From Pseudomonadota bacterium (GTDB lineage: Bacteria; Myxococcota; Myxococcia; Myxococcales; JAKAPL01), in contig DAIDIT010000042.1 in the NCBI GenBank assembly GCA_027451705.1, positions 1 through 44,082 on the forward strand: 44,082 nucleotides of DNA, given 5' to 3'. The position numbers and the translations under genes are program-made. Shown here piece by piece: positions 1-44,082 of this stretch (its first letter is position 1; every line of letters starts with the position of its first letter). The notes beneath the pieces are model-generated. The model did not search any database and had not been told where the DNA came from. It saw nothing but the letters and a program-made list of their open reading frames with translations.

Positions 1-1350
1 CTTCGCGTTGGCCTCGCGTCGGTAGCGTGGGTCCTCGAGCAGCCTGGCGGCGTAGCGCCGGCTGTTGTCGACTCGCGCGGCCTCCAGGTCGGCGCCCGCG
101 TCGCTGGTGGTGGCCAGTATCCATTCGTCGATGGTGCGGGCGCCTACCGCCTCCATGCGCCGGTCGAGCTCGGCGAAGTAGCCCTGCATCCGCCCGTAGC
201 CCTTCGGCCGGAGGAGGTCGCTGCAGACGGTCACCGGGCAGAGGCCGAGGGCCACCGCGTCGGCGAAGTTCCGCTGGTCGATGCCCGCCGAGAAGGTGAT
301 CGGGAGTGCCCCGCCGAATGTCTCGCGGAAGCGGGCGACGAGCTGCATCGCGAGGACGTGGAGCGGCGGCCCCGACAGGTACATCTGCGCCTCGCCCGCG
401 GGAAGGAATCGGCTCTCGCCCGGAACGGGGTTCTCCACGATGAGCGTGTTTGTGAGCTTGACCCCGAAGCCGAGCCCCAGCGACGCGGCGCGGTCGCGGA
501 GCCGCCCGGTGAAGTCCACCGCGTGCTCCCAGCGCGTGTCGCGCTCGAACGCCAAGTCTGGGACTCGGTCGGCGTGGCCCAGGACGCCGTTGAGGATCCG
601 CCGCACCTCGGTGGCGCCCAGCAGCGTCGGGTTGAGCTTCACGATGCAGTGGAAGCCGTGCTCCGCTTGTAGCCATTCGATCATCCGCTCGATCTCTTCG
701 GGGGGGCAGCCGTGGAACGTCGAGAGCGTGAGGCTGTCGGCGAGATCCGTGCGGAAATCGAGGTCGCGCAGCCGGCGCCACGGTTCCGGGATCTCGCGCC
801 GCAGACGGTCGACGATCGGGCCCGCGTTCCGCATCCCATGCAGGAACGCCTGAACGCGCTCGCTCTGGATCCCGGCGAGGTCGTAGCCGGCGCTCACGTC
901 GAAGACGTAGCGCTCGAAGCCCGGGGCGAGGCCGAGGACGCCGCTCGCCGCGAGCAACTCGATGAGCATCGAGCCCTTGACGTACTCTGCCAGCGACTGC
1001 TCGAGCGTCAGCTCCTGCGACCACTCGACGTTGTAGCCCGCGGTCCGCATGTCGATGCAGGGGCGCGGGATCTTCAGCCGGTCCTGCACCTGGACGGTCT
1101 TGAGCTCGAAGATACGTGCCCCGCCGAGGAATCCAAGCACGAGGTTCTGAGCGAGCTGCGATTGCGGGCCGGCGGCGGGGCCGAGCGGCGTGGCCGCCGC
1201 GTGGCCATGGAAGCGGACGGAGAGGTCGCGTGCTCCGGGGCCGCGTACGAAGCGCCGCTCCGGGAGGTCGAAGATCGAGCCGTTCTGCGCAAGCTCGCGG
1301 AACATCCGCGTCACGAGCGCCGGGAATGGCGCGGGTACGAGATCCGCCAC
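1..1350 (-). CDS. ygfK: YgfK-like putative selenate reductase / Fe-S oxidoreductase (C-terminal part beyond window edge)
   Basis: Reverse strand reads VADLVPAPFPALVTRMFRELAQNGSIFDLPERRF...GPAAGPQSQLAQNLVLGFLGGARIFELKTVQVQDRLKIPRPCIDMRTAGYNVEWSQELTLEQSLAEYVKGSMLIELL, open to base 1; GTG start at 1350. Missing from ORF track because it has no stop inside the window. Confidence 0.85.
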   Translation of the reverse strand, partial: MADLVPAPFPALVTRMFRELAQNGSIFDLPERRFVRGPGARDLSVRFHGHAAATPLGPAAGPQSQLAQNLVLGFLGGARIFELKTVQVQDRLKIPRPCIDMRTAGYNVEWSQELTLEQSLAEYVKGSMLIELLAASGVLGLAPGFERYVFDVSAGYDLAGIQSERVQAFLHGMRNAGPIVDRLRREIPEPWRRLRDLDFRTDLADSLTLSTFHGCPPEEIERMIEWLQAEHGFHCIVKLNPTLLGATEVRRILNGVLGHADRVPDLAFERDTRWEHAVDFTGRLRDRAASLGLGFGVKLTNTLIVENPVPGESRFLPAGEAQMYLSGPPLHVLAMQLVARFRETFGGALPITFSAGIDQRNFADAVALGLCPVTVCSDLLRPKGYGRMQGYFAELDRRMEAVGARTIDEWILATTSDAGADLEAARVDNSRRYAARLLEDPRYRREANAK

Positions 1351-1430
1351 GCGTCCATCTAGCCGGTCTTCCGACGCGAATCAAAGCGGGACGGGTGATT
1401 TCGGAGTGCGCAGGGAGTACACTCCCCGCC

Positions 1431-4013
1431 GTGCGCCTCGAGGTGAACGGGCTCCTGCGGAACGTGGCGCCCGAGCCCGAGCGGACTCTGCTGTACGTCT
1501 TGCGCGAGGAACTCGGGCTCACCGGCGCCAAGTACGGCTGCGGGGAGGGCGAGTGCGGCATGTGCACGGTGCTGCTCGACGGACAGCCGGTCCATGCCTG
1601 CGTCACGAGGCTCGCGGAGGTCTCCGGGCGGAAAGTGACGACCATCGAGGGGCTCTCGGGCGACGGGTTACACCCCGTGCAGCGGGCGTTTCTCGAGGAA
1701 GGCGCCCTGCAATGCGGCTACTGCACGCCGGGGATGATACTCACGGCGTCGGCGCTGCTCGCGCGCAACCCCCGTCCCGACGACGCGGCGATCGCGGCAG
1801 CGCTCGAGGGAAACGTCTGCCGCTGTGGCGCCCACCCCCGCATCCTTCGCGCCGTGAAGCGGGCCGGTGCCGTGCCGGGGGCCGCGGTGGGTGAGGTGCC
1901 CCAGCAATCGCTCGAAGCGGACCCGACCGTGCCGTGGGACCAGCTCCAGCCGGGCGCCGCGCCGTACTTCGACGTCCTCGGGGAAGGGATCGTCGCCGTG
2001 GTCCCTCCCGGGCCGAGCCCGCGGGGACTGCCACGGGGGGGCGCCTGGGTCCACCTCGGGACCCGCGGAATGGCGACGGCGTTCACCGGGAAGATCGAGA
2101 TGGGGCAGGGCGCGCGGACCGGGCTCTCGCTGTTGGTCGCCGAGGAGCTGCGGCTGCCGCTCGAGGCGGTGCGCCTCGTCATGGGCGACACCGATGTCGT
2201 GCCGTGGGATGTGGGGACGTTCGGGAGCATGTCGACGGCAATCGCCGGGCAGGACCTGCGCGCGGCCGCGGCGGCGCTGCGGGAGCGGCTCGCGCTCCGG
2301 GCGGCCCGCCAGTGGGGGATCGACCGGAGTCGCCTCGACCTCGAGGGCGGCCTCGTGCGCGGCCCGGACGGGAGGACGGCCGCGTACCGGGCGCTGGTCG
2401 AGGGCCTTCGTGCGGTCGAGCAGGCGACAGGCGCACCGCCGCTCACGGCCGCGGAGGCGTGGACGGTCGCGGGCCGGGAGACGCCGATGCTCGGCCGGTA
2501 CGAGGCGGTGACGGGGAAAAAGCGCTTCCCGATCGACCTCGCCCGGCCGGACCTCTGGCACGGGCGCGTGCTGCGGCCGCCGGAGGTCGGGGCGAAGCTG
2601 CGGGGGGCCGACGTCTCCCTCGCGAAGGCGCTCGGCGCAACGGTCGTCCTGGAAGCCGGCTTCGTCGGGGTCGCCGCGCCGTCGCTCCACGAAGCGTCCG
2701 CCGCGCTCGCCGCGATCCGCGCCGACTGGGACTACACGCCCCAGCCCTCGGAGGGCGAGTTGGACGCGTTCCTGAGGTCGCACCCGATCGAGGGCAAGGG
2801 CTGGGAGGACAGCCCGGTCCACGACGTTGCCGGGGACAGCACCCGCGCGCTCGTGGCGTCGCCGCTGCGGGTCGAGGCGACCTACCGAACCGCGTACATC
2901 GCGCACGTGCCGGCCGAGGCGCGGTCTGCGATCGCGGAGTGGCGCGGGGAAAGGGTCTCGATCTGGACCGGGACGCAGCGACCCTTCGGAACGCGGGCGG
3001 CGGTCGCCGCGGCGCTCGGGATCCCCGATTCCCGCGTCCACGTCGTTGCGGGCGACATGGGTGACGGCTTCGGTGGAAAGCAGGGGGCCGACGCGCCGAT
3101 CGAGGCGGCGCGCCTGGCCCGGGCGGCGAAGCACCCGGTCAAGGTCGTCTGGGGGCGCGACGAGGAGACCGCGAGCGCCTACTTCCGGCCTGCCGCGCTC
3201 GTCGACGTCCGCGCCGGCGCCGGAAAGGACGGTCGCCTGCGCGCGTGGGAGCAGACGACGTGGAACGCCGGGGCGGCGGCGCTCTCGACCCCCTACGACG
3301 TCGCCGACCGGAGCGTGCACTTCCTGCCCGCCGAATCGCCGCTGCGGCAGGGGCCGTACCGATCGCTCGCGGCGGTCGCGAACAACTTCGCCCGCGAGTC
3401 GGCCATGGACGAGCTGGCCGCGGCGAGCGGGCTCGACCCGCTCGAGTTCCGGCTGCGCAACCTCGGCCACGACGACCGGCTCGCCGCAGTGCTGCGCGCC
3501 GCGGCGGAGCGGGCGGGTTGGAGTGGCCGGAGTGTCCGCGAGGGCGTCGGCTGGGGCCTCGCTTGCGGCTTCGAGAAGGGCGGCCGGGTCGCCACCTGCG
3601 CCGAGGTCGACGTCCGTGCCGGCCTCCGCGTCCTCAGACTCGTGACCGCATTCGACTGCGGTGCGATTGTCAACCCGGATGGCGTACGGGCGCAGGTCGA
3701 GGGGGCCGCGATCATGGGTCTCGGCGGTGCGCTGTTCGAGGCGATCCACTTCGAGAACGGGCGCATCCTGAACGGCAAACTGTCGCGCTACCGCGTCCCG
3801 CGCTTCTCGGACTTGCCGCAGATCGACGCCGTACTCGTCGGTCGGCCCGCCGCGCCGTCCGCCGGGGCGGGCGAGACGCCCATCATCGCGATCGCTCCCG
3901 CCATAGCGGCGGGCTGCTTCGCGGCGTCCGGGCGCCGCCTCCGGTCGCTCCCGCTGCTGGCCGAGTGGGACCCGTCGCGCCCGAGTTCCGAGCCTCACTT
4001 GCCGTCGAAGTAG
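1431..4013 (+). CDS. Fused [2Fe-2S] + molybdopterin-binding hydroxylase (isoquinoline 1-oxidoreductase / nicotinate dehydrogenase-like)
   Basis: N-term CGEGECGMC and CGYCTPGM...CRCG Fe-S motifs; C-term Mo-hydroxylase motifs (EMGQGARTGL, GDGFGGKQG, GAGETPIIAIAPA). GTG at 1431 (VRLEVNGLLRN) is a better start than the ORF-track start 1116. Confidence 0.88.
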   Translation: MRLEVNGLLRNVAPEPERTLLYVLREELGLTGAKYGCGEGECGMCTVLLDGQPVHACVTRLAEVSGRKVTTIEGLSGDGLHPVQRAFLEEGALQCGYCTPGMILTASALLARNPRPDDAAIAAALEGNVCRCGAHPRILRAVKRAGAVPGAAVGEVPQQSLEADPTVPWDQLQPGAAPYFDVLGEGIVAVVPPGPSPRGLPRGGAWVHLGTRGMATAFTGKIEMGQGARTGLSLLVAEELRLPLEAVRLVMGDTDVVPWDVGTFGSMSTAIAGQDLRAAAAALRERLALRAARQWGIDRSRLDLEGGLVRGPDGRTAAYRALVEGLRAVEQATGAPPLTAAEAWTVAGRETPMLGRYEAVTGKKRFPIDLARPDLWHGRVLRPPEVGAKLRGADVSLAKALGATVVLEAGFVGVAAPSLHEASAALAAIRADWDYTPQPSEGELDAFLRSHPIEGKGWEDSPVHDVAGDSTRALVASPLRVEATYRTAYIAHVPAEARSAIAEWRGERVSIWTGTQRPFGTRAAVAAALGIPDSRVHVVAGDMGDGFGGKQGADAPIEAARLARAAKHPVKVVWGRDEETASAYFRPAALVDVRAGAGKDGRLRAWEQTTWNAGAAALSTPYDVADRSVHFLPAESPLRQGPYRSLAAVANNFARESAMDELAAASGLDPLEFRLRNLGHDDRLAAVLRAAAERAGWSGRSVREGVGWGLACGFEKGGRVATCAEVDVRAGLRVLRLVTAFDCGAIVNPDGVRAQVEGAAIMGLGGALFEAIHFENGRILNGKLSRYRVPRFSDLPQIDAVLVGRPAAPSAGAGETPIIAIAPAIAAGCFAASGRRLRSLPLLAEWDPSRPSSEPHLPSK

Positions 4014-4618
4014 CCCGGGTATCCGTACTTCAGGGTGTCGGCGGTGAAGGTGTCCCCCTCCGACATCTTGTCCACGACGTACCAGCGCCCGTGGAACTGC
4101 CCGAGCAGGTACGCGGCCTTCTCGCCCGTGTAGTCGCCGCCTTCCTGGATCTGGTAGCTGTCCTCCGAGGTGTCGACGACGACCGTGCCGTGCACGGCGG
4201 GCGTGACCTTCTGGACCGTGAACGCCTTTAGGTAGAAGTTGTCCTTGGCCCAGTACCAGGGCGCCATGCTGTGGCGCTCCTCCCCGAGCCGCCGCTTCAC
4301 CTGGGCGATGGTCTCGAGGGTCTTCGGGTGGGTCAGCGCTCGGACCTCCTTCCACTTCTTGGCCTTGACGGCGTCGAGGTAGGTGACGAGGGTCGACTTC
4401 GCGGCGTCGAGCGTCGACTGATCGAGCTTCGGCGGCGGCTCCGTCGGCGCCGCCTCGGAGGGCGGCTTGGCGTGGTGGTGCTTGGGGGGGGGGACGGCGA
4501 CGTCCTCGTCGTCGTCGTCGTCCTTGGCGTTTGCCTGCGCCCGGGCCCTCTGCGCCGAGGCCACCAGGGTCAGCGCCGCGAGCGCGCTCGCGGCGATGCC
4601 GAATGCGGAGGTTCTCAT
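3995..4618 (-). CDS. Secreted hypothetical protein with poly-Asp/poly-Pro/His segment
   Basis: Signal-peptide-like N-term MRTSAFGIAASALAALTLVASAQRARAQA; 207 aa; 19-bp convergent overlap with preceding gene. Confidence 0.8.
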   Translation of the reverse strand: MRTSAFGIAASALAALTLVASAQRARAQANAKDDDDDEDVAVPPPKHHHAKPPSEAAPTEPPPKLDQSTLDAAKSTLVTYLDAVKAKKWKEVRALTHPKTLETIAQVKRRLGEERHSMAPWYWAKDNFYLKAFTVQKVTPAVHGTVVVDTSEDSYQIQEGGDYTGEKAAYLLGQFHGRWYVVDKMSEGDTFTADTLKYGYPGYFDGK

Positions 4619-4768
4619 GGGAACGGATCCTAGGAAGGCCTGCGCGAAGGGTCAAGGAAGACCCTTGCCGCAACCGCACCGGGGTTCCGCGGGCGGCCAA
4701 ATGACTCGTATCCGACGCTCAGCCCACGTATAAGCATGGGCCGTTTTCTCCACCGCGATCCGCAATCG

Positions 4769-6712
4769 ATGACCGAAGCTCACGACAGCCCCCCGGCAAC
4801 CTTCGAATCGCTCGGCCTGTCGCTGCGGGCGCTCGAGGCGGTGGCACACGCGGGCTTCGCGAGCCCGACCCCGATCCAGGCGCTCGCCATTCCTCCGGCG
4901 CTCGCCGGCCGCGACGTGATCGGCTGTGCCGCGACAGGGACGGGGAAAACCGCTGCCTTCGTGCTGCCGATGATCGAGCGCCTCGTCGGACGCCGGGGAA
5001 CGCGCGCGTTGATCCTCGCGCCGACGCGCGAGTTGGCGCTCCAGATCGGGACAGAGATCCGGAGGCTCGGCGCGCGGCGCGGCTTCGGGGCGACGGCGGT
5101 CGTCGGCGGACTGTCGTTCAGCGCGCAGGTCCAGGAGTTTCGGTACGGGAGGTCGGCGATCGTCGCCACGCCGGGCCGACTCGTCGACCATCTGGAGCGG
5201 CGCACCGTTCGCCTCGACCAGGTCGAATGCCTCGTCCTCGACGAGGCGGACCGGATGCTCGACATGGGCTTCGCGCCGCAACTCGAACGCATCCTGGCCG
5301 CGCTTCCGGCCCGCGACGGACGGCCGCGCCAGACGCTCCTCTTCTCGGCGACCATGGCTGGGGAGGTGGCCAAGTTCGCGTCCAGCCACCTCGTCGACCC
5401 GGTCCGCGTGGCGGCGAACCCGAGCGGCACCGCGGCGCCGCGGGTCGAACAGTGCGTCTACCTGGTGCCGCAGGGCGAGAAAACGGCGCTGCTGCTGGCG
5501 CTACTCGCCCGGGACGACGCCTCGACCCTGGTGTTCGCGCGAACCAAGCGGCGGGCCGATCGTCTGGCCGAGGCGCTCGTCCGTGCAGGGCACGCGGCCG
5601 CCTGCATCCACGCCGACCGATCGCAGCTCCAGCGGCGCCAGGCCCTGCAAGGGTTCTCGCGCGGGCACTACCGGATCCTCGTCGCGACCGACATCGCCGC
5701 GCGCGGCATCGACGTCGCGGACATCGGTCACGTCGTCAATTTCGATCTCCCGTTCGTGGCCGAGGACTACGTTCACAGGATCGGTCGCACCGCCCGCGCG
5801 GCCAAGAGCGGCCGGGCCTCGAGTTTCGTCTCCTCGGAGGACCTCGGTGCGCTCCGGGCAATCGAGCGCCTCCTTCGAGGGCCTGTTCGGCGTGGCGAGT
5901 TGCCGGCGGGAATCCGGGCGGAGACGGTTCGGGAGGCGGCGGTCCATCGGCCGGGGTCCGTGCGACCACAGCCGGGGAAGCACGCCGGCATCGGATCGAA
6001 GCACGGGCGGCAGCATCCGACCGGGCCAGGTCCGGGTCGGGAAAATCCGGGACGTCGGCAGGTACAGCCCGGGCCCAGCGATGGCCGGCGGCCGGATTGG
6101 GAGCGGCCGGCCCAGGGGAGGCCCTCGACTCGCTGGGCGCCGCGAGACGACACCTCCGGGTCGCCCATTCGCCATCCGCAATCCGGCGCCTCGCGGATTG
6201 ACGGGCGTCTTGGGCAAAGCGGCGACGCCGGGGCGAGATCCGGGTATCCCGACCGGGCGTCGCGTTGGCCCGCGCGCGGCGGTTCCGCTCGGATGGACCG
6301 CCCGTCCGCGGCCGCGCCGCCGGGCCGACCGGCCGATCGGCCGCGGCAGATGCCGGCGCCTCACCCGCCGGTGCGCGTTCGGGGAGAAGGCAGGTCCAGT
6401 CCGAAAGACCGGCGCTTCCCGCCGCGGCCGTCGAGCACCGCTGCTGCGGCAGCCGGAAAACCGGCCTCGCCCGCGAGACCCCCGCCCCTCCGGACGGCGG
6501 AAAGCGGGAAGCCGCGCCGCGACGATCGGCCCGGACGACCGACCGGACGTTCCGGCGAGCGCGGCCCGGCGTCGCCTCAGATCTGGCGCAATCCGGCGCA
6601 TCCGGGCGGGCAGAAGCCGGCGCCCGCGACCGACCGCGCGCGAAGCGGGACGAATCCCACCCGAGTCATGTCGCCGCGCCCGGGGACCTGGCGACCCCGC
6701 GGACAGCGCTGA
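4769..6712 (+). CDS. DEAD-box RNA helicase with long R/P/G-rich C-terminal tail
   Basis: ATGTGKT, PTRELALQ, TPGRLVDH, VLDEADRMLDMGF, SAT, HRIGRTARA motifs; ATG at 4769 (MTEAHDS) or 4736. Confidence 0.92.
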   Translation: MTEAHDSPPATFESLGLSLRALEAVAHAGFASPTPIQALAIPPALAGRDVIGCAATGTGKTAAFVLPMIERLVGRRGTRALILAPTRELALQIGTEIRRLGARRGFGATAVVGGLSFSAQVQEFRYGRSAIVATPGRLVDHLERRTVRLDQVECLVLDEADRMLDMGFAPQLERILAALPARDGRPRQTLLFSATMAGEVAKFASSHLVDPVRVAANPSGTAAPRVEQCVYLVPQGEKTALLLALLARDDASTLVFARTKRRADRLAEALVRAGHAAACIHADRSQLQRRQALQGFSRGHYRILVATDIAARGIDVADIGHVVNFDLPFVAEDYVHRIGRTARAAKSGRASSFVSSEDLGALRAIERLLRGPVRRGELPAGIRAETVREAAVHRPGSVRPQPGKHAGIGSKHGRQHPTGPGPGRENPGRRQVQPGPSDGRRPDWERPAQGRPSTRWAPRDDTSGSPIRHPQSGASRIDGRLGQSGDAGARSGYPDRASRWPARGGSARMDRPSAAAPPGRPADRPRQMPAPHPPVRVRGEGRSSPKDRRFPPRPSSTAAAAAGKPASPARPPPLRTAESGKPRRDDRPGRPTGRSGERGPASPQIWRNPAHPGGQKPAPATDRARSGTNPTRVMSPRPGTWRPRGQR

Positions 6713-6738
6713 GGGGCCGAGGCCGCGCGCGAAAACGA

Positions 6739-6773
6739 CGAAGCCGCCCCGGGCGGTACCCGGAGCGGCTTCG
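6739..6773 (-). terminator. Stem-loop terminator, probably for 6801..6968 and possibly bidirectional
   Basis: CGAAGCCGC-C-CCGGG-CGGTA-CCCGG-A-GCGGCTTCG: 9-bp + 5-bp stem separated by one mismatch; minus-strand continuation is TCGTTTTCG. Confidence 0.6.
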
Positions 6774-6800
6774 AACAGCCCTCGAAGAAGGGGCGCCTGC

Positions 6801-6968
6801 TTACTTCTTGTCGGCCTTCTTGGCGGCGCCCTTCTCCTTCTTCTCGTGCTTCATCTTCTTCGCCTTCTTCTCCTTCTTGGCCTTGGCGGGCTTCTCCGCC
6901 TTCTCGCCCGCGAAGGCGTTGGCGGCGAAAGGAGTGGCGAGGGCGGCGATCAGCAGGAACTTCTTCAT
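6801..6968 (-). CDS. Small Lys-rich secreted protein (55 aa)
   Basis: MKKFLLIAALATPFAANAFAG signal peptide then EKAEKPAKAKKEKKAKKMKHEKKEKGAAKKADKK; GGAG RBS upstream; downstream hairpin. Confidence 0.75.
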   Translation of the reverse strand: MKKFLLIAALATPFAANAFAGEKAEKPAKAKKEKKAKKMKHEKKEKGAAKKADKK

Positions 6969-7019
6969 GGCAGTTCTCCGGTTTGGGGTGGACAGTTCAT
7001 CCAACAATCATCCTAATCA

Positions 7020-7035
7020 AGCACGTCGCGTGCCA
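7020..7035 (-). promoter_or_regulatory. Candidate sigma54 (-24/-12) promoter of the Lys-rich micro-protein
   Basis: Minus strand TGGCACG-CGAC-GTGCT against TGGCACG-N4-TTGCW; GG/GC spacing correct, about 52 nt upstream of the ATG at 6968. Confidence 0.5.
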
Positions 7036-7188
7036 CGGCCCAAGTTATTGAGTTCATTTGGAACTGATGGAAACGTCCCGGGGCGTTTCTCCTCACCCTG
7101 GGGCTCGCTGTCCCACTTCTCCCCGGCCTCGCACCCCAACCGGAAGAAGTGGACGGCGGCGGCGCTTTCGGCCTAAGAGTCGCCAGCG

Positions 7189-9738
7189 GTGAGGCCCGCC
7201 ACGACCGTTTCGCCGAATCCCCCCACTCCGCCGGAGCGGATCGGGCCACTCTCGGCGTGGCTCTCCCGCTTCTTCCGCGCGGTCTCCTTCCCCGAGGATC
7301 GGGTGGCCGAACTTCGACTGCTGGCGGGGCAGGGGACCCTCGTCTACGTCATGCGCTCCGCGAGCGTGCTGAACCTCGCGTACTTCAGCCAGGCCTACGC
7401 CCTCCGCGGGCTGCCCGTCCCTCGTGTGGTGCACGGCCTCGGGGCCGGTCCACTGCGGAGCGTCGAGACGCGAAAGGTCCGGCGGGTGGACCCCGGCGAA
7501 ATGGCGGCGTCGGTCGTGGCCGGTCAGAGCGCCCTGATCTTCCTCCGCCACCCCGAGGTCTTCGGTTCGCGCCGTGGCGTCCCGCTGGGCGACGATCCGT
7601 TCCCCGAGCTGGTGCGTCGCGCGCGCGAGAGCGGCCGCGAGATTTTCCTGGTCCCCCAGGTTCTCGTTTGGGAGAGGCATCCGGGTCGGCTCGAGAGTGG
7701 CCTCGTCGACGCCGTCTTCGGCACGCCGGACTCGCCGAACCTCGTGCGGACCGCCGGTGCGTTCCTCTACAACCGGCGCAACGCCTTCGCGAAGATCGGC
7801 CAGGCGATCGACCTCCAGCGCTTTCTCGAGGAGCGGGAGCAGGAGAGCGACGCCGACGTCGCGCGCAAGGTCCGCGGCGCGCTCTGGCAGCATCTCGCGC
7901 GCGAGACGCGGGTCGTGCGCGGGCCGCAGCTCAAGACCGAGGCCCGCGTCGTCGAGGAGGTCCTCCGCGACCGCGTCCTCCGGTCGACCCTCGACCGGAT
8001 CGTCGCGGAGGAGGGGGTCTCCCGCCCGGAGGTCGAGGCCCGCGCCCGCGCCGCCCTCCAGGAGATCGCCGCGAACTACAGCCCGACCGCGATCGAGGTC
8101 ATCAAGCCCACGATGAACCTCATCTTCAACCGGATCTACGACGGGATCGAGGTCGACGCGCAGGGCCTGGACCGCATTCGCCGCGCCGCCTCCCGCGCGG
8201 CGGTCGTGCTCTGTCCGAGCCACAAGTCCCACATCGACTACCTGATCCTTTCCACGGTGCTCTACGATGCCGGCCTCACGCCCCCACACATCGCCGCCGG
8301 CGCGAACCTCTCATTCTTCCCCCTCGGGGCGATCTTCCGTCGCGCGGGAGCGTTCTTCCTCCGCCGCTCGTTCAAGGGCGACCGCCTCTACGGCGCCGTC
8401 TTCCGCGCATACGTCAAGCGGCTGATGCGCGACCACTTCACCCAGGAGTTCTTCATCGAGGGCGGCCGCAGCCGGACCGGCAAGCTGCTCTCGCCCAAGC
8501 TCGGCCTGCTCGGGATGGAGGTCGACGCGTGGGTCGAAGGCGCCTCCCACGACGTGTACTTCGTGCCGATCTCGGTCGACTACGAGAAGATCGTCGAGGG
8601 CCGTGCCTACGCCGAGGAGCTCGCGGGCGGCGAGAAGCACAAGGAGGACATGCGCGGCCTGCTGCGCACCCCCCGGGTGCTCCGCTCGCGCTACGGCCGC
8701 ATCTACATCCAGATCGACGAGCCCGTCTCGCTGCGCGACTTCTTCCACGAGCGCGGCGTCGACCCCGCGAACCACACGCCCGAGCAGCGGCGGGCGCTCG
8801 TCCAGGTCCTCGCCCACCGCATCGTCGGCGGCATCGCACGGTCGGCGACGGTGACGCCCGCCTCGCTCGTCGCCGCGACGGTCCTCTGCCACCGCCAGCG
8901 CGGCATCTCGAGTCGCGCCATGGCCGAGCGGATCGCATTCTTGCGCAACGCCGCCGAGAAGATCGGCGCGCGCCTCTCGCGCGTGCTCTACGAGGCGCCG
9001 AGCGATCCCCTGGCCGAGGGGCCGGTTCGCGAGGCAGTCGACCTCTTGCGCGGGGACGGCAGCCTCGTGGAGCTGTCGGCCTTCGGCGAGACGTACTTCG
9101 CCGCGAATCAGGACCGCCGCAGCCAGCTCGCCTTCTACAAGAACACGCTCCTGCAGCACTACGTCGCCTGCGCGCTCCTCGCCGCGTCGGTCCTCTCCTT
9201 CCGCGAGGGCGTACCGGAGCTTTCGGCCGCCCGCGAGCGCACGCTCTGGCTCTCGCGGCTGTTCAAGTTCGAGTTCGTCTACCGCGTCGGAGCGTCGTTC
9301 GAGCAGATCTTCGACGAAACCCTCGAGGTCTGCGCCTCGCTGGGCCTGATCGAGCGGAACCGCGCGGCGGGCAAGATCCGTCCCGCGTCGATCGCCGCGC
9401 GGGAGCGGCTCGAGTTGCTACGCGACCTGCTCCGCGACTTCCTCGAGGGCTACTGGGTCGCGGCGGAGGGGCTTCAGGAACTCGTCCCCGTCCCCGAACT
9501 GGAGGGTCGCGAACTGACGCGCCGGACGCTGGAGCGCGGGCGGGCGGCCTTCCTGGCCGGCGGAATCGCGGAGCCGGAGGCGCTCAGCAGGCCGGCGCTC
9601 GAGAACGCGCTGCTCGCCTTCCAGGATCTCGGAGTTGTCGAATCGGCCTCGGACAAGAAGCTCCGGCTGACGGACGCGGCCCGCGCCGACCCGTCCCTCC
9701 TGCGCAAGCTCGGCGACGACATCCGCCGCTTCTCGTAG
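7189..9738 (+). CDS. plsB: Glycerol-3-phosphate 1-O-acyltransferase
   Basis: CPSHKSHIDYLILS, FFLRRSFKGD, FFIEGGRSRTGKLLSPKLGLL, 849 aa; GTG start. Confidence 0.93.
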   Translation: MRPATTVSPNPPTPPERIGPLSAWLSRFFRAVSFPEDRVAELRLLAGQGTLVYVMRSASVLNLAYFSQAYALRGLPVPRVVHGLGAGPLRSVETRKVRRVDPGEMAASVVAGQSALIFLRHPEVFGSRRGVPLGDDPFPELVRRARESGREIFLVPQVLVWERHPGRLESGLVDAVFGTPDSPNLVRTAGAFLYNRRNAFAKIGQAIDLQRFLEEREQESDADVARKVRGALWQHLARETRVVRGPQLKTEARVVEEVLRDRVLRSTLDRIVAEEGVSRPEVEARARAALQEIAANYSPTAIEVIKPTMNLIFNRIYDGIEVDAQGLDRIRRAASRAAVVLCPSHKSHIDYLILSTVLYDAGLTPPHIAAGANLSFFPLGAIFRRAGAFFLRRSFKGDRLYGAVFRAYVKRLMRDHFTQEFFIEGGRSRTGKLLSPKLGLLGMEVDAWVEGASHDVYFVPISVDYEKIVEGRAYAEELAGGEKHKEDMRGLLRTPRVLRSRYGRIYIQIDEPVSLRDFFHERGVDPANHTPEQRRALVQVLAHRIVGGIARSATVTPASLVAATVLCHRQRGISSRAMAERIAFLRNAAEKIGARLSRVLYEAPSDPLAEGPVREAVDLLRGDGSLVELSAFGETYFAANQDRRSQLAFYKNTLLQHYVACALLAASVLSFREGVPELSAARERTLWLSRLFKFEFVYRVGASFEQIFDETLEVCASLGLIERNRAAGKIRPASIAARERLELLRDLLRDFLEGYWVAAEGLQELVPVPELEGRELTRRTLERGRAAFLAGGIAEPEALSRPALENALLAFQDLGVVESASDKKLRLTDAARADPSLLRKLGDDIRRFS

Positions 9739-9741
9739 ACC

Positions 9742-10353
9742 ATGATCGCGCCCGCGCTCATCGCACTGCTGCTCGGGCAGCCCGCCTGCCCGGCCCAGGG
9801 CGACGGCGGCGACCGGCTCCTCAACGTCCAGAAGAACCGCCTGCAGTCTCCGGAGCGGATCGACCCGATCGACGTCGGCGGGATCCTCGAGCTTCCGCGC
9901 CGCTTCGACGCGCCGCGCTGGCGCGATCGCTGGCCGCGCCGCGTCGCGTCGCTGGTGGCCGGGCAGGAAGCGCGCGGGGTCGCGCTCGTGGGCTACCTCC
10001 TCGCCGCCAGGCAGTCCGGGCCCGAGAGCTGCAACTGCCACCTCCCCGACCGGCGCGACTTCCACGTCTGGATCGGCGCCGCGCCCGCCGCGGACTACCT
10101 GGACGCGAAACTCCGCCGGGCCGAAGCCGTCATCGTCGAGATGACCCCGGGGGTCCGGGACCTCCACCCCGGCTGGCGGCTGCGGGTGCTCGAGCGGCTG
10201 GCCCACGACCGCGCGCGCGTGAGGGTGACCGGTTGGCTCATGTACGATCCCGAGCACCCCGAACAGCTCGGCAAGACGCGCGGAACACTCTGGGAGGTCC
10301 ACCCGGTCACCGGCTTCGAGGTCTGGAGCGGGGGGCGCTGGGTTCCGCTGTAG
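9742..10353 (+). CDS. Secreted conserved hypothetical protein (WEVHPVT motif)
   Basis: Signal-like N-term; ...VIVEMTPGVRDLHPGWR...RVTGWLMYDPEHPEQLGKTRGTLWEVHPVTGFEV; 3 bp after plsB. Confidence 0.75.
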   Translation: MIAPALIALLLGQPACPAQGDGGDRLLNVQKNRLQSPERIDPIDVGGILELPRRFDAPRWRDRWPRRVASLVAGQEARGVALVGYLLAARQSGPESCNCHLPDRRDFHVWIGAAPAADYLDAKLRRAEAVIVEMTPGVRDLHPGWRLRVLERLAHDRARVRVTGWLMYDPEHPEQLGKTRGTLWEVHPVTGFEVWSGGRWVPL

Positions 10354-10621
10354 CCGACTCGCACGCGAGGTAGGCGGTCAGGCATGGCTCGTCGTCGGGG
10401 CTCGCCGCGCACTCGTGGGCGCCCCAGGGATCCTCCGGATCGAGACACTCCGCGAGCGCGTCGAGGCAGCACCAGCGGCTCGCATCGACCCCGACGCAGT
10501 TCTCGAAGTGGTCCGCGGCGCGGTGATCGGGTTCTTCCGAACAGCGGCTTCGAGGCCCGTCCTGTACCGAGCAGGCCCCGGCGACGAGGAGTATTACGAC
10601 GGGAAGGCGCGTCACGGCCAT
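10307..10621 (-). CDS. Small Cys-rich exported/lipoprotein-like hypothetical protein
   Basis: MAVTRLPVVILLVAGACSVQDG..., 104 aa with 9 Cys; internal start in ORF 10307..12865; 47-bp convergent overlap with 9742..10353. Confidence 0.55.
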   Translation of the reverse strand: MAVTRLPVVILLVAGACSVQDGPRSRCSEEPDHRAADHFENCVGVDASRWCCLDALAECLDPEDPWGAHECAASPDDEPCLTAYLACESATAEPSAPRSRPRSR

Positions 10622-10768
10622 CTGCAAGAGGAGTAGCAGCGGGCGTGCCAGCGCCAACCGCGCGAATTCACGCCATTCCGAGACCGGCTGCCGGATCGAC
10701 TTTCGAACTGGAGCGGCTATCGCGCGCGCCGTGCGGTCTGTTAGAGTGCCGGCGAACGAGGAGGGCTC

Positions 10769-13021
10769 GTGCGGCGCGCGGAAGACATGCCCCAGGGGTG
10801 GGTCGGCAGTTCGCCCGTCCGGCTCGACGGGCTGGACAAGGTCCTCGGCCGAGCGCGCTACCTGGACGACCTGACGTTTCCCGGCCAGCTCTGGGGCCGA
10901 ACCGTCCGATCGACGGTCGCGCATGCGCGGATCGTCCGCCTCGAGCGCGACCCGGCGTTCGACTGGAGCGGGCTCACGTTCGTGACCGCGGCCGACATCC
11001 CGGGCGAGAACGTCGTGCAGCTCATCGAGTCCGACCAGCCGTGCCTCGCGCGAGATGTGGTGCGCCACTGCCACGAGCCGCTCGCGCTGATCGCCGGGCC
11101 GGACCGGGAGAGGCTCGAGGAGGCGCTCGCGCACGTCCTCGTGGAGTACGAGCCGCTGCCCGCCGTCTTCGACCCGCTCGCGTCGACGCAGATCTTCAAA
11201 CACTACGCCTACGAGCGCGAGGCCGGCCGGATCGATGAGGCCTTCGTGCGCGCCGCCCGCGTCGTCGAAGGGCGCTACCGCGTCGGTCACCAGGAGCAGC
11301 TCTACATCGAGCCCAATGCCGTCTGCGCGGTGCCGCGCCCCGACGGCGGCCTCTCGCTCCATGGCTCGATGCAGTGCCCCTTCTACGTCCACCGGGCGCT
11401 GCAGCGTCTCCTCGGCCTCGACGACGACCGCCTCGCGGTGATCCAGACGGTCACCGGCGGCGGCTTCGGCGGCAAGGAGGACTACCCGTCGATGATCGCG
11501 GGCCACGCGGCGCTGCTCGCCCGCAAGTCCGGCCGCCCCGTCAAGATCGTCTACGGCCGCGCCGAAGACATTGCCGCCACGACCAAGCGCCACCCGGCCG
11601 TCGTCGACCACCGCACCGCCGTCGCCGCCGACGGGACCCTGCTCGGCGGCGAGATCCGGATCGTCCTCGACGGCGGCGCCTACTGCACCCTCTCGCCGGT
11701 GGTCCTCTCGCGCGGCGCGATCCACGCCCCCGGCGCCTACCGCTGGCCCTGCTGTCGCGTCGACGCGCGTGCGGTCGCCACGAACACCCCTCCGAACGGG
11801 GCCTTCCGGGGCTTCGGTGCCCCGCAGACGCTTTTCGCGATCGAGATGCACATCGAGAAGATTGCGCGCGAGCTGGGACTCGACCCCGTCGAGGTTCGCC
11901 GCCGCAATGCGCTGCGCGAGGGCGACGTCACGGCGACCGGCCAGAGGCTGCGCGAATCGGTCAGCGCCCTCGCCGCGCTCGACGCGGTCGCGGCGCGTGC
12001 CGGCCCCCTCGAGCGGCCACCCCGTGGCGCTCGCAAGCGGCGTGGCCGCGGCTTCTCGCTCGTCTGGCACGGCGCCGGCTTCACCGGTTCCGGCGAGGTG
12101 AAGCTCAAGGCGCGGGCCGGCGTGGAGCTGACCCCGAACGGCTGCCGGGTGCTCGCGGCCTCGACGGAGATCGGCCAGGGCACCGTGACGGTCTTCTCGC
12201 AGATGGTCGCGGACGCGCTCGGCGTGCCGCTCGACGCGGTGGAGGTCGCGGTCCCGGACACCTCGCGCGTCCCCGACAGCGGGCCGACCGTCGCGAGCCG
12301 CACCTGCATGGTCGTGGGCGGTACGCTGGCCGGTGCGGCCCGGGCGCTCGAGCGCCGCCTCTCGGCCTTCGCCGCCGAGTCGTTCGGCGGGGATCCCTCG
12401 CGCGTCGCCTGCCGGGGCGGTGTCTTCCGCGAAGGGGCGCGCGTTTTGGCGCCGTACTCGGTCGTGGCGGGACGCCATCTCGCCGAACACGGCCCGCTGC
12501 GGATCGTCGAGCAGTACTCCCATCCGCCCGGCATCGTTTGGGACGACGACGAGTTCCGCGGCGACGCCTACCCGGTCTACGCCTGGGCCGCGACCGCGGT
12601 GGACGTGGAGGTCGACCTCGACAGCTACGAGACCCGGATCCTCCGCGCCGTCACCGCGAGCGACGTGGGAAAGGCGATCCACCCGGTCCTCTGCGCGGGC
12701 CAGATAGAGGGCGGCACGGTGCAGGCGCTGGGCTGGGCTCTGCTCGAGGAGCTGCGCCACCGGGACGGCCGCGTGCTGAACGATCGGCTCCAGACCTACC
12801 TCATCCCCACGGCGCTCGACGCCCCGCCGATCGAGACGATCCTGATCGAGAACGGCTACCGCCACGGCCCGTACGGCGCGAAGGGCGTTGGCGAGCTGCC
12901 GATGGACGGTCCCGCGCCTGCGGTCGCGGCGGCGATCCTCGACGCGACCGGGGCGCTCGTTCCGGAGCTGCCGATCACACCCGACCGCCTCATGGCCGCG
13001 CTCGGAAAGGACCCGGCGTGA
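10769..13021 (+). CDS. Xanthine dehydrogenase family molybdopterin-binding subunit
   Basis: TGGGFGGKEDYPSM, PPNGAFRGFGAPQTLFAIE, GPYGAKGVGELPM motifs; GTG start after GAGGAGG RBS. Confidence 0.93.
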   Translation: MRRAEDMPQGWVGSSPVRLDGLDKVLGRARYLDDLTFPGQLWGRTVRSTVAHARIVRLERDPAFDWSGLTFVTAADIPGENVVQLIESDQPCLARDVVRHCHEPLALIAGPDRERLEEALAHVLVEYEPLPAVFDPLASTQIFKHYAYEREAGRIDEAFVRAARVVEGRYRVGHQEQLYIEPNAVCAVPRPDGGLSLHGSMQCPFYVHRALQRLLGLDDDRLAVIQTVTGGGFGGKEDYPSMIAGHAALLARKSGRPVKIVYGRAEDIAATTKRHPAVVDHRTAVAADGTLLGGEIRIVLDGGAYCTLSPVVLSRGAIHAPGAYRWPCCRVDARAVATNTPPNGAFRGFGAPQTLFAIEMHIEKIARELGLDPVEVRRRNALREGDVTATGQRLRESVSALAALDAVAARAGPLERPPRGARKRRGRGFSLVWHGAGFTGSGEVKLKARAGVELTPNGCRVLAASTEIGQGTVTVFSQMVADALGVPLDAVEVAVPDTSRVPDSGPTVASRTCMVVGGTLAGAARALERRLSAFAAESFGGDPSRVACRGGVFREGARVLAPYSVVAGRHLAEHGPLRIVEQYSHPPGIVWDDDEFRGDAYPVYAWAATAVDVEVDLDSYETRILRAVTASDVGKAIHPVLCAGQIEGGTVQALGWALLEELRHRDGRVLNDRLQTYLIPTALDAPPIETILIENGYRHGPYGAKGVGELPMDGPAPAVAAAILDATGALVPELPITPDRLMAALGKDPA

Positions 13022-13539
13022 GCGCGACCCTGGAACTCTCGCTGACCGTCAACGGCGAAACGAGAACCGCAACGGTCGCCCCGCTGGCGCGGCTGCTCGA
13101 CGTCCTGCGCGAGGCGTTCGGCCTCACGGGTACCAAGGAGGGCTGCGGGGAAGGGGAGTGCGGAGCCTGCTCGGTGATCCTCGACGGCGAACTGGTCAAC
13201 GCCTGCCTCGTCCCCGCCTCGCAGGCGCAGGGCGCGGTCGTGACGACCGTCGAGGGGCTGGCCGCCCGCGACGGGACACCGAGCCCTCTCCAGCAGGCCT
13301 TCCTCGAATGCGGTGGGGCGCAGTGCGGGATCTGCACGCCCGGGATGCTCGTCGCGGGCCAGCGCTTCCTCGACGGCGGCGCGCCCGCGACGGACGCGGC
13401 CGTCCGGGAGGCCATCGCGGGCAACCTCTGCCGCTGCACGGGCTACGCGAAGATCGTCGACTCGATCCAGCGCGCCGCGGCGACTCCCTCTCCCCCGCCA
13501 GGGGAGCGGGCTGGGGTGAGGGGACCCGGCGATCGATGA
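13018..13539 (+). CDS. Xanthine dehydrogenase family [2Fe-2S] subunit
   Basis: CGEGECGACS...CGICTPGM...CRCTGY; GTG overlaps the upstream TGA; internal start in ORF 11374..13539. Confidence 0.93.
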   Translation: MSATLELSLTVNGETRTATVAPLARLLDVLREAFGLTGTKEGCGEGECGACSVILDGELVNACLVPASQAQGAVVTTVEGLAARDGTPSPLQQAFLECGGAQCGICTPGMLVAGQRFLDGGAPATDAAVREAIAGNLCRCTGYAKIVDSIQRAAATPSPPPGERAGVRGPGDR

Positions 13540-14390
13540 TTGCGGACATCCCCGTCACGAGCGTCCGCTCGCTGGATGAGGCGTACGCCGTCCTCGCCCG
13601 GCGCGCCGCCGGCCTGCGCGTCCTGGCGGGCGGGACCGACCTGATGGTCCAGATCCAGGCGCGCGTCGGGCTGGAGCGCATCGGCCACATCCTCGACATT
13701 TGGAAGGTTTCCGAGCTGCGCCACGTCACCCTGGACGGCGGAACGCTTCGCGTGGGCGCGCTCGCGACCTACACCGATCTGCTCCGCTCCGAGGCCGTGC
13801 GCGCGGCGCTGCCTGCCCTGGCGCAGGTCGCGCGCGAGGTTGGCGCCTGGGCCATCCAGAACCGCGGAACGCTCGGCGGCAACGTCTGCAACGCGTCGCC
13901 CGCCGGCGACACGCTCCCCATTCTGATCGCGGCCGGCGCGACCTTCGTCGTCGGAGGCCCGCGCGGCGAACGGCGGATCGCTGCCGAGGAGTTCTTCGTC
14001 GCCTACCGCAAGACCGCGCTCGCGGCCGACGAACTGCTGCTCCGCGCCGAGCTTCCGGCCCTCGCGCCCGGGGAGCGGCTGGTCTACCGCAAGGTCGGCA
14101 CGCGCCGCGCGCAGTCGATCTCGCGCGCGTCCTTGGCCGTGCGCGCGCGCGTCGAAGCGGGCGCGTTCCGCGGCGTCCGGATCGCGGCCGGCTGCGTCGC
14201 GCCCGTGCCGCTGCGCTGTCGCGCAACCGAGGCCGCGCTCGAGGGCGGTGGGCCCGGTGCGGCCGCGTTCGCCGCCGCCCGCGCCGCGCTCGACGGCGAA
14301 ATCCGGCCCATCGACGACCTGCGCGCGACGGCGGCCTACCGCCGGCGGGTGGCGGGCAACGTCCTCGAGCAACTGCTCGCCGCGTTCTGA
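13536..14390 (+). CDS. Xanthine dehydrogenase family FAD-binding subunit (YgfM-like)
   Basis: LAGGTDLMVQ, AWAIQNRGTLGGNVCNASPAGDTLPIL, YRKVGTRRAQSISRA; ATGA overlap with upstream gene. Confidence 0.92.
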   Translation: MIADIPVTSVRSLDEAYAVLARRAAGLRVLAGGTDLMVQIQARVGLERIGHILDIWKVSELRHVTLDGGTLRVGALATYTDLLRSEAVRAALPALAQVAREVGAWAIQNRGTLGGNVCNASPAGDTLPILIAAGATFVVGGPRGERRIAAEEFFVAYRKTALAADELLLRAELPALAPGERLVYRKVGTRRAQSISRASLAVRARVEAGAFRGVRIAAGCVAPVPLRCRATEAALEGGGPGAAAFAAARAALDGEIRPIDDLRATAAYRRRVAGNVLEQLLAAF

Positions 14391-14396
14391 GCTCCC

Positions 14397-15752
14397 GTGA
14401 CGCTTCCTCCCCGCTCGGCCGCGCTCCTGCGCGGCGGCACCGTGATCGCGATGGACCCCGGACGGCGGCTGATCGAGGGCGGCGACGTGCTGCTCGATGG
14501 CGGCCGCATCGCCGAGGTCGGCCGCCGCCTGCGCGCGCCACGTGGTGCGGCCGTCGCCGACTGCCGCGGCAAGGCGGTGCTTCCCGGCCTCGTGCAGGCC
14601 CACGTCCACCTCTGCCAGGTCCTCTTCCGCAACCGCGCCGACGGGCTCGAACTGCTCGACTGGCTGCGCGAGCGGATTTGGCCGCTCGAGGCGGCCCACG
14701 ATGCCCGCTCGCTCCGCTTCTCCGCCCGGCTCGGGATTGCCGAGTTGCTCCTCGGAGGAACCACCGCCGTCCTCGACATGGCGACGGTCCACCATACCGA
14801 GCAGGTCTTCCTCGCGGCCCGTGAAATGGGGCTGCGCTACACCGGGGGCAAGGCGCTGATGGACGCGGGCGAAGGGGTGCCGCGCGGTTTGCGCGATCGG
14901 ACCGACGAGGCGCTCGCGGAGACGGCCGCGCTGGGCCGCCGCTGGCATGGCGCCGAGGCCGGCAGGCTGCGCTACGCGCTCTGCCCGCGCTTCGTGCTCT
15001 CGTGCAGCGAGCGGCTGCTGCGCCGGAGCGCGGAGCTGGCGCGGCGGGAAGGCTGGCTCGTCCACACCCACGCGAGCGAGAACCCGACCGAGACCCGGCT
15101 CGTGCGGGAGCGGCTCGGCACGGACAACGCCGCCTACTTCCACGGGCTGGGGCTGAGCGGGCCGCACGTGGTCCTGGCGCACTGCGTCCACCTGACCGCC
15201 GCGGAAGAGCGGCTGCTCGCGAGGACCGGCACGCACGCCGTCCACTGCCCGGGCGCCAACCTCAAGCTCGGCAGCGGCCTGGCCCCGCTGCCGCGGATGA
15301 GGCGTCGGGGGGTGCCGCTCGCGCTCGGCGCCGACGGCGCCCCGTGCAATAACAGCCTCGACGTCTTCCACGAACTTCGCCTCGCCGCGACGCTGCACCT
15401 GCCGCGCTTCGGGCCGCGGAGCGTCACCGCCCACGACGCGCTCGAGGTGGCGACGCTCGGGGGTGCCGCGGCGCTCGGGCTGCGTGACGAGATCGGGTCG
15501 CTCGAGCCCGGAAAGCGGGCGGACGTGACGGTCGTCGACCTCCGGCGCCCCCACCTCGCCCCGCGCGGCGAGGACCCCGTCGCGACGCTCGTCTACGGCG
15601 CCACGGCTGCCGACGTCACCGACGTCTGGGTGGACGGCCGCCGCCTCGTCCACGGCGGAGTCCTGCGAGTGGCGGACACGGGGCGTCTCGTCGCGGCGGC
15701 CGAGCGTGAGGCCCGCCGCGTCGTCCGCCGCGCCGGCCTCGACGGCGCGTGA
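14397..15752 (+). CDS. ssnA: SsnA-like amidohydrolase / purine-type deaminase
   Basis: VLPGLVQAHVHLCQ, HTHASENPTE, LAHCVHL, LGADGAPCNNSLD; follows the Mo-hydroxylase subunits. Confidence 0.85.
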   Translation: MTLPPRSAALLRGGTVIAMDPGRRLIEGGDVLLDGGRIAEVGRRLRAPRGAAVADCRGKAVLPGLVQAHVHLCQVLFRNRADGLELLDWLRERIWPLEAAHDARSLRFSARLGIAELLLGGTTAVLDMATVHHTEQVFLAAREMGLRYTGGKALMDAGEGVPRGLRDRTDEALAETAALGRRWHGAEAGRLRYALCPRFVLSCSERLLRRSAELARREGWLVHTHASENPTETRLVRERLGTDNAAYFHGLGLSGPHVVLAHCVHLTAAEERLLARTGTHAVHCPGANLKLGSGLAPLPRMRRRGVPLALGADGAPCNNSLDVFHELRLAATLHLPRFGPRSVTAHDALEVATLGGAAALGLRDEIGSLEPGKRADVTVVDLRRPHLAPRGEDPVATLVYGATAADVTDVWVDGRRLVHGGVLRVADTGRLVAAAEREARRVVRRAGLDGA

Positions 15753-18001
15753 AGCGCCGCCGGCGTCCTCCCCGCCCGGCGGCCTTGCTCGATGCGAAGC
15801 TCTGGCGCATGATCGGCGGGGTGAGCGCGGGGCCGTCCGGGAGCTGGTCTTCGGCGCCGCCGTGGCAGCGGGCCGGGGGCGCGGTCTTCTCGCGGGCGGC
15901 CCGCCTCGCCGCGGCGCAGCCGGGCGTGCGCTGGGCGCAGCTCGCGATCCGTGGCGACCTGCTCGGTGAGGACCTCCCGCGCAGCCGCGCCGCGGTGCCG
16001 GTGGCCGAGCGCGTCGCGCGGGGGGGGCTCGCACCGAACGAGCGCGCGTCGCTCGAGCTGCTGCGAAAGCCACGTCCGCTCCCGAGCCGGGCCGCCAGGC
16101 GCGGCGTCCGGGTGCGGGTTCGCGGGGCGCCCGGCATCCTCGCCTACGCCCTGCGGATCGAGGGGCGCGTCGCGGGCCTACTGCATTTCGCCTGCGCCGG
16201 CGACGGCGCCACGCTCGAGGGCACCGCCCGCCGGATCGAGTTGCTCCTCGAGGCCGACCTGTCGCGCCGGCGCCTCGCGGCCGCCGAGGCACACTACCGG
16301 ACCATTCTCGAATCGGCGGGCGACGCGATCCTGATCGTCGAGTCGCGAACGGGGCGCGTGATCGAGGCGAACCGGCGCGCAGCCGCGCTGTCGCGCTACC
16401 GTCCGGCGGACCTCGTCGGGCGGGTGCTCTGGACCTTGCTCTCCGACGAGACGGTGCCGCGGGGCGCGCCGCCCGCGGCGATTTCGGGGCGCGACCGCGG
16501 CAGGCCCGTCCTCGCGCTCCTGAGGCGCCGCGGCGAGCCGCTGCCGGTCGCGGTCACCTTCGCGCGCGTGCCGGGGCCCACGCCGCTGCTCCATCTCATT
16601 CTGACCGACGTCTCGGCCGAAGAGCGCGCCCGCCGCGAGCTGACGCAGGCGAAGGAGACGCTGGCCGCGATCGCGATGGCGGCGGTGCGCTTGCAGACCC
16701 CGAGCGATCGGCACGCGGTCTTCGAGGTCATCGGCCGCGAGCTGGCGGGGCTCGGCTATTTCACCGCGGTGCTGCTGCCGCAGCAGGACGACGGGAGGTC
16801 CGAGGAGGGCGCGGCGGCGCGGCCATGGGAGGTCGCCCACCTCGCCGGTCCGCCCGAGCGGGCGGCGCCCCCCGAGCGGCTGCTCGGCTCGGTGTTCCCG
16901 CCGGGACGGGTGCGGCCGCTGGTGCGCGCGCTCCGCAGCGGGCGCGCTGCATTCAGCGATCGGCCGGCCGACGTGCTGCGCGCGCTCGCGCCCCCGCTCG
17001 CGGCGGACGCGGCGCGGTTCGTCGAGGCGCTCGACGTGCGCGGACTGCTCGTCGCCCCGTTCGGCCGCGAGGGTGCGGCGGCGGGCGCGATCGTGGTCGC
17101 CGGCGCGCGGCTCGGTCCGGCCGACGGCGAGGCGGTCGACGCGTTCGCGCGCCAGGCAGGCCTCGCGCTCGAACGGGCGCGGCTCTACGCGGAGCTGCGG
17201 CGCCGGTCGGCCGGGCTGGAGGCGGAGGTCGAGCGGCGCACGCGCGAGCTGACCCTCGCGGTCCGGGCGCTGCGGGAGATCGACCGGCGCAAGGACAACT
17301 TCATGGCGAACGTGAGCCACGAGCTGCGCACCCCGCTCGTGACCATCCTCGGCTACACGCAGCTCCTGCTCTCGGGCCGCATGGGGACGCTGGCGCCGGA
17401 GCAGGAGCGCTGCCTCGGGACGGTCCACCGCAACGGCCAGCGGCTGCGCGACTTCATCGAGGAGTTGGTCGACTTCTCCAGACACGAGCTGACGCGCGAG
17501 ACGCTGCGGCCGGAGCCCTTCGACATCCGGCAGGCGGTGGACCAGGCGACGGCCGCGCTCTACCCGCGCGTCCTCGAGCGCGGGCTTCGCGTGACCTCGC
17601 GAGTCGCGTCCGGCACGCCGCCGGCTTTCGGGGAGCGGAACCGGATTGTGCAGGTCTTGAGCAACCTGCTCTTCAACGCCGAGCGTCACTGCGAGCCGGG
17701 CGGGCGGCTGCGCGTCGCGGTCTCCGGGGGAGGGGGCCGCATCCGCGTCTCGGTCTCCGACGACGGCGTCGGCATCGCACCCGAGCACCGGGATCGGATC
17801 TTCGAGCGGCTCTACCAGGTTGGCGACCGGACGGCGGCCCGCGAGAAAGGCGCGGGTCTCGGCCTTGGGCTCGCGATCGCGAAGTCGATCGTCGAGGCCC
17901 ATGGCGGGCGCATCTGGGTCGACGGAAGGCCGCGCCGCGGCAGCCGCTTCCGCTTCGAGCTTCCGTCCGCGGACATCCTGGCCGCCCGCGCGCCCGCTTG
18001 A
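15749..18001 (+). CDS. Soluble PAS-GAF sensor histidine kinase
   Basis: PAS-like segment AHYRTILESAGDAILIVESRTGRVIEANRRAAAL; GAF-like region; H-box FMANVSHELRTPLVTILGYTQLL; N/G boxes NLLFNAERH, DDGVGIAPEHRDRIFERLYQ, GLGLGLAIAKSIVEAHGG. GTGA overlap with ssnA. Confidence 0.9.
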   Translation: MKRRRRPPRPAALLDAKLWRMIGGVSAGPSGSWSSAPPWQRAGGAVFSRAARLAAAQPGVRWAQLAIRGDLLGEDLPRSRAAVPVAERVARGGLAPNERASLELLRKPRPLPSRAARRGVRVRVRGAPGILAYALRIEGRVAGLLHFACAGDGATLEGTARRIELLLEADLSRRRLAAAEAHYRTILESAGDAILIVESRTGRVIEANRRAAALSRYRPADLVGRVLWTLLSDETVPRGAPPAAISGRDRGRPVLALLRRRGEPLPVAVTFARVPGPTPLLHLILTDVSAEERARRELTQAKETLAAIAMAAVRLQTPSDRHAVFEVIGRELAGLGYFTAVLLPQQDDGRSEEGAAARPWEVAHLAGPPERAAPPERLLGSVFPPGRVRPLVRALRSGRAAFSDRPADVLRALAPPLAADAARFVEALDVRGLLVAPFGREGAAAGAIVVAGARLGPADGEAVDAFARQAGLALERARLYAELRRRSAGLEAEVERRTRELTLAVRALREIDRRKDNFMANVSHELRTPLVTILGYTQLLLSGRMGTLAPEQERCLGTVHRNGQRLRDFIEELVDFSRHELTRETLRPEPFDIRQAVDQATAALYPRVLERGLRVTSRVASGTPPAFGERNRIVQVLSNLLFNAERHCEPGGRLRVAVSGGGGRIRVSVSDDGVGIAPEHRDRIFERLYQVGDRTAAREKGAGLGLGLAIAKSIVEAHGGRIWVDGRPRRGSRFRFELPSADILAARAPA

Positions 18002-18079
18002 TCCCGATCAAGTCGGGCGGGCGGGTGATCGCCTATGGTCGCGCGACTCTGCACCCCACCCGGGGGGAGGCCGTCGCGC

Positions 18080-19720
18080 GTGCGTGTACTTCTCGTCTGG
18101 CCGAAGTTCAGCAGCTTCTCGTTCTGGAACTTCGAGAAGGTGTCCGAGATCATCGGCGTGAAGTACATGACGCCGCCGCTCGGCCTGCTGACCGTCGCGG
18201 CGCTCCTGCCGCGCGACTGGGACCTGCGGGTCGTGGACGAGAACGTCCGCATGCTCGAGGATTCGGACTTCGCGGGCGTCGACCTCGTCCTCGTCAGCAG
18301 CAAGATCGTCCACCGGCTCCGGGCGCTCGACGTCATCCGCCTGGCGCGGTCGCGCGGAATCCGCGTCGCGGTCGGCGGCCCCGACCCGACGCTGACGCCT
18401 CAGCCCTACGTCGACGCCGGCGTCGACTACCTCTGTCGCGGGGAGGGCGAGGTGATCGTCCCCCGGCTGCTCGCGGACATCGAGCGCGGCGTCCCGCACG
18501 CCGTCTATGACGCGCGCGCGGAGCTCGCCGACGTGACGAAGACGCCGCCGCCGCGCTTCGACCTGATCAACCACCGCGACTACATCTACGTCGGCGTGCA
18601 GTACTCGCGCGGCTGCCCGTACCACTGCGAGTTCTGCAACGTCATCGACATCTTCAGCAACAAGTACCGGACCAAGACGCTCGAGCAGGTCCTCGCGGAG
18701 TTCGACACGGTCTACGCGCTCGGCTACCGCGGCCAGCTCGACTTCTTCGACGACAACCTCATCGGGGACATGAAGGCGGTCAAGCCGTTCCTGCGCGGCA
18801 TCGCCGACTGGATGAAGGCCCACCGCTACCCCTTCCAGCTATCGACGTCGGTGACGCTCAACCTCGCGAAGGACCCGGAGCTGCTCGACCTCTTCCGCGA
18901 ATGCCGTTTCAAGTACCTGCTCGTCGGAATCGAGAGCCCGGACGAGGAGGCGCTCAAACAGGCGGACAAGCCGCAGAACACCGGCTTCTCGATCCCGGAA
19001 GCGTGCGACGCGATTTACCGACGGGCGGGTGCGACGGTGCACTCGGGGTTCCTCCTCGGCCTCGACGGAGAGAGCGCCGACATCGCCGACCGGATCTGCG
19101 ACTGCGTCGACGCCTGTTCGATCCCGTGGGTCATGGCGGGCGTGGTCTTTCCATTGCCGGGCACTCGGCTGGCGCAGCGGCTCGACCGCGAGGGGCGCCT
19201 CTTCGAGATCGCGCGCGGTGACCGCGTGCTCGAGGTGGCGCGCGATCAGATCTCGGCCGGCCTGATGTTCCGGACCGAGCGCCCGCCCGCGGACGTGCTG
19301 CGCGACCTCGTCCGCATCATGCACCACGCCTTCGACCCCGAACTCTACCTCGCGCGCTGCGCGGAGGTCGCTAGCCGGCTGAACACCCTCCCGAACCTGT
19401 TCCCCGGCGCCTACGTCTTCTTCCGGAACCTGCGCACGTTCGCTCGCCTGTGCGTGGCGATGACCCGATCGAAGGCGACTCGGCGGCCGTTCTGGAAGGC
19501 GCTGTGGCACGTCGTCCGCAAGAACCCCGCGGGCGTCGAGGCGCTCGCGACGCTCTCCGTGCTCTATCTCCATTTCCAGTCGATGCTGCCCTACTGCTAC
19601 GAGCAGCTCGGCAAGCAGCGGGCGGAGCTCGACGCGATGGGCGAGGAGGCGTGGCTCGCCGGAAAGCTCGGGCCGCAGGAGCGGCCCGCGTTGGCGGCCC
19701 TCGGAACGGGCGGCCACTGA
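18080..19720 (+). CDS. B12-binding domain radical SAM protein (DUF4070-like C-term)
   Basis: VRVLLVWPKFSSFSF...MTPPLGLLTVAALLP; CPYHCEFCNVIDIF radical-SAM motif. Confidence 0.88.
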   Translation: MRVLLVWPKFSSFSFWNFEKVSEIIGVKYMTPPLGLLTVAALLPRDWDLRVVDENVRMLEDSDFAGVDLVLVSSKIVHRLRALDVIRLARSRGIRVAVGGPDPTLTPQPYVDAGVDYLCRGEGEVIVPRLLADIERGVPHAVYDARAELADVTKTPPPRFDLINHRDYIYVGVQYSRGCPYHCEFCNVIDIFSNKYRTKTLEQVLAEFDTVYALGYRGQLDFFDDNLIGDMKAVKPFLRGIADWMKAHRYPFQLSTSVTLNLAKDPELLDLFRECRFKYLLVGIESPDEEALKQADKPQNTGFSIPEACDAIYRRAGATVHSGFLLGLDGESADIADRICDCVDACSIPWVMAGVVFPLPGTRLAQRLDREGRLFEIARGDRVLEVARDQISAGLMFRTERPPADVLRDLVRIMHHAFDPELYLARCAEVASRLNTLPNLFPGAYVFFRNLRTFARLCVAMTRSKATRRPFWKALWHVVRKNPAGVEALATLSVLYLHFQSMLPYCYEQLGKQRAELDAMGEEAWLAGKLGPQERPALAALGTGGH

Positions 19721-19749
19721 ACACCGGAAGGGAAGCAACGGAGGCAGGC

Positions 19750-21042
19750 ATGCAAGCGACGACGGCTGCGGGCGAGGCGGCAGCGCAGGGGATCGACCAC
19801 AGGCGGCTCTACCGGCTGCCCTGGAGCCTCTCCGATAACGTCCTCGCGTGGCTCGAGCCGACGTGGGAGTGCAACCTCGCCTGCGAGGGCTGCTACCGGG
19901 CGAATACCAAGAAGCACAAGTCGATGGCGGAGATCCGGCGCGAACTCGAGATCTTCGAGGCGGCGCGCAACTTCGACAGCGTCTCCATCGCGGGCGGCGA
20001 TCCGCTGCTGCACCCGCAGATCGTCGACATCGTTCGGCTCGTCGCCGAGCGCGGCCACAAGCCGATCCTCAACACCAACGGCCTGGCGCTGAAGGACGAC
20101 AAGCTCATCGCCGAGCTGAAGGCCGCGGGCCTCGCCGGCTTCACCTTCCACATCGACAGCAAACAGGGGCGGCCGGGCTGGAAGAAGAAGAGCGAGGTCG
20201 ACCTGAACGAGCTCCGCCTCTCGTACGCGGAGCGCGTCGCGCGGGTGGGCGGGCTCGTCTGCTCGTTCAACTCGACGGTTTACGAGGACACGCTCGAGCA
20301 GGTCCCCGACCTCGTGCAGTTCGCTCAGGACCACATTGACATCGTCAACATCATGGTCTTCATCACCCTGCGCGGCGCGATGCTCGACGGAGCCTTCGAC
20401 TACTACCGCGGCGGGAAGAAGATCGACGCCGAGCCGCTCCAGTACTCGGTGGACCAGCCGAAGCAGCGGCTGGACATGACCTCGCGCGAGGTGGTGGCGA
20501 AGATCCGCGAACGTTTTCCGGACTTCGCGCCCGCCGCCTACCTCGGCGGCACCGAGAAGGCCGATTCGCTCAAGTGGCTCTTGACCGGGCGCGTCGGCAT
20601 GCCCGGCAAGGTCTTCGGCTATGTCGGTCCGCGGGTCATCGAACTCGGGCAGGTCGGCCACCACGCGCTGACCGGCCGCTACATGGCGTACCTCCCGCCC
20701 TCGATGCTCCACGGGGGCAGATCGATGCTGGCGCTCGCCCCGTTCGACGCGGGGATACGCTCGATCGCGGCCGCCTACGCCGGGCATCTCGCGCGCAGGC
20801 CGCTCGACGCGCGCAAGGAGCTCCACTTCCAGTCGATCATGGTCATCCAGCCGATCGACCTCCTGCCCGACGGCCGGCAGAACATGTGCGACGGCTGCCC
20901 CGACATGACGGTCCACGACGGACAGCTCGTCTGGTCGTGCCGCCTCGACGAGTGCCTGCAGTACGGTGGTTTCGTCCAGACCGTGCCGCGGAAGGCCGAC
21001 GCCCAGGCCCCCGTCCCGCTGCGCACCCAGGCGAGCGCGTAG
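19750..21042 (+). CDS. Radical SAM protein with CxxxCxxC cluster and Cys-rich C-terminus
   Basis: EPTWECNLACEGCYRA; VSIAGGDPLLHP; C-term NMCDGCPDMTVHDGQLVWSCRLDEC. Confidence 0.88.
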   Translation: MQATTAAGEAAAQGIDHRRLYRLPWSLSDNVLAWLEPTWECNLACEGCYRANTKKHKSMAEIRRELEIFEAARNFDSVSIAGGDPLLHPQIVDIVRLVAERGHKPILNTNGLALKDDKLIAELKAAGLAGFTFHIDSKQGRPGWKKKSEVDLNELRLSYAERVARVGGLVCSFNSTVYEDTLEQVPDLVQFAQDHIDIVNIMVFITLRGAMLDGAFDYYRGGKKIDAEPLQYSVDQPKQRLDMTSREVVAKIRERFPDFAPAAYLGGTEKADSLKWLLTGRVGMPGKVFGYVGPRVIELGQVGHHALTGRYMAYLPPSMLHGGRSMLALAPFDAGIRSIAAAYAGHLARRPLDARKELHFQSIMVIQPIDLLPDGRQNMCDGCPDMTVHDGQLVWSCRLDECLQYGGFVQTVPRKADAQAPVPLRTQASA

Positions 21043-21132
21043 CCCGTCGAAGGCCCAGGCTGCGTGGATCCGCGGGGCGCCACCCGCGCCCGGCCTTCTC
21101 ATCCGGCGGCGCGGCGGGGTAAGACTGCGGCG

Positions 21133-22740
21133 ATGCCCGCTGCCGCCGAAGGCGCCGCTCCGCCGATACCCGAGGTGGCACCCGATCCCCCGCCTCCACG
21201 CACGGCGCGCTCGGCGCTCGTCGTCGGTGCCGGCATCCTCCTCTCCCGGCTCGTCGGGTTGATCCGGCAGAGGGTCTTCGCGCACTTCTTCGGCGACTCG
21301 TGGATCGCCGACGCCTTCAGCGCGGCGCTGCGGCTGCCAAATATCACCCAGAACCTCCTCGGCGAGGGGACGCTCAGCGCGTCCTTCATCCCGGTCTACG
21401 CCCGCAGCCTCGGGCGAGGCGACGAGGCGCGCGCGCGCGCGTTCGCCCGCGGCGCGCTCGGCCTGCTCGCGACGGCGGTGCTCGCGCTCTCGATCGCCGG
21501 AGTCGTCGCCGCGCGGCCCCTGACCCACGTCCTGGTCCCGGGCTTCACCGGCGACCGGCTCGACCTCGCGGTCCACCTCGTCCGGATCTTCTTCCCGATG
21601 ACGGGCCTCCTCGCGCTGTCGGCCTGGTGCCTCGGTGTCCTCAACAGCCACCGCCGCTTCTTCTTGCCTTACGCGGCCCCGATCCTCTGGAGCCTCGCGC
21701 AGATCGGCGCGGTGCTGCTCGGCAGCCGGCACTCCGAGGGGGCGATGCTCGCGCTCTGGATGGGCTACGGGGCGCTCGCGGGCGGGGGGCTGCAACTGCT
21801 CGTGCAGATCCCGCAGGCCCGCCGGCTCCTCGGCGGCCGCCTCGCCCCGACGGCGCACTGGCGGACCGACGACGTCCGCCAGGCGACCCGGGCGCTCGGG
21901 CCGGTGGTGGTCGGGCGCGGCATCGTCCAGCTTTCGGCGCTGCTCGACACTTTCCTCGCGAGCATGCTGAGGACGGGCGCCAACGCGACGCTCGGTTACG
22001 TGCAGACGCTCTACGTCCTGCCGATCAGCCTCTTCGGGGTGGGCGAGGCGGCTGCGGTCCTGCCGGAGATGGCGCGCGAGACGGCCGCGCAGAGCCTCGA
22101 GGAGCGCCACCGAGCGCTCCGCCGCCGGCTCGGCGAATCACTGACCCGCATCGGTTTCACGACCGTGCCTACGACCGTCGCCTTCGTGGTGCTCGCGACC
22201 GAAGTCGTCGGCGCCTTTTACCAGACCGGCCGTTTCGGCGCGAGGGCGACACAGGTCGTCGCCTCCGCGCTCGCGACGTACATTCTTGCCCTGGTCGCCA
22301 ACGCCTCGGTCCGGGTCATGGCCTCGGCCTTCTACGCCCTCGACGACACGGCGACGCCCGCCCGGCTGGCGGTCCTGCGCGCCGCGATCAGCGCCACGCT
22401 GAGCTTCGTGCTGATGCAGCGCTTCGACATCGTCGGGCTGTGCGCGGGCGCCGCGGCGGCAGGCTGGATCGAAGCGCTCGCGCTGGGCTTCATGCTGCGG
22501 CACCGGCTCGGTGGGCTCGAGCTGCCGGCCGGCCGGTGGCTCCGTTTCTTCGCGGCGTCGGCCCTCGCCGCGGCCGCCGGCCTCGCGGCCGCGCGGGCCA
22601 GCCACGGCTGGCCGGTGCTGCTCTCGGCGGCCGTCGCGCTGCCGGCCTTCGGGCTCGCCTATCTAGCGTCGGCCGCGGCGCTCGGCACGCCGGACGTGCT
22701 GGAGTTCGTCTCCGCGGTCCGGCGGCGCTTCACCCGGTAG
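21133..22740 (+). CDS. murJ: MurJ/MviN lipid II flippase
   Basis: ILLSRLVGLIRQRVFAHFFGDSWIADAFSAALRLPNITQNLLGEGTLSASFIPVYA; multiple TM segments. Confidence 0.92.
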   Translation: MPAAAEGAAPPIPEVAPDPPPPRTARSALVVGAGILLSRLVGLIRQRVFAHFFGDSWIADAFSAALRLPNITQNLLGEGTLSASFIPVYARSLGRGDEARARAFARGALGLLATAVLALSIAGVVAARPLTHVLVPGFTGDRLDLAVHLVRIFFPMTGLLALSAWCLGVLNSHRRFFLPYAAPILWSLAQIGAVLLGSRHSEGAMLALWMGYGALAGGGLQLLVQIPQARRLLGGRLAPTAHWRTDDVRQATRALGPVVVGRGIVQLSALLDTFLASMLRTGANATLGYVQTLYVLPISLFGVGEAAAVLPEMARETAAQSLEERHRALRRRLGESLTRIGFTTVPTTVAFVVLATEVVGAFYQTGRFGARATQVVASALATYILALVANASVRVMASAFYALDDTATPARLAVLRAAISATLSFVLMQRFDIVGLCAGAAAAGWIEALALGFMLRHRLGGLELPAGRWLRFFAASALAAAAGLAAARASHGWPVLLSAAVALPAFGLAYLASAAALGTPDVLEFVSAVRRRFTR

Positions 22741-23486
22741 GGGCCCTCGAGCGGGTCCGGGCCGCCTCCCGCGATGGAGGCGACGCGCTCGCGCGCGAGC
22801 GCGACGGCCTCCTCGGAGGCGTCGCATCCCCGGAAGCCGCAACCGGCGCGGAGCGCCGCGACGGCGGTCGAGCCGCTGCCGACGAACGGATCGCAGACCA
22901 CGAAGCCCGGCTCGGCGCTCGCGCGGACGAGGGTCTCGAAGAGGGCTACAGGCTTCTGGGTCGCGTAGGCGGCCGTCGTGATGCGGGGCACGCGGACGAT
23001 GTCCGGGAGGTCGCGCCGCGACAGGGGGCGCTTCCCCTTGCTCGCGAAGACGATCAGTTCGTGGCGCCGGCGGTAGTAGTGGCCCATCCCCAGGAGCGCC
23101 TTGTCCCAGACGAGGAGGTTCTTCACGTCGAAAACCTCGCGGACGAGGTGGCCGAGCGAGAGGAGCGAGTAGCTGTCGAACATCACATACACGTGCCGAT
23201 CGTCGCGCAGCACGCGGTGCAACTCCCGCAGCAGGGCGCGGAACGTCTCGGGGTCGTCCTGGAACTCCTGGAACCAGCGGCCGCCGGGCCGTCCGGCGTC
23301 GCTGTAACGGCCGACGATGCGCCCCCGGCCGAGCATGAGGTGCCGGTTCATGCCCGAATAGGCGGGGTCGGTCACGACGAGGTCGACCGACGCGGCGGGC
23401 AGCGATTGGAGGAAGGCCAGGCAGTCGCCGTGGTCGATACGCCAGAGGGGTGCCTCGTTCGCTTCGGTCGAGACGGCGGCGGCCAT
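22659..23486 (-). CDS. Site-specific DNA methyltransferase (N4/N6 type), no restriction partner in window
   Basis: TDPAYSGMNRHLM catalytic motif before CDPFVGSGSTAVAAL SAM-binding motif; TQKPVALFETLVRAS; 82-bp convergent overlap with murJ. Confidence 0.85.
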   Translation of the reverse strand: MAAAVSTEANEAPLWRIDHGDCLAFLQSLPAASVDLVVTDPAYSGMNRHLMLGRGRIVGRYSDAGRPGGRWFQEFQDDPETFRALLRELHRVLRDDRHVYVMFDSYSLLSLGHLVREVFDVKNLLVWDKALLGMGHYYRRRHELIVFASKGKRPLSRRDLPDIVRVPRITTAAYATQKPVALFETLVRASAEPGFVVCDPFVGSGSTAVAALRAGCGFRGCDASEEAVALARERVASIAGGGPDPLEGPYRVKRRRTAETNSSTSGVPSAAADAR

Positions 23487-23529
23487 GGGGCCTATCATGC
23501 ACGCAACTCTGACATCGAGAGGTGGCGCC

Positions 23530-24192
23530 ATGGAGAAGGGGTACGGGCAGGGCGATTCCGCCATCGCGGGATGGGCGGTCGCGACATTCGATCCGGAGGA
23601 CGCGGTGCTGCGGGAGATCCGTGAGCGCTCGCTCGCGAACCGGATGCCGGACATCCAGGTCGCCGCCATGGACGGCCGGCTCCTCGAACTGCTCGCGCGC
23701 GCGTCGGGGGCGCGGCGGGCGGTCGAGATCGGCACGCTCGGCGGCTACTCGGGCGTCTGCCTGCTCCGCGGCATGGGGCCGGGCGGCCGGCTCGACACGT
23801 TCGAGATCTCCGAGACTCACGCGGCGGTGGCGCGCGAATCTTTCCGGCGCGCGGGGCTCGAGGCGCAGGCGCGCGTTCACGTCGGGCCCGCCCTCGAGAG
23901 GCTCCGCGACGTCGAGGCCGAGGCGCCGTTCGACCTCTGCTTCATCGACGCGGACAAGGTGAACTACCCGGCCTACCTCGCCTGGGCGGGCGAACATCTG
24001 AAGATCTCCGGCCTCGTGCTCGGTGACAACGCCTTCGCCTTCGGCGAGATCGCGCGGGCACCGAGCGGGACGGGCGCGGCCTCGACCGCGGCGCTGCAAT
24101 CGTTCGCGCTCGACCTCGCCCGCGGCGGCCGCTTCCGGTCGACGATCATCCCCACCGCCGAAGGCCTCGCGATGGGCGTCAAGATCTGTTAG
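23530..24192 (+). CDS. SAM-dependent O-methyltransferase
   Basis: AVEIGTLGGYSGVCLLRGM, FDLCFIDADKVNYPAYLAW, LVLGDNAF. Confidence 0.9.
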   Translation: MEKGYGQGDSAIAGWAVATFDPEDAVLREIRERSLANRMPDIQVAAMDGRLLELLARASGARRAVEIGTLGGYSGVCLLRGMGPGGRLDTFEISETHAAVARESFRRAGLEAQARVHVGPALERLRDVEAEAPFDLCFIDADKVNYPAYLAWAGEHLKISGLVLGDNAFAFGEIARAPSGTGAASTAALQSFALDLARGGRFRSTIIPTAEGLAMGVKIC

Positions 24193-24276
24193 CCCGACCG
24201 TGGGCTTGCGCGCCGGCGTCCGCGCACCCACATTGGCTTCCGGCGGCGCTTTCCGCGCCGCGGAGAGGGGGAGCGT

Positions 24277-24666
24277 ATGCCCACGAAGCGTGTGACCCGA
24301 CGGGCCGAGGAGCAGTTGCGGCGCGGCAAGCGGCCGACCACCGCGGCCGGGGAGTTCGTCCACGAGGAGATCGAGCACGTACGGCACGGCAAGCACGGCG
24401 CACGCTCGCCGAAGCAGGCCATTGCCATCGGCCTCTCGAAGGCGCGGCGCGCGGGGATCCCGGTGCCGTCGAAGGGGAAGTCCGCGAAGCACGCGGCGCC
24501 GAAGAGGTCCACCAAGCGGGGCGCCGCGTCCCACCGCGGCGCGTCGCACAAGCGGGCGGCCGCGTCGCTCGGGGCGCTGCGGCGGGAGTCGCGCGGGACG
24601 GTGTCGCGCGGTGCACTCGCCAGACAGGCCAAGACGTCGCGGCGGAGCACGGGCCGCCACGCCTGA
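24277..24666 (+). CDS. DUF6496-like small basic protein
   Basis: GEFVHEEIEHVRHGKHGARSPKQAIAIGLSKARRAGIPV followed by K/R/A/S-rich tail. Confidence 0.85.
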   Translation: MPTKRVTRRAEEQLRRGKRPTTAAGEFVHEEIEHVRHGKHGARSPKQAIAIGLSKARRAGIPVPSKGKSAKHAAPKRSTKRGAASHRGASHKRAAASLGALRRESRGTVSRGALARQAKTSRRSTGRHA

Positions 24667-24682
24667 AGCGCCGCGGTCGGGT

Positions 24683-26146
24683 ATGGACGCGGGCGGGCTG
24701 CGCCGCTGGACCCGGGAGGCCGGCCCGCTCGTGGCCGGCCGCGCCGCGTCCGCGGCGGCGGGGCTGCTCGTCCCGATCGTCCTCGCGCGGCTCCTCGTTC
24801 CCGACCAGTACGGATCGTTCAAGCAGCTCTTCCTCGTCGCGACCACGGGCGCCGGGCTCGTCCAACTCGGCATGTACCAGTCACTCTACTATTTCCTGCC
24901 GCGCGAGCCGGAGGCGGGCCGCGCCTACCTCGTCCACGCGACGGCGTACCTCGCCGCGGCCGGCCTCGCGGTCGGGACGGTGCTATGGGCTGCCGGGGGC
25001 CCGATCGCCGCGCTGATGCACAATCCTGCGCTGCGTCCCGCCGTCCTTCCCATGGCACTGTACGCGGCGTTCTGGACCGCGAGCGTTCCGCTCGAGCACG
25101 GACTCATCGCCTCGGGCCGGATCGGGCGGGGCGGCCTCGCCTACGTCGTCTCGGAGAGCGTGCGCGTCGGCGTGCAGGTGGGCGCGGCGCTTGCCTTCCG
25201 CAGCGTGGTCGCGATCCTCTGGGCGTCGGCCGCCTTCGCCTTCCTGCGGACGGCCGTGACCTGGGCGATCGCGCTCTCGTCGCTGCGAGGGCCCCTGTGG
25301 GAAGGCGGGCGGCTGCGGTCGCAGTGGAGCTACTGCCTGCCGTTCGGCGCCGCCGCGCTCCTGATGATCCCGCAGCAGTCGCTCCACCAGTACGTCGTGA
25401 GCGCCTGGGCGACTCCGGCCGAGTTCGCCCTCTACGCGATCGGCTGTCTCCAGCTCCCGGTCGTCGAACTGCTCTACACGCCGATCTCGGATCTCATGAT
25501 CCTGCGGATCGGCGCCGCGGACCGCGGCGGCGACGCGTCCGCGGCGCGCACGAGTTTCCGCGAGGCGGTCGGCAACCTCGCCTGGGTTTTCTGGCCGCTG
25601 GCGGCGGAGATGTGGGCCGTGGCGCCGGCCGCGATCCCGTGGGTCTTCACCGCGCGCTACGCGGCGGCGGTGCCGATCTTCCGGGTCTCGATCCTCTCGC
25701 TCGTCATCGCGGCCTTCCCCGTCGACGGCGTACTCCGGGCGCGGGCGCGCAAGCGCTTCTTCTTCTGGGCGCAGGTGGGCAAGCTGGCACTGACCGGCGT
25801 GCTCGTGACGGCCGGGCTGCATCTCTTCGGGCTGCGCGGCGCGGTCGGCGGGCAGGTGGGGGCGCAGGCGATCGTGGCGGCGGCGATGCTCTGGGAGTCG
25901 GCGCGGGCGCTCGGGACCTCGGGCGCGGAGCTCTTGCCCTGGCGCCGGCTCGCCGCCCACGCGCTGCCGGCGGCGCTCGCCGGGGTGGCGGCGGCGGCGC
26001 TGCGGGGGCGCCTCGCGCACGCGCTGCCGGAACAGGTCGTCGCCGCGGGCCTCGTCTTCGCGGTCATCTGGGGCGCCGGCCAACTGGTGATCTGGAGGGG
26101 CAGGCGCGGGGCGTTCGGGCCCGCCGCCACCGCCGCGGTTCCCTGA
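24683..26146 (+). CDS. Wzx/oligosaccharide flippase-like membrane protein
   Basis: MDAGGLRRWTREAGPLVAGRAASAAAGLLVPIVLARLLVPDQYGSFKQLFLV; many hydrophobic helices. Confidence 0.85.
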   Translation: MDAGGLRRWTREAGPLVAGRAASAAAGLLVPIVLARLLVPDQYGSFKQLFLVATTGAGLVQLGMYQSLYYFLPREPEAGRAYLVHATAYLAAAGLAVGTVLWAAGGPIAALMHNPALRPAVLPMALYAAFWTASVPLEHGLIASGRIGRGGLAYVVSESVRVGVQVGAALAFRSVVAILWASAAFAFLRTAVTWAIALSSLRGPLWEGGRLRSQWSYCLPFGAAALLMIPQQSLHQYVVSAWATPAEFALYAIGCLQLPVVELLYTPISDLMILRIGAADRGGDASAARTSFREAVGNLAWVFWPLAAEMWAVAPAAIPWVFTARYAAAVPIFRVSILSLVIAAFPVDGVLRARARKRFFFWAQVGKLALTGVLVTAGLHLFGLRGAVGGQVGAQAIVAAAMLWESARALGTSGAELLPWRRLAAHALPAALAGVAAAALRGRLAHALPEQVVAAGLVFAVIWGAGQLVIWRGRRGAFGPAATAAVP

Positions 26147-26165
26147 GGAGCGGCTTCGAGTCGAT

Positions 26166-26240
26166 TGGAGGCGCCACCCAGATTCGAACTGGGGAATGAA
26201 GGTTTTGCAGACCTTTGCCTTACCACTTGGCGATGGCGCC
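26166..26240 (-). tRNA. tRNA-Cys(GCA), CCA encoded
   Basis: GGCGCCATCGCCAAGTGGTAAGGCAAAGGTCTGCAAAACCTTCATTCCCCAGTTCGAATCTGGGTGGCGCCTCCA; 7-bp acceptor stem, GTTCGAATC T loop, anticodon GCA. Confidence 0.96.
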
Positions 26241-26313
26241 GGAAGCGCAGTCGAGGTAGCACGCGGTCCGTTCGGGCGTCAAGCGCCCCGGGCCCGAGAG
26301 GCGGGACGTCCGG

Positions 26314-26766
26314 CTACGGCCGCGCCTTGATCTTCTCGCGCTGGCGCTTGCCCTTCGTCTTGCGGATGACGCGGGTTCGGCGCCGCTTCTCCTTGGCCGC
26401 GACCTTCGTCTCGACGGGGATGTGGTGGCGGCCGCCGGGGCGGCGCAGGTGCGGCTCCTTCTGGACCGGATCGAGGCTGTCGTAGAGGGCGCGGAAGGCG
26501 GCCTGGAGCTTGTCGAGGTAGGCGACGAGGGCGGGGAGCGACGCGGTGCGGCCGACCAGCGCGGACTTCAGCGCGAGCTGCACGCGCTCGACGGCCCTGT
26601 GCGGCTCGAGGTGCCGATCGAGCTCGGCGAGGAGGTCTCGCGGCGTGCGCAGCTCGCCCGCGAAGGCGAGCAGGGTGCCTTCGGGGACGCGGTGGAGGAG
26701 TCGTTCGCGGAAGTCGGCCACGCGGGCCTTGATGCGGTGGTGGACGGCGTTGCGGGTGCGGGACAT
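26314..26766 (-). CDS. Hypothetical protein with basic C-terminus
   Basis: MSRTRNAVHHRIKARVADFRERLLHRVPEGTLLAFAGELRTPRDLLAELDRHL...KRRRTRVIRKTKGKRQREKIKARP; sequence upstream of 26766 in this frame is the repeat array. Confidence 0.7.
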   Translation of the reverse strand: MSRTRNAVHHRIKARVADFRERLLHRVPEGTLLAFAGELRTPRDLLAELDRHLEPHRAVERVQLALKSALVGRTASLPALVAYLDKLQAAFRALYDSLDPVQKEPHLRRPGGRHHIPVETKVAAKEKRRRTRVIRKTKGKRQREKIKARP

Positions 26767-26794
26767 GAGGCCCACCAGGGTAGACCCGAAGCTC

Positions 26795-27269
26795 GGGTCG
26801 CACCAGAGGAGCGTGCGGTCGGGCGACTCGAGGCTCGAGTCCAGGCGCCGGCATTCGGTGGAACGCCCCACCGAATGGAGCCGGGTCGAGTGCGAGCGCG
26901 ACTCGGGCGAGTCGAAGCTCGACTCGTGCCGCCTGCAATCGGAGGGGCGTTCCACCGATTGCGGCAACGTCGAATGCAAGCTCGACTCGGCCGATTCGGC
27001 CCTCGAGTCGGTCTCTCTGCATTCGGAGGTGCGCTCCACCGAATGCAGGAAGGGCGAGTCGAGGCTCGAAGAGGCCGAGTCGAGCTTCCAATCGGCCTTT
27101 CTGCATTCGGTCGTGCGCCCCTCCGAATGCAGTCAGGCCGAGTCGAGCCTCGACGGGCCATTTCGACGTTCGAGTCAGCCTCCCTTCATTCGGTGGAGCG
27201 CCCCTCCGAATTCAGGAAGGTCGAGTCGAGCCTCGCGGAGGTCGACTCGAGCTCGAATCCCGTCCCATC
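26795..27269. repeat. 84-bp-period tandem array of dyad-symmetric units (5 palindromes)
   Basis: 28-bp palindromes start at 26851, 26935, 27019, 27103, 27186 (spacing 84, 84, 84, 83); consensus about GCATTCGGTGGnGCGCnCCACCGAATGC; intervening 56-bp segments are homologous to each other. Confidence 0.9.
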
Positions 27270-27422
27270 GAGGAGAAGCGGGGCCCCATCGGCGCTCGCC
27301 AGGCCGATCCTCGCGACGCCCGAGACGCCGCCGAGGAGCGCCATCGGGTCCCCGCGCGGGCGCCGCCACTCGACGGCGCAGCCTGCGACCAACCCGAGCC
27401 GGAAGGCGGCGGCGAAGGTCAT
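27186..27422 (-). CDS. Possible small hypothetical protein whose 3' end runs into the repeat array
   Basis: MTFAAAFRLGLVAGCAVEWRRPRGDPMALLGGVSGVARIGLASADGAPLLLDGTGFELESTSARLDSTFLNSEGRSTE; the TGA stop lies in repeat unit 5. Confidence 0.35.
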   Translation of the reverse strand: MTFAAAFRLGLVAGCAVEWRRPRGDPMALLGGVSGVARIGLASADGAPLLLDGTGFELESTSARLDSTFLNSEGRSTE

Positions 27423-27523
27423 CGACCGGAGAACGCGCGCAGCGCGCGCCTCGCGGGCAGGCCTTTCCGCCGCGGGGAACGAGGCGTGTCCGAGCCACCA
27501 CGTCCACCGCCGCAGCGGCTCGG

Positions 27524-27552
27524 TTGACAGCCTGGGGGGGGGGAACTAAGAC
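27524..27552 (+). promoter_or_regulatory. Candidate sigma70 promoter with G10 spacer tract
   Basis: TTGACA (27524-27529), 17-nt spacer GCCTGGGGGGGGGGAAC, TAAGAC (27547-27552), 9 nt before ATG 27562. Confidence 0.4.
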
Positions 27553-27561
27553 CTGGGTTGA

Positions 27562-27933
27562 ATGCTGCGCCGAGGTTTCGCACTGGTGGGGGCAGTCTGC
27601 CTGGTCTTCTCGCCGGGAGCCGGTGGGCTCGGTCGCGCGCTGGCTTCGATGGACGCGTGCGGCTGCAACATGGGCCCCGACTGCCCGATGTGCCGGGCAC
27701 GCCGGATGCGAGAGAAGCGGGCGGCTGACCTGGCGCACCATTGTCCTTGCCGCCTCCAGCGGTCGACGGCCGCGGGACAGGGCGCCGCCTCGAGCACGGC
27801 TGAGTCCGATCCACAGGGCCGTCGGGCGGTCGCAACTCTGCCGTCTGCCGATCCCGACCGCTGGATATTGCCCGCGCTCCTTCCTCCCGAGTCCTGGTCC
27901 CCCAAGATCCCCCGTCGGCCGCCGCGCGCGTAG
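27562..27933 (+). CDS. Secreted Cys/Met/His-rich small protein, possibly metal-binding
   Basis: Signal-like N-term; MDACGCNMGPDCPMCRARRMREKRAADLAHHCPCRLQ. Confidence 0.65.
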   Translation: MLRRGFALVGAVCLVFSPGAGGLGRALASMDACGCNMGPDCPMCRARRMREKRAADLAHHCPCRLQRSTAAGQGAASSTAESDPQGRRAVATLPSADPDRWILPALLPPESWSPKIPRRPPRA

Positions 27934-28028
27934 ATCGTGGCGTAGTCCTTCGTCTCGTTTCCAGGTTGTTCACTCGAGAGCCCCGCGGGCCGCGACGCCT
28001 GTCCGCCGCGCGGGGCGGGAGAAGTCCA

Positions 28029-28721
28029 ATGACGTTGAAGACGTGGAGAGGGGCCAGCTCGGGCCTCGTCGTGGCCGTGGCGCTGTGTGCGCCGGCGGTC
28101 CTGGAAGGTTGTCCGCAGCAGCCGATGGAGTGCGGCGACGGCGGTGGTGGCGGCGCCGGGGGGGGCGACGCGTCGTACGGCGCCCCGGTGGTCGGTCCGA
28201 TTGACAACCACTGCTACGTGAACCCGGTCGACGGCGGCATTCCCGGTGGACCGGTGCAGTTCACGGTGGTCGACCCCGACCACTGCAACCCGGACGCGGG
28301 GCCGCCGGACTCGGGCCAGCCGCCGGGGCCGGAGTTCGGGCCGACGAACTACAACAGCGAGGCGAACGACGACGACTGCAAGTACCAGGTCGGCTGGTGG
28401 TCGACGCCCATCCAGTACAACGCCGAGGTGACGTTCTACGTCTCGGTCGTCCGTACCGCGGACGGAACGCCCGTGACCGGCGCCACGGCCAACACCTATG
28501 CGGAGATCGCCTCGAACTCCGGGACCGGGACGCCGCCGCCCGACGTCGGCAAGGCGGTCACGACGGAGGTCAACCCGGGCTCGGGCGTCTACGGGATCGG
28601 TCCGTTCCTCATGAACGCGCACGGCCAGTGGCAGGTCCGCTTCCACATCAACGAGAATTGCAGCGACCTCTGGCCGGATTCACCCCACGGGCATGCGGCG
28701 TTCTACTTCACCGTTCCGTAG
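28029..28721 (+). CDS. Lipoprotein with FixH/YtkA-like domain
   Basis: Signal/lipobox-like VLEGC, Gly/Asp linker, C-term VTTEVNPGSGVYGIGPFLMNAHGQWQVRFHINENCSD...HGHAAFYFTVP. Confidence 0.75.
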   Translation: MTLKTWRGASSGLVVAVALCAPAVLEGCPQQPMECGDGGGGGAGGGDASYGAPVVGPIDNHCYVNPVDGGIPGGPVQFTVVDPDHCNPDAGPPDSGQPPGPEFGPTNYNSEANDDDCKYQVGWWSTPIQYNAEVTFYVSVVRTADGTPVTGATANTYAEIASNSGTGTPPPDVGKAVTTEVNPGSGVYGIGPFLMNAHGQWQVRFHINENCSDLWPDSPHGHAAFYFTVP

Positions 28722-28731
28722 AGGTTTGGCC

Positions 28732-29196
28732 ATGGGTGAGAAGTTCGTGATCTCGTTCGTCGCCCTCGGGCTCGCCGCTTGCGGCGGGCCTGGGGGCGGC
28801 CCCGCCGACGCGGGAAGCGACGGCGGTTGCGCCTTCCCGTCGCAGCCGCTCGTCACCCAGGCGAGCGACGGCGGCACCTACCAGATTGCCGCGCGGAGCT
28901 GCCCCGACCAGCCGCCGATGCGCGGGCAGGAGACGATCGAGTACACGATCACGAACGCCGCCGGAGCGCCGCAGGACGGCCTGACCGTGACGGTCGTGCC
29001 GTTCATGCCGGCGATGGGCCACGGCACCTCCGCTCAGACCACGGTCACGCCGATCGGCTCCGGGAACTACGTCATCGGCAACGTCTACTTCGCGATGCCC
29101 GGCGAGTGGCAGCTCATCACCGATATCTGGGCCTCCGGCGCGCCGACGTCGGGGCCCCCCACCGACAGTGCGACGATCACCGTCGAGATCAATTAG
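28732..29196 (+). CDS. Lipoprotein with YtkA-like domain
   Basis: LGLAACGG lipobox; MPAMGHGTSAQTTVTPIGSGNYVIGNVYFAMPGEWQLITDI. Confidence 0.8.
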   Translation: MGEKFVISFVALGLAACGGPGGGPADAGSDGGCAFPSQPLVTQASDGGTYQIAARSCPDQPPMRGQETIEYTITNAAGAPQDGLTVTVVPFMPAMGHGTSAQTTVTPIGSGNYVIGNVYFAMPGEWQLITDIWASGAPTSGPPTDSATITVEIN

Positions 29197-30094
29197 CCGG
29201 GCGCTCGTGGTGGCCGCGGTCGTCGGTCCGTCGGGGGCGGCGCTCGCGCAGGCGTGCTGCGCAGGCGGGAGCGCGCTGACGCCGGCGCGGCTCCAACTCC
29301 ACGAGTGGGCCGCCGTCGGTCTCGAGAGCCGCGCCACGGTCGACACGGGGTCGTTCGACCCGGCGGGAAACTACGTCCCCAACCCGGCGGGCTCGAGCGA
29401 GGTGGACCTCGAGGAGGACCTCGTCGGCAGCGTGCGCTTCCTCGACCGCGGGCAGGTGAGCCTCGACGTGCCGTGGATTGGGACCAACCGGGTGATCCGC
29501 GATCAGGGGGCCTTCGGCCAGGGCCTCGGTGACGTCAACCTCGGGGCGCGCTGGGACTTCCTCCAGGCGGGCGAGTCGGAGCACATCCCGGGGATCGCGT
29601 TGATGGCCGGCATCACGGTGCCGACGGGCCGGCCGCCCGAGGCGGCGACTCCGCCGCTCCTCGCGGACGCGACCGGCATCGGCGCCTGGCAGTTCGTCGG
29701 CGGCCTCGCCCTCGAGCAGACGTTCGGCCACCACCTGGTCGTCGACCTGGCGGGCCTGGTCAGCCAGCGGCTACCCCGGCACGTCGAGGGCATCGTCTCG
29801 ACGCTCGGCGTCCAGCTCTTCGCGATCGGCGGCGTCGCCTGGGCGTTCGACGGCGGCCAGGCGCTCGCGCTCTCCGCGACCTTCACCGGCGAGCAGGACG
29901 CGTCGATCGACGGCGTCACCGTGCCGGAGTCCGGGCGGTCGGAGACGACGGTCGCGCTGTCCGGTCTGCTCCCGATCTCCGACGACTGGCGGATCGGCGG
30001 GAGCGTGCTCGACGAGCTCCAGATCGCCGGGCTCGGCCGCAACCTGCCGATCGGCTTCGGCTTTACCTTCACCGTCCTGAGGACATGGTCATGA
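29168..30094 (+). CDS. Outer-membrane transporter / beta-barrel-like protein
   Basis: Signal peptide MRRSPSRSISRALVVAAVVGPSGAALAQA; alternating beta-like segments, LGDVNLGARWDFL, ending FGFTFTVLRTWS. Confidence 0.7.
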   Translation: MRRSPSRSISRALVVAAVVGPSGAALAQACCAGGSALTPARLQLHEWAAVGLESRATVDTGSFDPAGNYVPNPAGSSEVDLEEDLVGSVRFLDRGQVSLDVPWIGTNRVIRDQGAFGQGLGDVNLGARWDFLQAGESEHIPGIALMAGITVPTGRPPEAATPPLLADATGIGAWQFVGGLALEQTFGHHLVVDLAGLVSQRLPRHVEGIVSTLGVQLFAIGGVAWAFDGGQALALSATFTGEQDASIDGVTVPESGRSETTVALSGLLPISDDWRIGGSVLDELQIAGLGRNLPIGFGFTFTVLRTWS

Positions 30095-30654
30095 TGCGAA
30101 CGCTCGCCGCTCTCGCGCTGCTCTCCCTCCCTGCCGCCGCACTCGCCGACGCGTCGGCGCTGCCGGACGTCGCGCTCACCAGAAGCGACGGGACGACGGT
30201 CCGACTCGCGGCCGTCGTGTCCGCGCACCGGGCCACCGTCGTCGAGATGTTCTCGACGGGCTGCCCGGTCCAGCGCGCCCACGACGCCAGGCTCGAGAAG
30301 CTCTTCGAAGCGTGGCGCGGCGAGGGAGTCGCGCTCCTCGCGGTCGATCCCGAGCCCTCCGTCACGCGGGAGGCGCTGGCCGCGGAGGCCAAGGCGCGGG
30401 GCTTCCGCTTCCCGCTGCTGCTCGACCCGGGCGGCAAGCTCGCCCGGACGCTCGGGGCGAGGTTCTGCGCGACGGCGGTCGTGATCGACGCGCGCGGGCG
30501 CGTCCGCTACATGGGTGGCATCGACGGGGATTCGGCCCGGTTGCACGACGACGCGCGGCCGTGGCTGCGCGACGCGGTCGCGGCGGTACTCGCGGGCCGC
30601 GAACCCGATCCCGCGCGGACCGAGAGTCGCGGCTGCTACCTGCAGCGCTGGTGA
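30091..30654 (+). CDS. Exported thioredoxin-fold/redoxin protein
   Basis: Signal MMRTLAALALLSLPAAALA; VVEMFSTGCPVQRAHDARLEKLFEAW...FPLLLDPGGKLARTLGARFCATAVVIDARGRVRYMGGID; ATGA overlap with previous gene. Confidence 0.8.
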   Translation: MMRTLAALALLSLPAAALADASALPDVALTRSDGTTVRLAAVVSAHRATVVEMFSTGCPVQRAHDARLEKLFEAWRGEGVALLAVDPEPSVTREALAAEAKARGFRFPLLLDPGGKLARTLGARFCATAVVIDARGRVRYMGGIDGDSARLHDDARPWLRDAVAAVLAGREPDPARTESRGCYLQRW

Positions 30655-30658
30655 GCCC

Positions 30659-31057
30659 GTGGCCGCTTCGCGCCTCCTGGCACTCTTGGCGACCGCCGCC
30701 TGCGCCTGCGGGCCCGGTCCCGACTCGGGCGACGGAGGGATCGATACCGCGAACCCGTGCGCAGGCGGCGTGCCGGAGGACATCCCGTCGAGTTGCCCGA
30801 GCCCGGCGCCAAGCTACGCGAAGGACGTGCGGCCCGTCCTCGCGCAGCGCTGCCTTCCCTGCCACACGCCGGGTGCGCCCCTCTACGCGCTGCCCGACAT
30901 GACGTCCTACGGCGCCGTGTACGACGCGCGCGGGGTCGTCTTAAGCCAGATTGCCACCTGTAAGATGCCGGCGGTCGACGCGGGCGCGGCTCCCCTCACC
31001 GAGGCCGAGCGGCAGGCCATCATGGGCTGGCTCGTCTGCGGCGCGCCGGACGATTGA
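30659..31057 (+). CDS. Monoheme c-type cytochrome-like lipoprotein
   Basis: YAKDVRPVLAQRCLPCHTPG (CXXCH) and ATCKMPAVDAGAAPLTEAERQAIMGWLVCGAPDD; GTG start. Confidence 0.75.
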   Translation: MAASRLLALLATAACACGPGPDSGDGGIDTANPCAGGVPEDIPSSCPSPAPSYAKDVRPVLAQRCLPCHTPGAPLYALPDMTSYGAVYDARGVVLSQIATCKMPAVDAGAAPLTEAERQAIMGWLVCGAPDD

Positions 31058-31115
31058 GCGTCGAAAGAATCCGGTCCCGCCGGGAGGCCGGCCGGGGAGA
31101 TTCGTTCCGACTCTC

Positions 31116-32060
31116 TCAGCCCCCGCCGCTCGCGGTGTACTGGAGGTCCGAGGGACAGGTCGCCGAGATGGTGAAGTTGTCGGTCGTGTCCGCGACGCGC
31201 ATGCCCTTGTACGCGTCGAGCGACGTGCTCGTCGGAGCGAGCTGCGCCGCGGTCGCGGAGACAGGTGGCGGCAACGCCGACTGGCCGAGGGTCGTCATCG
31301 TCGAGGTGGCCTGGTAGCCGAACTCGTTGATGCCCTTGTACGGCGACCAGCTGAGGCCCGTGAGCAGCACGACGTCGCCGCGGTTCGGCGCGTTGGCCGG
31401 GGCGTTCTTGAGGCTCGAGCCGAAGTAAATGTCGACGCCGCTGCCCGGCTGCGGCGCGCCGGAAGCGACCGGATCCTGGACGTAGAAGTTGCCGCCGTTG
31501 CTCCCACCCCAGCCGGAAGCGACGAACGTCACGACGCCGTAGACGTCGGCCGTGAAGCCGCCGTCCGGGGCGGCCTTGGCCGCCGCAACCGCCGCGGCGA
31601 CGGTCATCCCGGCGTCGGGCGCCGTGAACGAGCCGCCGGTCGGCCCGTTGCCCACGCCGACGTCGTCACAGCCGCCCGGGTAGAGGCCGTTGATGGCCCC
31701 GCTCTGCGCGTACGCGTAGCTGTCCCAGATCCCGCCCACGACGTGCAGGGTGCCCGAGGTCGCGAAGCCGGCGTCCGTCGCGAGCGTCCCACACGAGGCG
31801 GCCACGTCCTGGGATTCGGGGTACATGAGCAGGTAGACGTCGTTGGAGCCGCTGCTCACCTGGATCCCGTCGCAGTAGGTGACCGAGCCGCCGTCGCTGC
31901 CACCGTTCCCGCCGCTCGTGCCGCCCGCGTCGCGTCCGGTCGAGCCGGCGTCGGCGCCGGAGGAGCCGCCGTCGGTGCCGGAACCGCCGCCTGAGCAGGC
32001 CGCGAAGGACAGGGTGGCTGCAAAGAGGAGGGCGATGCGCAACGTCGTGGGTCGGGTCAT
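31116..32060 (-). CDS. Lipoprotein with Gly/Asp/Ser linker and possible OB-fold-like region
   Basis: ALLFAATLSFAACSGGGSGTDGGSSGADAGS...; NFYVQDPVASGAPQPGSGVDIYFGSS...RGDVVLLTGLSWSPYKGINEFGY. Confidence 0.75.
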   Translation of the reverse strand: MTRPTTLRIALLFAATLSFAACSGGGSGTDGGSSGADAGSTGRDAGGTSGGNGGSDGGSVTYCDGIQVSSGSNDVYLLMYPESQDVAASCGTLATDAGFATSGTLHVVGGIWDSYAYAQSGAINGLYPGGCDDVGVGNGPTGGSFTAPDAGMTVAAAVAAAKAAPDGGFTADVYGVVTFVASGWGGSNGGNFYVQDPVASGAPQPGSGVDIYFGSSLKNAPANAPNRGDVVLLTGLSWSPYKGINEFGYQATSTMTTLGQSALPPPVSATAAQLAPTSTSLDAYKGMRVADTTDNFTISATCPSDLQYTASGGG

Positions 32061-32167
32061 CTCGTCGCTCGTTCGAGGAGCGGACGATTCCGCCCCTGGC
32101 GGCGCGGGATTTACCCTGGCCCTCGAGCGCCCGTCAAGCGGGCACGGCCCCCGCCGACCGCTCGGCT

Positions 32168-32563
32168 TCAGTCGATCTTCTGCACTTCGAGGAGCGCGAT
32201 CCCGCCGCGCTTGCTGACCACGCCGTGGGCCGTGACGGTCTGCCCCATTCGCGGCGCGAGAGTCGCGTTCATCGGCTTGTGGTCCTTGTCGATGATGAGG
32301 AAGACGTGCCCCTTCGCGTCGAGGAGGCCGATCGGCAGGTTGTTCTCGGCGCAGGAGCGGGCGCACGCCGCGTGCTTCTCACCGCGCTCGCCGCCGGCCA
32401 CGTAGCAGGCGACGTCGACCAGCTCCCCGCGGATCGCCACGGCCGGCTTCGCGTCGTCGTCGTCGTCGTGGTCGCCGTGGCCGTGGGCCCGGGCGAGGGG
32501 GGCGGCCAACAGCCCCGCCGCCACGAACAGGCCCATCGCCACCTGCCGCGTCGTCGCGTGCAT
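32168..32563 (-). CDS. Secreted His/Asp-rich small conserved protein
   Basis: Signal peptide; HGHGDHDDDDD; ELVDVACYVAGGERGEKHAACARSCAENNLPIGLLDAKGHVFLI. Confidence 0.75.
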   Translation of the reverse strand: MHATTRQVAMGLFVAAGLLAAPLARAHGHGDHDDDDDAKPAVAIRGELVDVACYVAGGERGEKHAACARSCAENNLPIGLLDAKGHVFLIIDKDHKPMNATLAPRMGQTVTAHGVVSKRGGIALLEVQKID

Positions 32564-32575
32564 CGCTTCGTCTCC

Positions 32576-34093
32576 TCAGGTCTGCGTGACCCGGATGGTC
32601 GTCTTCATCGCCTTCCCGGTCGCGCGGTCCTGCGCGCTCATCGTGAGGATTCCCTCGACGTTCACGTCGAAGGTGATCTCGACCTGGGCATGGCCCTTGG
32701 GGCCGTTCTTGATCCCCGAGAAGAGGAAGTCCCCGAGGAGCTCGTTCTGGGCCACCATCTCGTGGTCGCCCTGGTAGATCCGCATCGCCAGCTCGGTCTG
32801 CCCGTCGTAGCTCGTGGTCGCGTTGACCTGCTTGGCGTTCGGGATCGGCGCGTTTCGCGGGAAGACGACGTGGAACTTGCCGTCGGCCTGCTCGAGGCCG
32901 ATCGCCATCGGGATCACGTCGAGGAGCTGGAGTCGGAGCGCGGAGTTGCCCTCGAGCGAGTGCGCGTAGAGCGCCGCGCCGATCGCGACGGCCTCGTCCG
33001 GGTGCACGCCCTTGCTCGGCGGCTTGCCGAAGAACTTGGTGATGCGGTCCTGCACCGCCGGCATGCGGGTCTGGCCGCCGACGAGCATCACCTCGTCGAT
33101 GTCCTTCACCCCCAGGCCGCTCTGCGTCAACACGTCCTCGACGATCTTGATCGTCCGGTCGACGTAGTGGCTCGTGAGCTGCTCGAGCAACTTGCGGGTG
33201 AAGGTCATCTCGATGTTGAGCGGCTGCCCCTGCGGGGTCATCGAGACGAACGGGATGTGGAACGGCGCCTCCTGGCGGGCCGACAGGTCGATCTTGGTCC
33301 GCTCGGCGAGGTCCTTGATCCGCTGCATCGCGACCGGGTCGGTCGAGAGATCGACGCCGTGCTTCTTCTTGAACTCGTCGATCACGTGGTGGATCATCGC
33401 GTTGTCGAAGTCGATGCCGCCGAGGAAGATGTCGCCCCCGGTCGACTTCACCTCGAAGACGCGGTCGCGGATCTCGATGACCGACACGTCGAACGTGCCG
33501 CCGCCCAGGTCGTAGATGATGACCTTCTCGTGGAGGTTCTTGCCCACGCCGTAGGCGAGCGACGCGCTGGTCGGCGCGTTGATGATCCGGACGACCTCGA
33601 GGCCGATCTGCTTGCCGGCGTCCTTCACCGCCTGCCGCTGCCGGTCGGTGAAGTAGGCCGGCACGGTGACCACCGCGCGCTCGACCTTCTGCTGGAGGTA
33701 GTCCTGGGCGACGTCGCGGATCTTGTTCAGGATGCGGGAGGCGATGTCCGACATCGCGAGCTTCGCCTTCCCGACCTTGATGACGACGTCGTTCTTGCCG
33801 CCCTCGTCCATGTCGTAGGCGACGACCTTCTTCATCGTGTCGACGACGTCGGACTTGTAGTTGCGGCCGATGAGCCGCTTGCTGGCGTAGACGGTGTTCT
33901 TGGGGTTGAGCTGCCACTGGCGCTTGGCCTCGTGGCCGATCAGCTCGCGCCCCTTGTCGTCGATCGCGAAGATCGAGGGAATGGTGAAGTCGCCGCCCTT
34001 GTAGGGGATCAGCTTGACCTCTCCGTTCGCCTCGACGACGGCGGCGCAGGAGTTGGTCGTGCCGAGGTCGATTCCGATGATGGGAGCTGCCAT
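32576..34093 (-). CDS. Hsp70/DnaK-family protein lacking the C-terminal lid (505 aa)
   Basis: IGIDLGTTNSCAAV, VVTVPAYFTDRQRQAVKDAG, IYDLGGGTFDVSV, VMLVGGQTRMPAVQ; ends SAQDRATGKAMKTTIRVTQT-stop. Confidence 0.92.
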   Translation of the reverse strand: MAAPIIGIDLGTTNSCAAVVEANGEVKLIPYKGGDFTIPSIFAIDDKGRELIGHEAKRQWQLNPKNTVYASKRLIGRNYKSDVVDTMKKVVAYDMDEGGKNDVVIKVGKAKLAMSDIASRILNKIRDVAQDYLQQKVERAVVTVPAYFTDRQRQAVKDAGKQIGLEVVRIINAPTSASLAYGVGKNLHEKVIIYDLGGGTFDVSVIEIRDRVFEVKSTGGDIFLGGIDFDNAMIHHVIDEFKKKHGVDLSTDPVAMQRIKDLAERTKIDLSARQEAPFHIPFVSMTPQGQPLNIEMTFTRKLLEQLTSHYVDRTIKIVEDVLTQSGLGVKDIDEVMLVGGQTRMPAVQDRITKFFGKPPSKGVHPDEAVAIGAALYAHSLEGNSALRLQLLDVIPMAIGLEQADGKFHVVFPRNAPIPNAKQVNATTSYDGQTELAMRIYQGDHEMVAQNELLGDFLFSGIKNGPKGHAQVEITFDVNVEGILTMSAQDRATGKAMKTTIRVTQT

Positions 34094-34341
34094 GACCCTG
34101 GATGTCCCCTCTTCGTTAAGGGTGGCGGAAAGACGACAGTCGACCCATGTGCGGGGAAGCTTAGCGGATCCGACTGGCCGGTGGAAGCCCCTGGGGTGGG
34201 GCCGGGCCGCCGCTCGCCCCCGCGAACGGCCGCCGAGCGGGGCTCCCGGAGGGGTCCTTGTGGCGTTCGATCGCCGTGTGTTACAGACGAATGTCGAACT
34301 TTCCACGGCGCATGAGCCGTGGCCGCACATCCGCCCAAGGG

Positions 34342-36594
34342 GTGCCCTCCGTGGACGTCCGCAGCTACCTCGAGACCCTCGGCAAGGACGTCCGGGATTC
34401 CTTCGCCCGGGACCGGACGATCCTCGCCTTCGACCAATACCTCGACCTCTTCGCCCAGGATCCGCTCCGCCACTCCCGCAACGCCGCGCAGTACCTCAAG
34501 GACGTCTTCGACCACTGGGGCGCCTACGACGTCGAGACGCCCGTCGGCAAGTTCCGCCGCTTCCGCCTCTTCGACTGCCCGTTCGCGGGCGGGGAGGGGA
34601 GGGTCGCCGGGCAGGAGGAGGTCCAGGCCGCGATCTACCGGATCGTCGGCAACTTCGTCCGGACGGGGCGCATCGACAAGCTCGTCCTCCTGCACGGCCC
34701 CAACGGCTCGGCCAAGTCGAGCCTCGTCGCGGCGATCCAGGACGCGATGGAGGCCTACAGCCACGAGCGGGAGGGCGCGCTCTACCGCTTCAACTGGATC
34801 TTCCCGAGCGAGAAGCTCGTCCGCGGCGCGATCGGCTTCGGCGAGGGCAAGAGCGGGCAGCCGCCGCCCGACGTCGCCTCCTACGCCCACCTGGACGGCG
34901 AGTCGATCGACGCCCGGCTCGGCTGCGAGGTGCGGGATCACCCGCTCTTCCTGATCCCGCGGACGGAGCGGCGCCGCCTCTTCGAGAAGCACCTCGGCGT
35001 CCTCGAGCCCGCCGGGCAGGGCTCGCGCCTCTCCGACTACGTGCTCGACGGCGACCTCTGCCACAAGTGCCGACAGATCTTCGGCGCGCTGCTCGGCGCC
35101 TACCAGGGCGACTACCTCAAGGTGCTGCGCCACGTGCAGGTGGAGCGGTTCTACGCCTCCACCCGCTACCAGGTCGCGCTCGCGACCGTCGAGCCGCAGC
35201 TCTCCGTCGACGCGGGTTTCCGGCAGGTGACGGCCGACCGCAGCCACGGGAGCCTTCCCGCCGCGCTCCAGAGCCTGAGCCTCTTCGAGCCCGTGGGCCC
35301 CCTGGTCGCCGGAAACCGGGGCATCGTCGCCTACGCCGACCTGCTCAAGCGGCCGCTCGAACACTTCAAGTACCTCCTCGGCGTGAGCGAGAGCGCGCAG
35401 GTCTCGCTCGAGCACTTCAGCCTCTACCTCGACACGATCCTCCTCGCGTCGACGAACGAGAAGCACCTCGCGGCCTTCAAGGAGGCCCCGGACTTCACCT
35501 CGTTCAAGGGGCGCATCGAGCTCGTCCGCGTGCCGTACCTGCGCCGCCGCACGATCGAGCGGGAGATCTACGAACAGCAGATCGCGCGCTCGCGCTTCGG
35601 CAAGCACGTCGCCCCGCACGCCCTCGACGTCGCGGCCGTCTGGGCGGTGCTCACGCGGCTCAAGAAGCCGATCCCGGAGCGCTACCAGGGCGACCTGCGT
35701 GACATCGTCGACGACCTCTCGCCGCTCGAGAAGCTCGACCTGTACGACCGCGGCCAGGTGCCGGACCGGCTCGCGATGTCGCAGGCCAAGGAGCTGCGCA
35801 AGAGCGCCGAGGAGATCTGGCGCGAGAGCGACGCCTACCCGAACTACGAGGGGCGGTCCGGCGCGAGCGCCCGCGAGATCAAGACCGCCATCGCCAACGC
35901 CGTGCAGAACCCGGCCTACCGCTGCGTGACGCCGCAGGCGGTGCTCGAGGAGCTGGCCGGGATCTGCCGCGACAAGTCGGTCTACGAGTTCCTCCAGCAG
36001 GAGGTCGTCGACGGCTTCCACGATCACGAGGAGTTCGTACGGACCGCGGAGGCGGAGCTGGTGGACGCGGTCGACGACGAGGTCCGCGACTCGATGGGCC
36101 TCATCAGCGAGGGGCAGTACCGCGAGCTGTTCGAGCGCTACGTGCTCCACGTCTCCCACTGGGTCAAGAACGAGAAGCTCCGCAACCGCGTGACCGGCGA
36201 ATTCGAGCCGCCCGACGAAGGGCGGATGGTCGAGCTCGAGGCCATCGTGATGCCGGAGGACGAGGACCGCGGCGACTTCCGCCGGGGCCTCATCGCCGCG
36301 GTCGGCGCCTACCGCCTCGACCACCCGGAGGTCGAGTCGATCGAATACCCGAGGATCTTCCCCGACCAGTTCCGGAGGCTGCGCGACCACTACTTCGTCG
36401 AGCACAAGAAGCTCCTGCGCAAGAACGGCGAGAACGTCCTGCGCTTCCTCTCGGGCGACCAGGGCGGCCTGTCCCCCCGCGACCTCGTCCAGGTCGAGAA
36501 GATGGTCGCCGCGATGACGGGCCGGCACGGCTACTGCCGCGAGTGCACGAAGGACGCGATCGTCTTCCTCCTGCGCAAGCGCTACGCCGATTGA
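34342..36594 (+). CDS. prkA: PrkA family serine protein kinase / AAA+ protein
   Basis: LLHGPNGSAKSSLVAAIQDAME P-loop, FNWIFPSEKL, STNEKHLAAFKEAPDFTSFKGRIELVRVPYLR, C-term GYCRECTKDAI; GTG start at 34342 or nearby. Confidence 0.92.
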   Translation: MPSVDVRSYLETLGKDVRDSFARDRTILAFDQYLDLFAQDPLRHSRNAAQYLKDVFDHWGAYDVETPVGKFRRFRLFDCPFAGGEGRVAGQEEVQAAIYRIVGNFVRTGRIDKLVLLHGPNGSAKSSLVAAIQDAMEAYSHEREGALYRFNWIFPSEKLVRGAIGFGEGKSGQPPPDVASYAHLDGESIDARLGCEVRDHPLFLIPRTERRRLFEKHLGVLEPAGQGSRLSDYVLDGDLCHKCRQIFGALLGAYQGDYLKVLRHVQVERFYASTRYQVALATVEPQLSVDAGFRQVTADRSHGSLPAALQSLSLFEPVGPLVAGNRGIVAYADLLKRPLEHFKYLLGVSESAQVSLEHFSLYLDTILLASTNEKHLAAFKEAPDFTSFKGRIELVRVPYLRRRTIEREIYEQQIARSRFGKHVAPHALDVAAVWAVLTRLKKPIPERYQGDLRDIVDDLSPLEKLDLYDRGQVPDRLAMSQAKELRKSAEEIWRESDAYPNYEGRSGASAREIKTAIANAVQNPAYRCVTPQAVLEELAGICRDKSVYEFLQQEVVDGFHDHEEFVRTAEAELVDAVDDEVRDSMGLISEGQYRELFERYVLHVSHWVKNEKLRNRVTGEFEPPDEGRMVELEAIVMPEDEDRGDFRRGLIAAVGAYRLDHPEVESIEYPRIFPDQFRRLRDHYFVEHKKLLRKNGENVLRFLSGDQGGLSPRDLVQVEKMVAAMTGRHGYCRECTKDAIVFLLRKRYAD

Positions 36595-36600
36595 GGCGGA

Positions 36601-37518
36601 ATGCGCCCCGCCGCGGACCTGTTACACACCAGCCGCCCGAAAGACACCCGGACCCGACGCTTGCCCAGAACGCTCCTCCTGCTGCCTGCCGCCTTCGCCC
36701 TCGCGTGCGCCGGGCCGATCCAGGAGGGCAGGCGGGCGGCGGGGCCGGCCGATCGCTTCGAGGTCATCCAGTCCGTCCTGCCCGAGGCCGTCCGCGTGCA
36801 CGTCCTCGCGGCCGGCACGCTCGCCCGCACCGCGACGGCCGTCTGCCTGCGCGACGACCGCGCCCACCACCGCAGCTTCGTCCTGACCAACGCCCACGTC
36901 GTCGAGCGCGGCGACCTGCCGGCCGACCCCGCGTTCCAGGTGCTGGTCGAGGGGCGGCGCGGGACGACGGTCGCCTACGGCGCGACGCTCGTCGCGGTCG
37001 GAGCCGTCCCGGACGAGGACCTCGCGGTCCTCGAGATCCGCGGCGCGGACATCCGGCCGGCGCGGCTGGCCGAGGACGAGGGCACCCGCGTCGGCGAGGA
37101 CGTCGTCGTGATCGGCGCGCCGTTCGGCCGCGAGCTGTCCGTCTCCGCCGGCCTGGTCTCGAGCCTCGAGTGGGCCGGCGAGGGTCCGGCGCGGCGCCTC
37201 GACCGGCTCAAGACGGACGCGCCCATCGGCTACGGCACGAGCGGAGGCGGCATCTTCCGCGTCCGCGACGGCCGGCTCGCCGCGATCGTCGAGGGCTACC
37301 GGACGGCGCGGGTCGAGCTCCCGATCGACCGGATGCTCCGGCCGCAGGGGGCGCCCCAGGCCGCCGACCGGAGCTGGGGCTTCGACGTCCCGATGCCGGG
37401 CGAGACGTTCGCCGCGCCCGCCGCCAAGATCCGCCGCTTCCTCGAGTCGCACGGGCTCGCCGCGCTCGCGGACCCCGGCGCCGGCGAGGCGATCGCGGCT
37501 GCCTCCAGCCGCGGCTGA
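36601..37518 (+). CDS. Trypsin-like serine protease (HtrA/DegP-type catalytic domain, no PDZ)
   Basis: TNAHVV (His), DEDLAVLEI (Asp), DAPIGYGTSGGGIF (Ser); hydrophobic leader ending FALACAGP; 6 bp after prkA. Confidence 0.85.
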   Translation: MRPAADLLHTSRPKDTRTRRLPRTLLLLPAAFALACAGPIQEGRRAAGPADRFEVIQSVLPEAVRVHVLAAGTLARTATAVCLRDDRAHHRSFVLTNAHVVERGDLPADPAFQVLVEGRRGTTVAYGATLVAVGAVPDEDLAVLEIRGADIRPARLAEDEGTRVGEDVVVIGAPFGRELSVSAGLVSSLEWAGEGPARRLDRLKTDAPIGYGTSGGGIFRVRDGRLAAIVEGYRTARVELPIDRMLRPQGAPQAADRSWGFDVPMPGETFAAPAAKIRRFLESHGLAALADPGAGEAIAAASSRG

Positions 37519-37541
37519 GCCGCGGAGGCAGCCGGAAAGGT

Positions 37542-37985
37542 TCAAGGCCCGGACGGCGGTGCCTCCGGCGTTCGCAGGTCGAGGCTGTCCGCGATGACCG
37601 TCGAGCGATCCTGCGTGTAGCTCGCGCGCACGTCCATCCCCGGCCGCAGTTCACCCAGGTGCCCGGTGCGGCCGTCGATCGTCACGCGGGTGATCGGCCC
37701 GACGAAGAGCGTCATCTCGGCCGGCGGGCCCGCGAGCGAGCGGCCGACGATCTCGACCTTGTCCGAGGACACGGCGACCACCTGCCCCGCGATGACGCCG
37801 ATGCGCGGGATGCTCTCGTACCCGTGGGTCACGGGCTTGCGCCCGGCGAGCCCCTGGAACTGGAGGCCCGGCTCCGCCACCGGAGACGCATTCGCGGTGT
37901 GAGGCGGAAGGTTCGAAGATTCGTGTGTCTCCGCGCAGCCGCAGGCGAGCGACAGCACGACGGCCGCGAGTGTCCGAGATCGCAT
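37542..37985 (-). CDS. Small lipoprotein, hypothetical
   Basis: MRSRTLAAVVLSLACGCAETHE lipobox; IAGQVVAVSSDKVEIVGRSLAGPPAEMTLFVGPITRVTIDGRTG. Confidence 0.75.
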   Translation of the reverse strand: MRSRTLAAVVLSLACGCAETHESSNLPPHTANASPVAEPGLQFQGLAGRKPVTHGYESIPRIGVIAGQVVAVSSDKVEIVGRSLAGPPAEMTLFVGPITRVTIDGRTGHLGELRPGMDVRASYTQDRSTVIADSLDLRTPEAPPSGP

Positions 37986-38253
37986 GTCCGCCTCCTCCAT
38001 CGAAGGGTGAACAGTCCGGGCACGCCCGCCAACCCCCGGGACCGACGTGGCCGCGACGGCGCCCCCGGCCCCAACCGCGACCTCGACCGCGACCTCGATC
38101 CCGACCGGAAAGAATCGTCAGAAAGCGCGTTGGCAGCTTCTGCGGGACCGGCTTCGGGTCTGAAGGGGTTCGTTCGGGGTCGCGTGTTCGAGGTCGGCGT
38201 CGATCTGCCGAGGTTGTCGCCGAGTTGTCAGCGGCGCGTGCTATGAGACACCG

Positions 38254-38679
38254 ATGCCCCGCAGCGGCTGGGACGGGTACTTCATGGACATCGCGCGCGT
38301 GGTGGCTTCGCGGGCGACGTGCGACCGCAAGCACGTCGGGGCGGTGCTGGTGCGGGAGCGGACGATCCTCTCCACGGGCTACAACGGCAGCATCCGCGGG
38401 CTGCCGCACTGCGACGAGGTCGGGCACATGATGGAGAACGGCCACTGCGTGGCGACGATCCACGCGGAGGCGAACGCGATCCTCCAGGCGGCCCGAAACG
38501 GGGTCCGGATCGAGGGGGCGGACATCTACACGACGGCGAGCCCGTGCTGGCCTTGCTTCAAGCTGATCGCGAACGCGGGCCTCGCCCGCATCGTCTACGG
38601 CGAGTTCTACCGCGACGAGCGCATCTTCGATTACTCGGCCAAGCTCGGCATCGTCCTGCAAGGGCCGTCGCGGCCCTGA
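38254..38679 (+). CDS. dCMP deaminase / ComE-type cytidine deaminase
   Basis: STGYNGSIRGLPHCDE, TIHAEANAILQAAR, SPCWPCFKLI. Confidence 0.92.
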   Translation: MPRSGWDGYFMDIARVVASRATCDRKHVGAVLVRERTILSTGYNGSIRGLPHCDEVGHMMENGHCVATIHAEANAILQAARNGVRIEGADIYTTASPCWPCFKLIANAGLARIVYGEFYRDERIFDYSAKLGIVLQGPSRP

Positions 38680-38688
38680 GCGGCGGCG

Positions 38689-39075
38689 TCAGCGGCCGAG
38701 TTTGCTGCGGACGACGCCGAGCAGCTCGTCGTTGTCGAAGGGCTTGCGCAGGAAGTCGTCGGCGCCGGCCTCCTGCGCCTCGGACGCGGCCACCTCGCCG
38801 GGTCGCGCCGAGAGGACGACGACGGGAATCCCGCTCGTCTGCGCGTCGCCCTTGATCCGGCGGCACAGCTCGAGGCCGTCGACGCCGGGCATGGCGATGT
38901 CGAGCAGCACGAGGTCGATGCCACCGCCGGACAGGTAATCGAGCGCCTCCTCGCCGCCGTGCGCGCGCAGCGTCGAGAAGCCCTCGACGCCGAGCAGCAC
39001 GTCGATGAACTCGAGCACTTCCGGGTCGTCGTCGACGACGAGGACCCGGCGTGGCCCGTTGCCGATCTGGATCAC
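38689..39075 (-). CDS. Single-domain response regulator
   Basis: VLVVDDDPEVLEFI, DLVLLDIAMPGVDG, LSARPGE, DDFLRKPFDNDELL. Confidence 0.92.
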   Translation of the reverse strand: MIQIGNGPRRVLVVDDDPEVLEFIDVLLGVEGFSTLRAHGGEEALDYLSGGGIDLVLLDIAMPGVDGLELCRRIKGDAQTSGIPVVVLSARPGEVAASEAQEAGADDFLRKPFDNDELLGVVRSKLGR

Positions 39076-39617
39076 CGGGCCGTCCCCGCCGAGAGCGGGA
39101 CCTGCGCCTGCCCCTCCTCGCAGCCGATCGCGAGCAGCTTCGGCTCGAGGTCACGCGGGGCGTGCCGGCCGCCGGTGCCGCCCTTGCGGAAGCGGCCGAC
39201 CGGGACGGTCAGGTGGCCGCCGGGGTCGAGCGCGGCCTGCCGGTACACGTAGAGGCCGTTGAGCGTGTACGTGACGTCGGTCCACGGCGTCCCGGAGGTG
39301 TTGGTGACGAGGAGCACGGGACCGCCGACGGCCATCTCCGCGCGGACCTCGGCACCGAGCGCGTTGCCGCCGCCGCCGGAGAGGGCGAGCGTCGCGATCG
39401 TCGCGATCGACACGGCCAGCCAGCCCGCGACGAGGCACGCCTGGATCCGGAAGTAGCGGTCCTGCGCCCCGAATGCCCCGAGCGCCTTGTCGAGCAGCGC
39501 CTTCGGCCCGGTCGGGGGCGGCGCCGCAATCCTGAAGGTGCCGGACGGTGAACTGCGCGCCGAAGGCGGCGTCGGACGGCCAGCCGCGCCGGGCGCGGAG
39601 GTGCGTTCGGGCGTCAT
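39072..39617 (-). CDS. Single-TM hypothetical protein
   Basis: ACLVAGWLAVSIATIATLALSGGG TM; stop overlaps the response-regulator ATG (ATGA). Confidence 0.75.
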   Translation of the reverse strand: MTPERTSAPGAAGRPTPPSARSSPSGTFRIAAPPPTGPKALLDKALGAFGAQDRYFRIQACLVAGWLAVSIATIATLALSGGGGNALGAEVRAEMAVGGPVLLVTNTSGTPWTDVTYTLNGLYVYRQAALDPGGHLTVPVGRFRKGGTGGRHAPRDLEPKLLAIGCEEGQAQVPLSAGTAR

Positions 39618-39633
39618 CTCCCTCCGGAGCGTA

Positions 39634-40992
39634 TCACTTCTGCGGCGCGTCGAGGGCGGCCAGCAGGCGCGTCGCCGCGGCGTTGTCCGGCTGCTGCGCG
39701 AGGACGTCGTGGAGCCGCTTGCGGGCGGCGTCCGCGAACTGCCGGCGGACGTCGGGCGCCTTGGCCTCAAGGGCGCGCTGGACGTCGATGCCCCCGAGGC
39801 CGAGCTGCGCGGCCAGGTTCTTGGGGTCCTTCTTCAGCACCGCTTGCAGCTCCCGGTCCGCCCCGGGGAGGTCGCCCACGAGCGAGAGGGCCGAGGCGAG
39901 GCGGAGCCGCGTCTTGGGGTCGCCGTGCCGGATCGCGACGAGCGCCCGGAGCTGCGCCACCGCGTCCTTGCCGTCCCCCTCGTCGAACTCCATCTCCCCG
40001 AGCCGGTCGCGCGCGGCCTCGAGCAGCGGGTCCTGCGCGAGCGCGGCGCGGTACTGGGCCTCGGCCTGCCCGTACTTCTGCAGCCCGTGGTAGACCTCGC
40101 CCAGGTAGAAGTGCGGCCCGGGCAGCGTCGGATCGAGCGCGATCGCCTGCTCGAAGTGCTCGACCGCCTGCGAGGTGTCGCCGAGCTTCTCGTAGGCGAG
40201 CCCGAGCGCGGAGTAGAAGATCGGCACCTGGGGGAAGTCGGACGCGAGCGACTCGAGGACGTCGACGGCCCGCTGCGACGCGTCGTCGCGGTCGAGCCAG
40301 CCCATCGCCTCCTGGAACCGCGGCTTGGCTCCGGCGGGGATGGGGCGGTAGGGGTCGTGGATGACGTCGAGCAGCGCCCGCGCCTTCGCGAGGTCGTCGG
40401 CGCTCGGGGTGTGCTGGAGCGCCTCGGCGATCGCGGCGACCGCCTCGGCGTCGTGGCCGGTGCGGTGGAGGGCGAGCGCCAGCGGGAAGCGGGCGTGGGG
40501 GTCGTCGGGGGCGAGCGCGATGGCCGCGCGCAGCGGGGCGATCGCCTCGGCGTAGCGCTCGGATTCGACGAGGGCGAAGCCGTACCGGAGGGCCGGCTCG
40601 GCGCTCCGGGGATCGAGCTTGCGCGCGAGGGCCAGCTCGGCGAGCCCTTCCTTCTCGCCCCGCTCGCCGGCGAGGAGCGCGAGGCCGAGCTGGTAGTGGG
40701 CGCGGGCCGATTCGGGCTCGGACTTCACGCGCTCGCGCGCCCGGGCGGTGACCTTGCCGAGCTGCCCGCAACCGCGCGCCGCCGCGACCTCGTGCCGCAG
40801 CTCGCGCCAGCTCTCCGGCTGCAGCGCGAGCGCCTCCCGGAAGTCGGCGAGCGCCTCGCACGGCTTGTCGCCCGAGAGCGCCTCGCTGCCCGCCGCGTCG
40901 CGCCGGTCGGCCCGCTGCTCCGGGGTCAGTGTCGTGCAGCCCGCCGCGAGGGCGAGCGCGGCCGCCGCCGCCACCAGGCTACGGAACGTCAT
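39634..40992 (-). CDS. TPR-repeat lipoprotein
   Basis: LALAAGCTTL lipobox; TPR units e.g. YEKLGDTSQAVEHFEQAIALDPTLPGPHFYLGEVYHGLQKYGQAEAQYRAALAQDP. Confidence 0.9.
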   Translation of the reverse strand: MTFRSLVAAAAALALAAGCTTLTPEQRADRRDAAGSEALSGDKPCEALADFREALALQPESWRELRHEVAAARGCGQLGKVTARARERVKSEPESARAHYQLGLALLAGERGEKEGLAELALARKLDPRSAEPALRYGFALVESERYAEAIAPLRAAIALAPDDPHARFPLALALHRTGHDAEAVAAIAEALQHTPSADDLAKARALLDVIHDPYRPIPAGAKPRFQEAMGWLDRDDASQRAVDVLESLASDFPQVPIFYSALGLAYEKLGDTSQAVEHFEQAIALDPTLPGPHFYLGEVYHGLQKYGQAEAQYRAALAQDPLLEAARDRLGEMEFDEGDGKDAVAQLRALVAIRHGDPKTRLRLASALSLVGDLPGADRELQAVLKKDPKNLAAQLGLGGIDVQRALEAKAPDVRRQFADAARKRLHDVLAQQPDNAAATRLLAALDAPQK

Positions 40993-41760
40993 CTAGGTGC
41001 GCTCCTCTCGGCCGGCGATCACAGCCGCGCGATCTCCGCCCGCCCCGCCGATGGCGAGGTGCAGGTCGATGAGCGCGTCGTGCACGTTCCGCATCAGCCG
41101 GTCGCGGTCCGCGAGGGTCATCCCCGCGGTCGCGATCGGCGCGCCGACCTTGATCCGCAGCGTGCCCGGCCGGATGGCCGGGTCGTGCTTGCGCCGGACG
41201 CGGTGCGACCCGTCGACCGCGACCGGCACGATGGGCACCTGCGACTCGAGCGCGAGCACGAAGCCGCCCTTCTTGAAGGCGCGGATCGCGCCGCGCTCGT
41301 CGTCCGAGCGCGTCCCCTCCGGGTAGATGAGGATGCTGGTCCCGCGCGCGACCTTGCGCGCCGCGGCCCGCAGCGAGTCGACCGCGCGTTGCCGGTTCCC
41401 GCGGTCGACGAGCACGTGCCCGGTCAGGTGGAGGTACCAGCCGAGGACGGGGATGAAGCCCAGCGAGCGCTTGGCCACGAAGCGGATCGGGTGCGGGATC
41501 GTCGCGAAGGCGGCGGGAATGTCGAAGTAGCCCTGGTGGTTGCCCACGAAGACGTAAGGCTGGCGCAGGTCGAGGGGGGGCAGCGGATCGGCGACGAGGG
41601 TGACGCCCGCGACGCGGAGCACCGCCGGCGCCCAGAGGTTGCGCGCCATCCAGCCCGCCGCGTCGCCTTCGAGGGTCAGGAGCACCGTCGCCGCGACGGG
41701 GACGAGCAGCACGAGGGTCCAGAGGGCCGTGAACACGATTGTCGCGATGGTCCTGAGCAA
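40993..41760 (-). CDS. plsC: 1-acyl-glycerol-3-phosphate acyltransferase
   Basis: NHQGYFDIPA (NHX4D), ILIYPEGTRSDDERG. Confidence 0.92.
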   Translation of the reverse strand: MLRTIATIVFTALWTLVLLVPVAATVLLTLEGDAAGWMARNLWAPAVLRVAGVTLVADPLPPLDLRQPYVFVGNHQGYFDIPAAFATIPHPIRFVAKRSLGFIPVLGWYLHLTGHVLVDRGNRQRAVDSLRAAARKVARGTSILIYPEGTRSDDERGAIRAFKKGGFVLALESQVPIVPVAVDGSHRVRRKHDPAIRPGTLRIKVGAPIATAGMTLADRDRLMRNVHDALIDLHLAIGGAGGDRAAVIAGREERT

Positions 41761-41766
41761 TCCCCT

Positions 41767-42594
41767 CTAACCCCCGTCGCCTTTGGCGGCGGGGGCGGCC
41801 GCGATCCCCGCCGGTGCGGAGGAGGCCGAAGGCCGCGGCGTCCCGCCGACCAGCCGGTCGAACGCCGGATCGCCGCGCAGCGCGGCGAACGTCGGATCGG
41901 CCGCGACCGGCCCCTTCTCCGACGGGGCGGAGCCGACGAGGGCGGCGAGCGCCTGCACGGCCCCCGCGCGGTCGCCCTGCGCGAGGTCGAGCCGGGCCTG
42001 CCCGTAGGCGGCGAGGGGCGAGGCCGGCGCGAGCTTGGCGATGCGGTCGAACGCCGCCTTCGCGCCCGAGTAGTCCTTCGAGGCCGCCATCGCGGAGCCG
42101 TAGACGTACAGCACCGTCGGGTCCTCGTCGTCGAGCCGCGCGGCGAGCTTCGCGTCGGCGAGCGCGGCGGCGGCGTCGCCGTCCTGAAGCGCGAGCTGCG
42201 CGCGCGAGAGGCGGGCGTACAGGTTGCGGGGGCGAACGTCGAGCGCCCGCCCGAGCGAGTCGCGCGCGGCCTGGTCGTGCCCCTGCTCGCTCTGCACGCG
42301 CGCCATCCCGATCCACGCCTCGATCTGGGCGGGGTTGCGGGCGGTCGCCTGCCGGTACGCCGCGAAGGCCGCGTCCTTCTTGCCCTGCGCGTAGAGCAGG
42401 TCGCCCATCCGGAGCCACGGCGCGGAGATGCTCGTATCGGCGGCCGCCGCCTTCTGGTACTCGGCGATGGCTTCCGCGATCTTGCCCTGGTTCTGGAAGA
42501 CGTTGCCGCGCGCGAGGTGGGTCTGCGACTCGCTGTGGCAACCGGCGAGCGCGACGGCGGCCGCCGCGACGGCCGCGAGGAGGGAAACTTTCAT
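41767..42594 (-). CDS. TPR-repeat lipoprotein
   Basis: AVALAGCHSE lipobox; AEAIAEYQKAAAADTSISAPWLRMGDLLYAQGKKDAAFAAYRQATARNP. Confidence 0.88.
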   Translation of the reverse strand: MKVSLLAAVAAAAVALAGCHSESQTHLARGNVFQNQGKIAEAIAEYQKAAAADTSISAPWLRMGDLLYAQGKKDAAFAAYRQATARNPAQIEAWIGMARVQSEQGHDQAARDSLGRALDVRPRNLYARLSRAQLALQDGDAAAALADAKLAARLDDEDPTVLYVYGSAMAASKDYSGAKAAFDRIAKLAPASPLAAYGQARLDLAQGDRAGAVQALAALVGSAPSEKGPVAADPTFAALRGDPAFDRLVGGTPRPSASSAPAGIAAAPAAKGDGG

Positions 42595-42700
42595 CGGTGC
42601 CGCTGCTTACCGAAAGTCGGCGGGGAATTCAACGTTGCTTGCAGGGTGGCCGGGCGGCTTCGCCTGTCCCGGGGCGGGGGCGCGTGGTAGGTACGGGGCG

Positions 42701-43312
42701 ATGGCGAAGCGGTTCATCGCGCTCGCGGGCAACATCGGGGCCGGGAAGACCGAGCTCTGCAACTTCCTCTGCCGCCGCTACGGCATCGAGCCGTTCTACG
42801 AGCCGAACGACGACAACCCCTACCTGGCCGACTTCTACGGCGACATGAAGGCCTACGCCTTCAAGTCGCAGATCTGGTTCCTCACCCACAAGTTCCGCCT
42901 CCACCGCGAGCTCGAGCGGGCGCCCGGCGCCGCGGTGCAGGACCGGACCATCTACGAGGACGCCGAGATCTTCGCCCAGAACCTCCACCGGCAGCGGCTC
43001 ATCGACGGCCGAGACTGGGCCGTCTACCAGGACCTCTACCGGGTGGTCGGCCAGTCGCTCCGTCCGCCGGACCTCATGATCTACCTCCGCGCGCCGGTCC
43101 GCACGCTGCGCCAGCGCATCCGACGCCGCAACCGGAGCTTCGAGCAGGCCGTGCCCGCGTCCTACCTCAAGCGGCTCAACGACCTCTACGAGGACTGGAT
43201 GGCGAGCTACGCGCTCTCGCCCGTCGTGGTCCTGGAGACCGACCGCCTCGACTACCTCACCGATCTCGTCGACCGGATCGACGTCTTCGAGAAGGTGGAG
43301 AAGTACCTGTGA
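42701..43312 (+). CDS. Deoxynucleoside kinase
   Basis: ALAGNIGAGKTELCNFL P-loop, QDRTIYEDAEIFA, RQRIRRRNRSFEQAV. Confidence 0.92.
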   Translation: MAKRFIALAGNIGAGKTELCNFLCRRYGIEPFYEPNDDNPYLADFYGDMKAYAFKSQIWFLTHKFRLHRELERAPGAAVQDRTIYEDAEIFAQNLHRQRLIDGRDWAVYQDLYRVVGQSLRPPDLMIYLRAPVRTLRQRIRRRNRSFEQAVPASYLKRLNDLYEDWMASYALSPVVVLETDRLDYLTDLVDRIDVFEKVEKYL

Positions 43313-44082
43313 GACCGGCGGCCTGGCTCGGCTGCACGGCCGCCCTCGCCCTCTCGGCCTGCTGCAGATCGCCCGCGGCGCCGCGCGGCGGCGACGCGGG
43401 GGCCGAGGACGTCGGCGCGCCGCTCGACGGAGGCCTTCCGGACGGCGGGTTTCGCGACGCGGGACTGCCGCCGCCCGACGGAGGCGCGCCCGCCCCGATC
43501 CCGTGCCAGGCGTCGTCCGACTGCACCTCGGACAGCTTCTGCCGCGACGGCGGCTGCTCCGGCTGGCCCGACGGCGGCTTCGACCCCGCCTGCACGCACC
43601 CCGCGCAGCCCGCGCACTTCGCCCCCTCCATCCGCTGCGCCTGGCCGCCCGCGCTGCCCGACGGCGGCTACGCCGTGGATCCGGACCCGACCTGGATGCA
43701 GGTCATCACGACGCCGCTGGCCGCGAGCTTCGGCGCGGCCGTCGCGGACGGCGGCCCGGTCCTCGTCTTCCCGACGCAGAACACGCTCGGCGGCGGCAGC
43801 GACGAGTGCGTCGGCTCCGCGACGGCCTACGGGCTCGTGCGGATCCTCGACCCGCGGCGCTGCGCGCTCGTCGCCACCCTCGACGGGGCGGACCAGCACG
43901 TCATCGGATCGTCCACCCCGGCGATCGGCGACCTCGACGGGGACGGCGTGCCCGAGATCGTCGCGGCGGCGGTCGGCGGCGGGCTCGTCGCGTTCCACTT
44001 CGACGCCGCGTCCGGCGCCTGGGAGACGCTCTGGCACTCGACCTTCCCCGACGGCGGCCCCGACCTCCTGAACGCGGGCAAC
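43309..44082 (+). CDS. DGG-rich lipoprotein with FG-GAP/VCBS-like element (truncated by window end)
   Basis: VRPAAWLGCTAALALSACCRSP; LDGGLPDGGFRDAGLPPPDGG; PAIGDLDGDGVPEIVAAAVGGGL; GTGA overlap with the kinase gene. Confidence 0.8.
   Translation, partial: MRPAAWLGCTAALALSACCRSPAAPRGGDAGAEDVGAPLDGGLPDGGFRDAGLPPPDGGAPAPIPCQASSDCTSDSFCRDGGCSGWPDGGFDPACTHPAQPAHFAPSIRCAWPPALPDGGYAVDPDPTWMQVITTPLAASFGAAVADGGPVLVFPTQNTLGGGSDECVGSATAYGLVRILDPRRCALVATLDGADQHVIGSSTPAIGDLDGDGVPEIVAAAVGGGLVAFHFDAASGAWETLWHSTFPDGGPDLLNAGN

Follow-up and report, generated by a model that had tools for sequence, protein, structure and literature searches.

Five tandem 84-bp quasi-palindromic units lie directly upstream of P0001, a 150-aa gene of an unannotated paralogous family, in the window analysed here (the whole stretch of DNA, 44,082 nucleotides). 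Distant paralogs of P0001 carry upstream tandem arrays of their own. The unit sequences of these arrays are mostly unrelated between loci, and their best period is almost always an exact multiple of 21 bp. The most probable reading, to which we assign a probability of about 0.45, is a helically phased DNA-protein array, similar to an operator or an enhancer, that would control the downstream family gene. The initial annotation described the repeat itself and overlooked its tie to the downstream gene, its recurrence in the genome and the wider class of arrays with a 21-bp pitch. The features of the locus are the following:

26166..26240, minus strand: tRNA-Cys (gca), the final element of the synteny common to the relative G002
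26314-26316, minus strand: stop codon of P0001
26317..26766, minus strand: P0001, 150-aa gene of the unannotated paralogous family (codon composition, close copies, profile match)
26767..26820, minus strand: spacer between the array and the start codon of P0001, about 54 bp
26821..27253, no strand: array of five 84-bp quasi-palindromic units, starting at 26821, 26905, 26989, 27073 and 27156
26825..26841, no strand: palindrome B (GACTCGAGGCTCGAGTC)
26909-26925, 27056-27072, 27077-27093 and 27140-27156: similar copies of palindrome B
26852..26877, no strand: palindrome A of unit 1 (CATTCGGTGG AACGCC CCACCGAATG)
26936-26961, 27020-27045, 27104-27129 and 27187-27212: counterparts of palindrome A in the other units

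The array and the gene downstream of it

The units follow one another at 84, 84, 84 and 83 bp. TRF gives a period of 84 with 4.6 copies and a score of 325, well above any other array of the window; together with the unit starts, this bears out the five copies first described. The perfect 10-bp stem with its 6-nt centre at 26852-26877 was recovered as well, and unit comparison agrees with the earlier view that the segments between the palindromes are mutually homologous. On a 21-bp grid, the 84-bp consensus is composed of four 21-mers in the order U-X-X'-U. The first and the last (U, CCGAGTCGAGCCTCGACTCGG-like) are identical and self-complementary, and the third (X') is the reverse complement of the second (X, CCTTCCTGCATTCGGTGGAGC-like). 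Consequently, the palindrome axes fall on a 10.5-bp grid. Of the 84 positions of the consensus, 66 count towards the dyad score, compared with 38 in shuffles (z 10.2), which confirms the quasi-palindromic character of the unit and makes this array the most dyad-symmetric among the family arrays compared. The conserved columns are symmetrically placed about the axis, and the GCGC centre of the palindrome is conserved and loop-free. The nearly identical peptides reported on both strands do occur; they are explained by the dyad symmetry in combination with a period divisible by 3.

The GC content of P0001 by codon position is 0.77/0.46/0.95, and its codon composition and close copies indicate that it is a real coding sequence. 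Of the two minus-strand open reading frames initially placed at the flanks of the array, the one at 26314-26766 is this supported gene, whereas the one at 27175-27741 has no family match. The proposed search for the repeat in the host genome was productive, since the array DNA matches three more contigs, C173, C87 and C200. On C173 and C87 the array is again directly upstream of a copy of P0001 (79% identical and partial in C173, 80% identical in C87). C200 ends and C38 starts in one and the same palindrome, and 19 nt of the two overlap, so they probably represent a single locus, in which the copy of P0001 (on C38) is degenerate. The homology among these copies spans the array and the gene and ends outside them. 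The assembly of the source genome (G000) breaks at or near the copies on C87, C173, C200 and C38, and copy numbers from the draft genome are therefore probably underestimates.

The relative G002 conserves the flippase and the tRNA-Cys that precede P0001, with 71% DNA identity. The homology ends just past the tRNA-Cys and P0001 was not found in this syntenic stretch; the gene and its array lie past the tRNA-Cys, beyond the stretch of shared gene order. Within its corresponding flippase/methyltransferase region, G002 has another, different array, of 21/42/63 bp (L153:13533-13920), upstream of a DNA-methyltransferase gene, so the same neighbourhood gained a 21n array at another spot. The window also encodes, at 24277-24666 on the plus strand, a small basic protein with a DUF6496 domain (PF20106), which is the sole copy in the source genome and whose family is absent from 14 control genomes.

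The 21-bp pitch across the gene family

Searched with P0001 at the first threshold, its own genome gave about 30 weaker paralogs, and five relatives gave 1-12 each. A family profile (A2) built from 44 members matches in only five of 195 genomes of the phylum, which represent three taxonomic families of one order, a small group of myxobacteria, and no relatives outside the order were found among the 195 genomes beyond those five. P0001 is a diverged member of a family with about 30 copies in a 3.6-Mb genome. Contig scans yielded only three loci, all from one MAG. Plasmids, phages and viral contigs contained no relatives of the protein, and a plasmid or phage origin was rejected on this ground. 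The AlphaFold2 model of P0001 (mean pLDDT 84.8) predicts a helix, a beta-hairpin, a 54-residue helix and basic C-terminal helices, and the model of a second family member has the same layout. Searches of Pfam, NCBIfam, PHROG, PADLOC, Foldseek and PDB with the family gave no credible annotation or similar fold. In the family alignment no catalytic residues stand out and there are no conserved acidic, His or Tyr residues. Many family genes (upstream regions L103, L104, L110, L105, L064 and L065) have a near-perfect Shine-Dalgarno sequence (AAAGGAGGTGA), which suggests strong translation; P0001 has none.

Periodicity was scored at every lag from 15 to 130 bp in the 1.5 kb upstream of 50 family loci and downstream of 54, and a region was taken as periodic at an identity of at least 0.6, the maximum in shuffled sequence being about 0.55. 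The upstream region is periodic in 32 of the 50 loci and 31 of these give their best score at an exact multiple of 21: 42 (13 loci), 21 (7), 126 (5), 63 (3), 84 (2) and 105 (1). The single exception is a lag of 86, on C35. Downstream, 10 of 54 regions are periodic and one of the 10 has a lag that is a multiple of 21 (Fisher 4e-12 for upstream against downstream). The binomial probability of the upstream result is 4e-39 (2e-24 with the lags restricted to multiples of 3). All these probabilities assume independent loci, though some of the loci are recent duplicates. Among 35 consensus units, 17 are significantly dyad-symmetric (p<0.05), and the mean z is 2.6; about half have no significant dyad. 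No 10.5-bp harmonic was found within the 21-mers, which leaves intrinsic bending or curvature unsupported.

Arrays and family genes are strongly, not strictly, associated. In 1.16 Mb of sequence from five of these genomes, a sample picked partly for its content of family genes, about 25 arrays with a 21n pitch were counted, and for 14-15 of them a family gene follows within 1.3 kb downstream. The remaining 10 or so are mostly upstream of unrelated genes and showed no tie to sigma54 promoters. A clear array within 1.5 kb is missing for about 40% of the family genes. Near-identical genes of G002 can have quite different arrays (C24 and C43) or none (C37 and C70). The homologous arrays of C24 and C43 (L105, L106) differ by short blocks (AGCCT/GCCGC, TCT/AAG, ACGAC/GAGGG), which sit between identical stretches and are each homogenised within their own array. 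Contig C6 of G002 carries two arrays separated by about 130 kb (L150:9512-10009 and L157:781-1236) whose 42-bp units are related and inversely oriented; one neighbours a family gene, the other an unrelated lipoprotein-like gene.

A sigma54 consensus score of 10 or more was reached by 15 of 46 family promoters, where 0.42 would be expected. These sigma54-like promoters are mostly 81-134 bp ahead of the start, and at this subset of loci the arrays are mostly 100-300 bp further upstream. The arrays usually end 100-400 bp ahead of the start codon, which is the place of enhancers. P0001 itself has only a degenerate sigma54-like match: its spacer holds TGGTGCGACCCGAGCT about 39 bp ahead of the start codon, with the counterparts TGGCGCGACCCGAGCG in C87 and TGGCCCGAGTCGAGCT in C173, and this is at best a degenerate -24/-12 promoter. 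A Gibbs motif search in the promoters lacking sigma54 sequences recovered mainly the ribosome-binding site. Recent duplicates in G002 are cassettes of 0.65-1.1 kb that comprise an upstream segment, the gene and an intrinsic-terminator-like hairpin at the 3' end. No terminal repeats or target duplications were recognised at the cassette ends. In C37/C70 the array is outside the copied unit and a promoter-like segment separates it from the gene.

Proposed phased binding sites and the rival explanations

As a phased array, the locus would consist of many weak dyad sites spaced by exact multiples of 21 bp, or two helical turns (eight turns for the 84-bp unit), immediately upstream of the promoter or the start of a gene from a lineage-specific multicopy family. 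Protein dimers would occupy these sites in phase, all on a single face of the helix, and would serve the gene downstream as an operator or enhancer. At sigma54-type promoters, the array would take the position of an upstream activating sequence. Protein binding, the identity of the binder and transcriptional regulation are what we infer in this model. In its favour are the recurrence of the array ahead of the same gene on C42, C173 and C87, the 21-bp rule and the upstream bias in the family, the dyad symmetry and the sigma54-like promoters of a subset. Several observations count against it: about half of the arrays have no significant dyad, about 40% of the genes have no clear array within 1.5 kb, orphan arrays exist, near-identical genes have differing or missing arrays, the 10.5-bp harmonic is absent and the sigma54-like sequence of P0001 is degenerate.

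The main rival is a two-turn amplification without function, an explanation that we find possible though rather doubtful. The arrays would then be functionless minisatellites with a 21-bp pitch, products of a lineage-specific process in which a protein that covers two turns of the DNA it binds directs slippage or recombination, and their upstream clustering would come from chance of origin or insertion preference. The arbitrary, locus-specific units and the higher-order periods of 42, 63, 84 and 126 are typical of satellite growth. The orphan arrays, the near-identical genes with differing or missing arrays and the lack of any selected harmonic inside the 21-mer point in the same direction. 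On the other hand, the upstream bias and the link to one gene family are strong, dyad symmetry is unexpected from plain slippage, and no clear intergenic 21n arrays were seen in 400 kb from three other lineages of the order.

The initial annotation had seen a hint of selection on RNA or cruciform structure. It is improbable that the array is transcribed into repeated hairpins acting, for instance, as a leader, as a sponge or as guide RNAs to which the family protein attaches by its basic C-terminus. The predicted single-strand folds are very stable on both strands (z -14.4 and -14.0 relative to shuffles), as expected from any inverted-repeat array, and the protein models do predict basic helices at the end of the chain. 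Pairing, which was said to be kept while the stems diverge, does not exceed chance over the whole unit, where paired cells amount to 70.2% observed and 70.2% after shuffling of the partners among units. The compensatory changes suggested as a check do not exceed shuffles unit-wide and are slightly in excess within the 28-bp stem (covariation 0.160 against 0.106, 16/500 shuffles). There, two units of C87/C200 are altered on both sides at several pairs, and much of the excess comes from one change common to C87 and C200/C38. GT and AC mismatches at paired positions number 29 and 35, so there is no G-U bias and neither strand is favoured as RNA. These results and the conserved loop-free GCGC centre leave selection on an RNA or a cruciform unsupported. 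Rfam gave two chance-level microRNA matches at the array, far below gathering scores, and the promoter-like segment of C37/C70 implies that an array need not be cotranscribed with its gene. Half-sites that match the consensus independently, without covarying, around a conserved centre fit dimeric DNA recognition better than a hairpin.

Mobility of the array and the gene as one element, with the array as a cis-acting end in the manner of REP sequences for RAYT transposases, is likewise a poor prospect. Array and gene are the only homologous parts of the 3-4 unrelated sites at which the P0001 pair is present, the tRNA-Cys locus of G002 lacks the pair, and other members have spread as the cassettes with 3' terminator-like hairpins. 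Against this stand the lack of a nuclease or transposase family match, of conserved acidic, His or Tyr residues and of a similar solved fold, the unremarkable cassette ends, and the C37/C70 array outside the duplicated unit. Coding by the arrays is the least credible alternative and would be very surprising: 21 bp equal seven codons, and some frames are open and heptad-like, as in C176 and in C43 of G002. The window array, however, has stops in all three sense frames, which together with the absence of a codon-phase signal upholds the earlier conclusion that it is not one intact repeat protein. Moreover, open frames vary between loci, 1-bp indels occur, unit 5 is 83 bp long, C35 has a period of 43/86, and no period-3 excess was detected. 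Between the consensus units of C24 and C43, 6 of 14 residues differ in the sense frame with zero synonymous changes.

A conserved sequence is what normally identifies regulatory DNA. These arrays conserve a distance, and the sequence is swapped between loci, across three bacterial families of one order. If the phased arrays are binding sites, motif tools would easily overlook them, and selection on helical register alone could be studied in a natural setting. If they come from an amplification process, they would exemplify one with a two-turn ruler. Under either reading, a wholly unannotated multicopy family gains a common upstream feature. We tentatively suggest, as something possible and short of probable, a new chromosomal element in which pitch and often dyad are inherited and sequence is free, the arrays serving as scaffolds of phased nucleoprotein filaments beside a family of coiled-coil basic proteins. 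That this family is as a whole dispersed, fast-turning-over, coiled-coil and basic is proposed with similar reserve.

Comparison with known systems

The initial annotation did not recognise the repeat family, and no description of it was found in the literature searched; nothing relevant emerged on bacterial tandem repeats of 21 bp or with helical phasing. The P0001 subfamily resembles REP/BIME sequences with RAYT in having dispersed palindromic units beside a gene that spread as a unit, and differs in the fixed 21n tandem pitch. A REP/RAYT system was rejected, as P0001 has no Pfam, NCBIfam or PHROG match or similar fold that would indicate a Y1 tyrosine transposase. One palindrome sequence dispersed over the genome, as in REP/BIME, was not seen either: the array DNA matches only at C42, C173, C87 and C200, all of the same subfamily, and other arrays have unrelated units.

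In TIGR-Tas systems (PMC12045711), the units yield 36-nt RNAs, the spacers vary within the array and the protein has a Nop domain. The present arrays are similarly gene-adjacent and tandem, with a repeat constant within a locus and variable between loci, whereas they have a 21n pitch and units homologous throughout. The segments between palindromes are mutually homologous and not unique spacers, by which CRISPR and TIGR arrays were rejected. TIGR-Tas was further dismissed since no Nop-like fold was found for P0001 and Foldseek and Pfam gave no significant match. Bacterial minisatellites share the tandem growth, the homogeneous units and the higher-order periods, and are distinguished by lacking one exact pitch over unrelated sequences, the dyad symmetry and the place upstream of one gene family.

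Plasmid iterons and partition-site arrays (parC/parS-type) are helically phased tandem sites, bound in known cases by an adjacently encoded protein. The family arrays have the tandem, helically phased arrangement in common with them. Unlike those systems, they are chromosomal, exist in dozens of copies and have no replication or partition gene; the family protein has no known DNA-binding fold, and near-identical proteins are found beside differing arrays. Upstream activating sequences of sigma54 promoters are bound by bacterial enhancer-binding proteins, and helical phasing matters there. The arrays depart from sigma54 enhancers in having up to 20 tandem copies, a fixed 21-bp pitch and a locus-specific sequence, and in occurring also at genes without a sigma54 promoter. 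With these enhancers they share dyad sites upstream of a gene, as found in the window (z 10.2) and in 17 of 35 arrays, and at a subset of loci these sites are 100-300 bp upstream of TGGCAC-N5-TTGC promoters.
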